Virus record (IMG/VR): IMGVR_UViG_3300030060_000625
Span: 1-53,690 of that record
Length of the DNA: 53,690 nt
Reading direction: 5' to 3' (one strand)
DNA from: a virus
Part shown: one piece after another, positions 1 through 53,690 of the stretch
How positions within the stretch are numbered: position 1 is the first letter of the stretch
Layout of the letters: each line of letters begins with the position of its first letter
The notes under the pieces: generated by a model
The model's input: the letters and a program-made list of their open reading frames with translations, nothing else
What the model was told of the DNA's origin: nothing
Databases searched by the model: none
Made by a program: the position numbers and the translations under genes

Positions 1-99
1 GCTGCATTTGTGTGATGATAAGCTTCTCTATTTGGATGCACTTCTTTAAATAAGTTGTACATTCCAGCATACTGTTTCTTTTCAAAACCTCGCCTATAG
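1..99. repeat. Terminal direct repeat, left copy
   Basis: These 99 bases are identical to the last 99 bases of the window (53592-53690). They lie inside one reading frame that continues across the join, so the two ends overlap on a circle. A length of exactly 99 is a k-mer size used by common short-read assemblers, which suggests an assembly overlap. A genuine short terminal redundancy cannot be excluded from sequence alone. Confidence 0.97.
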
Positions 100-674
100 T
101 TTACTTCAGCTTGAGCGGCAGTTATTGCACCACTAGGAAGTCCTGGTGCATCTGCTTGTTCTCCCATTCTTTTTGCATTTATTCTGTCAGCCACTTGTTC
201 ATAAACAGGTAAAAGAATAGCATCAGGATGGGTGTCGTACTTACCATAATTTTGTAACTGTTTTTCTATTAGTTTTTGTTGAGTTAATTCTTGTTGGTGT
301 TTAAATATTGCACTTCCATCATATACATCTCCTCTAGGTATAAGACCCCTATCTACCATTGCCTCTATTTGAGTAGAAGTAAAAGAATCTGATAATTTAA
401 TTAATCCTCTATTTGTTTTAGCCATATCTTTTAACAAACCAAAAGATGCGTTTGCAATAGCTGTAGAGTCTCTCTTTTCAGCACTATCTCTTGACTGTTG
501 TAACTGAAGCCTATTCATTTCAAGTTGATCAGCAGCAATGTCACGACGAACTTGACGATCTTTTTCTTTTTCTAAAGTAGCAAGACGTTGTTTTTCAGCC
601 TCTGCTGCAGCATTTTCTGATCTTATTTTAGCTTGCAGAAAACCTGACGCAACGCCACCCATAAACGCAGACAT
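1..674 (-). CDS. Internal virion (ejection) protein, N-terminal part; continues at the right end
   Basis: This is the first 224 codons of a protein that continues without a stop at 53591 and ends at 50891, giving 1124 residues in the closed circle. The start is the ATG at 674-672, one base after the TAA of the gene upstream and behind a good ribosome site (GGAGGT). The N-terminus begins with a short glycine-containing segment. A long charged helix rich in Glu, Lys, Arg, Gln and Ala follows (about residues 18-70) and looks like a coiled coil. No enzymatic motif is visible. Its size and place among other large helical proteins at the end of the late block suggest an inner-core or ejection protein, by analogy with T7 gp15. 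That role is inferred from position, not from recognised homology. Confidence 0.85.
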   Translation of the reverse strand, partial: MSAFMGGVASGFLQAKIRSENAAAEAEKQRLATLEKEKDRQVRRDIAADQLEMNRLQLQQSRDSAEKRDSTAIANASFGLLKDMAKTNRGLIKLSDSFTSTQIEAMVDRGLIPRGDVYDGSAIFKHQQELTQQKLIEKQLQNYGKYDTHPDAILLPVYEQVADRINAKRMGEQADAPGLPSGAITAAQAEVNYRRGFEKKQYAGMYNLFKEVHPNREAYHHTNA

Positions 675-675
675 A

Positions 676-1230
676 TTATTGTACCTCCATATCTAAAAAG
701 CTTTCTTTAGGAGCCTGTATAGGTTCGTCTGGTATTTCCATATTTAAAAGCATTTCATCAAATTCTTCTTCTAAGAAAACTTCTTCTCTTTCTCTCTTAG
801 CTTTTTCAGGATTAACTTTTTCCATAAGTTCCATCTTATCGTCAATTTGCATACCTTGATTAGGTAATTCATTAACTACATTTATATCTTCAATTCCAGC
901 ATCTAAACCTATCTGTGTTATATGCGCTACTAAAGGAGGTTTGATTATTTCAGCAACATCAGGTGTAAACACACCCTCTGAAAACATTTTTAAAGTTATA
1001 GAGGATGCAAGTGTTTCAGCGGATATTCCTACGTCTAACAAATTAATAATATCTTGGTATGCTTCAGGTTCTTCAACTGAACTTTTTACAATATCAAAAG
1101 CTTGTTTTGGAGAAACAACCTGTGGTGGTTTTTCAAAAGGCCATTGACCAGGAGTATCTGTTAGAGATTGCCCTGGAATTGCTCTTGCAAGTGGGTCTAA
1201 TGCTTGTGGATTAAATGTAGCTTGAGACAT
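676..1230 (-). CDS. Hypothetical acidic virion-block protein, 184 aa
   Basis: A 184-residue acidic protein that I do not recognise. The N-terminal 40 residues are proline-rich. The middle is helical with hydrophobic runs (LASSITLKMFSEGVFTPDVA), and the C-terminal third is very acidic (EREEVFLEEEFDEMLL). The ATG at 1230 follows the preceding gene's stop by one base, and its own stop lies one base before the 1124-residue internal protein, so it is part of a tightly coupled late unit. A small accessory of the internal virion proteins is the most economical guess. There is no direct evidence for the function. Confidence 0.8.
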   Translation of the reverse strand: MSQATFNPQALDPLARAIPGQSLTDTPGQWPFEKPPQVVSPKQAFDIVKSSVEEPEAYQDIINLLDVGISAETLASSITLKMFSEGVFTPDVAEIIKPPLVAHITQIGLDAGIEDINVVNELPNQGMQIDDKMELMEKVNPEKAKREREEVFLEEEFDEMLLNMEIPDEPIQAPKESFLDMEVQ

Positions 1231-1231
1231 T

Positions 1232-1642
1232 TTATGTTTCCAACTTTAATGGTTTTACTCTTGTATCCGTATCCCTTTTTAAAGGATCAGAAATATCATA
1301 CATAGCTGCTTTTATTTTTGCACTGGTATTTCCTGCGCGCATTGCTTGCTGTACCATTGCTTCACGAACTTGGGTTCTAGGTATTGTGCGATACAACTCC
1401 ATTACCTCTTCTTTCATTCTAATATCTTTTGCTGATCCCTCTGCAGGTGCTTTCATTCTACGTCCTGGGTCAGATAAATTTCTTGCATTTTCTGCTGCTC
1501 GTTGTGCGTAACTACGCTCTGCAGCAAAACCGATTCGTGGATCAATTACTTGTTGCTGTTGAGAGCCACCACTTTTTTTGCTGCCACCAATTACATTTTT
1601 TAATAAAGAACTTGCTACGCTACCTACAATTCCACCAAACAT
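1232..1642 (-). CDS. Small protein with glycine-zipper-like N-terminus, possible internal virion protein
   Basis: A 136-residue basic protein. The first 22 residues (MFGGIVGSVASSLLKNVIGG) form a glycine-spaced amphipathic or membrane-active segment, followed by a Ser/Gly/Gln linker and a charged helical domain. Small ejection proteins of short-tailed phages that insert into the cell envelope (T7 gp14 type) have this general design, and the gene sits directly before the larger internal proteins. The function is inferred from position and the hydrophobic N-terminus; I do not recognise a named family. Confidence 0.8.
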   Translation of the reverse strand: MFGGIVGSVASSLLKNVIGGSKKSGGSQQQQVIDPRIGFAAERSYAQRAAENARNLSDPGRRMKAPAEGSAKDIRMKEEVMELYRTIPRTQVREAMVQQAMRAGNTSAKIKAAMYDISDPLKRDTDTRVKPLKLET

Positions 1643-1670
1643 TTTTATCTCCTATACAAAATTTTTAACT

Positions 1671-3242
1671 TTAGTAGTTACCAAAATCGCCGTCTCCACC
1701 AAAACTTCCAAACCCGCCAAAATCATCAGCATCATCATCACTACTAAAAATACCAGTTTGATTAATAACACCATTAAATACGCTTTGTAGCATGTTACCT
1801 ACTAACGCACCCATAGATTTTTGAGCATCTGCATCAACTTGAGCATCAAACATATCCATTGCAAATTGATTAGCAATAGCTGTTATGGCTAACTGTTGAT
1901 TACGTGATAAAGCATTTTCTGAAGCTGTAAACGCAAAAGATGTTTCATCTCTATACTCTTGCCATATCGCATCTAATGCTGATGTTGTTATTCCAAGAAC
2001 AGCCGTAGCGTTAACTCTATTTGCTGCATTTTGTTCTGCAGTATTTGCTGTATTTATAGACCTTCTCCATAAAGCATTAGATTGCTCTATTGCAGATATC
2101 ATTGTAGCATTAAATTGTTCTCTTGCATCTTGTAATTTAGCATTGTATTTATTTATAGAATTAGCTTGATCTTCATTATATTGATCCATAGCTGCAGCAC
2201 GATTTGCGTTATTAGTTGCTACAGTAGTTCCGAGAGTATCATAAAACTTTGCCACCTCAAACTCTGTTTTTGCATTTAAATTAAGTCTGGCGTTTTCAGC
2301 AGCAGTATCTGTAAATAAAGCTTGTGTTTTAGTTTGATAATTTAATAAATTTGCTTGCTGCTCAAAATCTGCATTTTTAACGTCCGTAGCTAAGAAAGTT
2401 TCTGCATTTTTAACTGCGGCTTTCATTTTATTATCAAGGTTCTGCCTGTCCATAGCAGCAATAGTAGCAGCGTTTGCTAATGCAGTTTGTTGTTCGTTAT
2501 TTAAATTTTGTAATTGTATTGTAGCATACTTATTAGCATCTTGTATTGCAATAGGTAACGCACTTTCTGCAATAGCACTTACCATTGCTGCAGATGCAAC
2601 AGTAGATGCACCAAACCCTCTAGCCATCATAATGTCATTTATTTTTTTGACATTCTTGGATGCCCAAGCAGGAAGTGGTTTGCCTTCCTCAAGTGATTCG
2701 TATAATGAACTTATTTGATATTGAACGGTAGCCTCTGCAGCAAGAGCTTGTGTTTTTGCTTCTGCTAAAGAACCACGTTCTAACATCTCTGTTTTTGTGC
2801 GTTCATCTACTACATCTGCAGGATCAATAATTGCTCCTGGCGATAACTCAACTTCTGCACCTACAACATCTGTAGGCATATTAGATAGGTTTCGCTCTAC
2901 AGCGTCTATTTGCCCAAGGTCTGTTTGTGCGGTGGGAGCAGTTACATCTTGACTTGTAAGAGTGCTTGCTGCAGGTACTGTTGCTCCAGTTGAATCCAAA
3001 GTAACACCTGCAGTTGTTGTGCTTAACAGTTCATTATCTTGAACTTCTTGTTTTTCTGGTGTATATTTAGCATCGCCAAGATCAACAACGCCCGATGCTT
3101 GTTCACCAATAATATCACGAGCAGGTTTAAAAGCCTCCTCAGTAGTAAGCTCTCGTTCAGGCTCTGGCTCTGCTACTTCTTCCTCTGGTGCAGGGTCAGG
3201 AAGATTATCCAAAAGGTCATCAGGGTCCATTACTGTAGTCAT
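1671..3242 (-). CDS. Alanine/asparagine-rich helical virion protein, 523 aa
   Basis: The protein starts at an ATG with a strong ribosome site (GAGGTATAATAAT before 3242). The first 150 residues are acidic and of low complexity. The central section (about 170-440) is almost entirely helical and rich in Ala, Asn and Gln, with long coiled-coil-like stretches. The C-terminus is a flexible Asp/Gly/Phe tail (DDDADDFGGFGSFGGDGDF). Such a composition is usual for ejected inner proteins of podoviruses, and the gene lies in the block of internal proteins. No enzymatic motif is seen. The role as an internal or ejection protein is inferred. Confidence 0.85.
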   Translation of the reverse strand: MTTVMDPDDLLDNLPDPAPEEEVAEPEPERELTTEEAFKPARDIIGEQASGVVDLGDAKYTPEKQEVQDNELLSTTTAGVTLDSTGATVPAASTLTSQDVTAPTAQTDLGQIDAVERNLSNMPTDVVGAEVELSPGAIIDPADVVDERTKTEMLERGSLAEAKTQALAAEATVQYQISSLYESLEEGKPLPAWASKNVKKINDIMMARGFGASTVASAAMVSAIAESALPIAIQDANKYATIQLQNLNNEQQTALANAATIAAMDRQNLDNKMKAAVKNAETFLATDVKNADFEQQANLLNYQTKTQALFTDTAAENARLNLNAKTEFEVAKFYDTLGTTVATNNANRAAAMDQYNEDQANSINKYNAKLQDAREQFNATMISAIEQSNALWRRSINTANTAEQNAANRVNATAVLGITTSALDAIWQEYRDETSFAFTASENALSRNQQLAITAIANQFAMDMFDAQVDADAQKSMGALVGNMLQSVFNGVINQTGIFSSDDDADDFGGFGSFGGDGDFGNY

Positions 3243-3246
3243 ATTA

Positions 3247-3669
3247 TTATACCTCAGTATCTTTTACTTTTTCAGGTTCAGATTGTTTTTCTTTTTGAAT
3301 AGCTGCCCAAAAATATGTTATTTCTTTACCATCTTCAGGTTTCTCATCTAGAATAACTTTCCATATTTCTATTTCTACATTATCAGATATTGAACCCTTA
3401 AACTCTAGCTTAATAAATTTAGCGAGTACGGGTTGAGGAAATATGATACATTTTTCATCAAAGATTCTTTGATAAAATTCTTGTAAACCTTTTTCAAAAC
3501 TTTTTGAGTATTCTGTATGAATTTTTTTAGAAACTTCTAATGTTGTACATACTTGAGTAATTAAACCTACCTCGTATTCTTTATTTGCGTCAAACCTATC
3601 TTCTGGTATTGTACAACTTATTAGTATAAAAGTCAAGAATAAAAGTATAAAACGTTTTAATTTTGTCAT
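3247..3669 (-). CDS. Lipoprotein, candidate outer-membrane spanin subunit
   Basis: A 140-residue lipoprotein. The N-terminus is a textbook lipoprotein signal: charged start, hydrophobic helix, then the lipobox LISC with Cys19 as the predicted lipidated residue. The ATG at 3669 overlaps the TGA of the preceding gene (TGATG), so translation is coupled to a membrane-anchored coiled-coil protein. An inner-membrane coiled-coil protein followed by an outer-membrane lipoprotein is the arrangement of two-component spanins (Rz/Rz1), which fuse the membranes at lysis. It is longer than most Rz1 proteins and not proline-rich, so an envelope lipoprotein with another job is possible. Confidence 0.8.
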   Translation of the reverse strand: MTKLKRFILLFLTFILISCTIPEDRFDANKEYEVGLITQVCTTLEVSKKIHTEYSKSFEKGLQEFYQRIFDEKCIIFPQPVLAKFIKLEFKGSISDNVEIEIWKVILDEKPEDGKEITYFWAAIQKEKQSEPEKVKDTEV

Positions 3670-4022
3670 CAATCTCTATCCTTAACGGGAGGGTGGGAAC
3701 CATTGTGCATCTTATGAAAGTTATCTAGTTCTCTTTCAATAGAATCTAGTCTTTGTTCTATTCTACCATCCCGTTCACTTCGTTCTTTTAGTATTTGTGG
3801 CGATAAGATATCTTTTGCCATCGTATCTATTGAGCTTGTAGCAACAGCTTGCACTGCTTCTACTTTATCTAGCCTTGTATTTAAACTTGCTAACTCGTCT
3901 TTCTCTTCTGCTAGTTGCTCTGTAATTGTTTTAATCGTAGATTTAATAACGCCGTATGTTGCAGCGAGACCTGCTAATACTGTACCTAAAGTAATTAACT
4001 CTTTTGTTCCAAGCTCTAACAT
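3669..4022 (-). CDS. Membrane-anchored coiled-coil protein, candidate inner-membrane spanin
   Basis: A 117-residue protein with one N-terminal hydrophobic segment (LITLGTVLAGLAATYGVI, about residues 10-27), then a long charged helix with heptad-like Leu/Ile spacing to about residue 100. This fits an i-spanin (Rz-like) anchored in the inner membrane with a periplasmic coiled coil, and the following overlapping gene encodes a lipoprotein, as expected for the partner. The tail ends in His/Asp/Lys-rich residues. Many phages also carry unrelated membrane coiled-coil proteins next to tail genes, so the lysis role is inference. Confidence 0.8.
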   Translation of the reverse strand: MLELGTKELITLGTVLAGLAATYGVIKSTIKTITEQLAEEKDELASLNTRLDKVEAVQAVATSSIDTMAKDILSPQILKERSERDGRIEQRLDSIERELDNFHKMHNGSHPPVKDRD

Positions 4023-7000
4023 TATCGTGCTGTAGCAGGGGTTGTTCCCGCAAATGGATTTTCTGCAAATGCTAAATAAAGATAACCATCAGTAGCAGAA
4101 CTTCCACCATACGCTCTATCATTAGCACGAATTTTAAAACCATTTGACAATAGGTCTAAAATATTTCCTGCGCCTTCTGCTGCTGTTGAATTAGGTATTA
4201 ATTGATTGTTTTCATCATTGTATCCTGGCCGTTGGTTATCAAAAACATACCAGCTTTCTCCAGAGTTTTTATAATTTTTAAGCATAAGCCATGCTGGTTT
4301 AAATCCTATATTTACATAAATACCATTTGTACTATTAGCTCCACCTGTATAAGAACCTACCTTACTATATCCTGGTATTGATCTAAATACATACGCCATA
4401 TATTCATCACCGTTTTTATTAACACCATTATCATTACCAACTTCAAAATGTGTTGAATCAGAACCAGTTTCAAAATGTCCCGTGAATAAACTCCCATTAA
4501 TATTATCATCAGTATTTAAATGTAAGTGAGCATCATCACCCGTTTGAGAATCAGAAGCAAAACCAGTGGTTGACGTAGATAGGACCATCCAATCATGGGT
4601 ATCGTCCATATTTTTAATTAACGCTAATTCAGGTTTTGCACCTAAACCGTGTGTAACTTTAGTGTCTTGACCGTTTGAAATTTGAGAGTTTGCTCCCGTA
4701 TATTTTACAAGCGAAAACCCTGCGGTTTGGTTAGCCCTATGAGTGCAAGCATTTATAGAACCATCGCCTGAACCTGAAGCTGAAACGGCTGTATTACTAT
4801 CACCAGCTTTCCATTGCCAACCTAATTTTGCTTGACCAGAACCATTAACCCCGCCGCCACTGCCCACTGTAAATCCATCAGAATCAAGGCTTAAAACTGA
4901 AGTGGTCTCTGTGGTTGAAACAGAATTTCCTAAACTACTATCTGTAAAAAATACCTTTGTAGCCCCACGAATTGCGTCAGTAATACGATGCTCTGTAGTG
5001 GTGCGACCTTTTGTCCATAAAAAATCAGGAGCAAACGTACTGTTTTCACCAGACTGATTAATTTCGTGAGAACTAGCACCGTTACCTGTGTATAGCGTTG
5101 TTTGGAAATAAGCAGACCCATCTTCAATAGTAGGTGCTGATCCTGCAAAAGCATCTTTAGCTGTAAGACCCGTATGCCCTGATGTTGGTGTATCAGTAAA
5201 GGCACTAGAACCAAAGTTAAAATTAAATACACCATTGCGATCAGTCTCTACGCCTGTGAATGAAACAACGTAATAAGGCTCATCTGCAAAACCCAAACTG
5301 CTATAAGTTGTATCAAGGCTACCGTTAAAGTAGTACCTAACAGTGGTTGAACCAATCGTAGACATATCAACTTCAAATGTAAGTCGTGAATTTGTTGTTG
5401 GCTTATTAGTTGGTGCAGTTAGTGAGCCATTATCAAATACTGCGGTGTTTGATCCAGTTCCACCTGATTTAATCAGACTAATTGTAAATTGGTCATTTGT
5501 TCCTGTAAGGGGTGAGGCATCTGTCTCCCACATACTCTGTGGCATAAGAGCCAAAGCAAATCTTGCATATTCGCTAGAGTGCATACTCTCAGTTACAGCT
5601 TCAAAATGATATTTCTGTCCTGGTTGTAACAATTGAGAAGCTGCTACCATAATATCGCCACTGCTACCACTTGTATGTGTTATCGTTCTATTTCCATTCG
5701 TAAATGTCCAGTCACTAAGTACTTGAGTAAAGTTGGTCTGATGACGGGTAATTAACGGTGAGAAAGTGGCTGCATTGGTCGTCGGGCTGTCAGTGGTCTG
5801 CGTGGGTGAATTGACTGTTATAAACCCGCCAGTCCCTCCTACGTTCCCGCCGTTTAATGTTGTACTGCCATTAACCCATCTAAAGTATTCCCAATCCAAG
5901 CTCGAAGAGCTTTGACCAATTAAAATACGTACTTCATTTGAACTAGTGCCTGTAAATGTATGGCGTAACACACCACCCTCAAAAACTTTAAACTCACTGC
6001 CTGACCGTTGAAACTTTATAACTTCAGCGTTTCCATGCACGACTTGAAAAATTGCTGATGCTTCAGTAGATGAACCCTTTAGTGCATTTACATTATTGCC
6101 AGATGTAAAGAACAGATAAAAACTATCTGTCATAGAACCCATACCACCGTCTGACGACCCTGTTGAAAAAGTACCGTCTTCGTCAATTTCATATACACCA
6201 ACATAAGCTGGGTTTGCACCACCCTTCCAAGTGAAGTCGAAAGCAAAATCACCAGTAAAAGTCTTGTTAGTTCTGATCGCTCCTTGGTTGCCACCAGTAG
6301 CAACTATGTCCGTATCAAGCGTACTAAAGTCTCCCGTGTCTCCGTTCCATTCAGACGCTGTTGTCATCGCTACGCCAATGCCGCTACCCGTTGAGTAGTC
6401 TGCTCCAAGGTAATTGCTGTCTGTAAATGGAAGGTAAAAACCTTGATCTCCAAAAGTATTGGATGTTGGATCTATGGGTCGCCACACGCCGTTGGTGTCG
6501 TATTCACCAAAAGCTGTTGGATCTAAACTCTGTCCGTCGCAGTAAACAACTTCAGAAATGTATCCATCCCAGTCATGTCCTGTCCCACCTGACCAACTAC
6601 CAATTCTCCAATCCGCTAAATTTGTAAATATATCTCCATTTTGAGACGGATAATTAGTGCTGTCATAATCTGTAATCAGTGTCCCGTTGATATACAATCT
6701 TGCTCTGTCAGCCTCTGTGCTTTGAGTCGTATCTATACGAACAACCGCATGATACCAAGCATGAGGATCACGAAAAACCATCGTGGTTGTGTTGCTAGTG
6801 GCACCCCCCGCATCACCGTTGACCAGTAATTTGTCATTTGCGCCAAGAATTAAAAGTTCAATATTCGGATTATTACCGTCCCCGTGATTCCAAATTCTCA
6901 AATTGTTCCCGCTGGGAAAATTACCACGTTTAAACCAAACTGATATTGTACCAATATCTGCATTTGAGGGATTAGATGATGAATCACCTGTATTTATTTT

Positions 7001-7102
7001 TCGCAGATACTGATCATTATCGTCATCAAGCAACATACTGTTATCGACAGCAAAGCCGCCAGAAGAAAAAGATAAAATACCAAGAGGAATAGAGTGAAGC
7101 AT
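4022..7102 (-). CDS. Tail fiber / receptor-binding protein with lectin-like domains
   Basis: A 1026-residue protein. Residues about 20-230 look like a LamG/concanavalin-type beta sandwich (ISVWFKRGN, WYHAVVRIDT, RARLYINGTLI, WRIGSW, GYISEVVYCDG). A second beta-rich domain of SPRY-like appearance lies near 280-400. The C-terminal 250 residues contain two copies of a module seen in marine phage fibers, each built around a glycine-aromatic core (FSLVKYTGANS and YSKVGSYTGGANS) followed by a LxxNGFxxR or FEVGNDNGVN region. Lectin-like domains on a phage fiber point to binding of surface sugars on the host. It follows the other fiber gene directly. The fiber role is well supported; the exact receptor is unknown. 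Confidence 0.88.
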   Translation of the reverse strand: MLHSIPLGILSFSSGGFAVDNSMLLDDDNDQYLRKINTGDSSSNPSNADIGTISVWFKRGNFPSGNNLRIWNHGDGNNPNIELLILGANDKLLVNGDAGGATSNTTTMVFRDPHAWYHAVVRIDTTQSTEADRARLYINGTLITDYDSTNYPSQNGDIFTNLADWRIGSWSGGTGHDWDGYISEVVYCDGQSLDPTAFGEYDTNGVWRPIDPTSNTFGDQGFYLPFTDSNYLGADYSTGSGIGVAMTTASEWNGDTGDFSTLDTDIVATGGNQGAIRTNKTFTGDFAFDFTWKGGANPAYVGVYEIDEDGTFSTGSSDGGMGSMTDSFYLFFTSGNNVNALKGSSTEASAIFQVVHGNAEVIKFQRSGSEFKVFEGGVLRHTFTGTSSNEVRILIGQSSSSLDWEYFRWVNGSTTLNGGNVGGTGGFITVNSPTQTTDSPTTNAATFSPLITRHQTNFTQVLSDWTFTNGNRTITHTSGSSGDIMVAASQLLQPGQKYHFEAVTESMHSSEYARFALALMPQSMWETDASPLTGTNDQFTISLIKSGGTGSNTAVFDNGSLTAPTNKPTTNSRLTFEVDMSTIGSTTVRYYFNGSLDTTYSSLGFADEPYYVVSFTGVETDRNGVFNFNFGSSAFTDTPTSGHTGLTAKDAFAGSAPTIEDGSAYFQTTLYTGNGASSHEINQSGENSTFAPDFLWTKGRTTTEHRITDAIRGATKVFFTDSSLGNSVSTTETTSVLSLDSDGFTVGSGGGVNGSGQAKLGWQWKAGDSNTAVSASGSGDGSINACTHRANQTAGFSLVKYTGANSQISNGQDTKVTHGLGAKPELALIKNMDDTHDWMVLSTSTTGFASDSQTGDDAHLHLNTDDNINGSLFTGHFETGSDSTHFEVGNDNGVNKNGDEYMAYVFRSIPGYSKVGSYTGGANSTNGIYVNIGFKPAWLMLKNYKNSGESWYVFDNQRPGYNDENNQLIPNSTAAEGAGNILDLLSNGFKIRANDRAYGGSSATDGYLYLAFAENPFAGTTPATAR

Positions 7103-9493
7103 TTAACTTACGCCACCATGATTACCTATAAGAAGCCACGTATCAGTAGCTATTTTTAAACAAGACGCTGAAGCGTACTGTGCAGCTATCGCACCTGAAC
7201 CTGTGCTTACACCGTTTACGGTTACACCACTACCACCTGTAATGGTAGTTGTTCCAGCACCCAACATGACCACATCAATACGATCACCTACTGCAAAAGC
7301 TACACTAGAGTTAGGTGGTATGGTAAGCGTGTTAGCACTAGCGTTACTCATTGTTACTGTTTTAAACGCATCACCAATAACTAATGTATACGATGTTCCT
7401 GTTTGAGCGTTAACAGCACCAGCTATCTTAGCAGGAGTTACAGCGTTATCTTGAATATCCGCTGTTTCAATTGTATCAGCAGGAAGTACAGGAACTTGAC
7501 TAAATGTAACTACACCATTAGATGCTATAGCAATTGCATCTGTGGTACTTGTATGCCCAATGTTTGTCCCGTTAATAATAATGCTGTCTACTGTAAGAGT
7601 AGTAAGAGTGCCTACCGAAGTAATGTTACTTTGAGCAGAACCTGTAACAGTAGCTGCTGTGCCACTAACGTTACCAGTTACGTTTCCAGTTAAGTCTCCT
7701 TCAAATACTGCATTAATTGTTCCTACAGAACCACTAACGACTTCACTAGAGATACTTGCATCAGGTATAAATTTAAGTTTATAAGAGTCGTTATCATCAA
7801 TACCAAGAAATGCAGTTTTTGCTGCACTTCCTGTATGATATTGCATTGCAATACCTACATCTTTGTTGGTATCTGCTCCTAGCACACCACCATCAGATGC
7901 TGTTTGTAGATGAATAATAGGATCAACAACAGCTAATGTTGTTGTGTCAAGTGTGGTAGATGTACCGTTAACAGTAAAGTTACCCGTCACTGTAAGATTT
8001 TGCGACATTGATACGTTGCCATTATCAGCAATAGCTATAGCATCCGTATCACTAGCAGAACCAATATTACCACCATCGGGTATAACAAGACCACCTGCAC
8101 TTAGCGTAAGAACACCCGCACCAGACAATTGCATCTTAGAAGCAGGAGTATCGGTGTTAGCAGCTTTTGTTTTAAAATCAATCGAAGATGTGCCAGTTCC
8201 GTCACCACCGCCTGAAGATAGTGTGAGATTACCACCGTTTACGTTATTAGAACCTGTAGCACTAGAGCCAGCAGCAACCGTCAGATTTTTACCTGCTGTT
8301 GTGCTAGTAGTAGAGGCTACACCAATTTCCCAGTTAGCTCCGTTAGTAAACGTTACACCACCATCATCTATCTGTACAATATCTGTACCGTCTACATCAA
8401 AAAGTATCTTACCAGCATCTCCACCAGTATCGGCGGTTGCTGTAGATATTTCTAAATAATTAAGTGTTTGTGCGCTGGAATCAAATACAGCTTGTATCAT
8501 TCCTTTCTCAGCGTCTGCACCACCTATAGATATAGATGGACTACCATCGTTTACATCTTCTAGAAGTTTGAGATCAGAACCATCAAAGGTAAGGTGATCT
8601 TCACCTGCAAGAGCGTTAGCACCAGTAACTGTAGCTATTGTATTGTCAGTGCTTCCAGTAAGAGAAACGTTGTTAAGTGAACTTAAACCATCTAGAAGGT
8701 TCAATTCTGTAGCAGTAGACGTAACAAGAGTGCCACCTAGTTTAAGACCACCCGCTGCACCATCGTGTGTGCTAATATCTACTGTGATATCAGTATCAGT
8801 ACCTGCACCTAATATTGAAAGACCTTTAGTAAGAGTGCCGTCATTCTCTGCAACAAAAAAATCTATGCCGCCTTGTTCACCACCAGCCGTAACATCTACG
8901 ATGGTAGATTGTATGCGTCCATATGTTGTTGCATTGTCCCCTGCATCTTCACTCAAAAAGTCTATGTTGCCAATTACATCATTTGTTGCTGGGCTGCTTC
9001 CGTCTTTTTTAAATTTAAGTGTTGCACTATTGGCATCTGCATTACTATTAAACAATGTTAGTACAGGTTTGGCAGAGGTTGAACTTTCAATGGCCATATC
9101 TGATCCTGTCAATACAAGATCATTATCCCCATCTTCATCGTATTCTATTGTCCATTCTGAGCCAGTTCCAAAGATAAGTTTTTCATCATCTGCGATCATA
9201 ACATCGTCAGAATACTTAAACATATCCTCATCTTCTAACCACGTTAGAACACCGTCATTATTTTCCCCGTCAAACGTTACGGTAATGTCTGTTCCTGCAG
9301 TTCCTGCGCCTAGCGTGATAGAGTTACTACCTGCTAACTTTGATAGTCCACCACCATTACCTGCTGTTCCATCGTGTGTGTGACCGCTTGTACCAAAGGC
9401 TGTTACAATCGCATCAAACTCGTTATTAGAGTCAGACGCATTAATTGTATCGCCAGTTGTATACGTGCTTTGTCGTGATGAGTATCCCGCCAT
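7103..9493 (-). CDS. Tail fiber protein, repeat-rich, 796 aa
   Basis: The N-terminus (residues 1-50) carries the GTSGHTHDG motif common at the tail-attached end of marine phage fibers. The body is a long series of beta repeats with runs such as VTGNFTVNG and SNITSVGTLTTLTV, and low-complexity Gly/Thr/Ser/Asp, as in trimeric fiber shafts. The C-terminal 90 residues (TLTIPPNSSVAFAVGDRIDV) resemble a common fiber tip domain. It probably forms the shaft or base of the fiber, with the next gene as the distal receptor-binding part. The two genes abut (TAAATG), which fits co-assembly. The opposite strand holds long open frames that are shadows of this repeat. Confidence 0.9.
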   Translation of the reverse strand: MAGYSSRQSTYTTGDTINASDSNNEFDAIVTAFGTSGHTHDGTAGNGGGLSKLAGSNSITLGAGTAGTDITVTFDGENNDGVLTWLEDEDMFKYSDDVMIADDEKLIFGTGSEWTIEYDEDGDNDLVLTGSDMAIESSTSAKPVLTLFNSNADANSATLKFKKDGSSPATNDVIGNIDFLSEDAGDNATTYGRIQSTIVDVTAGGEQGGIDFFVAENDGTLTKGLSILGAGTDTDITVDISTHDGAAGGLKLGGTLVTSTATELNLLDGLSSLNNVSLTGSTDNTIATVTGANALAGEDHLTFDGSDLKLLEDVNDGSPSISIGGADAEKGMIQAVFDSSAQTLNYLEISTATADTGGDAGKILFDVDGTDIVQIDDGGVTFTNGANWEIGVASTTSTTAGKNLTVAAGSSATGSNNVNGGNLTLSSGGGDGTGTSSIDFKTKAANTDTPASKMQLSGAGVLTLSAGGLVIPDGGNIGSASDTDAIAIADNGNVSMSQNLTVTGNFTVNGTSTTLDTTTLAVVDPIIHLQTASDGGVLGADTNKDVGIAMQYHTGSAAKTAFLGIDDNDSYKLKFIPDASISSEVVSGSVGTINAVFEGDLTGNVTGNVSGTAATVTGSAQSNITSVGTLTTLTVDSIIINGTNIGHTSTTDAIAIASNGVVTFSQVPVLPADTIETADIQDNAVTPAKIAGAVNAQTGTSYTLVIGDAFKTVTMSNASANTLTIPPNSSVAFAVGDRIDVVMLGAGTTTITGGSGVTVNGVSTGSGAIAAQYASASCLKIATDTWLLIGNHGGVS

Positions 9494-11004
9494 TACATTC
9501 TAGCCCCTGGAGTAAATTCTAGTTCAAATCCTTTTAGTGTTATAGGAGGATTACCTGATTCGTCTTCAACTCTTATAACTACTGTAAACCCACTACCCTC
9601 TACACTTTGTCGAACAATGGGTATTCCTGTTGCACCGTACACGGACGTATCATAGGTTCCTGTTCCGTATACAGCGGCTGTGCTTTGTGTTGTTAAAGTA
9701 TAAGCTGCAGGTTGCGGAGAACTTGCATCTTCAAAATCATACTTTACAAATAAAGATGCGTTAACGCTTCCTTCTGTATCAAAGTTAAGATTGATACGCT
9801 GCATGTTTTTGCGTATACCCGCATCTCCCATAGTGAGGTCAGGAGAACGGTATATCGCTCTTATGTTTGTTCCGTCAAAATCATTACCTAGTTCTTGTCT
9901 AAAAACATATCCATCAAAACTACCATGCACTACAGTTTCATTGGTTCCTATAAAATCAGAGTCAGCAGAAGCTGCTTTGATACCTTTTAAATCTGCGTAT
10001 TCCCACCCTATCTGTCCTTGTGGGTTTGACTTGATAACGCCTATAATACCTTGTGCGCCAGCCTCTGAACCACCTATGGTCGGATAGAACAGTCGGTACT
10101 GACTTTTTGTTCTAATAACGGTAGAGCATACATTATCAAAACCAATCTCATTAATACGTTGTTGTATTTGTTTTGATACAGTTCCTAGTTCTACGTCACC
10201 AATTCTAGCAGTACCAGCAATTGTACGTAGACCGTCTGGTGCTAGAAAGATTAAGTCACCACCTATTTCCTGCACACTGTTGCCATCGCTACAACCAATG
10301 TTACGAGACACTGGTGCAATTGCAAAGTCAGAACTAGAACTACCTGTTAGTTTGAATATTCTGTCTTTGCCAAAGATAATAAGTGACTCACGAAACGATT
10401 TAAGAGCAACAACTTCTGTGTCTACTTTTACACTGCCAGAACCAGTTCCTGTATAATCAGATTCATCAAACGGCACTGTAAACTGAACCTGTTGTTTTGC
10501 AGCAGAAGTACCAGCATAAAAAATGTGGTTTTTAAATGCTGCTACTGATGTAGCGTTAGCTGGTGCGCCTGAAGCATTTAGAGCAGTTAGCGTACCACCA
10601 GTAGTGTACCTTGCTGGTGTGTTAGCACCATCAATCCATATAATAGAGTCCGTTCCGTTAAAGTTATATTTTTCAAAGCGTGGTCTACTAGGTGTGTTAG
10701 CTTGAGTACCAATAGAAGACCAAGCACTTCCCGTTCCAAACTTAACCGCTGTGCCAGAAATTGCTATAACACCGCTGTTAAATACAGCTACACCTGTAAC
10801 CTTATTACTCCCGTTAACTTGACCAGAGGCAAACTTAGTTGTTCCATCTATACGTCTGTAGCCACCCTTAACAGACGGCTCGTAATTTTGTAGTATACTA
10901 GCAGCACCCACAGGCATTGTGTACACATCACGGTCTAGAACAAGACCTCCTGACGTTGTAACAACGTAGGGTGATATATACTCAGGTGCGGTTATTTGTG
11001 CCAT
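9493..11004 (-). CDS. Tail hub/nozzle protein (P22 gp10 / T7 gp12-like place)
   Basis: A 503-residue beta-rich protein with repeated blade-like strands (VAVFNSGVIAISG, SVAAFKNHIFYAG, DRIFKLTGSSSSDFAIAP, GGDLIFLAPDGLRTI). Together these suggest a beta-propeller with a C-terminal beta domain. In short-tailed phages the proteins that close the tail, P22 gp10 and T7 gp12, are propellers encoded next to the head-tail adaptor, exactly as here. The length is close to P22 gp10. The identification rests on repeat pattern and gene order. The start overlaps a 45-residue small gene. Confidence 0.75.
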   Translation of the reverse strand: MAQITAPEYISPYVVTTSGGLVLDRDVYTMPVGAASILQNYEPSVKGGYRRIDGTTKFASGQVNGSNKVTGVAVFNSGVIAISGTAVKFGTGSAWSSIGTQANTPSRPRFEKYNFNGTDSIIWIDGANTPARYTTGGTLTALNASGAPANATSVAAFKNHIFYAGTSAAKQQVQFTVPFDESDYTGTGSGSVKVDTEVVALKSFRESLIIFGKDRIFKLTGSSSSDFAIAPVSRNIGCSDGNSVQEIGGDLIFLAPDGLRTIAGTARIGDVELGTVSKQIQQRINEIGFDNVCSTVIRTKSQYRLFYPTIGGSEAGAQGIIGVIKSNPQGQIGWEYADLKGIKAASADSDFIGTNETVVHGSFDGYVFRQELGNDFDGTNIRAIYRSPDLTMGDAGIRKNMQRINLNFDTEGSVNASLFVKYDFEDASSPQPAAYTLTTQSTAAVYGTGTYDTSVYGATGIPIVRQSVEGSGFTVVIRVEDESGNPPITLKGFELEFTPGARM

Positions 11005-11119
11005 TTAGTTTCTTCAATCTCTTTTGCCTAGCTATCCACATCTTAACAAGCTCTGGATCACGCTCTTGTTTTGTTGCACTGTGAGAGTATTTACCTTTCT
11101 TGTTCTGAATTTTAGCCAC
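10982..11119 (-). CDS. Small basic protein, 45 aa, GTG start
   Basis: A 45-codon frame with a GTG start whose G is shared with the TAG stop of the adaptor gene, so it would be translated by coupling. It ends 23 bases inside the next gene. The product is strongly basic (AKIQNKKGKYSHSATKQ, then IARQKRLKKL). It fills an otherwise empty gap between two genes that elsewhere in this block always touch. I do not recognise it. Confidence 0.55.
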   Translation of the reverse strand: MAKIQNKKGKYSHSATKQERDPELVKMWIARQKRLKKLNGTNNRT

Positions 11120-12210
11120 TACGTGTTTACCTTAATAAGTTTACCAGAAGAACGTAAACCCCGTGCGTACATGTAGTTCTTTCTGTTTAGAAGTTCTACA
11201 CGCATACGTTTGATACCTTCAAAGTAATCTTTTTCTGCTGCTTCCTTACCAGCAACGTTGGCTCTCATCATGTAGGTGTAATATTTTGCTCTGTTAACGA
11301 TGATGTCGTGAAACCTAACAGGTAATGTAGGAATATCTGTGTATGCAGATAAATCAGTGTGTGTTTGGTAGTATTGATACGACACACTTAACACACGATT
11401 AGGAATAGGAGACAAACCGTATTTTTCATCATTTGTTTTATAAACGTAATGTGGTAAAGCAAACTGGTTGGCAGATGTTTGATCTAGGTCTGTTTCTGAA
11501 AAAGTTTCAAACCACTCATCGTGAGATATGTAACGTAATTTGTGTGGTTGCTCGTTCTCAACAGCTTCTATTGTATCTATCTCTGCTTCACTACCGCTTG
11601 ACTCAGCAAGACCAACATATGTTGTTGTAGCTGTAGCTGTAAACCTATTAACTTGCCACTCACCATCTCCAGCATCTGTAACACTTAGTGTGGCACTAAG
11701 ATTCTGTGTTCCTCCAGAAGATGTGCCTACTTTTAGTGTTACATCATTAGAAAATGTACGTGTTCTAATAACATACTCTTTGTTAATGATAGTCTGAATA
11801 GTTTGTGTTACCTCTGCGCTTGATAGCCTTAAAGCTCCAGCTATAGAAGCACCTGAGTTTGTAGTCTCAACTTTTATTGGTGATCCTGATACTACAGTCC
11901 AGTTAAGTATGTTTGTGTTAAACGTTCCGTTAGTAATTAAATTTTTAGGACGCAACATAAATGTGTCCCAATCAATCTTACGAAAGTCAGAGGGCAACAA
12001 GTATTCTTGTGTGCCAGCAACTATATCGTCAGTTCTATTTGCAATCAAATAAGGCCACTCAATCTCTGCATTGTAGATATCGTTGATGGCTTTATTTACA
12101 ACATTTTTTACTGTCGTCTGTACGCCTCTTGACGAACCAAAGGTTGTAGAGGTAAGCTCTATTTCATTTAGTTCATTGAGAACATTATTTACAATAGTAA
12201 GATAATTCAT
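11119..12210 (-). CDS. Head-tail adaptor/tail tube-like protein with an inserted sugar-binding-like domain
   Basis: A 363-residue protein. The N-terminal 85 residues and C-terminal 140 residues are helical and match the general pattern of podovirus adaptor or tubular proteins (T7 gp11 / P22 gp4 type), with an N-terminal helix pair ending near EWPYLIANRTDD. Between them, about residues 93-215, lies a separate beta domain that starts LITNGTFNTNILNWT. This is the hallmark opening of CBM4/9-type carbohydrate-binding jelly rolls, and the domain continues with matching strands (RTRTFSNDVTLKVG, NRFTATATTTYVGL). The insertion suggests a surface domain on the tail collar that binds glycans. The adaptor role comes from gene order and helix pattern; the insertion is visible in the sequence. 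Confidence 0.75.
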   Translation of the reverse strand: MNYLTIVNNVLNELNEIELTSTTFGSSRGVQTTVKNVVNKAINDIYNAEIEWPYLIANRTDDIVAGTQEYLLPSDFRKIDWDTFMLRPKNLITNGTFNTNILNWTVVSGSPIKVETTNSGASIAGALRLSSAEVTQTIQTIINKEYVIRTRTFSNDVTLKVGTSSGGTQNLSATLSVTDAGDGEWQVNRFTATATTTYVGLAESSGSEAEIDTIEAVENEQPHKLRYISHDEWFETFSETDLDQTSANQFALPHYVYKTNDEKYGLSPIPNRVLSVSYQYYQTHTDLSAYTDIPTLPVRFHDIIVNRAKYYTYMMRANVAGKEAAEKDYFEGIKRMRVELLNRKNYMYARGLRSSGKLIKVNT

Positions 12211-12368
12211 TATTCCTCACAATCATTGCAACGACAAGTTTTACAAACCTCTACTTGCTGGCTTCCAGTGTCACTACTATGATTTCTAAAAGATCGTACT
12301 GTTGACAAAGTTTTAGTAAGTTTATTGCTACAATGAGAGTCATATCCACAATTACTACATTTAGCCAT
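12210..12368 (-). CDS. Small zinc-ribbon protein, 52 aa
   Basis: A 52-residue protein with cysteines in pairs at both ends: CSNC near the start with another Cys nine residues after the pair, and CKTCRCNDC at the end. This is a likely structural zinc site. The ATG overlaps the TGA of the basic protein upstream (TGATG), and its TAA overlaps the ATG of the adaptor gene (TAATG), so both junctions are coupled and support a real gene. The function is unknown. Confidence 0.75.
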   Translation of the reverse strand: MAKCSNCGYDSHCSNKLTKTLSTVRSFRNHSSDTGSQQVEVCKTCRCNDCEE

Positions 12369-12667
12369 CAGCATTTCCACCTTCGTCTGGCTTGCCTGAT
12401 GCGCGAGTTAGGATCATTTCTAGTTTTAGCAGAACTACGTTTCAGTTGACCTGCAGACCTAGCGCAATAACTCTTTCTACGTTTGGCTGCTTTACTTCCT
12501 GCTTTAACTTTACCAGTAACAGCACCTTTTAGCTTGGACCCTGGATTAGCTCTACGGTGTGCAGCAATACCTTTTTTTGTCATACCAGCACCCTTTTTAG
12601 TTGGGCGATAGTTTGCTCCTTTACCTCTAGTAGTTTTAGGTATTGCTTTTTGAGGTTTACGTGCCAT
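12368..12667 (-). CDS. Small highly basic conserved phage protein, 99 aa
   Basis: A 99-residue protein with close to a third Lys/Arg. It contains the run KKGAGMTKKGIAAHRRANPG followed by SKLKGAVTGKVKAGSKAAKR and a KSYCARSAGQLKR segment. I recall this pattern from many marine phages, where it is a short protein of unknown function. The start is the ATG at 12667 that overlaps the previous TGA. It may bind packaged DNA or be a minor virion protein. That is inference from charge and from its place among capsid and tail genes. Confidence 0.8.
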   Translation of the reverse strand: MARKPQKAIPKTTRGKGANYRPTKKGAGMTKKGIAAHRRANPGSKLKGAVTGKVKAGSKAAKRRKSYCARSAGQLKRSSAKTRNDPNSRIRQARRRWKC

Positions 12668-12876
12668 CAATCCTTACCGTATTTAGATACCTTGCCTCCG
12701 TAGGCATATTTACGTCCACGATACATCATGCCGCCGCCCATCATCTTCTTGGGTTTGATCATGCCGCCGCCCATCATCTTCTTAGGTTTCTTTTTCATCT
12801 GCGCGGCTGCAGTTTTCATCGGTTCCGTTTTGTTACCGTCATTGTCAATGTCAATATAATCTGGTTTCATAGCCAT
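12667..12876 (-). CDS. Small Met/Gly/Lys repeat protein, 69 aa
   Basis: A 69-residue protein with two tandem copies of KPKKMMGGGM (residues about 32-51), followed by YRGRKYAYGGKVSKYGKD. The DNA of the two copies is also nearly identical (around 12722-12785). The GG-x-V/K pattern at the C-terminus recurs in several other proteins of this genome. It is coupled to the next gene by TGATG. Function unknown; probably a small virion component. Confidence 0.75.
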   Translation of the reverse strand: MAMKPDYIDIDNDGNKTEPMKTAAAQMKKKPKKMMGGGMIKPKKMMGGGMMYRGRKYAYGGKVSKYGKD

Positions 12877-12888
12877 TATTAGATTCCT

Positions 12889-13380
12889 TTATGTTGCTGC
12901 AAACACACGCACGTTAGCGGTGCTGCCTGAAGAGTTATAACATTCGATGCGATCAATAGTATCTGCAGTCCAGTTTGTTTCCCAAGTATCTTGTTCTGCA
13001 AGATAATTTGCTTCACTAAATGATCCAGCAACATCACCTCTATTACGGCTAAGATCATCTGCAAGACAGAACGGAATACCTGCTTGTAACTTAACAACCC
13101 ATGCGTTCTCTAGGTTACTGCCAGCAACGGTGCCACCCTCATTACACATAAGCTGTATCTCTACAACCTGATCTGACTCAACCCACAAGAAATCAAAGTC
13201 ATCTAACATCGTGTCATTCCATACCTCTACTAGCGTACCGTTAGTAATAGAATAACGTTTGTCAAAGTAATGTGTTATTGTAATTGAGTCTGTAGCTGTA
13301 GTGCTGCCACCAGTGATGGTGTGCGAGTCATCATCTGGTATATCTACAGTAAAGTGTGTGGTGAGGCTTAGAGTAGCCAT
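12889..13380 (-). CDS. Beta-rich virion protein, possible decoration protein, 163 aa
   Basis: A 163-residue acidic, Thr/Ser/Asp-rich protein predicted from composition to be beta-strand throughout (TLSLTTHFTVDIPDDD, SITITHYFDKRYSIT, VVEIQLMCNEG). It has no signal peptide. Its position between capsid genes and tail adaptor, and its composition, suggest a capsid decoration or head-completion protein. I do not recognise a named family. Confidence 0.75.
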   Translation of the reverse strand: MATLSLTTHFTVDIPDDDSHTITGGSTTATDSITITHYFDKRYSITNGTLVEVWNDTMLDDFDFLWVESDQVVEIQLMCNEGGTVAGSNLENAWVVKLQAGIPFCLADDLSRNRGDVAGSFSEANYLAEQDTWETNWTADTIDRIECYNSSGSTANVRVFAAT

Positions 13381-13404
13381 TATAATTTCTCCGTTTTCTA
13401 GAAA

Positions 13405-14043
13405 CTATTTACCCCATTCTTTCTTCAGGTAATTCTGTACAAGAACAGATTTGGTAAAAATTTGCGGTGCTTCTTTATTCTGTGATAAAAATTGATTTAC
13501 CTCATATAGATTTTTTAGTATGAAATATTGTTGATACGAAATATTAGAAGACATCCAACCTAGTATGTTTGTTCTAACTCCAGAGGTTACTTTTGTAACA
13601 CCGTGGGGATACGTGATAGGAAAGATAGCTGCTTGCCCCATCTCCAGTTTTCTAGAAATAACGCCCAACTCTGTTTCAAAGAATATCTCTCCACCTTCAT
13701 AGTTGTCATCCAGATTAATAGTAAAACCATAGTCAAAGAAGATATTATTGGATTTTGGACTTGCTTTAAAATTGTCAACATGAAGATTGTAGTAGTCTCC
13801 TTCTTCGTATCTGTTATAATAATTTACTGAAACTCTGTTGGGACAATACACTGTATCAACGTAGTGTGTGTCGTACATTTTAGAGATAATCAGTTTGCGT
13901 ACTTCATCTGGTACACTCTGTGATTCTTTGTTTTTCTTGATACCTGATATTGGTTGCGTTTCGTTACCGTCACCAAAAGTATCTTTAGTAATTTCATTGT
14001 AGCAGAAATCTGCTTCTTCTTTATTGAGTAGCTGTATAAACAT
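13405..14043 (-). CDS. 2-oxoglutarate/Fe(II)-dependent oxygenase
   Basis: A 212-residue protein of the prolyl-4-hydroxylase / PKHD type. The iron-binding facial triad is visible: H88 and D90 in YNLHVDN, and H147 in YPHGV. R157 in SGVRTNILGW is placed to bind 2-oxoglutarate. The strands between them (FTINLDDNYEGGEIFF) are typical of the double-stranded beta-helix core. All four key residues are present, so it should be active. Members hydroxylate amino acid side chains or nucleobases; the substrate here is not known. It is encoded among capsid genes, so modification of a virion protein is one possibility. Marine phages often carry such genes. Confidence 0.9.
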   Translation of the reverse strand: MFIQLLNKEEADFCYNEITKDTFGDGNETQPISGIKKNKESQSVPDEVRKLIISKMYDTHYVDTVYCPNRVSVNYYNRYEEGDYYNLHVDNFKASPKSNNIFFDYGFTINLDDNYEGGEIFFETELGVISRKLEMGQAAIFPITYPHGVTKVTSGVRTNILGWMSSNISYQQYFILKNLYEVNQFLSQNKEAPQIFTKSVLVQNYLKKEWGK

Positions 14044-14084
14044 AGTATGACCCTTTCACAAATAATTGAACACAGCAAGAAAGG

Positions 14085-14109
14085 TGTGGGATTTTTACAG
14101 AACCCCACA
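14085..14109 (-). terminator. Hairpin between decoration protein and oxygenase genes
   Basis: A 6-bp perfect inverted repeat (TGTGGG / CCCACA) with a 13-base loop lies in the 78-base gap after the 155-residue protein. No strong T-run follows on the leftward strand, so it is at most a partial terminator or an mRNA-stabilising structure. Confidence 0.3.
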
Positions 14110-14121
14110 AAACTGTTAGAA

Positions 14122-14589
14122 CTACGTTCCAGTTGAAACTGTAGCTGATTCGACAGGGTTACGAGAGATGTCGCAGATAACAGCGTGTACGCGCATACGC
14201 AACGCAGTTGTTCCACTAGAACCACCATCAAGAACCGTAACTTGAATCGCGTTAGCAGAGGTAACAGTGTTAATCCCTGCTGCTTTCAAATTAAATTGAA
14301 TAAGCGCAGCAGAGTTAGAGCCTCCACCGTCAACTAGCGAATCAACATCCGTCGATACACCAACGTCAAGAGTAATTTGTCCATTACCTGAAGCTTCTAG
14401 AACTTCTAGGCAACCACCGATTACCATTGTGTCTGCAGGAAGATCAATAAGTTTTACTATATCGTCTCCTGCAAGACTAGTGTTGTCTACAGCATCGTAT
14501 ACTGGAGAAGTAATGACATAAGGAACAGAAGCATTAGAAGGATGTCCTACCGTGCCTCCACCCGTAACTGTCCGATCATAAGTAGCCAT
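14122..14589 (-). CDS. Probable capsid decoration / head fiber-like protein, 155 aa
   Basis: A 155-residue beta-rich, Gly/Thr/Val-rich protein with a clear hydrophobic strand pattern (VKLIDLPADTMVIGGCLEVL, NGQITLDVGVS, ALRMRVHAVICDI). It follows the major capsid gene by 14 bases. A small beta protein directly after the capsid gene is commonly a decoration or stabilising protein. Role inferred from position and fold type; no named family recognised. Confidence 0.8.
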   Translation of the reverse strand: MATYDRTVTGGGTVGHPSNASVPYVITSPVYDAVDNTSLAGDDIVKLIDLPADTMVIGGCLEVLEASGNGQITLDVGVSTDVDSLVDGGGSNSAALIQFNLKAAGINTVTSANAIQVTVLDGGSSGTTALRMRVHAVICDISRNPVESATVSTGT

Positions 14590-14603
14590 GATTCATACCC
14601 TCC

Positions 14604-15575
14604 TTACGAGCCAAGATCAACAACACCAGAGAACACACCCTTGTAGCCATCGCCGCTACCGCGCAGAACTTTACGTCCGAAGACATGAAGACCACGAACA
14701 ATATCAGCAAAGCTGTCAGGGTCACGAATAACTTCCGTTTTGGCAATGTGAGAAGCCGTAGCAACAGCACTCATATGTCCATACAGGAAGATGTGTTCAC
14801 CAGCATTGGTCGATGAGAATGTGTGACTTGCTGCTGCACCAGCACCACCGTTAACGATAGCGTTAGTCTGATACAGTTTAAAGCCGTGAATGATTCGATC
14901 CGTTACCAGACCATTCATTAGCGCAGAACCTGCTTCTCCAGTAACACTGGAATCCATCAGTTTTGCATCAGCTTGACGCAGAACTTCATAGAACTCAGGG
15001 TCGGCAACCAACCAACGGTTTTCATAAGGGACATCGTTTTCATCCATAACCTTTGCAGCACTACTAATTGCATTGGCAAGTTCGTTACCCGTGCAAGCAG
15101 AACCAGTACCAGAACCAGTGATAGGAGACGAATCCGTACCCGTGTCACCTGCGCTAGTAGCAGCATTGCTGTAAATGTTGTTAAGAATGTTGAAGTCAAA
15201 CGCCTTCTTCAGAGTGTACGCACCAGAAGAAGTCGCCAGTGACTCAAAGTTAAGGTGAGAATGACGCTCTTCAATGTCATCTACCTTAAAGGCAAAATAG
15301 TTGCCCTGATCCACTACAAGCTGGATTTGGTCATCTGCCAAATCTTGCGTGTTAACTGTGGAACCGCGAGTATACGAAGAAACCGAAATGGTCGGCTCTT
15401 TAATGATATTCACGGTGTCACCAAAGTTCTCAATCTCTCCTGAGTAATCGGTGTTGGTAATAGCTTCCGCTACCGAAGACCTACGAAAGTATTTGAGTAC
15501 CTTTTGACTGTAAATAACAGGTACGAAATTACCTGACGGTAAGTTTGCGTATCCTGCAGCACTTGCATAAGCCAT
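14604..15575 (-). CDS. Major capsid protein
   Basis: A 323-residue protein immediately downstream of a scaffold-like gene and two genes from lysozyme. The sequence has the features of an HK97-fold coat protein of podoviruses. An N-terminal arm (FVPVIYSQKVLKYFRRSSVA) is followed by the pattern GDTVNIIKEPTISVSSYTRG. The long spine helix region holds VDDIEERHSHLNFES and LKKAFDFNILNNIYSN. A peripheral region follows with NRWLVADPEFYEVLRQ. The C-terminus carries a beta segment (IHGFKLYQTNAIV) usual in P22-type coat proteins. Gene order is scaffold, coat, decoration. Confident as coat protein; the P22-type subgroup is inference. Confidence 0.92.
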   Translation of the reverse strand: MAYASAAGYANLPSGNFVPVIYSQKVLKYFRRSSVAEAITNTDYSGEIENFGDTVNIIKEPTISVSSYTRGSTVNTQDLADDQIQLVVDQGNYFAFKVDDIEERHSHLNFESLATSSGAYTLKKAFDFNILNNIYSNAATSAGDTGTDSSPITGSGTGSACTGNELANAISSAAKVMDENDVPYENRWLVADPEFYEVLRQADAKLMDSSVTGEAGSALMNGLVTDRIIHGFKLYQTNAIVNGGAGAAASHTFSSTNAGEHIFLYGHMSAVATASHIAKTEVIRDPDSFADIVRGLHVFGRKVLRGSGDGYKGVFSGVVDLGS

Positions 15576-15585
15576 TGCTTATACT

Positions 15586-15599
15586 CCTTTTACAAAAGG
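15586..15599 (-). promoter_or_regulatory. Inverted repeat covering the major capsid ribosome site
   Basis: On the leftward strand the sequence CCTTTTGTAAAAGG is a perfect palindrome, and its right arm is the Shine-Dalgarno of the capsid gene (AAAAGGAG). Folding would hide the ribosome site. With so short a loop the structure is weak, so effects on capsid translation are speculative. Confidence 0.3.
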
Positions 15600-15609
15600 T
15601 TTTAGTTTA

Positions 15610-16515
15610 TTATAGAGAATCTACTACTCGCCCATCTTTAGCTGCTTTGTCTATATCCTTTTCAAGAGCAGCATATTCATGGGGTTTTAGTTTAGAGATT
15701 TCATCAATAGTCCAAACTTTTGTGTCGTCTTGCAGTTCTTCAATATAACGCCGTTGTTGCGTTTTTGTAACTGCTTCAGCCGCACTACGTTTAGGTTGTT
15801 GTTGATTACTCTTTGTAGTAGCTCTCCTCTTTGACCTCGTTTTAGAGGAAATACCTTTATCTGCTTTGTACAAGTCAATAACTCTTGCGGCCCATTTAGC
15901 ATCAGTATTATTTTTATAGATACCATCTGAGATAGTAGAAGGTTGTTCGTCAAGCCAGTTAAGAAAATCATCACTACTTTTTAGATTACCGAAATCAGAG
16001 TGCATTGTTAGAAGTTCTTGTTCTGCAGTTTGCACAACAGCTTCTTGCTCTTTAATTTTAAGGTCTTCTAAGCGTGACTCAATATCTTTGACTCGATCAC
16101 TTGCCTTCAAAGCTGAGATAGTTTCAACAACATCGTAAACATCTGGATACTTTTCACGGAACTCTGTCAACTCTTCCTCTGTCTTGGGCAGCACTGGTAA
16201 TTCACTAGATTTTTCTGCCATCGAAAGTTGGGCTTCAAGAAGTTCTTGTTGCTGTTTCCATTCGTTTAGTTTGTTGTCGTAATGCTTCTTTAAATCACCA
16301 TAACGTTTTTTATAGTCATGTTCATTTTCAGCATTACCTTGTCTATCTACCAGACCCTGCTTTTTAGGTTTCGGAGTAGCCATATCAATTGGGTCTTCCA
16401 CCTCGTCATCGTCTGGTTCATCTAAGCTATTCCTATACTGATTCTCGTATGGGGTAGGCTCAAGTTCTTCGTTGTACTCCTCTTCTAAAGCTATATCATC
16501 ATTACGTACAGTCAT
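15610..16515 (-). CDS. Scaffolding protein
   Basis: A 301-residue, highly charged protein directly upstream of the coat gene. Residues 1-60 are acidic with proline (EEEYNEELEPTPYENQYRN). The central part (about 65-180) is a long coiled coil of Glu, Lys, Leu and Gln (KKRYGDLKKHYDNKLNEWKQ onwards). The C-terminal part is basic (SKTRSKRRATTKS near 225), then helical. This acidic N-terminus, coiled coil and basic C-terminus is the typical design of podovirus scaffolds, where the basic end contacts the coat. It has its own good ribosome site (AGAGAGG before ATG at 16515). Confidence 0.88.
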   Translation of the reverse strand: MTVRNDDIALEEEYNEELEPTPYENQYRNSLDEPDDDEVEDPIDMATPKPKKQGLVDRQGNAENEHDYKKRYGDLKKHYDNKLNEWKQQQELLEAQLSMAEKSSELPVLPKTEEELTEFREKYPDVYDVVETISALKASDRVKDIESRLEDLKIKEQEAVVQTAEQELLTMHSDFGNLKSSDDFLNWLDEQPSTISDGIYKNNTDAKWAARVIDLYKADKGISSKTRSKRRATTKSNQQQPKRSAAEAVTKTQQRRYIEELQDDTKVWTIDEISKLKPHEYAALEKDIDKAAKDGRVVDSL

Positions 16516-16590
16516 CTTTACCTCTCTTTCGTGGGGCCGTACTGAACCAGGATAAATTAAAAAAGTTCATCCAAAAAGTTACTAGCATAC

Positions 16591-16648
16591 GGGTAGCCTA
16601 CGGTAGGTTAGCAATGGGGCCAAACAACACCTTGTTACTTGGGTAGCC
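16591..16648. repeat. Short direct repeat in the spacer before the scaffold gene
   Basis: The 139-base spacer between lysozyme and scaffold holds GGGTAGCC twice, exactly 50 bp apart, each preceded by TTACT. This is one of the few gaps in the late block. No convincing promoter is seen, so it may be a processing or regulatory site for the capsid genes. Confidence 0.4.
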
Positions 16649-16654
16649 ATTGGT

Positions 16655-17137
16655 TTAAAGGAACATCTGATAAAATTCAGAATTACGATGTTCCAATTCT
16701 TTTACTTCGCCATAACCATTGCGATAGTATCTCTTATATTCCTTGTGCATTGTTTCCGTATCATTATCTATAGCTGCAGCTACAAACTTAGGAAACTTAC
16801 GTAGTCCGTTTGCACCAAGGTTAAAAACAAAATCAGTAAACATTTCTTTACAGTTTTGCGGAAGGCTGTCAAAGTCACCACTGGCGTATTCAGAAATAAC
16901 ATTACTAGCACCATCGCAAGCATTAAGTATATCATGTATTAGTAACTTCTCTATTTCGTCGTTACTAACACCCTCTTGCATCCATTCTTCGCTGTCTAGT
17001 AGTTTGTGTCCGTAACCAATAGTGTCGTTACCGCCTTCTGGTGATTTGTGCGGATACCATGTACCATCTTGAAAACCAGCTTTACCGCCGTTCTCGACAC
17101 ACTTAATATATTCTATAAATTGTCCACGTATTTCCAT
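16655..17137 (-). CDS. Endolysin, GH24-type lysozyme (muramidase)
   Basis: A 160-residue enzyme expected to cleave the glycan strands of peptidoglycan. The catalytic glutamate is E15 in IKCVENGGK. The conserved glycine-rich hairpin reads NDTIGYGHKL (residues 37-46), with T39 in the position of the T4 lysozyme threonine. The C-terminal lobe shows the usual FVFNLGANGLRKFP motif (N-x-G followed by F-P). There is no signal peptide, so it should need a holin. A holin-like gene is far away at 45376-45783. The ATG overlaps the stop of the upstream gene (TAATG). Confidence 0.93.
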   Translation of the reverse strand: MEIRGQFIEYIKCVENGGKAGFQDGTWYPHKSPEGGNDTIGYGHKLLDSEEWMQEGVSNDEIEKLLIHDILNACDGASNVISEYASGDFDSLPQNCKEMFTDFVFNLGANGLRKFPKFVAAAIDNDTETMHKEYKRYYRNGYGEVKELEHRNSEFYQMFL

Positions 17138-19851
17138 TATGCCGCCCTAGCTACAAAACCACCATTTTGCATACCACCAATTCCTAAGAAAATATGACTT
17201 TTTATTTTAACATTTTCTACCATGTCTTTTGCCCAAGATGGTGGTTTTATTGTTTTAAAATTATAGTAGTGCGTAGACCCTTTAGTAATGTCAGGTAATT
17301 CACCTTTCATTATTTTATCAGCATCTTTTACAGCATTTTGAAATACTTTATCTTTATAATTTACTTTCATCATAGTTTTAAAGTTTTCGTATCTTGGACC
17401 CTTATAAGTTTCTGGGTCATCTAAATCAGGAAGTAATGCTGAAAACTGATGTTTTTTTGTAATAATTTCATTAATGTTTTTTCCAAATCTTTTTGGATAT
17501 TTTAAACGGTTTTTCATAACGTGCATAACAGCTTGCATACCTTCGCGGTCTTGATTTCTTGCCTCACCAATCGCTACTATGGCCATTAAAGCTAAGTCGG
17601 GAAGATCTTTTAAAGTCTGCATAGCTTGTTTAGCTTTAGCCATTTCTTCTGTTGGCATAGGTTTTTCTGGTTGACCAATGATATCTCCTAGTGTTTTATC
17701 ATCACCACCTATTCCCTCATCAGAATACGGTTCAGGAGTTGCCATAGGCTCTGTTCGTTTTTGCATAAACGGGTCTGGCCCTGCAGGTAATGGAGATGGT
17801 GATTCAGGAATATCTGAATATACTTCATCTCCTGCTTCAGGCATAGCTACACCTCCTGGTTCAGTTCCAATAGCGTACCCCTGTGGCGCAGCAAAACCTT
17901 GTTGTACAACACGGCCCATTGGGTCAACCATTGGAGGTTGTTGTGCTTGCCTACGTGTGCGCTCAAGAGCTTGCATTTGATTATAAGCAGAAGGTGATTG
18001 TTGTGACGCATCAGCTTCTAGCACTGCAGCACTTGTTTGCATTTGTTTCTTTTGCGGATCATCTACAAACCCGCCTTGTTGCATCATTGGTGCTTGGGGT
18101 GCTGAAGCTGCCTGTGCTGGTGCTGGTGCAGGTTGTGCTTCAGCCATAGGCTGCTGCTCCTGCATAGATGGTTGTTTTTCTTCTTCAAGACGCTTACGCA
18201 GGTCGAGACCTTCTTGCCTGATTTTATCAAGATACTTTTTGCCACCGCCAAAGAACGGCACAAGCATTTTAGGAATGTGGTATTCATAGTTACTTACTTT
18301 AATTGGTACATCATCAGTCGGGTCTAGGTCTGTGCCTTTAAGATTAACGCCGTTCTTCATTGCTAGGTCGATAGCTTCTTTAGCGTAACGGTTGAGGTCT
18401 TTTAGACCAACTAGTAATACTGTCTCATAGGGTAGAATGTAGTCACCTGCATCAGCTTCGCGTGGTATGTCGTCCTTCACAGACACTGCACCGCCCTGTT
18501 GTGGTTGCGCTGCTTGTTCGTTGATCATGCCAAGGTTGGACATGTCGGCTTCTGCACCCTGTGGTGCCATGCCGCCATCTTGCATTTTAATAACACCACC
18601 GTCTTTCCACCAACCTCCAGGGTCGTCCATACCTATATCTTCACCACTTAAACCACTGCCTGGACTGTCATCCATGCCGCTGTCTTGGGAGCCGCCTCCA
18701 ATATCAATATCTTGTTGTTCTTGTTCTTTAGTGAAAGCTGCTGCTTCTTTTGATAGCGCATCGTATTCTTCGTCTAGCTCACGGTCAAAACCATCGGGTC
18801 TGTCTAAAGCTCTAACTATAGCAGCATTTTGTCTAGCTCTTTCTGCGTTATCAGAAGTTATTGACTTCCAACTGCCTTCTCTTTGGTTTACAATTCTTTC
18901 AGCTAACAAGGGATCAGTCATTGTTAAATCTTTAAAAGCATCATATGTACCCATTGCTGAAGTTCGACCAGCGGCATCTACATACGTACCATCTCTTTGG
19001 TAGCCCTCAAGAAATCCACTTCTACCTCCTGGCTCCATAGCATCAAAACCAGCGGTTGTTAGTAATTTATTAATACCTCTAAATAAAATATTATTGTTAT
19101 CTCTCTCAGCAGCAATACGGTCGTATTCTTCTATGGATATAGCTTTACCTGTGCGATAATCTACTGGCTCACCAGCATTATTCATATGAGTGATACCTTG
19201 TTGAAAAGCTGCAATTTGATCATCGTTTAGAATACCCCTTGAAATCATATCATCAATTTGATCTGTAGTGTATCCATCTAAAGCAGTGTATACGTTTTCA
19301 GATTGAGCCAAATTTAACATAGTTGTCCCAGGAGCCATTAACAATCCAGGTATTGTTGCTAAAGTAAAATCAGGATTAGCTATTGGTTCAGCATAATTTG
19401 TTGCTTCATCTGAAGGGCCAGGACCACCCTCATCGACAGCCTCACGTTGCGTTTGTATAACAGATTTAGGTGCAGTAACTGACTCTACAGCAGGTGCGGG
19501 TGCGGCTGATTCTGTAGATGCTTGTTGAGCTAACGACATTCTTTTAGAAAAAGAACCAAAAGGAGATGATGTAAATGTGTTAAGACCGCTGGGCATTAAA
19601 CCTGATTTTGTTGCCGTGCGATAAAATTTTTGTGCCGAAACACCTTTAGGAACATCAGGTAATAGCTCGTCTTGACGGACGGCTACTCCTTCATTTATTT
19701 TTTCAACAATTTCAGGCCAAGAAAGTTTTTTCTTACCAGAAACAGAAGACCTAATACCTTGTGGTGTTATTGTTCCAGGTTCAATAGTTGTACCTGTAGA
19801 TTCTGTTAGTGCGTCTTCAAATTGTTGAGCGATTTCCTCTAGTGTTGCCAT
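17137..19851 (-). CDS. Large virion-block protein with C-terminal SleB-type cell-wall hydrolase domain
   Basis: A 904-residue modular protein. Residues 1-400 are mostly helical without a recognised family. The middle (about 400-740) is low-complexity and rich in Gln, Pro, Met, Ala and Gly, with repeated GG-x-V motifs (DGGVIKMQDGG, QQGGFVDD). The last 155 residues form a cell-wall hydrolase of the SleB/Hydrolase_2 type: LMAIVAIGEARNQDREGM with the likely catalytic E763, then VMHVMKNRL and the later THYYNF motif. It sits between portal and lysozyme genes, so it may be a virion-associated hydrolase that opens the wall during DNA entry rather than a lysis enzyme. The hydrolase domain is clear; the stage of action is inference. 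Confidence 0.85.
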   Translation of the reverse strand: MATLEEIAQQFEDALTESTGTTIEPGTITPQGIRSSVSGKKKLSWPEIVEKINEGVAVRQDELLPDVPKGVSAQKFYRTATKSGLMPSGLNTFTSSPFGSFSKRMSLAQQASTESAAPAPAVESVTAPKSVIQTQREAVDEGGPGPSDEATNYAEPIANPDFTLATIPGLLMAPGTTMLNLAQSENVYTALDGYTTDQIDDMISRGILNDDQIAAFQQGITHMNNAGEPVDYRTGKAISIEEYDRIAAERDNNNILFRGINKLLTTAGFDAMEPGGRSGFLEGYQRDGTYVDAAGRTSAMGTYDAFKDLTMTDPLLAERIVNQREGSWKSITSDNAERARQNAAIVRALDRPDGFDRELDEEYDALSKEAAAFTKEQEQQDIDIGGGSQDSGMDDSPGSGLSGEDIGMDDPGGWWKDGGVIKMQDGGMAPQGAEADMSNLGMINEQAAQPQQGGAVSVKDDIPREADAGDYILPYETVLLVGLKDLNRYAKEAIDLAMKNGVNLKGTDLDPTDDVPIKVSNYEYHIPKMLVPFFGGGKKYLDKIRQEGLDLRKRLEEEKQPSMQEQQPMAEAQPAPAPAQAASAPQAPMMQQGGFVDDPQKKQMQTSAAVLEADASQQSPSAYNQMQALERTRRQAQQPPMVDPMGRVVQQGFAAPQGYAIGTEPGGVAMPEAGDEVYSDIPESPSPLPAGPDPFMQKRTEPMATPEPYSDEGIGGDDKTLGDIIGQPEKPMPTEEMAKAKQAMQTLKDLPDLALMAIVAIGEARNQDREGMQAVMHVMKNRLKYPKRFGKNINEIITKKHQFSALLPDLDDPETYKGPRYENFKTMMKVNYKDKVFQNAVKDADKIMKGELPDITKGSTHYYNFKTIKPPSWAKDMVENVKIKSHIFLGIGGMQNGGFVARAA

Positions 19852-19892
19852 CTTTATGTGCCTTTATGGTAGCTTGTGTAGCATCCTTTAGG

Positions 19893-22031
19893 TTAATTAA
19901 GGTTCCCAGTAAATCCAGCTTGCCCTGGAGACGGCGCAGTTCCAATTCCGATTCCACCACCACCAACTGCCGTGTCATCATTTGGGCCATTTCCTTGAGG
20001 TAGCTTTCCAGCCCCTGCCATTCCAGGTTGCTGTTGGCCAGAGGCAGCAGCTTCTGGGCTTGCTCCTTGTTGATCATTAGGCATGAGTCCTTTTAATACT
20101 TCTGCAAAAATTGCTGCATCGTTTATGTCGTTTACTAGTAAGTCTGGTTCGATATCTTGACTTATTGCAAGCTCTCGAATCAGGTTTGGTATTTTTATAA
20201 ACGGTGCCAGCATCGGATTCGCAACTGTCTGGAGCAAAGCTGTTAATCGTTGGGTGCGTACTTCCTTTTGTATTACTGCACTGGTTCCTTTTGGTTTAAT
20301 TTCTAGATCACCAATCATTTCTGGTGTCTTGTCGTTAAACTGCATGTTCCACTGAAAGAAAGCTTCTCCTAGTGGTTTAAGAAGAAAGTCATCAATGTTC
20401 TTGATAACAGTCTTTACGCTAAGTCCTGCGCTAGACATCAACATGCTTAGTCCAGCAGCAGTTCGTCCTGTTCCTGTAACACCAGTCTGACCATGTATAA
20501 TAGACGGTATGCCTGTCTGCTCGTCAGCAAGTTGCCTTGCCTTGTCAAACATCTGCACGTTCTCTACTGCAGTGCTAGGAAACTTAATGCCGTTCACGGC
20601 TGTGCCTGTAACACCAGACTGCCGCCTAAATATCTTACCTGGGTATACGTCCATTGTTTGACCAGGAACAAGCTGTGTTTCGTCTATGTCAAACACAAGA
20701 TTACCTGCCAATGCTAGGTTGTCGATAGCCATACGAATGTGACCATTCATTAGCATTTGGCTATCTTCCATGTTCTCTGCTACGCCTACACCAAACAACT
20801 GGTAGGGATTGAGTTCATACGGGAAAGCTTGAAACGGTATACGTGCAGGAATAAACGGATTGGCTACGAACCGTAGTATCTCGTTGCCAGATATCCATAT
20901 GTTTACTTGGACGGCATCGCCTTGCTGAATTTCTTTCGGAGCTTCGATACCAAGCTCTTCAGCGAACTTAGCGTCCATCGCACCCCAATACTCGTATACT
21001 TCAAAACGCCGTCCTTGATAGTTAGGATCATCGTCATTAGCATAGAGAGTGCTTTCATAATATTTTTCTTCATAGTTAGGTCCACCTTGTAAAACATTTT
21101 CTATTGCTTCTTCGTTAAAGAAAGGGCGATTACCTAGATCACGTATCTGCTCCCTATTCATGCGGTGTCGTTGAATAACGTAATCTGCATCTCCTAAACT
21201 TGTAGCACTTGGGTCGGGATAAAAGTCCCAGCAACTTACTGCTTCGACGCGAGGTACAACCTTGTTTGCAGGGGAGTATTCACCGTTCTGCCAATTGTGT
21301 ACTGTTTTGTTGTAATTGAATGGACCTTTTATTATTCCTGTGCCAAGCAGCGCACACTCAAATATAGCGTGACGTAATACAGTAACAGCGTTAGTGTCTA
21401 GTAGCTGGTCCTGTATGCACGTTTCCATGTTACGTGCTGTTTCTGCTGCAGGACTAATTTGTGGTTCTCCTGCGCGAGAGGGACCAGAAGCTAAGTTAGC
21501 CCCTTCGTACCTATCTTCAAGACCACTAAGCATTGCCGCTGTTGGTCCTTGTGGACCTTGTTGCATCTCTGTAGCTTGTGTAGCACCTGGAAGCAGTTCT
21601 CTACCGTCACCTTCGTAACCAAATAGATCAGTTTGTTCTGGCTGTCTTTCCTCTATTGGAATTTGAGACAAGTGGGCAAACTTGTCGATACCCTCTGGTA
21701 TTGGTGTAGATTCAACAGAGATAGGAAACTTGCTGTTAGCAAATAGTATGTCAATAATTTGACCATACGCAGCAAGAACCTTCGTCTTTGTTATCTTTAC
21801 AAAAACTTGGCTACGCTCGTTGTCACGATACTGCGTAGTAGAGTCGTAGATACCACGATAGTTCTTGTAGGCTTTTAGCCACCGATCTTCGTCGTTTCTA
21901 CGTCCTGTCTCTGCATCTGAAAACCGTGCCTTAACAGTACCAATAATACTGTTAAAGTCTTCACGGTTCTCACCAAGGTCTATTAGCCCTTCTGTCTCTT
22001 CGTCTTCGTCTAGAAAAGATTCGTCAGCCAT
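19893..22031 (-). CDS. Portal protein
   Basis: A 712-residue protein with the size and pattern of podovirus portals of the P22 type (about 725 residues). The N-terminal 100 residues show the usual start of such portals: a helix with RFSDAETGRRNDEDRWLKAY, then FVKITKTKVLAAYGQIIDIL. A stem region carries the beta motif EVYEYWGAMDAKF, and the wing and crown carry FQAFPYELNPYQLFGVGVAE and NGHIRMAIDNLALAGN. The tail is Gly/Gln/Pro-rich and disordered. The portal forms the twelve-subunit ring through which TerL pumps DNA. It is near terL, as expected. Confidence 0.9.
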   Translation of the reverse strand: MADESFLDEDEETEGLIDLGENREDFNSIIGTVKARFSDAETGRRNDEDRWLKAYKNYRGIYDSTTQYRDNERSQVFVKITKTKVLAAYGQIIDILFANSKFPISVESTPIPEGIDKFAHLSQIPIEERQPEQTDLFGYEGDGRELLPGATQATEMQQGPQGPTAAMLSGLEDRYEGANLASGPSRAGEPQISPAAETARNMETCIQDQLLDTNAVTVLRHAIFECALLGTGIIKGPFNYNKTVHNWQNGEYSPANKVVPRVEAVSCWDFYPDPSATSLGDADYVIQRHRMNREQIRDLGNRPFFNEEAIENVLQGGPNYEEKYYESTLYANDDDPNYQGRRFEVYEYWGAMDAKFAEELGIEAPKEIQQGDAVQVNIWISGNEILRFVANPFIPARIPFQAFPYELNPYQLFGVGVAENMEDSQMLMNGHIRMAIDNLALAGNLVFDIDETQLVPGQTMDVYPGKIFRRQSGVTGTAVNGIKFPSTAVENVQMFDKARQLADEQTGIPSIIHGQTGVTGTGRTAAGLSMLMSSAGLSVKTVIKNIDDFLLKPLGEAFFQWNMQFNDKTPEMIGDLEIKPKGTSAVIQKEVRTQRLTALLQTVANPMLAPFIKIPNLIRELAISQDIEPDLLVNDINDAAIFAEVLKGLMPNDQQGASPEAAASGQQQPGMAGAGKLPQGNGPNDDTAVGGGGIGIGTAPSPGQAGFTGNLN

Positions 22032-22045
22032 TGTAACTCTTTCTT

Positions 22046-22279
22046 TTAGCTGTAGATGCCTTGTTTGTCAGAAGCCATAATCATGGAGGCTTGACCCATG
22101 TGCTTGTTACCAGCTTCCGAAGGTGCATCTTCTGTGAGCTTGCCTACGTTAATTGTGGTGTTGAACTCTAGCGGCTCACGATATAGTGATGCCTCGTTTG
22201 CGTCAGACATTTCGCCTTGCTTGCTCATCTGGCCCATGATGTAGCCAGCCTTGTATGCTTGTGGATTACCTTGTGGCAT
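22046..22279 (-). CDS. Small hypothetical protein, 77 aa
   Basis: A 77-residue protein with a very good ribosome site (AAGGAGAAAGTAA before the ATG at 22279). Its composition is Gln/Gly/Met/Ser-rich (GYIMGQMSKQGEMSDANEAS) and probably mostly unstructured. It lies between the recombinase-like protein and portal. I do not recognise it. Confidence 0.75.
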   Translation of the reverse strand: MPQGNPQAYKAGYIMGQMSKQGEMSDANEASLYREPLEFNTTINVGKLTEDAPSEAGNKHMGQASMIMASDKQGIYS

Positions 22280-22293
22280 TTACTTTCTCCTTT

Positions 22294-24834
22294 TTAATTA
22301 GGTCTGTTTGCGAAGTACCCTCTGTACCTCTGTGTTAGAGACTCACTCTCAAATTTGTCTTCAGCCTCTTGAACCATTTGACTTCGTTGTTGTGCAAATG
22401 GTGCTACCGTTTGTTTAGACCTACTTAGTAGTTCTTCTCTAGTAGGACTAAACAGTTGTCTTGATTTTGTTCCTGCAGAATCAACTACAGCCTCTCTTTG
22501 ACGACCTGCTAGTTCCCGCTGCATCTTATCTGTTAGTGCTTCTTCTGTTGCATCGCGATTAACAAAACGTTGTGGACTTCCAGGTGCAGCCATGCCTGTT
22601 TCTAAACTTTCCATTAGCTGCTCTGATTCTAAATCTTCTTCTGCTACACCTGCAGTTGTTGCATCAAAGGCAAACTCAGCCGCTTCTGCACCTTTAGCTA
22701 ATAGCCCTACTGTGCCGCCAGCAATAATAGGAGCTACTGTCTTAATTATTTTAGGAATAAGTTTTGGAAAATCTGCTCTTCGTTTTGCATTTATATCTTG
22801 TCTAAATAACTCTTGTTCTCTCGGCGTTAGATTATCGTAGTCATCTGCTTCTTCTTGTGTGATGTACTTTCCTACGTATATCTGAGGATTATATTTAAAG
22901 ACAGTTTTAGGTTTCTCTTCAGGCAGAGCCTCACCCATCTGTTGTTGTGTGGGTGTAGTTGGTTTTTTTTGTTGTCGTTTTCTTTCTGCTGCTTCTTCTT
23001 GTGCTGCTATAAACTCTGGGTCGTTTGATATTTCAAGTATTTGTTTTTGCGTCTCTAGAGTTTCTAAGTCAATATCTGCCGCTGCTTTTTGCATTTTTGA
23101 AGCGTTGAGTCTGCTTTCTGCATCTAGTGCTTCCTTTTGTGCTTCTGTTAAAGGAACTGGTTTTTGTTTTTCTCTAGCTATCTGTCCAGTTTCAACAGTT
23201 TCCTCTAAAGGATCTACTATCTGTATGCCTTCAGAAAGACCAGAAGTATCTATATTTAATCTTGTAGGAAGAAAATCTAACGTTGGAGATTCGCTATACC
23301 AAGCAATCATATTTTCTATGCCTTGCAAAGCATCTCTCGTAAGATTTTTTTGAAGACCTTTTACAGGTGAGATATAATGTCCTCTTGTTATACCTGCAAG
23401 CCCTACAACATCTACCAATCCAGCAGAACCCTCTGTGTGTCCCATAACTTGACTTATAAGAGTACCTGCCATACCGTCTGGAAGACCTGAAGCCTTAACA
23501 GCTAAAGAGGGGAATATTTTTCTCCAATCAGACGGACCTTTTATAGACCTACCAAATGTATCTTTAAATTCTTGATCTAATATGTACTTTATCTTTTTTG
23601 TTTCTAAATTGCTTGCTAAAACTTTTTTTCCGTCTACTGTTACATATCTTGGAGAAAAAGCAGTTCTAACTTCATCAAGAGTAACAGAGAAAATTTTAAA
23701 ATTATCGTATTCTTTTCTTAATTTAGGATCGTTAATAAGTTCTGCTACAGTTTGCCCTTCTGAACCATACTGTTCTATAAATCTTGCATCTGCTCTTTCT
23801 TTAGCAGAACGTAAAATAGCACTTCCTAAATCGCCTATTTCAGACTTAGCTCTTGTTTTTTGACCTCTGCCATATTCTGTAATTGTAAAGATATCTCCAG
23901 CCCTTACGTCAGCGTTAGTTAGATTTATTGTTTCTCCTATTCTTTCTAATGTCATTGCGTTAAGACTTAGTATCGCTCTAATATCTTGAGTTTTAGTAAC
24001 GTCTATAGGGCCAGGAACAAGTTTTCCTGTTTTATCTTTTGAGTATTTAAAATATTGTAATTCGTTTATACCGTCTACAATACGAGGTATTATATTTCCT
24101 GGCTCTGGAATTTCATCAAATGCAGCAGAGAATCTACCTTGAAAAGCAATGGTTCTTGTTTTAGGTTTTCTTGTTTCAGAATCTTTTCCTGTTTGTAATG
24201 CTGTGCTTGAACCTTTATACTCTGTACCTTTTTCAGCGTTAGCGTCAAAATCTCTAACATCAAAACTTCTGGCAATGCCTTTATCACCCGTGATGCGTAA
24301 CCCCTCGCCAACAGTAAAGGGATATGATAGTCCTTTAAATTCGCTTCTGTTAGAACTTTTAACATTTGTAAAAAATTTTTGAGCGTTGTCTTCAACACCC
24401 ATGAAACCACCGCTATTAAAAAATGGAGCCTTTATTAAAGGGTGTTCCATTAACTCAAATACGCTATCTCTAGTAGCGAGATTAGAAAAAGGTGTATCTA
24501 GCGATTTCCCCATACCCTCAAATAGGTCAGTGGCTCTATTGACATACTTATCCCCAGCGCGTTCAGCCGCTGTTAAAAATTCTCTAATGGTCGCATCACC
24601 AGAAGATAATCTTTTAGCAAGATCAACATCGCTGATTTCTACAGGTTTAAATTTTCTTGTTTTTGAAGGTTCTGGTGCTTTTCTACGGGGTATGCTAAAA
24701 GACGGGTATTGTTTTGTATCATCTGTCGGCATTGTAAATAGACCTTTCGGTCCCTTGCCAATGCTTCTTTTTACTTCAGCAAGAGAAACCCTTCTATCGG
24801 GTATAAAGGAGGAAGATTTTTTATCGTCTGCCAT
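22294..24834 (-). CDS. Large protein with a tyrosine-recombinase-like catalytic core
   Basis: An 846-residue protein placed between terL and portal. Its centre carries the signature series of a tyrosine recombinase/integrase. Arg I is R298 in MTLERIGETINLTNADV, which matches the usual LR-x-x-E-L-x-x-L-x-x-x-D pattern. K326 sits in a beta-hairpin (YGRGQKTR). Box II is SDWRKIFPSLAVKASGLP with R438. Box III is ISQVMGHTEG with H466, and the likely nucleophile is Y487 in RGHYIS. The first His of the classical H-x-x-R box is replaced by Ser, and the H466-Y487 gap is about twice the usual length. The N-terminal 250 and C-terminal 330 residues are not integrase-like: the C-terminal half has a charged coiled coil and a hydrophobic stretch near 690-715. 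The fold call is from motif order only. An inactive or virion-packaged derivative is possible. Confidence 0.65.
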   Translation of the reverse strand: MADDKKSSSFIPDRRVSLAEVKRSIGKGPKGLFTMPTDDTKQYPSFSIPRRKAPEPSKTRKFKPVEISDVDLAKRLSSGDATIREFLTAAERAGDKYVNRATDLFEGMGKSLDTPFSNLATRDSVFELMEHPLIKAPFFNSGGFMGVEDNAQKFFTNVKSSNRSEFKGLSYPFTVGEGLRITGDKGIARSFDVRDFDANAEKGTEYKGSSTALQTGKDSETRKPKTRTIAFQGRFSAAFDEIPEPGNIIPRIVDGINELQYFKYSKDKTGKLVPGPIDVTKTQDIRAILSLNAMTLERIGETINLTNADVRAGDIFTITEYGRGQKTRAKSEIGDLGSAILRSAKERADARFIEQYGSEGQTVAELINDPKLRKEYDNFKIFSVTLDEVRTAFSPRYVTVDGKKVLASNLETKKIKYILDQEFKDTFGRSIKGPSDWRKIFPSLAVKASGLPDGMAGTLISQVMGHTEGSAGLVDVVGLAGITRGHYISPVKGLQKNLTRDALQGIENMIAWYSESPTLDFLPTRLNIDTSGLSEGIQIVDPLEETVETGQIAREKQKPVPLTEAQKEALDAESRLNASKMQKAAADIDLETLETQKQILEISNDPEFIAAQEEAAERKRQQKKPTTPTQQQMGEALPEEKPKTVFKYNPQIYVGKYITQEEADDYDNLTPREQELFRQDINAKRRADFPKLIPKIIKTVAPIIAGGTVGLLAKGAEAAEFAFDATTAGVAEEDLESEQLMESLETGMAAPGSPQRFVNRDATEEALTDKMQRELAGRQREAVVDSAGTKSRQLFSPTREELLSRSKQTVAPFAQQRSQMVQEAEDKFESESLTQRYRGYFANRPN

Positions 24835-26477
24835 CAGTAACCAAATACACTATCTGCGGGTTGAAACGAATCTTTCTTAATCTGATTAAATATGCTGTTT
24901 TGTGGTAAGCCTGTAGGTCGTGTCATGCACATATACCTTAAAGCATCGTAAGCGTGGTCATCTGCCTTCGTATCTACATCTTCACTGTTAGTCTTAGACA
25001 ACGGTATAGTAGGTAGAGTCCGTATGAGGTTGGTACACGTTGAGAATATCTTTAGTTTTGGTTCGTCTGTTCTCTCGTCTACTGCTAACCGTCGATGTAG
25101 TTCTATCTTTCCTGGTATTCTATTCTTATCTGCTGGAATCCATCGTGTTCCGTTACGTATCATAGTCTCAGCTATGCTTGGCCCTGTGCCGTGCTTTGAC
25201 CAACAAGCTCCATCTAACACAGAAATCTGCATGAGGGGATCATGTTCCTCTAATGCGTTGATTATTCGTGCCAGTGTCTCTCCTGTGTAGCCTTTGTCGT
25301 ACAGTTCTCTGTAAATCCAGATGTTTCCATCCCAATCTACAGCACCCCAAAGTACGCAACTAGGACTGCTATAACCATAGTCGGCTGCTCGTAGTCTAGG
25401 CCAGTTATATGGAACCTCAAACGGTTCAACAACGTGTTTTGACCTGTCAAACTCTGAGAAAGCAGCCCCATCCGCAACATCCCAGTCTCCTTCTAGCAGT
25501 CTTCTGCGCTCTACTTCAGGAAGAGACAGCAACATTGCCTCGTATTCGCCGCTCTCCATCAAAAACGGGTTATCTGTTAGTCTCGCAGGTATAAACCGTC
25601 TCTGATATAGTGGTTGATCTGCATTTGTTGGGTGATTTGGCCCGTAACGTAGAATATTACCACTATCTATGTCCGTAGCCCAAAATGGGTCATTGGGGAC
25701 CGCTGGGTCTACGAACATTTTCTTTAACCACCACCCACCTACACCTCCAGGGTTGGCAGAAGCTCTCATATACGTCTGTATCTCTGGGTCTGTGGTACGT
25801 AAACGAGAGCGAAGGTAGTTCCAAACGTATGGTGTAGGGTATTGACCCAGTTCATCTACACCAATCCACGTAAAACTCTGTCCTTGGTAGCGTGTAACGT
25901 CATTATCCTTGTCAACATAACTAAAAAGAGCCGTAGCACCGCTAGGAAAGGACCATGTATTCTTAGATTCTCTAAAAACTGCCCCTGGAAATGCCTTTGG
26001 ATACAGTTTCCGTGATTGATCTATTAGCTCTGTTAGCTCTGCCAGTGTCCGTCTTAGTAATAACGCTCTGTGGTTGCCGTTTGAGGCGTAACGTAAGAGG
26101 TCTACCAGCATTGCAAACGATTTACCGCCACCTGCAGCCCCACCATATAGCACTTCTTTCTCTGGTGCGGCTAGAAAGTCAACTTGTGGCCCTTTGTTGG
26201 GCCTAAAAACAACCTCTGTGTTCTCCTCAATTGACTCTCGTATGTCTTTGGGAAGTGATTTTATAAATTCTTGTGTTGTTGCACCACCAGAACTAGCTAT
26301 TTTCTGCCCATTTACCTGCTTAGTTTTGGTTTGTTGTAGTTTTTCTACCTTTTTCTCTAGAGCTTCTTGCTGTTTCTTGGCATCTCGTAGCTTACGCTGT
26401 GCTTCTTGCTTCTTTTTGCGTACACGGGATACGTTGTAACGGCCTTTTTCTCCTGGCTTTAGCTTGGGTCTTGCCAT
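24834..26477 (-). CDS. terL: Terminase large subunit
   Basis: A 547-residue DNA-packaging motor. After a basic coiled-coil N-terminus (residues 1-60) comes the ATPase: Walker A GGAAGGGKS (112-120), Walker B WIGVDE (204-209) with the catalytic Glu, and a coupling motif near ASANPGG. The C-terminal nuclease of the RNase H type shows D366 in RAADYGYSS, D422 in VLDGACW, and D506/D507 in KADDHAYDALRYM. All core residues are present, so it should cut and package DNA. Its ATG overlaps the stop of a 47-residue basic protein (TAATG), and its stop overlaps the next ATG (TGATG). Confidence 0.97.
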   Translation of the reverse strand: MARPKLKPGEKGRYNVSRVRKKKQEAQRKLRDAKKQQEALEKKVEKLQQTKTKQVNGQKIASSGGATTQEFIKSLPKDIRESIEENTEVVFRPNKGPQVDFLAAPEKEVLYGGAAGGGKSFAMLVDLLRYASNGNHRALLLRRTLAELTELIDQSRKLYPKAFPGAVFRESKNTWSFPSGATALFSYVDKDNDVTRYQGQSFTWIGVDELGQYPTPYVWNYLRSRLRTTDPEIQTYMRASANPGGVGGWWLKKMFVDPAVPNDPFWATDIDSGNILRYGPNHPTNADQPLYQRRFIPARLTDNPFLMESGEYEAMLLSLPEVERRRLLEGDWDVADGAAFSEFDRSKHVVEPFEVPYNWPRLRAADYGYSSPSCVLWGAVDWDGNIWIYRELYDKGYTGETLARIINALEEHDPLMQISVLDGACWSKHGTGPSIAETMIRNGTRWIPADKNRIPGKIELHRRLAVDERTDEPKLKIFSTCTNLIRTLPTIPLSKTNSEDVDTKADDHAYDALRYMCMTRPTGLPQNSIFNQIKKDSFQPADSVFGY

Positions 26478-26620
26478 TACTTTTTATTTTTTTTCACACT
26501 CTTCAAATACTTTGCAACACGTTTAGCCTGACTAGCATGTAGACGGCTGGCTTTACGTAGTTCAGCGGGAACACTCTTAATTCCCTTCTTAACTGCTTTA
26601 TTTTTTCTCTTTACTGCCAT
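26477..26620 (-). CDS. Very small basic protein, 47 aa
   Basis: A 47-residue protein with about 40 percent Lys/Arg (AVKRKNKAVKKGIKSVPAEL, ending YLKSVKKNKK). I chose the ATG at 26620 because it lies one base after the previous gene's stop; a longer upstream frame would run through that gene. It belongs to a run of tiny basic proteins between terS and terL. The function is unknown. Confidence 0.7.
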   Translation of the reverse strand: MAVKRKNKAVKKGIKSVPAELRKASRLHASQAKRVAKYLKSVKKNKK

Positions 26621-26621
26621 A

Positions 26622-26927
26622 CTACGCACTCGAATACCTTGGTTTTCTAATGGGACCACCAGAATACGCTTTCTTTACGATTGTTTTAACGTTTGTCGGT
26701 TTACCGCCTACACCTTGTGCCTTGGCTCTTTTACGTTGCACTGCACTTTTAATCTGTCCCTTGGTCATAGATGCAGCCTTAGACCGTGGCACACACTTAG
26801 GATAGGCTCGTTTACTCTTACTAGCAGACTTACGCCCACATGGTTGATACTTGCCCTTCTTCTTGGGTGCGCCTATGTCAACCCAATCACCTTTCGGACC
26901 CTTACCAAACCACTCCTTTAGGCTCAT
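26622..26927 (-). CDS. Small basic conserved phage protein, 101 aa
   Basis: A 101-residue basic protein starting MSLKEWFGKGPKGDWVDIG and containing YQPCGRKSASKSKRAYPKCV, a pattern I recall from other marine phages and some large viruses as a short protein of unknown role. Two cysteines in CGR and PKC could form a metal site or disulfide. The ATG overlaps the preceding stop (ATGA). A link with DNA packaging is suggested only by its place between the terminase genes. Confidence 0.8.
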   Translation of the reverse strand: MSLKEWFGKGPKGDWVDIGAPKKKGKYQPCGRKSASKSKRAYPKCVPRSKAASMTKGQIKSAVQRKRAKAQGVGGKPTNVKTIVKKAYSGGPIRKPRYSSA

Positions 26928-27094
26928 GCGTAGGTTCCACCACGCTTCTTATAGGTTCTAACAAGCCAAGCGTTTGCATACGCACTAGGGTATACTTTAA
27001 ACTTACGCTTTGCCTCTGCCTTGACCTTTGAGTATAGAGCTTTGTTCTTGGGTGTGGGAGACTTAGACTTCTTAGCTTTTGCCTTTCTAGCCAT
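26924..27094 (-). CDS. Very small basic protein with VYPSAYANAW motif, 56 aa
   Basis: A 56-residue protein: Lys-rich start (ARKAKAKKSKSPTPKNKALY), then KFKVYPSAYANAWLVRTYKK and RGGTYA. This Tyr-Pro-Ser-Ala-Tyr-Ala-Asn-Ala-Trp core is one I recall in small proteins of phages and giant viruses; its role is not established. It starts two bases after the upstream stop and overlaps the next ATG by four bases (ATGA), which strongly supports a real gene. Confidence 0.8.
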   Translation of the reverse strand: MARKAKAKKSKSPTPKNKALYSKVKAEAKRKFKVYPSAYANAWLVRTYKKRGGTYA

Positions 27095-27095
27095 C

Positions 27096-27299
27096 TTACT
27101 TCTTCTTCATGGCCTTGCGTTTAGCGATGGCACCACCCTTGGACATATACTTCGTACCCTTCTTGGCTACGCCGCCCTTGGACATGTACTTGCTCTTCTT
27201 CTTACCAGCTACGGCTCCACCACGGGCCATGCCCTTGCTTTTCTTCTTAGGCACAGTGCCGCCCTTTGCCATATACTTACTTTTCTTTTTTGCCGCCAT
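27096..27299 (-). CDS. Lysine/glycine repeat protein, 67 aa
   Basis: Made almost entirely of four to five copies of an approximately 13-residue unit, KKKSKYMAKGGTVP in its first form, with KKKSKGMARGGAV and KKKSKYMSKGGVA as later forms. It has a good ribosome site (GAGGATACTAAAA before ATG). The unit is a basic cluster followed by Tyr/Gly-Met-x-x-Gly-Gly-x-Val, and the same GG-x-V pattern appears in several other virion-block proteins here. It may be a DNA- or capsid-binding repeat peptide; this is inference. Confidence 0.78.
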   Translation of the reverse strand: MAAKKKSKYMAKGGTVPKKKSKGMARGGAVAGKKKSKYMSKGGVAKKGTKYMSKGGAIAKRKAMKKK

Positions 27300-27963
27300 T
27301 TTTAGTATCCTCAGAATAAAGGTTGTTAAAAGTAATATTCGGATTCATATAACTGTTGTCTATCTCTGCCGAATGTATATACTGACTTGGTGCAAAGTCA
27401 GGAGCGCCCTCTCCAGTAACCCACAGTGCGGGATTCGTAACTCGTACCCTGTTATTAGGAAGTGCTATGATGTTGCCTGTGAACGGTCCAGCGTCTATTA
27501 GTTCTAACACATGAGATTGTTTGTGCTGTGCTGGGTCGTCAGATATGTAGCTGTCGGTGTAGTCCACCGTAAACATATATCTTCCTGTATAAAACTCTCC
27601 GTCTATCTTACACAGCCAAGGACTAGAGGACACTCTGTCCATAACAACAATAGCGTGATTTCTAGAAGAGCAGTCCCAAGGTTGGGCTAAGTGTGTGGGC
27701 ATCAACTCAGGCCACTCATCTAACACGGTATCTGCTACCATTGCAGTAATTGGCATCCTGGCCCACATTGCGCCACCGTGTACATTCTCTTCTTCGTCAC
27801 AACCTGTAAACACAACGTTAAAACTTAAACACCTATCTGGTATTGTGTTTACGGCTATTGCTAGTGCGTGTAAGTATTCTCCTTGATATTCTTGGTGATT
27901 GTTTGTAAATTCTTTTCGTACCCAACATTTAAAATGTGGGATGTTAGAAGCGAGGTATGTCAA
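27277..27963 (-). CDS. Conserved hypothetical protein, 228 aa
   Basis: A 228-residue acidic, mixed alpha/beta protein without membrane segments. It has several conserved-looking blocks (HGGAMWARMPITAMVADTVL, NHAIVVMDRVSSSPWLCKID, GRYMFTVDYTDSYISDD). I recall similar sequences in other marine podoviruses, where they have no assigned function. It lies between a small GG-x-V protein and the Lys/Gly repeat protein in the packaging block and overlaps the latter by 23 bases. The function is unknown; a minor head protein or packaging accessory would fit the position. Confidence 0.8.
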   Translation of the reverse strand: MTYLASNIPHFKCWVRKEFTNNHQEYQGEYLHALAIAVNTIPDRCLSFNVVFTGCDEEENVHGGAMWARMPITAMVADTVLDEWPELMPTHLAQPWDCSSRNHAIVVMDRVSSSPWLCKIDGEFYTGRYMFTVDYTDSYISDDPAQHKQSHVLELIDAGPFTGNIIALPNNRVRVTNPALWVTGEGAPDFAPSQYIHSAEIDNSYMNPNITFNNLYSEDTKNGGKKEK

Positions 27964-27965
27964 AT

Positions 27966-28256
27966 TTAATCATCCATAAATTTTGATTTCCGTACACTAC
28001 CACCCGCTGCATATTGTTTTACATAGCCGCCACTATACATGTCACCGACTAATTTATCTTCCATCATACGTTCTTTACGAAAACGCCCTGCTTCTAGTTT
28101 TTGTTCTAGTTCTCCAACAGTAAGCTTGTTAGCATTGTTAGGCACAGGAATATTTTCTTTTTCCATTGCATCAATAATTGCTGCTTTCTGACTAACGGGG
28201 TCTTCAGGTCTTCCCTGTGTCCTGTCAGCTTCTAGTGCTTCTGCCTCATCTGCCAT
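27966..28256 (-). CDS. Small helical protein with GG-x-V tail, 96 aa
   Basis: A 96-residue protein. The first 70 residues are charged and helical, with a segment resembling a short SAP/HeH-like helical hairpin (NANKLTVGELEQKLEAGR). The C-terminus reads YSGGYVKQYAAGGSVRKSKF, sharing the GG-x-V motif of other virion-block proteins. The ATG at 28256 overlaps the TGA of terS (TGATG), which fixes the start. Function unknown; it may assist TerS. Confidence 0.75.
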   Translation of the reverse strand: MADEAEALEADRTQGRPEDPVSQKAAIIDAMEKENIPVPNNANKLTVGELEQKLEAGRFRKERMMEDKLVGDMYSGGYVKQYAAGGSVRKSKFMDD

Positions 28257-28675
28257 CACTCTGCTTCCTGTTCGATTATAATCTCTTTAGGTTTGTCTTT
28301 AGAAGGTAACATGACTATGCCGTGCATAACCTGTCCTTCTACTTCTAACTGTTGTTTCTTGCCAAGGCCAACTCTGTCAAGAACGGACTCTGCAGTTTTA
28401 AGGCGCATGTCCATTTGGTTTAACGGAATGGTGCCGTCTGCATCTAGTCCCTCTATAATACGATTAGCAGCCTTAACAGAGTTTGTTGCAAGCATACTAC
28501 GAGTACGCTCTATAATTTCGTCACGCAGTGACCTTGTTAACCAAGACCTAGATTGTTCTTTGTATCCAGCAGCAGCAACAGCGTTCTTAACATGACCACC
28601 GTTAGATAGTAACTCGTCAAGAAACCTCTCTTGTTTATCTGTTAACTTCCGTTTTTGTGTGGCTGGCAAGCTCAT
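28256..28675 (-). CDS. terS: Terminase small subunit
   Basis: A 139-residue protein at the head of the late block, with the usual TerS opening: KLTDKQERFLDELLSNGGHV, then KNAVAAAGYKEQSRSWLTRS. This is a helix-turn-helix for recognising the packaging site on phage DNA. A helical oligomerisation region follows (LKTAESVLDRVGLGKKQQLE) and a beta tail (HGIVMLPSKDKPKEIIIEQE) that may contact TerL. Family features and position near terL make this call firm. The sequence it recognises is often near or inside the gene; the control region to its right is a candidate. Confidence 0.92.
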   Translation of the reverse strand: MSLPATQKRKLTDKQERFLDELLSNGGHVKNAVAAAGYKEQSRSWLTRSLRDEIIERTRSMLATNSVKAANRIIEGLDADGTIPLNQMDMRLKTAESVLDRVGLGKKQQLEVEGQVMHGIVMLPSKDKPKEIIIEQEAE

Positions 28676-28781
28676 GTTTAAGTTTGTTTATTCTTTTTTG
28701 TTGTCTTGTATTGTGTTTAAGTCTAGGAGCGTGTATATCTTTTGTTATATTATTTAGTACTTGCTCTAACTTTTGCCACAA
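28635..28781 (-). CDS. Possible small basic protein overlapping terS, 48 aa
   Basis: A 49-codon open frame starting at TTG (28781) about 11 bases after a GGGGG run and ending 41 bases inside terS. The product would be a basic helix (VLNNITKDIHAPRLKHNTRQ, then QKRINKLKHEL). Codon choice looks like the neighbouring genes, and such short overlapping genes are normal in this genome, but the start is weak. Confidence 0.4.
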   Translation of the reverse strand: MWQKLEQVLNNITKDIHAPRLKHNTRQQKRINKLKHELASHTKTEVNR

Positions 28782-28836
28782 ACAGAAACGAAATCCCCCT
28801 GTTTGTTTTATAAGTTAACACCTGTATACTATGGAA

Positions 28837-28944
28837 TTTGCGCGAACAGCAATGTACGTCTTAGTGTGTCACTGGAGTTTCGTCTTACGAACTGCGATCT
28901 CAACAATAACAAAAAAAGAAAATCTACATTACCATTCGCGCAAA
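28837..28944. promoter_or_regulatory. Long-range inverted repeat in the terS leader
   Basis: TTTGCGCGAA (28837-28846) and its exact complement TTCGCGCAAA (28935-28944) are separated by 88 bases. Both lie in the leader between the leftward late promoters and terS, so the late mRNA could form a large hairpin there. It could also be a two-site protein target or part of the packaging signal. The stretch 28782-29030 holds no gene that I can support. Confidence 0.45.
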
Positions 28945-29031
28945 ACACTAAATGTTGGTGGAGAACATTTCCTTTGGTAAAATATAAATAATTATACTTG
29001 GTTGGATATGAACTTTTCCACCATGTATACC

Positions 29032-29059
29032 ATTATAACGTTGTATACGGGTTTGTCAA
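29032..29059 (-). promoter_or_regulatory. Leftward late promoter, perfect sigma70 consensus
   Basis: On the leftward strand TTGACA (29059-29054) and TATAAT (29037-29032) are separated by 16 bp; both boxes match the bacterial sigma70 consensus exactly. It points to terS and the structural genes, and no phage RNA polymerase gene is present, so host polymerase would use it. The leader to terS is about 350 bases. Confidence 0.8.
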
Positions 29060-29070
29060 GAAAAAAATGC

Positions 29071-29098
29071 TTGACAGATTGCTCTGGAGCATTATAAT
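29071..29098 (+). promoter_or_regulatory. Rightward promoter, perfect sigma70 consensus, facing gene-free DNA
   Basis: TTGACA (29071-29076), 16 bp, TATAAT (29093-29098): a perfect promoter on the other strand, with its -35 box only 11 bp from that of the leftward promoter. Downstream to the right there is no supported rightward gene, only about 420 bases of non-coding DNA and then leftward genes. It shares TGCTTGACAG with two early promoters. Its product would be a non-coding or antisense RNA. Confidence 0.75.
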
Positions 29099-29129
29099 GG
29101 TGGTAACACCTGCGGGCGGTGCAATACTA

Positions 29130-29158
29130 TGTATATAGTACTATATTGTTATTGTCAA
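29130..29158 (-). promoter_or_regulatory. Second candidate leftward promoter
   Basis: Leftward TTGACA (29158-29153), 17 bp, TATACA (29135-29130). The -35 box is perfect and the -10 box matches four of six. It lies upstream of the perfect leftward promoter and would also feed terS. Confidence 0.5.
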
Positions 29159-29520
29159 CAAATAGGTTAACAAAGGTTAATATCGCTAAAAAAATATAAA
29201 AAATATAGCGGCATTGTATATACTAGTACGGGGGGGTGTAGTGGCCCATGCGCGCCCGTAGGCCAAAATCCCGCACACTCCTTCGGCGATGTCACCTAAA
29301 TCAATATAACTGTGTAAAGGTAAAACCCAGCCTTGCTGTAGCATGTCGGTGTAGTTTCCGTCACGTTACGCACCCGCGCGTATACGATAAGCTGACAAGT
29401 TGTAGGAAAAACAGACCTGTCGAGGGCAGGGGGGCGGTACATTTGCAACCATGCCAATAACTATACTCCCCTGTCCATTCAATCATTTATCGGGTTATTG
29501 CTACCAGTTCACGCACTCCC
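29159..29520. other. Non-coding control region; candidate small RNA, origin or packaging site
   Basis: No supportable gene lies here. The left end is very AT-rich, with CGCTA and TAGCG flanking a 17-base A/T run (about 29184-29210). It then changes abruptly to a G-rich run of seven Gs near 29231 and a GC-rich segment. A rightward frame of 70 codons exists, but its product is Arg/Cys-rich and unlike neighbours. A degenerate copy of the phage's GCTGACAA element lies near 29388. An easily melted segment beside a perfect rightward promoter is compatible with an origin or a transcribed small RNA. None of this is proven. Confidence 0.35.
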
Positions 29521-29552
29521 AAAAAAGAACCCCATAGCGTGAACTATGGGGT
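29521..29552 (-). terminator. Intrinsic terminator of the early leftward operon
   Basis: A perfect 9-bp stem (ACCCCATAG pairing with CTATGGGGT, 29529-29537 and 29544-29552) with a six-base loop is followed on the leftward strand by TTCTTTTTT. It stands directly after the last early gene and before the late promoters, separating the two leftward units. Confidence 0.85.
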
Positions 29553-29579
29553 CAAGGTTCAGGGAGGTATTCGGTAACG

Positions 29580-29678
29580 TTAGAAGGCGAATATAATGTT
29601 GTTGGTTGCTGTAATTATGCTAATGACTACCCCTGCCAGACAGAGGCCAATCAGTGAATAAAAGAGTTTATTCTGCAT
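29580..29678 (-). CDS. Tiny single-helix membrane peptide, 32 aa
   Basis: A 32-residue frame starting with an ATG inside the last codons of the gene upstream (11-base overlap) and ending 28 bases before the terminator stem. After MQNKLFY it is almost entirely hydrophobic (SLIGLCLAGVVISIITA), one transmembrane helix. It fills the gap exactly, and two similar tiny peptides occur in the same operon. The function is unknown. Confidence 0.55.
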   Translation of the reverse strand: MQNKLFYSLIGLCLAGVVISIITATNNIIFAF

Positions 29679-30108
29679 CGTATGCAATCTCATTAAATAG
29701 TTGTTTGGCTTCCCTCGCATCCTCAATAGCCTCCCGTTTCTTCTCAGCCTTGGACATCAATGCACGGGTTGCGGCAAGCTCCAGAGCGTTGGCATCTTGC
29801 TGGTCGAGCGTACCTTGGAGCGATGTCTTGAGACCATCAAGTACAAAGTCCACGGTCTTCTCGTTTACCTCGTGTTGATTGTAGCGGGCGGCGACCACAG
29901 TAAGAGTGATCTTCTCCGATGCCATTTTATTGGGATCTAGATCGGGGACCGCCCTGGCGAGGAAATTGTGCCATTGGGCAAGGGTGTTAAAGTCCGATGC
30001 CTTAACCGTCAATAGACGGCCTCCGAAGTTGGTTATTTCGTGGGTCATGTCTTCCCCTTCATCGTTGGTAAGCATTTCATTGGAGCAATAGAGCCTATCG
30101 ATTTGCAT
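29668..30108 (-). CDS. Hypothetical early protein, 146 aa
   Basis: A 146-residue acidic protein with a strong ribosome site (GAGGTGGCATA before ATG). The first 90 residues are mixed alpha/beta (THEITNFGGRLLTVKASDFN), and the rest is a long helix rich in Ala, Glu, Lys and Asp (ANALELAATRALMSKAEKKR). It overlaps the 68-residue gene upstream (TAATG). I recall nothing specific; its operon partner is a DUF932 protein, and the three may act together in early takeover. That is inference. Confidence 0.8.
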   Translation of the reverse strand: MQIDRLYCSNEMLTNDEGEDMTHEITNFGGRLLTVKASDFNTLAQWHNFLARAVPDLDPNKMASEKITLTVVAARYNQHEVNEKTVDFVLDGLKTSLQGTLDQQDANALELAATRALMSKAEKKREAIEDAREAKQLFNEIAYDAE

Positions 30109-30314
30109 TATGCCACCTCATCAATAACTAGCTTGAGGTTATCAATATGCTCAATCACCTCTGCTTTTTCGGTGTAGATGGTAACCTGATTATAAGACTC
30201 TTTTTGATCTTCCAGTTGCAAAGTGATCGCCCACCAATGACCGCTAGGACGTTTGTACTGGTTTGCGCTAATTGCCTTAACGGAAATAACGTCGTGGAAA
30301 TCAATTTTAGCCAT
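30108..30314 (-). CDS. Small early protein, 68 aa
   Basis: A 68-residue beta-rich protein (MAKIDFHDVISVKAISANQY, GHWWAITLQLED, YNQVTIYTEKAEVIEHIDNL) with a good ribosome site (GAGGTATATTATT before ATG). It is predicted cytoplasmic. The function is unknown. It follows a GC-rich hairpin that separates it from the DUF932 gene. Confidence 0.75.
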   Translation of the reverse strand: MAKIDFHDVISVKAISANQYKRPSGHWWAITLQLEDQKESYNQVTIYTEKAEVIEHIDNLKLVIDEVA

Positions 30315-30344
30315 AATAATATACCTCAGTTTGTTTAAAAGTTA

Positions 30345-30366
30345 GGGCGGGTTGTTACGCCCGCCC
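30345..30366 (-). terminator. GC-rich hairpin inside the early operon
   Basis: GGGCGGG (30345-30351) and CCCGCCC (30360-30366) form a 7-bp all-GC stem with an eight-base loop. On the leftward strand it is followed by TAACTTTT, a short T-run only. It is probably a partial terminator or attenuator that lowers expression of the two genes beyond it. Confidence 0.45.
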
Positions 30367-30373
30367 CTATTGT

Positions 30374-30457
30374 TTACGCGAAGAATACGAACAATGCAAC
30401 CAATATTACGGCTACAACGCCTAGCTTGTATATGCCAAGCACTAGTTCATAGATCAT
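30374..30457 (-). CDS. Tiny single-helix membrane peptide, 27 aa
   Basis: A 27-residue frame whose ATG overlaps the TGA of the DUF932 gene (ATGA). It is nearly all hydrophobic (LGVVAVILVALFVFFA at the C-terminus), a single membrane helix. The coupled start and lack of any other use of this stretch support it. The function is unknown. Confidence 0.55.
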   Translation of the reverse strand: MIYELVLGIYKLGVVAVILVALFVFFA

Positions 30458-31575
30458 GCGGCTACCAGTTCCTTGGCTTTTTCCAGGGCAATGGTTTTTG
30501 TATCTCTACCCATGCCACCATAAAATGCCTTCTCTAATCTATGGTCTGGACCGTGGTCACGCACTGGCTTGTGATCAGTCATGTAGGTTACCGTATTGAA
30601 GGCACCCCACAATGTCCCCTTGGCACTCTTCATGTCCCAGCCATAGTTGACGGCTGCGGAGGGAGCCTCAATCAATTCGGGATCGACCTCGATCTCCTCT
30701 AGGCTTTTACCTGCCATCAATGCCTCCACTTGCTCCTGCAATTTGGCAATGGTGACATCTTTGGTTTCTTTGCGCTTAGTCGCCGCTGGATTAAACTCTT
30801 GGCCACGGAAATATGCCATTGCCTTCCTGACACCTTCAGAGTGAATCACCTTGCCGCTGCTGTCGGTGCGTTCCTTGCCACTAAACACGGAGCGGAAAAA
30901 GTCTAGTTCCTCTTCTCCCGTCAGAACCTTCTTGGCCATTGCCTTGGCCAGTTCCTCGAACTCTCCGAAGTTTTGTGAACTAACACCAAGCGCGACCTTC
31001 AATGCCTCTGCATCGAATACGGCACGATGGTTGTGCGTCACGATGTCGTCAGCCTGTGACATGGCCAGCCGCATGGTATTGGCACAGACAACACGCACGG
31101 GTGTATTCAATGCGCTGTTGCTGTTCTTGCCAGTATGCGAGATTGTGAACAACAGATTGTTAACCACCTCGTCATCTTTACCCAGCATGAAGCCCTCTTT
31201 AGTCGTGGCCATGCACCACACTTTACGGCCACCAAACAAGCTGCCAGCGGTGTGCAAATACATCGAACCATCATCAATGAAGCTCTGAAAGAAATCGAAC
31301 AATTCGGTGTTCTGCACTGGCTTATAATCACCAGCAACATATTCTCCCAGAATTGCGCCATCAGATAAGCGCTCGATAAAATGGCTGTTCTCAATCGGCT
31401 CACTAGGATGATGCGAGTGCGTGGGCGGGTAGTGGTTCTGTGTCAATGCCACCTCCCAATCACATCCCGCTGCTGCCATCATCTCTGCAGGGGTCATCTC
31501 ATTGCTAACAGGATTTCCAAGACCGTGCCAAGGTACTTCATTGGCGAAGGCCATCGTTTCAACTTCATGAGACAT
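30454..31575 (-). CDS. DUF932 family (phage/plasmid-like) protein
   Basis: A 373-residue protein of the DUF932 family, also known as the phage/plasmid-like TIGR03299 group. The family opening MAFANEVPWHGLGNPVSN is clear. So are the central segment (LLFTISHTGKNSNSALNTPV followed by RVVCANTMRLAM) and the C-terminal block GTLWGAFNTVTYMTDHKPVR. I chose the ATG at 31575 because it follows GAAAGGAAAG at normal spacing. The family is widespread on phages and plasmids; its biochemical role is not settled. The codon use and GC content of this gene and the two after it look higher than in the neighbours, suggesting separate acquisition. Confidence 0.9.
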   Translation of the reverse strand: MSHEVETMAFANEVPWHGLGNPVSNEMTPAEMMAAAGCDWEVALTQNHYPPTHSHHPSEPIENSHFIERLSDGAILGEYVAGDYKPVQNTELFDFFQSFIDDGSMYLHTAGSLFGGRKVWCMATTKEGFMLGKDDEVVNNLLFTISHTGKNSNSALNTPVRVVCANTMRLAMSQADDIVTHNHRAVFDAEALKVALGVSSQNFGEFEELAKAMAKKVLTGEEELDFFRSVFSGKERTDSSGKVIHSEGVRKAMAYFRGQEFNPAATKRKETKDVTIAKLQEQVEALMAGKSLEEIEVDPELIEAPSAAVNYGWDMKSAKGTLWGAFNTVTYMTDHKPVRDHGPDHRLEKAFYGGMGRDTKTIALEKAKELVAA

Positions 31576-31590
31576 ATTCTTTCCTTTCAT

Positions 31591-31840
31591 ATGTCGGTCA
31601 CGGCATAATTGCCAGCAACCAATTTAATGGCTGGAGAATCCTTGTCAATAAATTTTATTAGATTGTCACGTTCTAGGCTTGGCTTATCGTGTTGCAAGCG
31701 GAGCGGAGCGAGGCGGCGGCGGCGACCGAGAAGCGGCGACGGAGCGAAACACCGACCGACCCGACTACGGCATCGCTCTGTGTTACGCCCCGCCCCATAA
31801 TAAAGTAATAGGCTGACAATTTTGTATTAGGCTGACAATT
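31591..31840. other. Gene-free segment with a GC-rich block
   Basis: No supported gene lies between the DUF932 gene and the next one. At 31697-31797 it holds a sharply GC-rich purine-biased block with repeated GGAGCG and two copies of GCGGCGAC, quite unlike the AT-rich surroundings. Three copies of the GGCTGACAATTT element follow. A leftward TTGACA is present near 31645 but without a convincing -10 box. Confidence 0.6.
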
Positions 31841-31866
31841 TTATTTTGTAATGGGCTGACAATTTT
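31811..31866. repeat. Cluster of three GGCTGACAATTTT elements
   Basis: Identical 13-base elements start at 31811, 31830 and 31854 (spacing 19 and 24 bp). The last lies inside the end of a leftward gene. The same element forms a five-copy phased array at 34450-34546. It is a likely binding site for a phage or host DNA-binding protein. Confidence 0.75.
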
Positions 31867-32035
31867 GTAACTCACCTTCAATAATTTCCCAGGAAAATTC
31901 ATATGCGGCATCCCAATTTAACCAGCCCTCATGATCACATAAATTGTCAGCCATAAGTTTAGCCTGATGATTTTGTGAAGGTTCTAGATCTAAATCTAAA
32001 TATAATTGTATCATGTCTTTAGTCCAGCTTTGCAT
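31841..32035 (-). CDS. Small acidic early protein, 64 aa
   Basis: A 64-residue protein with Trp- and Asp-rich blocks (MQSWTKDMIQLYLDLDLEPS, EGWLNWDAAYEFSWEIIEGE). I placed the start at the ATG at 32035, overlapping the end of the gene upstream; a Met seven codons later is possible. Two copies of the phage repeat element lie inside it on opposite strands, which constrains its sequence. The function is unknown. Confidence 0.6.
   Translation of the reverse strand: MQSWTKDMIQLYLDLDLEPSQNHQAKLMADNLCDHEGWLNWDAAYEFSWEIIEGELQNCQPITK
31941..31952. repeat. Inverted copy of the GGCTGACAATTT element
   Basis: AAATTGTCAGCC, the exact complement of the element, lies inside the 64-residue gene. It is read there as Met-Ala-Asp-Asn-Leu, while the nearby copy at 31854 is read on the opposite strand in a different phase. 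The conservation is therefore at DNA level. Confidence 0.65.
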
Positions 32036-32279
32036 CAATCCAGCGTCTAGCTTCTTCTAGCGCATCTTGTAATGATTCAAAATCATACCACCTATCTATA
32101 ACCTCAATCTCTTGCTGGCTTGCCACATTACGTATTACGGCAACCTCTCTAGTCTCGTAGAGTTTCTTGAGATTATCGGAGTTACGCTCCATCGTGCTGT
32201 GAACGTTAGAGGTATGATGGCAGATAGAAACAGTCATTCCTCTGTAGGTGCTGTGGATTAGATTATTACTATGTTCCAT
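32019..32279 (-). CDS. Small early protein, 86 aa
   Basis: An 86-residue protein with a strong ribosome site (AAGGAGAATAGCA before the ATG at 32279). The N-terminal half is beta-like and His/Ser-rich (TYRGMTVSICHHTSNVHSTM), and the C-terminal half is a charged helix (FESLQDALEEARRWIDAKLD). It overlaps the next gene. No family recognised. Confidence 0.75.
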   Translation of the reverse strand: MEHSNNLIHSTYRGMTVSICHHTSNVHSTMERNSDNLKKLYETREVAVIRNVASQQEIEVIDRWYDFESLQDALEEARRWIDAKLD

Positions 32280-32290
32280 TGCTATTCTCC

Positions 32291-32455
32291 TTAGTCACTG
32301 TAGATGCCCACAAACGGATCAAAGACTACAACGGTATGTTTGTACTCTTTGGCCGCTTTCTTGGTTTTATGGAAAGTCACTGCACCATCACTATGTTGTA
32401 CTTTCCATTTGTTTTTACTAACCTTAGATATTAGTCGTATAGCTTGTCTCTGCAT
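32291..32455 (-). CDS. Small basic early protein, 54 aa
   Basis: A 54-residue protein, MQRQAIRLISKVSKNKWKVQ followed by a beta-like segment and VVVFDPFVGIYSD. The ATG at 32455 was chosen because AAGGAG stands at ideal distance; a longer frame upstream lacks one. It looks like a small beta-barrel or SH3-like fold, but this is only an impression. Confidence 0.7.
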   Translation of the reverse strand: MQRQAIRLISKVSKNKWKVQHSDGAVTFHKTKKAAKEYKHTVVVFDPFVGIYSD

Positions 32456-32465
32456 TATTCTCTCC

Positions 32466-32684
32466 TTATACAATCTCTACTTTAGCTTCTGTTTCCATCC
32501 AAACCTCCGCGCCACAAGATAGAGGCTTATCAGGACTGTATATGACTTTACAGGGACCGTCAATCTTTATTTCGTGTGCGTAGTTATTAGATTTATAAGT
32601 CTTAACCGTAAGAACGGGGTCTTTCTTCTTTTTCTTTCGGTTAGATTTTATAACATGTTGATTAACGTGTATCTTAGTTTTCAT
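32466..32684 (-). CDS. Small basic early protein, 72 aa
   Basis: A 72-residue protein with a Lys-rich N-terminus (NRKKKKKDPVLTVKTYK) and a beta-rich remainder (CKVIYSPDKPLSCGAEVWME). A ribosome site (AAGGTAAGG) precedes its ATG. No family recognised; the charge suggests nucleic acid contact. Confidence 0.7.
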   Translation of the reverse strand: MKTKIHVNQHVIKSNRKKKKKDPVLTVKTYKSNNYAHEIKIDGPCKVIYSPDKPLSCGAEVWMETEAKVEIV

Positions 32685-32697
32685 GGAACCTTACCTT

Positions 32698-32919
32698 TTA
32701 ACAAACCTGAACAGAGTAGCTAATGATGTCATCTTTATTGTAGTCATCATGTAGATCATCTGCACTCTCATATAGTACTGTGTGTTCGGTGTAGCCTTTA
32801 CCATTACAATCTAAGCACTCGAAACCTTCTGTTACATTGTCATCAGGTCCGTCTGCAATGAGATAAGCTACTAGGCCATCCTCACAGTTACCACATTTCA
32901 ATTTAATAGTCCACTTCAT
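32698..32919 (-). CDS. Small zinc-finger protein, 73 aa
   Basis: A 73-residue protein with two Cys pairs, CGNC (residues 9-12) and CLDCNGKGY (about 35-43). The second resembles one half of a DnaJ-type zinc domain (C-x-x-C-x-G-x-G), and the pair should bind one zinc. Its ATG overlaps the TGA of the gene upstream (ATGA). HMO-2011-like phages are reported to have a DnaJ-type zinc domain joined to DNA polymerase. Here it would be a separate small protein, but the link is only suggestive. Confidence 0.75.
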   Translation of the reverse strand: MKWTIKLKCGNCEDGLVAYLIADGPDDNVTEGFECLDCNGKGYTEHTVLYESADDLHDDYNKDDIISYSVQVC

Positions 32920-33209
32920 GTGAAGGCGACCATTACCTTATCGTTATCTTTAAAGCAATTCCTACCAAACCTATTACGACAGTAGTCCACTGCTTCCGAC
33001 TTCTTACGACACACTGTTACAGGCACCCAAAGTTTGTGTCTGGCATAAGGTGGTATCTTAGCTCTAAACTCATTTTGAGTTTCTGGTACGTAGGTATCGT
33101 CGCCAGCTAACCAGCAATACATACGCTCCCATACAACAAACTGTTGGTCATACTTGCGTTGTTGTATGTCAATATGTGTCTGCTCTTCTGAAATGTTATC
33201 TTCAACCAC
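32916..33209 (-). CDS. Hypothetical early protein, 97 aa, GTG start
   Basis: A 97-residue protein. I chose the GTG at 33209, which follows AAGGAAAGGAAAG and overlaps the end of the upstream gene by 8 bases; a much longer frame to 33359 would run through that gene. It contains YDQQFVVWERMYCWLAGDDT and a cysteine-bearing basic C-terminal half (VTVCRKKSEAVDYCRNRFGR). The function is unknown. Confidence 0.6.
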   Translation of the reverse strand: MVEDNISEEQTHIDIQQRKYDQQFVVWERMYCWLAGDDTYVPETQNEFRAKIPPYARHKLWVPVTVCRKKSEAVDYCRNRFGRNCFKDNDKVMVAFT

Positions 33210-33477
33210 TGTACTTTCCTTTCCTTGGTAGTTTGTATTGAAATAGTTTTTCGTCCCTAAGACGTAAGAAGTCAACAGACTGATCGTATGATTTCTTAGA
33301 GACAAGTTGTATTGCTCTCTCAAGCAATAGCATATCTGAGGTATCATTCCTATAAACACGTTTGAAATCTTCCCAAGATAACGGTTTAATATTAACTTCT
33401 TTCATTACACTCACATGTTCGTTCCAAAGACGTTTTCTCCTAGTGACTTGTCTAAGTATCTTTGCTTGCTCTAGCAT
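33202..33477 (-). CDS. Small basic helical early protein, 91 aa
   Basis: A 91-residue basic protein (MLEQAKILRQVTRRKRLWNE, then SWEDFKRVYRNDTSDMLLLE). The start at 33477 follows AGGAGAGACAAA, a strong ribosome site, and overlaps the end of the previous gene by 26 bases. It is predicted mostly helical and could bind nucleic acid. No family recognised. Confidence 0.7.
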   Translation of the reverse strand: MLEQAKILRQVTRRKRLWNEHVSVMKEVNIKPLSWEDFKRVYRNDTSDMLLLERAIQLVSKKSYDQSVDFLRLRDEKLFQYKLPRKGKYSG

Positions 33478-34204
33478 TTTGTCTCTCCTGTAATCCTGCA
33501 ACCCTAGCAACTAACACATCAACATTGCAATCATCGCAGCAGCGACCTTCTGCAAGAGGCCACGGATTGTTACCATAACCTTTAAACGTTTCTTTGCAAA
33601 GACTGCAATCATATGTCTTAATAGATACAGGCCACCACTTAGGCTCTGGTCTTCTAGTCCAAACGGCAAAATCTTTTTTCTCTCCAATGTAGTATCTGCG
33701 GTAGGCATCAACTACATCATAAAAAGATTGCTGGTTTAAACGCTTACGTCGAACCGTTGCATCCTCTGCAAGTTCGATCCAACTATCTTTTGTTTTAGTA
33801 AACCTGTTCTTATACTTATCAGGCATACACATAGGCGGCACAGTTCGTCCTGTCTCTGTACCATTACAAATATTCTCAGGCACTTTTTGCAAAGCATCTA
33901 AGATACCTTTAGATTGAGTGGCGTGTACTTTGTCGTAACGGTAGGTGTACTCGTTGCAGAGTTCTTTTAACAGACGGTACGTCCAAGCATAATTGAATTG
34001 ATTTTCACGAACCCATTTCGTCATAGGGTGGTTGGCATACGCTGTCTTGTAAAGTCCCATTGCATCTGCTGCAACATCACCATCTAATAATCGGTGAGCG
34101 GTACACATCATTTGCGTTGTTTCAAGAACCATCTTGACCACATGCTTATCACAGTGATCTAATACTGCAAGCTCTGGGTTAGTTGAAAGAAAGAAGATAT
34201 TCAT
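33452..34204 (-). CDS. Pyr_excise-like protein with C-terminal zinc finger, 250 aa
   Basis: The first 195 residues match a phage family often labelled pyrimidine-dimer glycosylase-like. Visible blocks are MNIFFLSTNPELAVLDHCDK, HVVKMVLETTQMMCTAHRLL, NHPMTKWVRE, LCNEYTYRYDKVHA, YRRYYIGEKKDFAVWTRRPE and a closing PKWWP. The repair activity is by family label only and has not, to my knowledge, been shown for this branch. The last 50 residues add a Cys-rich finger (CSLCKETFKGYG, GRCCDDC) that most members would not need. It is preceded by a good sigma70-type promoter. Confidence 0.7.
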   Translation of the reverse strand: MNIFFLSTNPELAVLDHCDKHVVKMVLETTQMMCTAHRLLDGDVAADAMGLYKTAYANHPMTKWVRENQFNYAWTYRLLKELCNEYTYRYDKVHATQSKGILDALQKVPENICNGTETGRTVPPMCMPDKYKNRFTKTKDSWIELAEDATVRRKRLNQQSFYDVVDAYRRYYIGEKKDFAVWTRRPEPKWWPVSIKTYDCSLCKETFKGYGNNPWPLAEGRCCDDCNVDVLVARVAGLQERQNARASKDT

Positions 34205-34259
34205 AACATTGTTTCCTTTGCATTGTTACATTATAAGAATAGATCAACTAAGCAATTTG

Positions 34260-34287
34260 ATTATGCACACTATAAATACCCTGTCAA
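34260..34287 (-). promoter_or_regulatory. Early leftward promoter
   Basis: Leftward TTGACA (34287-34282), 16 bp, CATAAT (34265-34260): a strong sigma70-type promoter about 55 bases before the 250-residue gene. It is set in the decamer TGCTTGACAG shared with the promoters at 29071 and 35571. A DnaA-box-like TTATGCACA overlaps the -10 box. Confidence 0.75.
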
Positions 34288-34312
34288 GCACTTTTATTAT
34301 AACGTTACATTA

Positions 34313-34549
34313 CTACTTCTTACTTTCTTTTGTTGCAATACGTTGTAGACTGTCGTTCAATCTTTTAATTCTTCTGTAAGCGTCTTGCAAGTCACTCTGA
34401 AGATTGTAAACGTTATCACGCAAGACACGCAACTCATCATAGTCAGACTGGCTGACAATTTTCTTTTCAGGGCTGACAATTTGTTTTTTAGGGCTGACAA
34501 TTTGTTTTATGCGGCTGACAAAATTCTTTATGAGGCTGACAATTTTCAT
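34313..34549 (-). CDS. Coiled-coil protein whose N-terminus is encoded by the phased repeat array, 78 aa
   Basis: A 78-residue protein. Residues 1-35 consist of repeats of K-x-I/F-V-S at seven-residue spacing (KIVSLIK, IKQIVSP, KQIVSPEKK), because the DNA here is a five-copy 21-bp repeat. Residues 36-78 form a regular coiled coil (DELRVLRDNVYNLQSDLQ). The ATG overlaps the stop of a tiny membrane peptide (ATGA) with no ribosome site of its own. The seven-residue period would itself make a heptad repeat. Either protein or DNA function could have driven the repeats. Confidence 0.65.
   Translation of the reverse strand: MKIVSLIKNFVSRIKQIVSPKKQIVSPEKKIVSQSDYDELRVLRDNVYNLQSDLQDAYRRIKRLNDSLQRIATKESKK
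34450..34546. repeat. Five-copy phased array of the GGCTGACAATTT element
   Basis: Copies start at 34450, 34471, 34492, 34513 and 34534: an exact 21-bp period, equal to two turns of B-DNA. Four share GGCTGACAATTT; the copy at 34513 reads GGCTGACAAAATT. A-rich and T-rich spacers follow each copy. Face-phased identical sites are typical of iterons or of operators for a cooperative binder. Confidence 0.85.
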
Positions 34550-34644
34550 AGCATATGTTTGACAAAAGGATATAAATCTATTGCCAACTCCATAACATGA
34601 ACTATAAAACTAATTATTGTTAACAACCATATAACTTTAATCAT
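34546..34644 (-). CDS. Tiny single-helix membrane peptide, 32 aa
   Basis: A 32-residue frame beginning two bases after the TAG of the previous gene and ending in the ATGA overlap with the coiled-coil gene. It starts MIKVIWLLTIISFIVHVME, a clear membrane helix, with a short hydrophilic end. Both junctions fit this genome's coupled style. Confidence 0.55.
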   Translation of the reverse strand: MIKVIWLLTIISFIVHVMELAIDLYPFVKHML

Positions 34645-34646
34645 AA

Positions 34647-34904
34647 CTAATGTATCACATCATCTTCGTCAGGTTCTAACAACCTAATCTGGTTCTCTAA
34701 ACAATTTTGTAACGTTGCAACGATAAATTCAGTAGAGTGTAGCCCACTGCCATACGTGGTTTCTATCTTATGAAACACAGCATGTAAAGCACCGCTCAAT
34801 AATAAAACACTGCTTTCACCTTTTTCATCAACTAGAAGATCATCTAGAACTTCATCTACAACACGATAACCTAAGTCTAAACTTTTAGTTCTATCATCAG
34901 TCAC
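34647..34904 (-). CDS. Small acidic early protein, 85 aa
   Basis: An 85-residue acidic helical protein (LDLGYRVVDEVLDDLLVDEK, IVATLQNCLENQIRLLEPDE). I prefer the GTG at 34904, which overlaps the stop of the upstream gene by eight bases. An ATG at 34940 in the same frame is possible but lies inside that gene with a poorly spaced ribosome site. The function is unknown. Confidence 0.6.
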   Translation of the reverse strand: MTDDRTKSLDLGYRVVDEVLDDLLVDEKGESSVLLLSGALHAVFHKIETTYGSGLHSTEFIVATLQNCLENQIRLLEPDEDDVIH

Positions 34905-35496
34905 AAGGCACACCAGTAGTAACGGGACCAACCGTTCCATCCTTACTAAATTGTTTAAAATAAAATTTAGCTCCTAGTGGTAGATCACCAGCATGTAAGC
35001 TAGTAGCATACTCACCTGTAAAGCTAGGATTTTGCACTACTTCGTGACATCCTACCCATGCGTACTCAGCAGGACCATTGTTAGCAGCTATCTGACCAGG
35101 AGAGCAAGCAACTAGAGTAACAACCATTAAGAATAAACCTAGCGTACTCTGTAATCCATTAGCCGTCTTTTTTAATGAATCGTAAATGACTTTATCCACA
35201 GTTCTATTGATGTAACTATTTTCATTTTCCGTAAGTAACGGCATACGCACTAGATTAATAACCATACCACGGCACTTTACCCACTGCAACGTTTCAATGT
35301 TGATATTGCGATATTGTTTTGTAGCAGTTTCCCATCCAACAATATACTTGTCTGGGTCGGCGGTTTGCGGCCTTCCATTGGAGTATTTCTTGACACCAAT
35401 CCGACAGGTCATAATTCGATCTGTTCCGTCCTTTTTGACAAATTTAACGGTAAAGAATCGGCCACCTACAAACTCTCTAAATCTTTGATTAAACAC
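34897..35496 (-). CDS. Fusion of a phage SH3-like domain with a lipoprotein-type segment, 199 aa
   Basis: First gene of the leftward early unit. I chose the GTG at 35496 because AGGAAAGGGAAAAG precedes it; an ATG at 35538 lies too near the promoter. Residues 1-80 form the small beta domain seen as an individual protein in many T7- and T4-like phages (FFTVKFVKKDGTDRIMTCRI, KYSNGRPQ, YRNINIETLQWVKCRG). After a linker comes a hydrophobic helix and a lipobox-like LVAC (Cys131 in this numbering), then a folded C-terminal domain (EYAWVGCHEVVQNPSFTGEY). A lipobox in mid-protein is unusual. Either this is a membrane-anchored fusion, or an internal start also makes a separate lipoprotein, for example for superinfection exclusion. 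Confidence 0.7.
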   Translation of the reverse strand: MFNQRFREFVGGRFFTVKFVKKDGTDRIMTCRIGVKKYSNGRPQTADPDKYIVGWETATKQYRNINIETLQWVKCRGMVINLVRMPLLTENENSYINRTVDKVIYDSLKKTANGLQSTLGLFLMVVTLVACSPGQIAANNGPAEYAWVGCHEVVQNPSFTGEYATSLHAGDLPLGAKFYFKQFSKDGTVGPVTTGVPCD

Positions 35497-35523
35497 GACT
35501 TTTCCCTTTCCTAAAAAAAGTTG

Positions 35524-35552
35524 TTGACATTCATTCAAGGATACCTTAATCT
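35524..35552 (+). promoter_or_regulatory. Candidate rightward promoter of the replication operon
   Basis: TTGACA (35524-35529) with a poor -10 region (TTAATC or TAATCT near 35546-35552). It points to DNA polymerase and overlaps the leftward early promoter on the other strand. Low strength by itself; the paired repeats beyond may help. Confidence 0.35.
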
Positions 35553-35571
35553 CTCTTTAAACTCCTGTCAA
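35543..35571 (-). promoter_or_regulatory. Leftward early promoter
   Basis: Leftward TTGACA (35571-35566) in the shared decamer TGCTTGACAG, 17 bp, then TAAGGT (35548-35543), a weak -10 box. Transcription would start near 35536, about 40 bases before the GTG start of the first early gene. Confidence 0.55.
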
Positions 35572-35592
35572 GCATTTATTGAATAAAAAATC

Positions 35593-35657
35593 TTACCAGT
35601 TATACCTCACTGTAGGCACTGAATAGTAAAATGTTACCAGTTATACCTCACTCTAGG
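35593..35657. repeat. Two copies of a 24-bp direct repeat before DNA polymerase
   Basis: A 24-base sequence beginning TTACCAGTTATACCTCACT and ending TAGG occurs at 35593-35616 and 35634-35657, 41 bp apart, differing at one base. The second copy ends 11 bases before the polymerase ATG. Each copy carries a -10-like TTATAC. It is a likely operator, promoter element or origin site for the replication operon. Confidence 0.8.
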
Positions 35658-35668
35658 TTCTATGTACA

Positions 35669-37396
35669 ATGACAACATACATTTTAGATATAGAAACAGA
35701 TAGTTTAGTAGCATCTCAAATATGGTGTGTTGTAATACAAGAATTAAAAACAAACAATGTTAAAGTTATTACAACAAAAGACAATATGCCTGTGTTTAAT
35801 AATGATGATATTATAATAACACACAATGGCATTGAGTTCGATATTCCTGTTTTAAATAAATTATGGGATACTAATATTAAAATAAAACAAGTTAGAGATA
35901 CTCTTGTTATGTCTAGACTATTTAATCCTAACAGGGATGATGGTCATTCGTTAAATGCTTGGGGTAAACGTTTAGCATATAATAAGATAGAGTTTAATGA
36001 GTTTGATAAACTAACTGATAAGATGATAGAGTATTGTAAACGTGATGTCGAAGTTACAGAAAAAATATATTTACATTTATTGCAAGAAGGTAAAGAGTTT
36101 TCAGAACAATCCATACAACTAGAACATAACATAGCTTATGTTATTAATCAGCAGAGTAATAATGGTTTTTATTTAGATATTAAAAAAGCAAACAGTTTGT
36201 ATCAAGAAACATACAACAAAGCTAAGAAGATAGAGGAAGAAATAAAACAAGACTTCAAACCAATACCTAAGTTTATTCGTGAGGTTACACCTAGAATAAA
36301 AAAAGATGGCTCTATGTCTCTTGTTGGACTACGTGACATACATGATGCTGAGAAAACTGTGGGCGGTCCCTTCTCATATTTTAAGCTTGAGCCTTTCAAC
36401 CTAGCTAGTCCTAAACAAATTATTGCAAGGTTAGATTATTGTGGGTGGAATCCCACTGTGTTTACACCTAAAGGTTCACCTAAAATATGCGAACAGAATT
36501 TAGAAACAATATCTAACGATGCACCACTAGCTGCTAAGAAGTTAGCAGAGTGGAAGATGTTAGAATCTCGTTGGAAGACTGTAGAGAGTTGGTTAGAAGC
36601 TTGTGAGTCAGACAACCGTGTGCATGGTAAGGTTATACCAATGGGTGCCGTAACAGGTAGAATGACACACGCTGCGCCAAACATGGCTAATGTTGTTTCA
36701 TCTGAGAAACCTTACGGCAGAGAATGTAGGGAATGTTTTACGGTGGAGGATGCTGACAATTACAGTATTGTTGGTATGGACGCAAAGGGTCTAGAACTTA
36801 GGATGTTAGCACATTACATGCGTGATGAGGACTACATAGACGAGGTATTGTATGGTGATCCGCACACTGTTAATCAGAAAGCTGCAGGACTATCAACTAG
36901 AGCGCAAAGCAAAACATTTATCTATGCCTTCTTATATGGTGCAGGTGCCGAGAAACTTGGTAGTGTCGTAGGCGGTACGGCAAGAGATGGTGCAATACTA
37001 AAGAGGGACTTTCTAGCCAACATGCCAGCGTTGAACAGACTTATAACAAGGGTGCAGAGGGTTGCTGAGAAGGGAGACATAAAAGGATTAGACGGTAGAC
37101 GCATACTAGTACGTCACCAACATGCAGCGTTGAATACACTGTTACAAGGTGCAGGTGCTATAGCTTGTAAACAATGGTCTATATGTATGCACAAATACAT
37201 AAAACAAAATAAATTAAACGCAAGGCTTGTCAATACTATACATGATGAGTTACAATACGAGGTACACAATGATGATGTACAAGCTATGATGGATGGTGCT
37301 GACGAAACTATTCGACAAGCTGGTAAGCTTCTTAGTGTACGATTGACACTTAATGCAGATTCAAAGGTAGGCAAAACATGGGCAGATACTCACTAG
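35669..37396 (+). CDS. DNA polymerase, family A (T7-like)
   Basis: A 575-residue replicative polymerase. The proofreading exonuclease has D7 and E9 (ILDIETDS), D58 (NGIEFDIP) and D126 (YCKRDVEVT). The polymerase has motif A with D371 (GMDAKGLELRML), motif B R411-K415-Y419 (RAQSKTFIYAFLYGAG) and motif C H525-D526-E527 (NTIHDELQYEV). All catalytic residues are present. Motif B is almost the T7 sequence, with tyrosine at the position equivalent to E. coli Phe762. It is shorter than T7 polymerase (704), mainly in the thumb and fingers region, and shows no DnaJ-type zinc domain. It leads the rightward operon, 11 bases after the second 24-bp repeat. Confidence 0.97.
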   Translation: MTTYILDIETDSLVASQIWCVVIQELKTNNVKVITTKDNMPVFNNDDIIITHNGIEFDIPVLNKLWDTNIKIKQVRDTLVMSRLFNPNRDDGHSLNAWGKRLAYNKIEFNEFDKLTDKMIEYCKRDVEVTEKIYLHLLQEGKEFSEQSIQLEHNIAYVINQQSNNGFYLDIKKANSLYQETYNKAKKIEEEIKQDFKPIPKFIREVTPRIKKDGSMSLVGLRDIHDAEKTVGGPFSYFKLEPFNLASPKQIIARLDYCGWNPTVFTPKGSPKICEQNLETISNDAPLAAKKLAEWKMLESRWKTVESWLEACESDNRVHGKVIPMGAVTGRMTHAAPNMANVVSSEKPYGRECRECFTVEDADNYSIVGMDAKGLELRMLAHYMRDEDYIDEVLYGDPHTVNQKAAGLSTRAQSKTFIYAFLYGAGAEKLGSVVGGTARDGAILKRDFLANMPALNRLITRVQRVAEKGDIKGLDGRRILVRHQHAALNTLLQGAGAIACKQWSICMHKYIKQNKLNARLVNTIHDELQYEVHNDDVQAMMDGADETIRQAGKLLSVRLTLNADSKVGKTWADTH

Positions 37397-37893
37397 AGTT
37401 AAACGCTGGACTACAAGCTGAAATTTCTTTTACTGATGTTGCAAAGAAAAAAGGTTATCAAATTGCACATGCAAATAAAGATTCTAACATATACAAGCAT
37501 GTTGACTTGTATCTAACACAAAATGATAATGTTACATCCGTTGATGTAAAAGCTCGTAAGAAACTTTCTAGACGAGATGATAATTATAATGATGATCTTA
37601 CATGGATAGAATTTAAGAATGTAAGAGGTAACGATGGATGGTTGTATGGTAAAGCTGACAAAATTGTTTTTGAACGTGAAAAAGATTTTGTGCTAGTAAA
37701 CCGCCCTATGTTACAACGTTTCTGTGAGCAAAAAGTTAGTGAAGTATTCGTAAGTACAAGTAAAGAAGCGTTATATAAAAAATACCAAAGACCAAATAGA
37801 AAAGATGTCATTACTTTAGTTAAACTTGATGATGTGCTTCACGAACTGTACACAACAGATGATATAGATATTTGGAAAAAGGTCGTTGACTAA
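37378..37893 (+). CDS. Putative PD-(D/E)XK-type nuclease, 171 aa
   Basis: A 171-residue protein overlapping the end of the polymerase gene by 19 bases. A possible nuclease core is E15 (LQAEISF), D43 (KHVDLYL) and D56-x-K58 (TSVDVKARKK), followed by the beta strand WIEFKN. This order of acidic residue, Asp and D-x-K on adjacent strands suits the PD-(D/E)XK fold. The C-terminal half is helical and basic. Position between polymerase and SSB supports a DNA-processing role. The fold call is from motif order and needs a profile search. Confidence 0.6.
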   Translation: MGRYSLELNAGLQAEISFTDVAKKKGYQIAHANKDSNIYKHVDLYLTQNDNVTSVDVKARKKLSRRDDNYNDDLTWIEFKNVRGNDGWLYGKADKIVFEREKDFVLVNRPMLQRFCEQKVSEVFVSTSKEALYKKYQRPNRKDVITLVKLDDVLHELYTTDDIDIWKKVVD

Positions 37894-37949
37894 TACGCGC
37901 AGGTGTGTATAATGTATGTATCTTAACTCTCATCGCAAAGGAGAATATT

Positions 37950-38393
37950 ATGATAGTGAGAGGAATAGCAGAGTGGGCATCGGTTTTCGAGCCTAATGGA
38001 CTAAGCGGTAAGTATCAGGTTGACATCTGTCAGCTTGATAAAACTACAATCAAAAACCTTAAAGCTGTAGGCATCGACGTAAAGAAAGGCGAAGGTGATA
38101 AAGCAGACAAAGGTGAGTACATTACTGCAAAGTCTGGTAAGTATGCGCCTAAAGTATGGGACCGTAAGAAAAATGAGATGGGTGGTGAGATTTCAATCGG
38201 AAACGGTTCTGAGATCAAAGCTTCCATCAAACCATACGAATGGACGTTTAAAGGTAAATCAGGTGTAAGCCCAGGTCTTAACAGTCTTATGGTATTATCT
38301 CTTATTCCATATGGCGGTGACGATGAACTAGAAGCCGAAGACGATGACGAAGTGCCTTTCGATACAGGGGAGGATGATGACGACTTGGAGTAG
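37950..38393 (+). CDS. Single-stranded DNA-binding protein (T7 gp2.5-like)
   Basis: A 147-residue protein. I chose the ATG at 37950, which has a strong ribosome site (AAAGGAGAATATT). The N-terminal 110 residues form a beta-rich OB-like domain (IAEWASVFEPNGLSGKYQVD, GSEIKASIKPYEWTFKGKSG). The last 30 residues are a very acidic tail (EAEDDDEVPFDTGEDDDD). An OB core with an acidic tail that recruits partners is typical of T7 gp2.5, and the gene lies between polymerase and exonuclease. Similar sequences occur in marine T7-like phages. Confidence 0.85.
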   Translation: MIVRGIAEWASVFEPNGLSGKYQVDICQLDKTTIKNLKAVGIDVKKGEGDKADKGEYITAKSGKYAPKVWDRKKNEMGGEISIGNGSEIKASIKPYEWTFKGKSGVSPGLNSLMVLSLIPYGGDDELEAEDDDEVPFDTGEDDDDLE

Positions 38394-38497
38394 TAGGTAG
38401 AGTCGCTTTCTAATGGTAGGTAGGGGCAACTTTAGGTGGTTGTCGATATCAGAGCGAGGGGTGGGGCTGCTGATAAATTATAACAACGAGAGACTTG

Positions 38498-39340
38498 ATG
38501 GCTAAAATACAAACAATCATACCAGATATTCACCAACTTCTAGAGAATGGAAAGCAAGGTTTTAGTGAAAGAAACTTACAAGATTTCTTTAAGGCATTGC
38601 GAGAAGACATTGAAACGTTTCTATCACCAGAAGACAAGGATAGAAGCGGTAGACTTAGAATGTCCTCTATCGGTAAGAACTCTAGAAAACTTTGGTATGA
38701 GTTTAGAGATAAGAAGCCATCTAAACTAGACGGCCAGACAAAATTAAAGTTGTTCTTTGGTAATTTAGTAGAAGCCTTTCTGTTGTTTCTGGCAGAGGAA
38801 GCTGGTCACAAAGTTACAGATAGACAGAAAGAAGTTGTAATAGAAGGTGTCAAGGGACACATAGATGCGAAGATAGACGGCGTTGTAGTAGATGTTAAAT
38901 CTGCATCAGACTTTGGTTTTAAAAAGTTTAAGTATGACGATCTACAGAACGATGACCCATTCGGTTACATTGGTCAGATAAGTGGTTATGCACAGGCAGA
39001 GGGAGATGACGTAGCTTACTTTCTTGCATACAATAAGAACAATGCTGAGATGGCTTTGGTGGAGGTGGATGAATTAAACATGATGAACGCCAGTGAGCGC
39101 ATCATTGATCTAAAGAAGATAATGAAGCAGGATACTGTGCCTAATAAGTGTTATCCTGATAAGCTCGACGGTAAACAAGGTAACAAGATATTAGATAAGA
39201 ACTGCACATACTGTGACTACAAGTATGAATGTTGGCAAGATGCTAATGATGGTAACGGACTTAGAGTATTTCAGTATGCTAGTGGATTAACATACTTTAC
39301 GCATGTAGAGAAGGAGCCTAAAGTAGACGAGGTTTTGTAG
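38498..39340 (+). CDS. Exonuclease of the RecB/Cas4-like PD-(D/E)XK type
   Basis: A 280-residue enzyme with a nuclease core at GHIDAKIDGVVVDVKSAS (D123, D132, K134) and a helix with GQISGYAQAEG behind it. This is the classic layout of RecB-family/Cas4-like exonucleases, including the Q-x-x-x-Y motif. Near the C-terminus, CYP and CTYCDYKYECW provide four cysteines, as in iron-sulfur Cas4/AddB-type nucleases, although the usual first Cys before the core is absent. It occupies the place of T7 gp6 exonuclease and probably degrades host DNA or processes replication ends. The ATG at 38498 follows an acceptable site (GAGAG). Confidence 0.85.
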   Translation: MAKIQTIIPDIHQLLENGKQGFSERNLQDFFKALREDIETFLSPEDKDRSGRLRMSSIGKNSRKLWYEFRDKKPSKLDGQTKLKLFFGNLVEAFLLFLAEEAGHKVTDRQKEVVIEGVKGHIDAKIDGVVVDVKSASDFGFKKFKYDDLQNDDPFGYIGQISGYAQAEGDDVAYFLAYNKNNAEMALVEVDELNMMNASERIIDLKKIMKQDTVPNKCYPDKLDGKQGNKILDKNCTYCDYKYECWQDANDGNGLRVFQYASGLTYFTHVEKEPKVDEVL

Positions 39341-39585
39341 TGAAAGATAGGAAAGTAAAGAATAAAGTATGGTATGTAAAGTGGGCATCTTCTATTATAC
39401 TTATGGTAGGTATGATCTTTACTGCTCAAAACATATTTCCTTATAATCTTTACTTACATGCAATAGGAATAATTGGTTGGGTATATGTATCTATTGTATG
39501 GAATGACCGTGCGCTTATTGTAGTTAACAGCGTTGCATTATCTATTTTTCTCAACGGAATATTAGCTACTTTGTTTAATAAATGA
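39340..39585 (+). CDS. Small membrane protein, 81 aa, GTG start
   Basis: An 81-residue protein starting with GTG that overlaps the TAG of the exonuclease gene. After a basic start (KDRKVKNKVWYVKWAS) there are three hydrophobic stretches (SIILMVGMIFTA, LHAIGIIGWVYVSIVW, ALIVVNSVALSIFLNGILA), probably three membrane helices. It overlaps the primase gene (ATGA). A membrane protein inside a replication operon could anchor replication or act in exclusion. The function is unknown. Confidence 0.75.
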   Translation: MKDRKVKNKVWYVKWASSIILMVGMIFTAQNIFPYNLYLHAIGIIGWVYVSIVWNDRALIVVNSVALSIFLNGILATLFNK

Positions 39586-41180
39586 ATTACCAAAAAACAC
39601 ACCAGCCCTGCCCTAACTGTAGCAGCAGTGATGCACTGGCAATAAACGAAGATGGTAGCACATACTGTTTTGCATGTGAAAGGCACACAAAGCCTGAAGA
39701 TGAACTAATAGAGGAACCTATGACAAACACGCCAATGAATGCTAAATACCTGTCTACTGGTAAGACATTACCAATACCAGACAGAGGCATAACAAAAGAT
39801 ACATGCAAAGCATACGGTGTTACAGTAGAGGGAACACAGCAATACTACCCATTCTACAATGAGGACGGTGATTGGATTGCAAATAAAATACGTGGTAAAT
39901 CATACAACGGTGATAAGACATTTCAAACTACAGGTGATTGGAAACAAGCTACGTTATTCGGACAGAACAAGTTTCCTGCAAGAGGTAAGTACGTAACGTT
40001 ATGTGAAGGTGAGCTTGATGCGTTATCAGCTTATCAAATGATGGGTTCTACTTGGCCTGTTCTATCTATACGTAACGGAGCGTCTGGTGTTGAAAATGAC
40101 ATAGAAGGTTCTTTTGAGTATCTTATGTCGTATGACAATATTATTATATGCTTTGATAATGATAAGCCTGGAAAGAAAGCTGCTAAGAAAGCTGCAGAAT
40201 TGCTATCGCCTAAAGCTAAAATTGTAAAACTTACTAAGAAAGACCCTAACGAGTATCTTGTAAATAATGATGGTGAGGAGTTCGTAAAGGCGTGGTGGAA
40301 TGCAGACAGCTACACGCCTGATGGCATTATTGCAGGTACACAGTTATGGGATACACTCAAGGAAGGACCAGCTAAGACTGCTATAGATTACCCATATGAC
40401 GGTATGAACAGAATGACCTATGGCATACGTATGGGTGAGCTTATTACAGTGTGCGCTGGCACGGGCATAGGTAAGAGTAGCTTTCTCAAGGAGATTGTAA
40501 AGCACATATTCGATAACACAGAGGACAACATAGGCATGATGTTTATGGAGGAGAGCGTCAGAAGCACCGCTGAGTCCATGATGAGCTTGCAGCTAGGTAA
40601 GCAGCTACACCTGCCAGACACTGTGTTTACAGAAGAAGAGTATAAACAGTCCTACGAGGACACTGTAGGGTCAGGGCGTTACTTCTTCTTTGATCACTTT
40701 GGATCAAACACTATTGATAATGTTCTGGCCCGTGTGAGGTACTTTGCAAAAGCAGCGAAGTGTAAGTATGTAATACTAGATCATATCAGCATACTTGTTA
40801 GCTCTCAAGAACACTCGTTTGATGAGAGAAGAACAATAGATGAGTGTATGACTAAGCTTAGAACATTAGTGCAAGAGCTTAACATATCATTAGTGGTTGT
40901 CTCACATCTTCGCAGACCAATGCAGGGTTCTCATGAAGAAGGTTTAAATACGTCATTGTCTGATCTACGAGGTTCTGCTAGTATAGGACAACTTAGTGAT
41001 ATTGTGGTAGGTTTAGAACGTAACGGACAAGCGGATGATCCTGTAGAGCGACACACCACCTATGTTCGTATTATAAAGAATAGGTTTACAGGTCTTACAG
41101 GACTATGTTCTAAGTTGTTCTACGACTTTACAGATGGACGCATACGAGAGAAGAGTTTAGATTTTGAGGATGATGACTAA
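39582..41180 (+). CDS. Primase-helicase (T7 gp4-like)
   Basis: A 532-residue fused enzyme. The zinc-binding domain has C10, C13, C29 and C32 (PCPNCSSSD, CFACERH). The primase TOPRIM core has E142 (LCEGELDALSAYQM) and D192/D194 (IICFDNDKPGKKA). The helicase of the DnaB/RecA type has Walker A GTGIGKSS (293-300), then MFMEESVRSTAESM, a Walker B-like YVILDHISILVS, and SLVVVSHLRRP. All domains of T7 gp4 are present in the same order, so it should prime and unwind at the fork with the upstream polymerase. It overlaps both neighbours. Confidence 0.96.
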   Translation: MNYQKTHQPCPNCSSSDALAINEDGSTYCFACERHTKPEDELIEEPMTNTPMNAKYLSTGKTLPIPDRGITKDTCKAYGVTVEGTQQYYPFYNEDGDWIANKIRGKSYNGDKTFQTTGDWKQATLFGQNKFPARGKYVTLCEGELDALSAYQMMGSTWPVLSIRNGASGVENDIEGSFEYLMSYDNIIICFDNDKPGKKAAKKAAELLSPKAKIVKLTKKDPNEYLVNNDGEEFVKAWWNADSYTPDGIIAGTQLWDTLKEGPAKTAIDYPYDGMNRMTYGIRMGELITVCAGTGIGKSSFLKEIVKHIFDNTEDNIGMMFMEESVRSTAESMMSLQLGKQLHLPDTVFTEEEYKQSYEDTVGSGRYFFFDHFGSNTIDNVLARVRYFAKAAKCKYVILDHISILVSSQEHSFDERRTIDECMTKLRTLVQELNISLVVVSHLRRPMQGSHEEGLNTSLSDLRGSASIGQLSDIVVGLERNGQADDPVERHTTYVRIIKNRFTGLTGLCSKLFYDFTDGRIREKSLDFEDDD

Positions 41181-41578
41181 TGCCAGTAGTAGTAATGCAC
41201 ACAGTATATAGTCATGATATAATTGATAACGAAAACTGTTTATTTATATACATGGATCACAGTAAACAAAAAGGTGATCCTCTTGTAAACATTGTTTTAC
41301 GAGATGGCAGTAATAGTGCGCCTATTCTGGTAAAGAAATTTAGTGGTAGGGAGCCAGAGTCTTACTACAAAGACAATGAGTTTCACGTATTTAAAGAGGA
41401 GTTTGATAAGTCTTGGTCAGTAATAAACAATTATTTAACAGAAGGCAGCGTTGCTATTCTTTGTCGTGAGTCAGTAGATAACCAAGATTTCAGTATGATA
41501 AACATAAAGAAACACTCTACTAAAGTTCACGATTACATAGAAAAACATATGACTAATTTATTGAAAAGATACAAATGA
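41180..41578 (+). CDS. Hypothetical protein, 132 aa
   Basis: A 132-residue mixed alpha/beta protein coupled to the primase-helicase stop (TAATG) and to endonuclease I (ATGA). It has a beta-rich N-terminus (MPVVVMHTVYSHDIIDNENC, LVNIVLRDGSNSAPILVKKF) and a helical C-terminus. No motif recognised. Operon position suggests an accessory of DNA replication or host takeover. Confidence 0.8.
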   Translation: MPVVVMHTVYSHDIIDNENCLFIYMDHSKQKGDPLVNIVLRDGSNSAPILVKKFSGREPESYYKDNEFHVFKEEFDKSWSVINNYLTEGSVAILCRESVDNQDFSMINIKKHSTKVHDYIEKHMTNLLKRYK

Positions 41579-41946
41579 CAGCACGTTATAAATCTAGATT
41601 TGAGTTTGACTTTGCAACGTATCTAGAAAACAACAGTATAGAGTTTGAGTATGAACAGCATAAGTTTACTTATGTTCCTAAAGATAGGACGTACACACCA
41701 GATTTCTATCTGCCTAAGTTTGATATGTTCATAGAGACTAAAGGACAGTTTGTTGGTTCTGATAGATCAAAACATAAGTTGATAGCAGAGCAATATCCTG
41801 ATCTTGATTTACGTTTTGTGTTTCAGAATGACAAGGTAAAGTTAAGTAAGAAATCAAAAACAACGTATGCTGATTGGTGCAATAAAAATAATTTTAAATA
41901 TGCAAAAGGCGTTATACCTATAGGATGGATGAAAAATTATGGATGA
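41575..41946 (+). CDS. Endonuclease I, Holliday-junction resolvase (T7 gp3-like)
   Basis: A 123-residue enzyme closely following T7 endonuclease I. It has the N-terminal SRFEFDFATYLENNSIEFEY with E10 or E19, the core YTPDFYLPKFDMFIETKG with D43, E54 and K56, then SDRSKHKLIAEQYPDLDLRF and the closing GVIPIGWMKN. The PD-(D/E)XK catalytic set is complete. In T7 it resolves branched DNA before packaging and breaks host DNA. It overlaps the genes on both sides. Confidence 0.95.
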   Translation: MTARYKSRFEFDFATYLENNSIEFEYEQHKFTYVPKDRTYTPDFYLPKFDMFIETKGQFVGSDRSKHKLIAEQYPDLDLRFVFQNDKVKLSKKSKTTYADWCNKNNFKYAKGVIPIGWMKNYG

Positions 41947-42343
41947 CATGCACGATGACTTAGCTAAGATGAAAGCTATTGTTGAAACGGAAAAGGAAGG
42001 ACTAAAGGACAATCGTGTTTATCTTGTTATGGAGAACACAGATGATAGTGTAGATCAGTTTTTTATGTTTTGTTTGGATAAAACAAATAACGAGGACGGT
42101 CCTGCTAATATGTGTCAGGTTCTTGCTAAAGGTTTAGTTCACATACTACAGAACAGTGCAGAAGAAGTATACAGTCTTGGTGAAAAACTTCTTGAAGAAG
42201 ATGAATATTCAGAAAGTAACATAATTTCACTTGACTCTTATCGAAACAACGATTATGCTCAAAATGTGTTCAAAGAGAAAGACAGGGAACACCTGACAGT
42301 TACGGTGACGTTAGAGGATGAAGATGACGACAGAGGAGCATGA
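41939..42343 (+). CDS. Hypothetical acidic protein, 134 aa
   Basis: A 134-residue strongly acidic protein (EVYSLGEKLLEEDEYSESNI, ending TLEDEDDDRGA). The first half is alpha/beta (VYLVMENTDDSVDQFFMFCL, MCQVLAKGLVHILQNSAEEV). It overlaps endonuclease I by eight bases. No family recognised; a DNA mimic or regulator is possible from charge alone. Confidence 0.78.
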   Translation: MDDMHDDLAKMKAIVETEKEGLKDNRVYLVMENTDDSVDQFFMFCLDKTNNEDGPANMCQVLAKGLVHILQNSAEEVYSLGEKLLEEDEYSESNIISLDSYRNNDYAQNVFKEKDREHLTVTVTLEDEDDDRGA

Positions 42344-42569
42344 TCCCGTCAACAGCCCAGAACATTACAATAAGCTTGATGTTGAGGCTATAGATTTAAT
42401 AGAGATGTCTATGACGAGGAATGAGTTTTTAGGATATTTAAAAGGTAACGTGTTAAAGTATATAATTAGATACAGGCACAAAGGCAAAGCCGCAGAGGAC
42501 TTAGGAAAGTGCGTATGGTATCTTACGAGGTTAAAGGATAGAGTAGAAGATGCAAAACCTACCAACTGA
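42324..42569 (+). CDS. DUF3310 family protein, 81 aa
   Basis: An 81-residue member of DUF3310, a small family widespread in phages. The family core is clear: DPVNSPEHYNKLDVEAIDLI, then GYLKGNVLKYIIRYRHKGKA and EDLGKCVWYLTRLKDR. I chose the ATG at 42324, with GAGG at proper distance, over the one at 42318. Some members are labelled nucleotide kinase, but the role is not established. It overlaps NrdJ, consistent with nucleotide metabolism. Confidence 0.9.
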   Translation: MTTEEHDPVNSPEHYNKLDVEAIDLIEMSMTRNEFLGYLKGNVLKYIIRYRHKGKAAEDLGKCVWYLTRLKDRVEDAKPTN

Positions 42570-44463
42570 TTATCAAATGTTTATTCACAAGAGCCGCTAT
42601 GCACGTTGGCTTGACAGTGAACAACGCAGGGAAACATGGGAAGAGACTGTAACACGGTTTACAGACTACATGGTAGAACACATTAAGTTTGTGTGTGATG
42701 TTGATCTGTCTCAGTCTCCACACATGAAAGCTGTGAAGTCAGCGATACTAAATTTAGAGATCATGCCATCTATGCGATCTCTTATGACTGCAGGTCCAGC
42801 GTTGAAACGTGAAAACATTGCAGGATACAATTGCTCGTATATTCCTATTGATAATCCTAGATCATTTGACGAAGTTCTTTACATTCTTATGAACGGCACT
42901 GGCGTAGGTTTTTCTGTGGAACGTACATACATAGAGAACCTGCCGACCATACCTGACGTTGAGTTTGAAGAGACAGAGGACGTTATTAGTGTAGCTGACT
43001 CAAAAGAAGGTTGGGCAAGAAGCTTCCGTGACTTGATAGGATACTTGTATACTAACAGAATACCTAAGATTGATATGTCTAAGGTGCGTCCTGCAGGTGC
43101 AAGGTTGAAGACTTTTGGTGGCAGAGCTTCAGGTCCAGAACCACTACAAGATTTGTTTGACTTCACGATAAGGGTGTTTCAAGATGCTAAAGGACGTAAA
43201 CTATCCTCCATCGAATGTCATGATATTGTGTGTAAGACAGGTGAGGTGGTGGTTGTTGGTGGCGTTAGGCGTTCCGCTCTTTTATCTCTCAGTAATCTTA
43301 GTGATGATAGGATGCGGTCTGCTAAGTCTGGCAATTGGTGGTCTATTAACCCTCATAGAGCTTTGGCAAACAACTCTGTTGCTTATACACAAACTCCTGA
43401 CCCGTCTGCGTTCATGAAAGAATGGCTTTCGTTATATGAAAGTAAGTCTGGAGAGCGCGGTATATTTAACAGGACGGCTGCTCAAGGCAAAGCGGTGGCT
43501 AACGGACGTAGGGAAGAGTCTGACTTTGGCACGAACCCATGCAGTGAGATTATTCTACGTCCCAATCAATTCTGTAACCTATCTGAGGTTGTATGTAGAT
43601 CAGATGACACTGCAAAGTCATTAGAACGTAAGGCAGAGCTTGCTGCTATTCTTGGAACATTGCAGTCTACCCTTACAGATTTTAAGTATCTACGTACACG
43701 CTGGAAGAACAATACAGAGGAAGAACGTTTACTAGGTGTGTCTCTTACAGGCATCATGGATTGCAAGTACCTTAATGTAACATCGCATCCTGAACGTCTA
43801 ACTAAATTGAGAGATACAGTAGTACATACTAACAAGAAGTGGTCCGATAAGTTAGGTATACCTCAGTCTACCGCCACGACTTGTGTGAAGCCATCTGGCA
43901 CTGTTAGTCAACTTACTAATGCTGCTAGTGGTATTCATGCTCGACACGCCCCGTATTATGTCAGAACGGTGCGTGGGGATGTTAAAGATCCGTTAACTAG
44001 GTTCCTAATGGACAGTAACATTCCTAATGAACCTGACTTTAACAGTCCGAACAACACGGTGGTTTTTTCCTTTCCTTTCAAATCACCTGTTGCTGCCATC
44101 TGTCGGACTGATATGAAGGCTCTGGAGCAACTGCACCTGTGGAAACACTACAGCGAACACTGGTGCGAACATAAACCTTCTATTACGGTAAGTGTTAAAG
44201 AGCATGAATGGATGGAAGTAGGAAACTGGTGCTACGAAAACTTTGATGAACTGAGTGGTATCAGTTTCCTACCCTTCTCTGATCACAGCTATAGGCAAGC
44301 ACCGTATCAAGACTGTAGTAAAGAAGAATACGACAAGCTTGTTACTGAAATGCCAAAGGCTATTGATTGGAAAACTTTTGATAATTATGAAAAAGAGGAC
44401 AACACCAAAGCATCACAAGAATTAGCTTGTACGGGAGAGGTGTGCGAAGTAGTAGATATATGA
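42550..44463 (+). CDS. nrdJ: Adenosylcobalamin-dependent (class II, monomeric) ribonucleotide reductase
   Basis: A 637-residue enzyme that makes deoxynucleoside triphosphates or diphosphates for phage DNA. By comparison with the Lactobacillus enzyme, C95 (GYNCSYIP) and C342 (QFCNLSEVV) form the reducing pair. C331 and E333 in TNPCSEIIL are the thiyl Cys and its neighbour, separated from C342 by the expected 11 residues. The C-terminal ACTGEVCEV (C627/C632) is the swinging reducing pair. The allosteric or cobalamin loop region shows GGRASGPEPLQDL. It needs B12 but no oxygen, so it depends on the host's cobalamin. It is common in marine phages. Confidence 0.96.
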   Translation: MQNLPTDYQMFIHKSRYARWLDSEQRRETWEETVTRFTDYMVEHIKFVCDVDLSQSPHMKAVKSAILNLEIMPSMRSLMTAGPALKRENIAGYNCSYIPIDNPRSFDEVLYILMNGTGVGFSVERTYIENLPTIPDVEFEETEDVISVADSKEGWARSFRDLIGYLYTNRIPKIDMSKVRPAGARLKTFGGRASGPEPLQDLFDFTIRVFQDAKGRKLSSIECHDIVCKTGEVVVVGGVRRSALLSLSNLSDDRMRSAKSGNWWSINPHRALANNSVAYTQTPDPSAFMKEWLSLYESKSGERGIFNRTAAQGKAVANGRREESDFGTNPCSEIILRPNQFCNLSEVVCRSDDTAKSLERKAELAAILGTLQSTLTDFKYLRTRWKNNTEEERLLGVSLTGIMDCKYLNVTSHPERLTKLRDTVVHTNKKWSDKLGIPQSTATTCVKPSGTVSQLTNAASGIHARHAPYYVRTVRGDVKDPLTRFLMDSNIPNEPDFNSPNNTVVFSFPFKSPVAAICRTDMKALEQLHLWKHYSEHWCEHKPSITVSVKEHEWMEVGNWCYENFDELSGISFLPFSDHSYRQAPYQDCSKEEYDKLVTEMPKAIDWKTFDNYEKEDNTKASQELACTGEVCEVVDI

Positions 44464-44675
44464 ATACAAAAGCATTACTATCACAAGTCTCAGTGTTTTT
44501 ACAAAGAGACGGCAACATTGAGGTTACACACAACAATGTTGCCGCTGAAGATTTTAAGCAAGTTATGGAAGATGGTCTTCCTCACTATGCCAATACAGAA
44601 CTTATTTATAATTTTATGAAGCGTCTGGAGAACATAACTGAAAAATATGTGGATGACGTTAATAAAACACTATAA
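44460..44675 (+). CDS. Small hypothetical protein, 71 aa
   Basis: A 71-residue helical protein; the ATG at 44460 overlaps the NrdJ stop (ATGA). It contains VSVFLQRDGNIEVTHNNVAA and a C-terminal helix (LIYNFMKRLENITEKYVDDV). It is the last gene of the rightward operon. No family recognised. Confidence 0.7.
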   Translation: MNTKALLSQVSVFLQRDGNIEVTHNNVAAEDFKQVMEDGLPHYANTELIYNFMKRLENITEKYVDDVNKTL

Positions 44676-44703
44676 AAAGGCAATTTGCCACAGACGGCTT
44701 TTT
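44674..44703. terminator. Probable two-way terminator between converging operons
   Basis: AAAAAGG (44674-44680) and GGCTTTTT (44696-44703) flank a short, imperfect stem region; GACGGCTT with AAGCGTC just beyond can also pair with one bulge. A-run, stem and T-run serve both directions: the rightward operon ends at 44675 and the leftward late operon at 44766. The stems are weak on paper. Confidence 0.4.
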
Positions 44704-44765
44704 AAGCGTCATACAGAAGAATTAGGTGCTGTCGGGTAGGTTGGGTCATTTACCACTTCGTTTGG

Positions 44766-45374
44766 TCATCTCGGGGCATATATGGGGGTGTTTTGAAAAA
44801 CAGTAACGTTATTTTTCTTTAAATATACTAATGTAACTACTATTCCAACGATTACAGCAATAACAATTATACCTTTACCAAATTCTAAAAATATCTTTTC
44901 TAATAGTCCTTTTTGATTGAGTGCTTTTCTAGCAGCCTCTTCATCTCTACGTTTTTTATTTCTTTTTATACGTTCAGCTTTTTTCTTTTTAGCTTCTTCT
45001 TGTGCTTCCAGTATCTCAGCCCACGTACTTGCACCAAACCTCTTGTTAATTTCTATAGCTAGTTTTCTTATTTCTTCTTCTTGTTGTTTCTGAGCAAGTT
45101 TAGCTGCAGCTACGTTAGCTAAAGATGTTTCATCATTGCTATCGTCTTTTAATCTAAACTTTAGTATCTTTGCCCACTTGTTGTTTGGCAGCTTGTTTTT
45201 TCTAGCAGACTGTACTCGTTTAGATGCTTCGCCATGTGTTGTAAACAACCTATCTATTTGACTAGCAATAGCACCTACATCATCAGCAGTTTGCAATGCA
45301 CTACGCACTCCTTGAACTGCCGTCTTGACAGCAGCAAAGCCCCCAGTAATCGCAGCTAGTGTTAATGGGTCCAT
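44766..45374 (-). CDS. Membrane-anchored coiled-coil protein, 202 aa
   Basis: Last gene of the late leftward unit. The N-terminal 60 residues contain a helical hairpin with small residues (LAAITGGFAAVKTAVQGVRS). Residues about 85-155 are a long basic coiled coil (KLAQKQQEEEIRKLAIEINK, then KKAERIKRNKKRRDEEAARK). Near the C-terminus there is one membrane helix (GIIVIAVIVGIVVTLVYL). It directly follows the holin-like gene (TAACATG). A lysis accessory, such as an antiholin or an alternative spanin, or a virion membrane protein is possible; no family recognised. Confidence 0.8.
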   Translation of the reverse strand: MDPLTLAAITGGFAAVKTAVQGVRSALQTADDVGAIASQIDRLFTTHGEASKRVQSARKNKLPNNKWAKILKFRLKDDSNDETSLANVAAAKLAQKQQEEEIRKLAIEINKRFGASTWAEILEAQEEAKKKKAERIKRNKKRRDEEAARKALNQKGLLEKIFLEFGKGIIVIAVIVGIVVTLVYLKKNNVTVFQNTPIYAPR

Positions 45375-45375
45375 G

Positions 45376-45783
45376 TTACTTCTTCTTCATGTTATTACGT
45401 TGCACACCCTTCCACTTCTCTGCAGTACGCATACCACCAAGTCCCAAGAGAGCGAGTGTTAACGACATAAGACCTTCTGTCTCTATGTAGGGCAGCACGA
45501 TATCTGCACCACTAAGAGCAATACCCCACACTGCTACAGGCTGCAGCACAAACTGCCAAGCTAGACCAAAGGCGCATATCCACATGATAGCTGGCCTAGC
45601 ACCAGCAACAAAGATAGATGGTGACTTAGCTTGTTCTATGTTTGCTTGTGCCTGTGCTAGATCAAGCGATACCATTTGTTGTTTTAGTTCAGCATTAAGT
45701 TTAGTCTTTAGGTCTTTGTCCTCAACAAACTTGTCAAGAACTTTACCTGCTACGCCTATAACTGAATCTGCTAATCCTAACAT
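45376..45783 (-). CDS. Holin-like membrane protein (3-TM, gene-transfer-agent type)
   Basis: A 135-residue protein resembling the three-helix holin family found in gene transfer agents and many marine phages. It has an amphipathic N-terminal helix region, then SPSIFVAGARPAIMWICAFG leading into the first membrane helix. A second hydrophobic stretch (WQFVLQPVAVWGIALSGA) and a third (LMSLTLALLGLGGMRTAEKW) follow, then a basic tail. The RP-x-x-MW motif is typical. It should make the membrane lesions that release the lysozyme encoded at 16655-17137. It lies between the largest internal protein and a membrane coiled-coil gene. Confidence 0.85.
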   Translation of the reverse strand: MLGLADSVIGVAGKVLDKFVEDKDLKTKLNAELKQQMVSLDLAQAQANIEQAKSPSIFVAGARPAIMWICAFGLAWQFVLQPVAVWGIALSGADIVLPYIETEGLMSLTLALLGLGGMRTAEKWKGVQRNNMKKK

Positions 45784-48700
45784 TAGTCAAGACCTTCCAA
45801 TATTTTTCTTATTTGTTGTTTTCTTTCATTAGGTAATGTTGAAGATGGTTTAATTGACGTTGCAGGTTTAGATTCATCAATACCTTTTAATATATCTCTA
45901 TAGCTATCAGACCTTCTTGTTTGTCTGATTGGTAAAATATTTTCTACAATACCAGAAGGTTTCTCAATAGTACTATAGGATATATCTCCTTGAGTTAAAT
46001 CTTTTGGGTCTGGAAACAACGGACCTATTAGCCAAAAATCTCTCAAAGCATTAACTATCTGTTTAGAAGAAGGTGAGTAATTTACTTGATCTTCAGCATC
46101 AGGATCATAAACAACGGCCCTAGCCCCTGATACTTTCATAATTTCCATAAAGTCTTCTACAAACTTTCTTTCCTGTCTAGTACTCATTTTTTGTTTTGAT
46201 AAAACTAAATTTACATTAGACATAAATTCTGGATCAGTCATTAGTTTATGAAACATCATGTGTTTAGCACGTTGATGTTCTCTCACTATTTGTTCTGATG
46301 CAAGGTAACGCCAACTTACAACACCTCTAAAACCAGAGTATAATCTTGAAAGAGCGGCAGGAATAGTTAAAGCTTTAGGTATGCTGTCTAAAGCTGCACC
46401 TGCTTCATCTGCAAACTCACCTTTGATTGCAATTAGATTTTGCAACATATTTTCAAAGTTATTTGTTTTTTCTCTACCTAATAACTCATCTATTCTTTTT
46501 AAAGAACTTCCTGCATTGTTATATGCAGTCATTAGCGTAACTTCATCAAAATCATTTGCAAGTTGAAAAGGCCCACTTTTTAAAGGTATGTGACTTTCAT
46601 CTAAAACGGCTTTTGTATAATGAGCTTGAACTCTCCTAACAAGTCTTCCTTTAGGGCTTTCTGCTGCATTAATAAATTCATTTCTTAAATTTCTATCGTG
46701 AATATAATCTAAATGTGCTTTTCTTTTACTAGTTACATTAAGAGACCTTCTAATAAAAGTGCTAAGAATACCATCATAAAGTTGATCTAACATTACTTCG
46801 TTAGCTTTACTTAAAGGTTCATTGTTTTTTATTTCTAAAACATCTTTTAAGAAAATCTCAAATCTTTGTCCTGTTATATCTTCTATTTGTGCTGTTCTTA
46901 GTTTAGATACTAACTCATCTATTTTTGCAATATCTGTTGAGGGTAGTTCTCCTGTAGCTCGTTTTATTTCTGCTACCGTTTGATCAACACCCTTTTCTAA
47001 ATCTGTTATAACTTCTGCTTGTTCATCACTAAGAGCAAACTCTCTAGCGTATGTTGGGTTTCCTGCTCTTGGAAATAAATGATCTACTAAACTATCTAGA
47101 TCGTCTATTTTAGCATCCACTTGTCCAACTTCTGAATTTTTTAAAGCCTCATCAAAAGCTTTTGAATATCTTTTAAGTTTTTCATCTAAACCTACTCTAG
47201 CTCTTCTTAATGCTTCTCCCTCATTGTACTTAGATGTTTTATCTATTAACTCAAAGTAATCTTTTAGTTTATCAGCATATTCTTTAGATATTAATTTAGC
47301 TTGTTCAAATTTAGCTAATTTTAAATTTCTTTTTATACGACTTCCACCAAAAATACCATCATATCCATCTCTAGATACAGAATCTCCAAGAACTCTTTCT
47401 AATCTTACTCGAAATTTGTCCTGCTGATCTTTAGGAAACATTTTAAAAAATAGTTTTGAAGCTACTTCAGGATCGTTAGCTCTAAAAAAGGACAGTAAGT
47501 ATTCTTCTGGATCAGTTTGCATAGCTAGAATAGGATCATCTGAATAAAACTCATCCTTTAAAAGTTTTTTACCTAAGAAATCTTCATACCATTTTCTTTT
47601 ATAATCTTTATAAAACTTGTTGGCTTGTTCAAGTTCTGGTATACCTGCTGCATCAAACAAATTATCTACTTCGTTAGTTAATTTATACAGTTCTTTAGAT
47701 GGACCTGGCTTTATTTTTCTGTTGTTCCAAGACCATTGATTTAAACTCTTACGAAGATTGTGCATTTCTAGAGCGTTCATGGAGTAATTAAACTCCTTGT
47801 TAAGTTGACCAGCATACTCTCCTGGTGCTTTTAACATGGAAAGAACTAATCTAACATAGTCATCTCTATTCATGCCTGAAAGGTTAGCATTTTCTTCAGC
47901 ATTTTCTAATGTTCGCGTTAAAGAAAACGTTTCCATTTCATTTGTTGCTTTACCATCATTTACTTTTAAATTTGTTCGTCTATTTCCTTTAAGTATGTCT
48001 ATTTCATCAACCCACTCTTTATTAAGGAGGTCTGCAGCTATATTGTTTAAATCTTGTGAATCTATTTTTTCTAAAGCGTTGTGTCTAGCGGTGTGTACAA
48101 AAATATCTATATCGCTACTAAATTTAATAGGTTCAGACAAATCAAATCCAGTAACACGACCATAAGATAGATGGCTGTTTTTATTCTTTAATACAGATGC
48201 AATGCCACCGTACTGCTCTATTTCTTGTTGTTTTAAATTTAATAAAGAATCTACATACTCAGTAATGTTAATGTCATTGTCTGCTGTTTTTCCTTTTAAT
48301 GCAGTCCACAGTTCATCTTTTTCTGCACTATCTTTATTGTAAAGTGCTAGTATATCCTCTTCTGCATCTTTAAAAAACTTTTGACGAAGAACTATATTTG
48401 CTTTATCTACTGAGCTTCCAATAGTATTTTTTAAATCTAAACCATTAGGACTTTCAATAAACTCTTCTGCTATTTTGCTTCTACCAGCACCTCTTATTTT
48501 AAACTCAGCTTTTAAAGAGTCTATTTCAGATTGTAAATTTTCAACGTTATTTTTACTTTGATTTACAATTTTAGAAGCACCTCTTTTTAAAACTTCAAAG
48601 TTATTTTGTTGCTCATCTAAACCTTTAACAAGATTATTCATTGCTGTTTCAACATAACCTATGCTATTTTGAATTTCTTGTTGTTTAATCCTGAACATAG

Positions 48701-50888
48701 CTAACACAGTATCTCTTCCAGCAAATACCGACATAAGACTTTTATTTTCTAAAAGTTGTTTTAACGTACCTGCCATAGCGTTATTCAATATAGCACCTGA
48801 TATCTGTTCTAAAGCGATGTTATATTCTGCAAACTTATCTTTAGGAGTATAGGGAGACTTACGAAATTTTTCTATAACTTGCATACCATCATCTACCATA
48901 GCCTGATAACTTTTAATATAATGCTCTGGTATAAACGGAAGAACGTCTTTTACAAAATTTTCTATTGCTTTAAACTCTCTAGCACTATATTTGGTAGACA
49001 GTTCTAATTCAGTTAAGTTTAAAAGGTCTGGGTCTCTTTTTTTATTGTCTAGAAGAATAGCTTTATATATAGGTAAACCCATAGCTGCTGCTGTAATACG
49101 TTGTGCGTATTCAGATTCTGCGAATGTAGCAGGAGTTGCATCTTCATCTAAAATATATTTTCGCTGTTGTCCTAGACCTGTAATAGCAGGTTGATCTGGG
49201 TCTAGCTTATATCGTTTTTCAGCACCTATCACTTTACCAAAACCATACAACAAAGTCATAAGGTTTAAAGGTCTTTGAACTATTTGACCACTTACATCGT
49301 CAATGTCGTCTTTTAATCTATAAAGACTTTGAGGAACACCTATAAACTGAACACCAAATTTTTTATTAGCTAAAATAGGATCAAGAATATGTTGTAAAGC
49401 TTGCGTTGTAGCTGACGGTGTTGCAAACGCACCAGCTAGTCCTAACATATACGACATATCTTGATAGGCTGTTCCCTCAAAAGTTTTGTCCCATGCACCT
49501 GATATTGCACCAGCACCAACAACAGCCTGACCATTCAATACTTTTTTCAATGTAAGTTTATCAAGACGTTGCTCATAAGACAGAGGCTGTTCAATAAACA
49601 TTTCTTTTTGTATTTTTTCAGTGCCGTCTTTTTTTGTTATAACTCTTGCACCTGTAGCTACTTTTCTGGTTCCTTCAGGATACTCTAAACGATCTCGTAT
49701 TCTTCCAACAACATCTAGTTTACCTCTTTTAGGATAAGCAGCATCTAGTTTACCTGTCTGACGTATTATTTTTGAAAGCTCTATACGGTCTTTCATCATT
49801 TGTTCTGCAATTTCAGAGTGTTTTTCAAAGTCTCTAAAAGATTGCGCTCCAAAAGGATTACGTTTTAGTTCTTCTCTGTACGCTTTTTCTAATTTTCCTC
49901 TTGCTTTAATTTCATTATAATTAGGTAACACAGGTATGGCTTTTTTTAATTGCCCCATAATGAGAGGGTCTTGTGATCTTCGAGGTAATCCACGAACTAA
50001 CCTAGAAGTATCACTAGCAACTTCACCCATTACTTTTATTGCTTTTGCTCCTGTTCCTACAACGTTAATTGGAATAGCATACTCAGTGGTATACATAAGA
50101 ATTTTTTCAGAAAAATTTAAATCGTCTACATCTAGAGTATCTTCTACTGCTTTAACAAACTTTTCAGCTTCATCTGAATAATACTGTGATCCTAAATTAG
50201 CTGACCACAAACGATCATAATCAACATCATCTCCTAAGATGCCGTTTCTAGCTGCATATTCTAAAGTACCCATCCCATATTTGTTAACAAGATGACTTAA
50301 CTGAGGAATAAAAGCTCCTCCCCTAGCACCTGCTATGGTAACTGCTCTTCCTATTCCAGAAGCACTATCTATAACAGCGTCTGTAGTTTTACGAATTAAT
50401 CTTTCGTTATGAGATACAAGTGGATCAGTATCTAGTGGACTCGTGCCTAACATAAACCTTTCTATTGCACCAGAACGATCAATTGTTTCCTCTGGTTCAG
50501 CAGCTTGGTTACGTCTAACTAAAACACGACTAGGTTGATTTAGTATTTCTATTTTTTGTAGTAAGTCAGGATCATCACTACCAGCACCAAAAGGCATAAT
50601 ACGGCCCTCTTCGTCAATGATAGTAGATGCAAACGCCCCACCAAGAACTTTCATGTCCTCTGCTTTTTGACTAGGAACTTGAGGAGTTTTTTGATTGTAA
50701 TACTTTGCAGCAGGTAACTTATTTACTAAACGTTCAAAAATATTTGGGTCGTCATCCTTTAACTCAGGCTTTTCTTTATTTTTGTCCTCTTCTAATTTTC
50801 TCTTCTTCTCGTCTTCATCATCATCAAAGATAGATGTAAACAAAGTTCTCATAGATTTATCAAGAGGTGTTAAATATTTATCAGCCAT
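45783..50888 (-). CDS. Giant internal virion (ejection) protein, 1701 aa
   Basis: The largest gene. The product is almost entirely helical and charged, with long coiled-coil-like parts. The first 60 residues are acidic/basic low complexity (DDDEDEKKRKLEEDKNKEKP). A hydrophobic Gly/Ala-rich region (about 165-195 and 470-510: GQAVVGAGAISGAW, YMLGLAGAFATPSATTQALQ) could insert into membranes. I see no transglycosylase or protease signature. In T7-like phages the giant last core protein (gp16) is ejected to form the channel through the envelope. The size, last-but-two position in the late block and the 1124-residue partner before it support this role here. The function is inferred from position and architecture only. 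Confidence 0.85.
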   Translation of the reverse strand: MADKYLTPLDKSMRTLFTSIFDDDEDEKKRKLEEDKNKEKPELKDDDPNIFERLVNKLPAAKYYNQKTPQVPSQKAEDMKVLGGAFASTIIDEEGRIMPFGAGSDDPDLLQKIEILNQPSRVLVRRNQAAEPEETIDRSGAIERFMLGTSPLDTDPLVSHNERLIRKTTDAVIDSASGIGRAVTIAGARGGAFIPQLSHLVNKYGMGTLEYAARNGILGDDVDYDRLWSANLGSQYYSDEAEKFVKAVEDTLDVDDLNFSEKILMYTTEYAIPINVVGTGAKAIKVMGEVASDTSRLVRGLPRRSQDPLIMGQLKKAIPVLPNYNEIKARGKLEKAYREELKRNPFGAQSFRDFEKHSEIAEQMMKDRIELSKIIRQTGKLDAAYPKRGKLDVVGRIRDRLEYPEGTRKVATGARVITKKDGTEKIQKEMFIEQPLSYEQRLDKLTLKKVLNGQAVVGAGAISGAWDKTFEGTAYQDMSYMLGLAGAFATPSATTQALQHILDPILANKKFGVQFIGVPQSLYRLKDDIDDVSGQIVQRPLNLMTLLYGFGKVIGAEKRYKLDPDQPAITGLGQQRKYILDEDATPATFAESEYAQRITAAAMGLPIYKAILLDNKKRDPDLLNLTELELSTKYSAREFKAIENFVKDVLPFIPEHYIKSYQAMVDDGMQVIEKFRKSPYTPKDKFAEYNIALEQISGAILNNAMAGTLKQLLENKSLMSVFAGRDTVLAMFRIKQQEIQNSIGYVETAMNNLVKGLDEQQNNFEVLKRGASKIVNQSKNNVENLQSEIDSLKAEFKIRGAGRSKIAEEFIESPNGLDLKNTIGSSVDKANIVLRQKFFKDAEEDILALYNKDSAEKDELWTALKGKTADNDINITEYVDSLLNLKQQEIEQYGGIASVLKNKNSHLSYGRVTGFDLSEPIKFSSDIDIFVHTARHNALEKIDSQDLNNIAADLLNKEWVDEIDILKGNRRTNLKVNDGKATNEMETFSLTRTLENAEENANLSGMNRDDYVRLVLSMLKAPGEYAGQLNKEFNYSMNALEMHNLRKSLNQWSWNNRKIKPGPSKELYKLTNEVDNLFDAAGIPELEQANKFYKDYKRKWYEDFLGKKLLKDEFYSDDPILAMQTDPEEYLLSFFRANDPEVASKLFFKMFPKDQQDKFRVRLERVLGDSVSRDGYDGIFGGSRIKRNLKLAKFEQAKLISKEYADKLKDYFELIDKTSKYNEGEALRRARVGLDEKLKRYSKAFDEALKNSEVGQVDAKIDDLDSLVDHLFPRAGNPTYAREFALSDEQAEVITDLEKGVDQTVAEIKRATGELPSTDIAKIDELVSKLRTAQIEDITGQRFEIFLKDVLEIKNNEPLSKANEVMLDQLYDGILSTFIRRSLNVTSKRKAHLDYIHDRNLRNEFINAAESPKGRLVRRVQAHYTKAVLDESHIPLKSGPFQLANDFDEVTLMTAYNNAGSSLKRIDELLGREKTNNFENMLQNLIAIKGEFADEAGAALDSIPKALTIPAALSRLYSGFRGVVSWRYLASEQIVREHQRAKHMMFHKLMTDPEFMSNVNLVLSKQKMSTRQERKFVEDFMEIMKVSGARAVVYDPDAEDQVNYSPSSKQIVNALRDFWLIGPLFPDPKDLTQGDISYSTIEKPSGIVENILPIRQTRRSDSYRDILKGIDESKPATSIKPSSTLPNERKQQIRKILEGLD

Positions 50889-50890
50889 TA

Positions 50891-53690
50891 CTACAGTCCT
50901 TTAGTAGGATTAGATTCATCATATCTTTTTTGTGATGTTTTATCATAAATGTGTTCAACTAAATTTTGTATAAAAGCAACACCTGCATCACCTTTACTTT
51001 CTATGTTTGCAGCTACATCATCTGAAACTTTTAAAGCATCTCTTAATTGCTGAATATTAACAAGTGCATCTCCTAATTTAAGCTCTCTATTTCCATCTAT
51101 GTTTGAATACATGTTCATTAAACTAACGGCATCAGAACTTAATGATCTAGTAGGAGATACTGTTCCTTGTGGTGTTATTTCATTTCTGTATATAGAACTA
51201 ATTAAAGATTTAATAGCGTTTTGTGTAATATTATTTTTTACATCTGCATCAAGGTCTTTAAATTTTGAAACACGTAAATTTCTGTTACCTGCAAGAGGAC
51301 GAGATTTTTCTAAAACAGGCGTAGGCATTGAATTAAGTATGGGATTAACAACATCTTTTGTAAATATTTTTCCTCTTTGTTCTTTTGATATAGCGTTAAG
51401 ACCAACAACAGGTGAACTGTTTGCTGAATCATTGCCTACATATATATTAGTAATTAAGTTTGGCGGTATCTCTATATAATTAGAAGATTCTGGTAAACTT
51501 TCTTTTAACTCAGGAAGCCTATCTGATAATTTAAAGTTAGCAGCGTTTAAATATAACTCTTTTAAATTATCTTTTGCTAAACCACGATTTAATCTAACCA
51601 TAAAATTAGCTATTTCAGGCCCATCTTTTAACTCAATGTATTTTTGCATCATACTGTTTCTTTCTTTGATGCCTTTAATAACATTTTGTAGTTCTGTAAA
51701 AGAACCTCTACCCATATCGTTACCTGTTTTAGACCAGATAGCTTGATACAAAATAGCAAAGTCTTCGTTGGAGATAGCTCGACCTCCAGACTCTCCCTGC
51801 ACCATTCCTGCAAAAGTATAAGTTAAAGTAACTTTTTGCATGGCGTTTCTAGCTAGAAGGTTATTACGAAACGCTATCATTTTTTGTTTAAAATATTCTC
51901 TTGTATTGTCATTTTGTTTAGCTACTTGAGCTTTTTGAAGAGCATTTTGTATGTTTGTAGAGTATTTTTCACTGTATACTCTTGCTGCGTCTTCAACTTC
52001 TTGTAATTTAAGCTGTGTATTTCTATCATTAATACTATCTGAACCTTGGCTTTTAAAATTATTAGCTTTTAAAATAATATCTCTACCATCAGAGTCTCTA
52101 ACTCTTACTCCGTTTACTGTGCTTCCCAAATTTTGCGCTGCAACTTGAAAAGCTGTAAAAAAATCTTTAAATCTTTCAATAACTCTAACAGTATTTGTTG
52201 AAGCATCAGTGGCTACTTTATAACCTTTTACTGTCATCTCTTCAGTAGACATTTTTAAAAGCTCGCGTAAGTCATTTTTTACATCTACACCTTGCATCAT
52301 AGCATTAAAGATTCGAGCATGTTCGTTAGTAAACTCTCCTCTATCTAAAATTTCACTTATTAAAGCAATATTATCTATATTGTTGCTGTAACTAGCAGTC
52401 ATATCAGTGACTTGATCTAATTTTTTCTCTTCATCACGTAATTTTTGTTTAGGTTTTTTATAATTGTCTTCACTTTCTCCTGGCATTGTGTATGTTGTCA
52501 TAACAGTTACACCGTTAATACTAGAAAAAGTTGGCGATTTAGAACCACGATCAAAATATTCTTCTTGAACAAGTTTATTTACTGCAGTGTCTAAAGCTTT
52601 AGGATCAACTCTTCCATCTACTCTTCTAATATCAAATAACTCAACTACTTTAGCTTTTAAGTTTGCTCTTGCTTGCTCACTATCTGGGTTATCTATAACT
52701 GCACTAAGAGGTTTAAAGATACCTTTTAATCTATCATACTTTTCTTTCTCATTTGGATTTTTTTCAAAGTATGCAGGGTCTGTTTTAATTATCTCATTAT
52801 AAGAGAGTAAGGTATCCAACTCTCCTGTGTTTAAATTACTGTCTTGAAAATTAATAACAAACTTTTCGTTACCATCGGGTGTTTTATATTTTCTAGGTTG
52901 TGGAGTTAAACGTGCTGTATTGGTAGAAGGAACAGTTTTTTCTATGGGTTGATTTTTAACTATTTTAACTTCGGGCACTCTTTTTGGTTCCTCTCCAGCT
53001 TTTCTTATTGGTGAACCTAAAACAGCACCCTGCCCACTTAGTATTATGTCTACAGAATTTTCCTCTATTAAATTATTTTGACGCATAGCTATAGCTTCAT
53101 TTACATTTTGAGCTACTCCATCTTTAACGTCCTGTTTTGCTTTTTCTTCTATAGTTTTAGGTTGTGTTGGAACAACTCCAGTTTTAACATCTACCGTATT
53201 TTTAAATACTTTAAAAAGTTCTGGAAAAAGTTTTTCAAAAGAATCTTTATATGCTGTAATTGCTTGATTACCTTGAGCGTTAATAGATTTAATTCTTCCA
53301 TCATTTCTAGTAAAAATTTTATTTACATCGTTAAATTTTGAAGCATACGTTGTCTTTATTTTTTTTATTAAACCTTGTTTTTCACTAGACCCATCCTGTA
53401 GCAGTTTTAATTCATGTTCTGCACTTTCTAGTTCTGAAAATTTTATAGGTGTTATGTTATCTGGATTACTTTGTACTTGAAATTGAATCTCTGTAGGTGC
53501 ATTTTCTAATCCTTTAAATGCAGTTAAAGTAGGACTATTAGTCATAGCTTCTATACCTGTATGAGGCATAGGTTTAAGTGTAGTCTGACCCGCTGCATTT
53601 GTGTGATGATAAGCTTCTCTATTTGGATGCACTTCTTTAAATAAGTTGTACATTCCAGCATACTGTTTCTTTTCAAAACCTCGCCTATAG
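50891..53690 (-). CDS. Internal virion (ejection) protein, main part; begins across the junction
   Basis: This is the remainder of the 1124-residue protein whose first 224 codons lie at 674-1 on the left end. In the linear window the frame is open to the right edge. The Met at 53653 is internal, because the frame is unbroken upstream of it on the circle. The protein is helical and charged, rich in Asn, Lys and Glu (AVNKLVQEEYFDRGSKSPTF, QLKLQEVEDAARVYSEKYST), with no membrane helix or enzymatic motif that I can see. It ends two bases before the ATG of the 1701-residue protein. A T7 gp15-like core role is inferred from place and size. Confidence 0.85.
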   Translation of the reverse strand, partial: YRRGFEKKQYAGMYNLFKEVHPNREAYHHTNAAGQTTLKPMPHTGIEAMTNSPTLTAFKGLENAPTEIQFQVQSNPDNITPIKFSELESAEHELKLLQDGSSEKQGLIKKIKTTYASKFNDVNKIFTRNDGRIKSINAQGNQAITAYKDSFEKLFPELFKVFKNTVDVKTGVVPTQPKTIEEKAKQDVKDGVAQNVNEAIAMRQNNLIEENSVDIILSGQGAVLGSPIRKAGEEPKRVPEVKIVKNQPIEKTVPSTNTARLTPQPRKYKTPDGNEKFVINFQDSNLNTGELDTLLSYNEIIKTDPAYFEKNPNEKEKYDRLKGIFKPLSAVIDNPDSEQARANLKAKVVELFDIRRVDGRVDPKALDTAVNKLVQEEYFDRGSKSPTFSSINGVTVMTTYTMPGESEDNYKKPKQKLRDEEKKLDQVTDMTASYSNNIDNIALISEILDRGEFTNEHARIFNAMMQGVDVKNDLRELLKMSTEEMTVKGYKVATDASTNTVRVIERFKDFFTAFQVAAQNLGSTVNGVRVRDSDGRDIILKANNFKSQGSDSINDRNTQLKLQEVEDAARVYSEKYSTNIQNALQKAQVAKQNDNTREYFKQKMIAFRNNLLARNAMQKVTLTYTFAGMVQGESGGRAISNEDFAILYQAIWSKTGNDMGRGSFTELQNVIKGIKERNSMMQKYIELKDGPEIANFMVRLNRGLAKDNLKELYLNAANFKLSDRLPELKESLPESSNYIEIPPNLITNIYVGNDSANSSPVVGLNAISKEQRGKIFTKDVVNPILNSMPTPVLEKSRPLAGNRNLRVSKFKDLDADVKNNITQNAIKSLISSIYRNEITPQGTVSPTRSLSSDAVSLMNMYSNIDGNRELKLGDALVNIQQLRDALKVSDDVAANIESKGDAGVAFIQNLVEHIYDKTSQKRYDESNPTKGL
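53592..53690. repeat. Terminal direct repeat, right copy
   Basis: Exact copy of bases 1-99. Removing one copy gives a closed circle of 53,591 bp with the 1124-residue gene intact. Confidence 0.97.

Follow-up and report, generated by a model that had tools for sequence, protein, structure and literature searches.

Directional repeat arrays paired with promoters in the early region of a marine phage and its relatives

Two clusters of a short repeat in the window

The window analysed here is an IMG/VR virus record of 53,690 nucleotides, from a clade of uncultivated marine phages. Judged by its DNA polymerase, the closest named phages are the Pelagibacter phages HTVC103P, HTVC104P and HTVC115P (41-43% identity). 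It carries two clusters of a 13-base repeat, array A and array B, which are 2584 bp apart and are each followed by a leftward promoter (Table 1). One copy of array A, at 34513, has two mismatches to the 13-mer. In array B, the third copy lies in the 3' end of the ORF at 31841-32038 (-) and the first copy lies outside that ORF.

Table 1. Repeat copies, promoters and genes at the two clusters
Feature	Position	Strand	Remarks
Array B copy 1, GGCTGACAATTTT	31811..31823	+	Exact match; reads AAAATTGTCAGCC on the leftward transcript strand
Array B copy 2, exact 13-mer	31830..31842	+	Touches the stop codon of ORF 31841-32038
Array B copy 3, exact 13-mer	31854..31866	+	Codes for the C-terminal ...QNCQP... 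of ORF 31841-32038
Inverted copy, GGCTGACAATTTA	31940..31952	-	In ORF 31841-32038; encodes A-D-N-L
Small gene, 65 aa	31841..32038	-	Present here; 3' end meets array B, reading into copy 3 to reach its stop
Array A, five copies, 21-bp spacing	34450, 34471, 34492, 34513, 34534 (34450..34546)	+	Inside the start of ORF 34313-34549
78-aa ORF	34313..34549	-	N-terminus MKIVSLIKNFVSRIKQIVSPKKQIVSPEKKIVSQ encoded by array A; rest looks coiled-coil-like
Promoter P2, TTGACA-N16-CATAAT	34260..34287	-	164 bp downstream of array A, before gene 33452-34204
A-tract block, AATAAAAGTGC	34288..34298	-	Adjoins the -35 of P2
Promoter P3, TTGACA-N16-TAAATT	31621..31648	-	164 bp downstream of array B, before the DUF932 gene
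A-tract block, AATAAAATTTA	31649..31659	-	Adjoins the -35 of P3
DUF932 protein, PF06067, E=2e-40	30454..31590	-	First gene after P3

An earlier note on this DNA had reported the three copies of array B and the inverted copy as a second cluster of the element in array A, and we found all four where it had placed them. The 11-mer GCTGACAATTT is the commonest in the window: relative to a second-order Markov model, it occurs seven times on the + strand (0.016 expected) and once on the - strand (0.025 expected). When the window was scanned with the 13-mer, matches with no or one mismatch were confined to the two clusters and the inverted copy, so equally good matches are not spread at random through this DNA. 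A loose scan that allowed up to three mismatches returned 30 matches where 22 were expected and is uninformative. The original observation is thus confirmed, and the comparison with relatives described below shows it to be broader than first stated.

The inverted copy had been offered as evidence of conservation, a use for which it turned out to be weak. The gene that carries it is absent from the array-bearing relatives L006, L007 and L009, in which the next gene follows array B directly. Its homologue in L087 (63% identical) has A-N-D-L in place of A-D-N-L and lacks the word. Because of these two observations, the inverted copy is probably a coincidence of codons and not a member of the array, although an exact 12-mer would be expected by chance in the window only about 0.005 times, which leaves some probability to a functional role. 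The exact 11-mer was not found on the opposite strand in the records of 11 relatives checked, and a functional site or an arm of an RNA hairpin is an unlikely explanation for the inverted copy. The L087 homologue ends in IEGESQ and the window ORF reads IEGELQNCQPITK with its stop codon within the array, which makes array B the apparent point at which the gene joined.

Conservation in related phages

Dozens of related contigs were recruited by their polymerase, their DUF932 protein and the repeat pattern. The window and 14 relatives together supplied 100 array copies. Their core on the leftward gene strand is AAATTGTCAGC, in which TTGTC is present in 100 of 100 copies and the flanks are mostly free. 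An array consists of 2-8 directional copies of this core, and all array copies in the window and the 14 relatives have a single orientation, along transcription. Among relatives, the two clusters are 1.2-3.1 kb apart. In more distant relatives the words have drifted (ACTATTTTGTCAA, AATTTTGTCAAC) and the two-cluster layout is retained. L031, whose polymerase is 65% identical, is without GCTGACAATTT but has two clusters of TTGACAAAATAGT, and L081 and L082 each have two clusters of AATTTTGTCAAC; in all three, strand and layout are unchanged and spacings are as small as 12 bases. A literature search for such arrays found no description of them. A host-encoded target was also considered and rejected, as a scan of genome contigs gave only seven scattered matches with no common context.

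Across relatives the word is read as KIVS, KLSA or NCQ, and it also occurs in noncoding DNA. Since the same word is found in several frames and outside genes, it is the nucleotide word that is kept and not a peptide, and the proposal that the element is conserved independently of reading frame holds on this broader evidence. In the 78-aa ORF, for which we obtained weak profile matches only, the window and L009 are identical at 44 of 44 core positions, compared with 39 of 46 in the array spacers and 114 of 123 in the remaining gene. In four other relatives (L018, L020, L058 and L059), the product encoded by array A is a lysine-rich N-terminus (MKLSALKTKLSA...) belonging to small hydrophobic ORFs that resemble membrane proteins. 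These ORFs replace the coiled-coil-like ORF of the window, the part downstream of the array being swapped between lineages.

The 21-bp register of array A corresponds to seven codons. Copy spacings in relatives are 12, 14, 15, 16, 17, 19, 20, 24 and 25 bp, and within the AAATTGTCAGC group (the window and 14 relatives) they range from 15 to more than 25 bases. Over 13 lineages the spacings have a period of 3 (R 0.49-0.63) with little 10.5-bp periodicity (R 0.26-0.28). We therefore reject the helical phasing that had been ascribed to array A: its 21-bp phasing is codon periodicity, and helical stacking of a regulator is neither needed nor supported.

Promoters downstream of the arrays

We scored sigma70-like sites downstream of the arrays; P2 and P3 came out as strong leftward promoters, and their distance of 164 bp is measured from where the nearest core ends. 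In the 53.7 kb there are two instances of the full promoter type, AATAAAA..TTGACA-N16-TAnnnT, both exactly 164 bp downstream of an array. Matches to AATAAA-TTGACA together with a -10 number two each in the window, L007 and L009, and an array stands upstream of every one of them, at -164 to -281. Of 21 non-redundant arrays, 11 are followed at 140-205 bp by a promoter with an exact TTGACA, against 0.58 expected, and the block AATAA(A/T)A before the -35 is common to these array-linked promoters. The exceptions to the pairing are L031 and array A of L081 and L082, which have a weak promoter or one at a distance of about 320-340 bp, and several B arrays with a degenerate -35 (TTGCAA, TTGATT or TTGATA). 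A conserved, single-orientation array is thus paired with one type of promoter, twice per genome. Taken by itself, the promoter block is not diagnostic: TAATAAAAGTnnTTGACA has 77 usable occurrences in the viral contigs scanned, and an array accompanies just four of these, all of them in this clade.

At all 13 loci with enough DNA to judge (the window, L006, L007, L009, L023, L025, L031, L054, L058, L059, L075, L081 and L082), array B precedes the start of the DUF932 gene, at a distance of about 220-290 bp; L075 has just two close copies. The sequence between array B and the DUF932 start is unconserved across these lineages, and no such word was found upstream of DUF932 in two unrelated phages. 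In neither interval from array to promoter did we find a terminator-like site on the leftward strand; the third leftward unit is followed by a terminator-like hairpin at 29553-29528. A C-rich, Rho-type terminator after the arrays was considered as well. By eye, the sequence is C-rich in the window, L006, L007, L009 and L081 and G-rich in L058 and L023, so such a terminator is not general.

Two further observations concern the DNA around these promoters. A stretch between array B and P3 (31690-31798) is GC-rich, nearly repetitive and C-rich on the leftward strand, and is variable in relatives; the GC content of the genome outside it is about 40%. Gene 33452-34204 (-) encodes a protein of the pyrimidine-dimer DNA glycosylase family (PF03013); in L023, L031 and L059 the Cys-rich C-terminal part of this protein has a small gene of its own.

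A possible role at the boundaries of early transcription units

The arrays look like landing sites for a candidate regulator. A single sequence-specific factor would bind each copy as an asymmetric site; it is probably phage-encoded because the site drifts between phage lineages. Array, an interval of about 140-190 bp, and a leftward promoter of the sigma70 type whose TTGACA is preceded by an AATAAAA block would together form a duplicated regulatory module. Of the leftward promoters, the second follows array A and the third follows array B. Bound arrays would act in cis at the boundaries of successive early units (PL1 to P2 and P2 to P3), where they would stop or dampen transcription by RNA polymerase coming in from the preceding unit, or control the next promoter downstream, or do both. 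We give roughly even odds (about 0.5) to this reading, in which the arrays are stoperator-like directional binding arrays that control successive early transcription units. It retains two proposals of the earlier note, that two control loci bracket the early genes and, as probable, that one factor is common to both; looping between the loci found no direct support, and each cluster has its own downstream promoter.

The closest working analogue, given the strict orientation and the absence of a terminator hairpin between arrays and promoters, is the set of stoperators in cluster A mycobacteriophages such as L5 and TipsytheTRex. These are 13-bp asymmetric sites that lie between genes and at promoters (PMC9283540, PMC6550527). 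Their orientation follows transcription and reversal abolishes repression (PMC9283540), they are predominantly in one orientation in each genome (PMC6550527), and their motifs are similar but not identical in related phages (PMC9283540, PMC6550527). More than 20 sites are scattered over these temperate phage genomes and are bound by a known two-domain repressor (PMC9283540, PMC6550527). Our arrays likewise consist of a short asymmetric site in one orientation relative to transcription (100 copies). Unlike stoperators, they form tandem clusters at two promoters instead of being dispersed over the genome, and no repressor was found among the scanned proteins. We regard them as a new variety of directional operator-like array.

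In searches of the early and small proteins against Pfam and PHROGs, we found no helix-turn-helix (HTH) or repressor family, and no repressor with an HTH plus a Stoperator domain. F3, with a weak WYL_2 (Sm-like) match, and F9 are widespread early proteins in the clade and were considered as a universal binder, but each is absent from some array-bearing phages, including L031. AlphaFold models of F24 and F9 (pLDDT 59 and 57) were too poor to interpret.

The failure to find a binder among the scanned proteins counts against stoperator-like control, as do several features of the arrays. At 160-255 bp upstream the sites are far for direct promoter control, the L031 and L081/L082 arrays noted above depart from the promoter pairing, and phage operons without an intrinsic terminator are not unusual. 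A single orientation also fits RNA equally well, and the least supported part of our reading is that the factor would act on double-stranded DNA and not on the transcript. More tentatively, we suggest a fuller scheme: early units would end in tandem directional sites that gate the entry of host RNA polymerase into the next unit, at the level of DNA or of nascent RNA, and each unit would restart from its own matched AATAAAA-TTGACA promoter. The site would drift together with a candidate phage factor, and the whole would be an undescribed system of lytic marine phages.

The main rival, which we regard as possible but rather unlikely, is an RNA element: the nascent leftward transcript would repeat AAAUUGUCAGC and be bound by an RNA-binding protein or pair with a small RNA, which would affect how the small ORF at array A is translated, antitermination, or the decay of early units at their 3' ends. 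It would account for the position of all array copies on the transcribed strand in every relative and for the many copies that overlap start or stop codons (ATGAAAATTGTCAGC, TAAAATTGTCAGC), and flexible spacing with little helical phase is also what is seen when single-stranded RNA is bound at multiple sites. However, neither array shows unusual folding (z -0.50 and +0.51) or an Rfam family match, the complementary 11-mer is encoded in none of the 11 relatives, and control of translation does not predict the pairing with promoters. TRAP binding sites and other multi-site RNA elements are tandem short transcript motifs with flexible spacing. The array motif differs from these in being longer and more specific, with a register of 12-25 nt.

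Iteron origins such as P4 ori and crr have directional short repeats in two separated clusters, and the arrays could by analogy be sites for a replication initiator. The repeats here are also short, asymmetric and direct, the clusters lie 1.2-3.1 kb apart near replication genes, and the cumulative GC skew has a minimum near 35.6-36 kb. We nevertheless consider this explanation unlikely: unlike iterons, each array is tied to a sigma70-type promoter, the repeats are not at whole helical turns (12-25 bp, R=0.28 at 10.5 bp), and the phage has a T7-type polymerase and a primase-helicase. No initiator family was recognised among the proteins scanned, many early genes being without assigned function.

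Classical repressor-operator loci joined by DNA looping are less probable again. In lambda, OL and OR are clusters of several sites each, about 2.4 kb apart in the early region, and the operators are near-palindromic and overlap promoters. Two multi-site clusters 2.6 kb apart recall this arrangement, but the array sites are asymmetric and in one orientation, the nearest copy is 164 bp from a -35, the distance between clusters is variable, and no repressor or integrase family was found among the proteins scanned. Least probable of all, and largely excluded by these data, is that a short repeat expanded neutrally or that xIVSxxK heptads form a coding repeat, without a function in DNA; this would fit the in-frame position of array A in the 78-aa ORF and the 3-base periodicity of the spacings, but not the occurrence of the word in other frames and in noncoding DNA, the unequal conservation of core and spacers, or the persistence of position and promoter pairing in diverged relatives.

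The conserved array-promoter module offers a precise, testable handle on the order of early gene expression in phages of this marine clade, which have a T7-type polymerase, as a bait sequence with which to fish out the regulator, and could serve as a diagnostic motif for early promoters in metagenomic phages. If the elongation-block reading is true, stoperator-like logic would extend beyond temperate mycobacteriophages.

Other features of these genomes

Two ~41-bp direct repeats (TTACCAGTTATACCTCACT...) lie at 35580-35657, directly upstream of the start of the DNA polymerase gene. In L044 (6246-6390), L047 (2495-2640) and L045 (163-280), perfect DnaA boxes (TTATCCACA) form an intergenic cluster adjoined by Fur-box-like sequences. 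We considered these repeats as counterparts of the arrays and set them aside as distinct, given the more distant lineage and the different layout.

The window also contains, at 29032-29098, two back-to-back perfect consensus sigma70 promoters (TTGACA-16-TATAAT; 29059 leftward and 29071 rightward), in a gene-poor region of about 1 kb before the terminase small subunit; this is possibly the late promoter. A sub-threshold Rfam match to the alphaproteobacterial suhB/mmgR sRNA at 29514-29582 (-) (E=0.063, 25 bits against a gathering threshold of 41) overlaps a terminator hairpin. Genes for a 2OG-Fe(II) oxygenase and a ribonucleotide reductase are located at 13405-14043 (-) and 42550-44463 (+), respectively.
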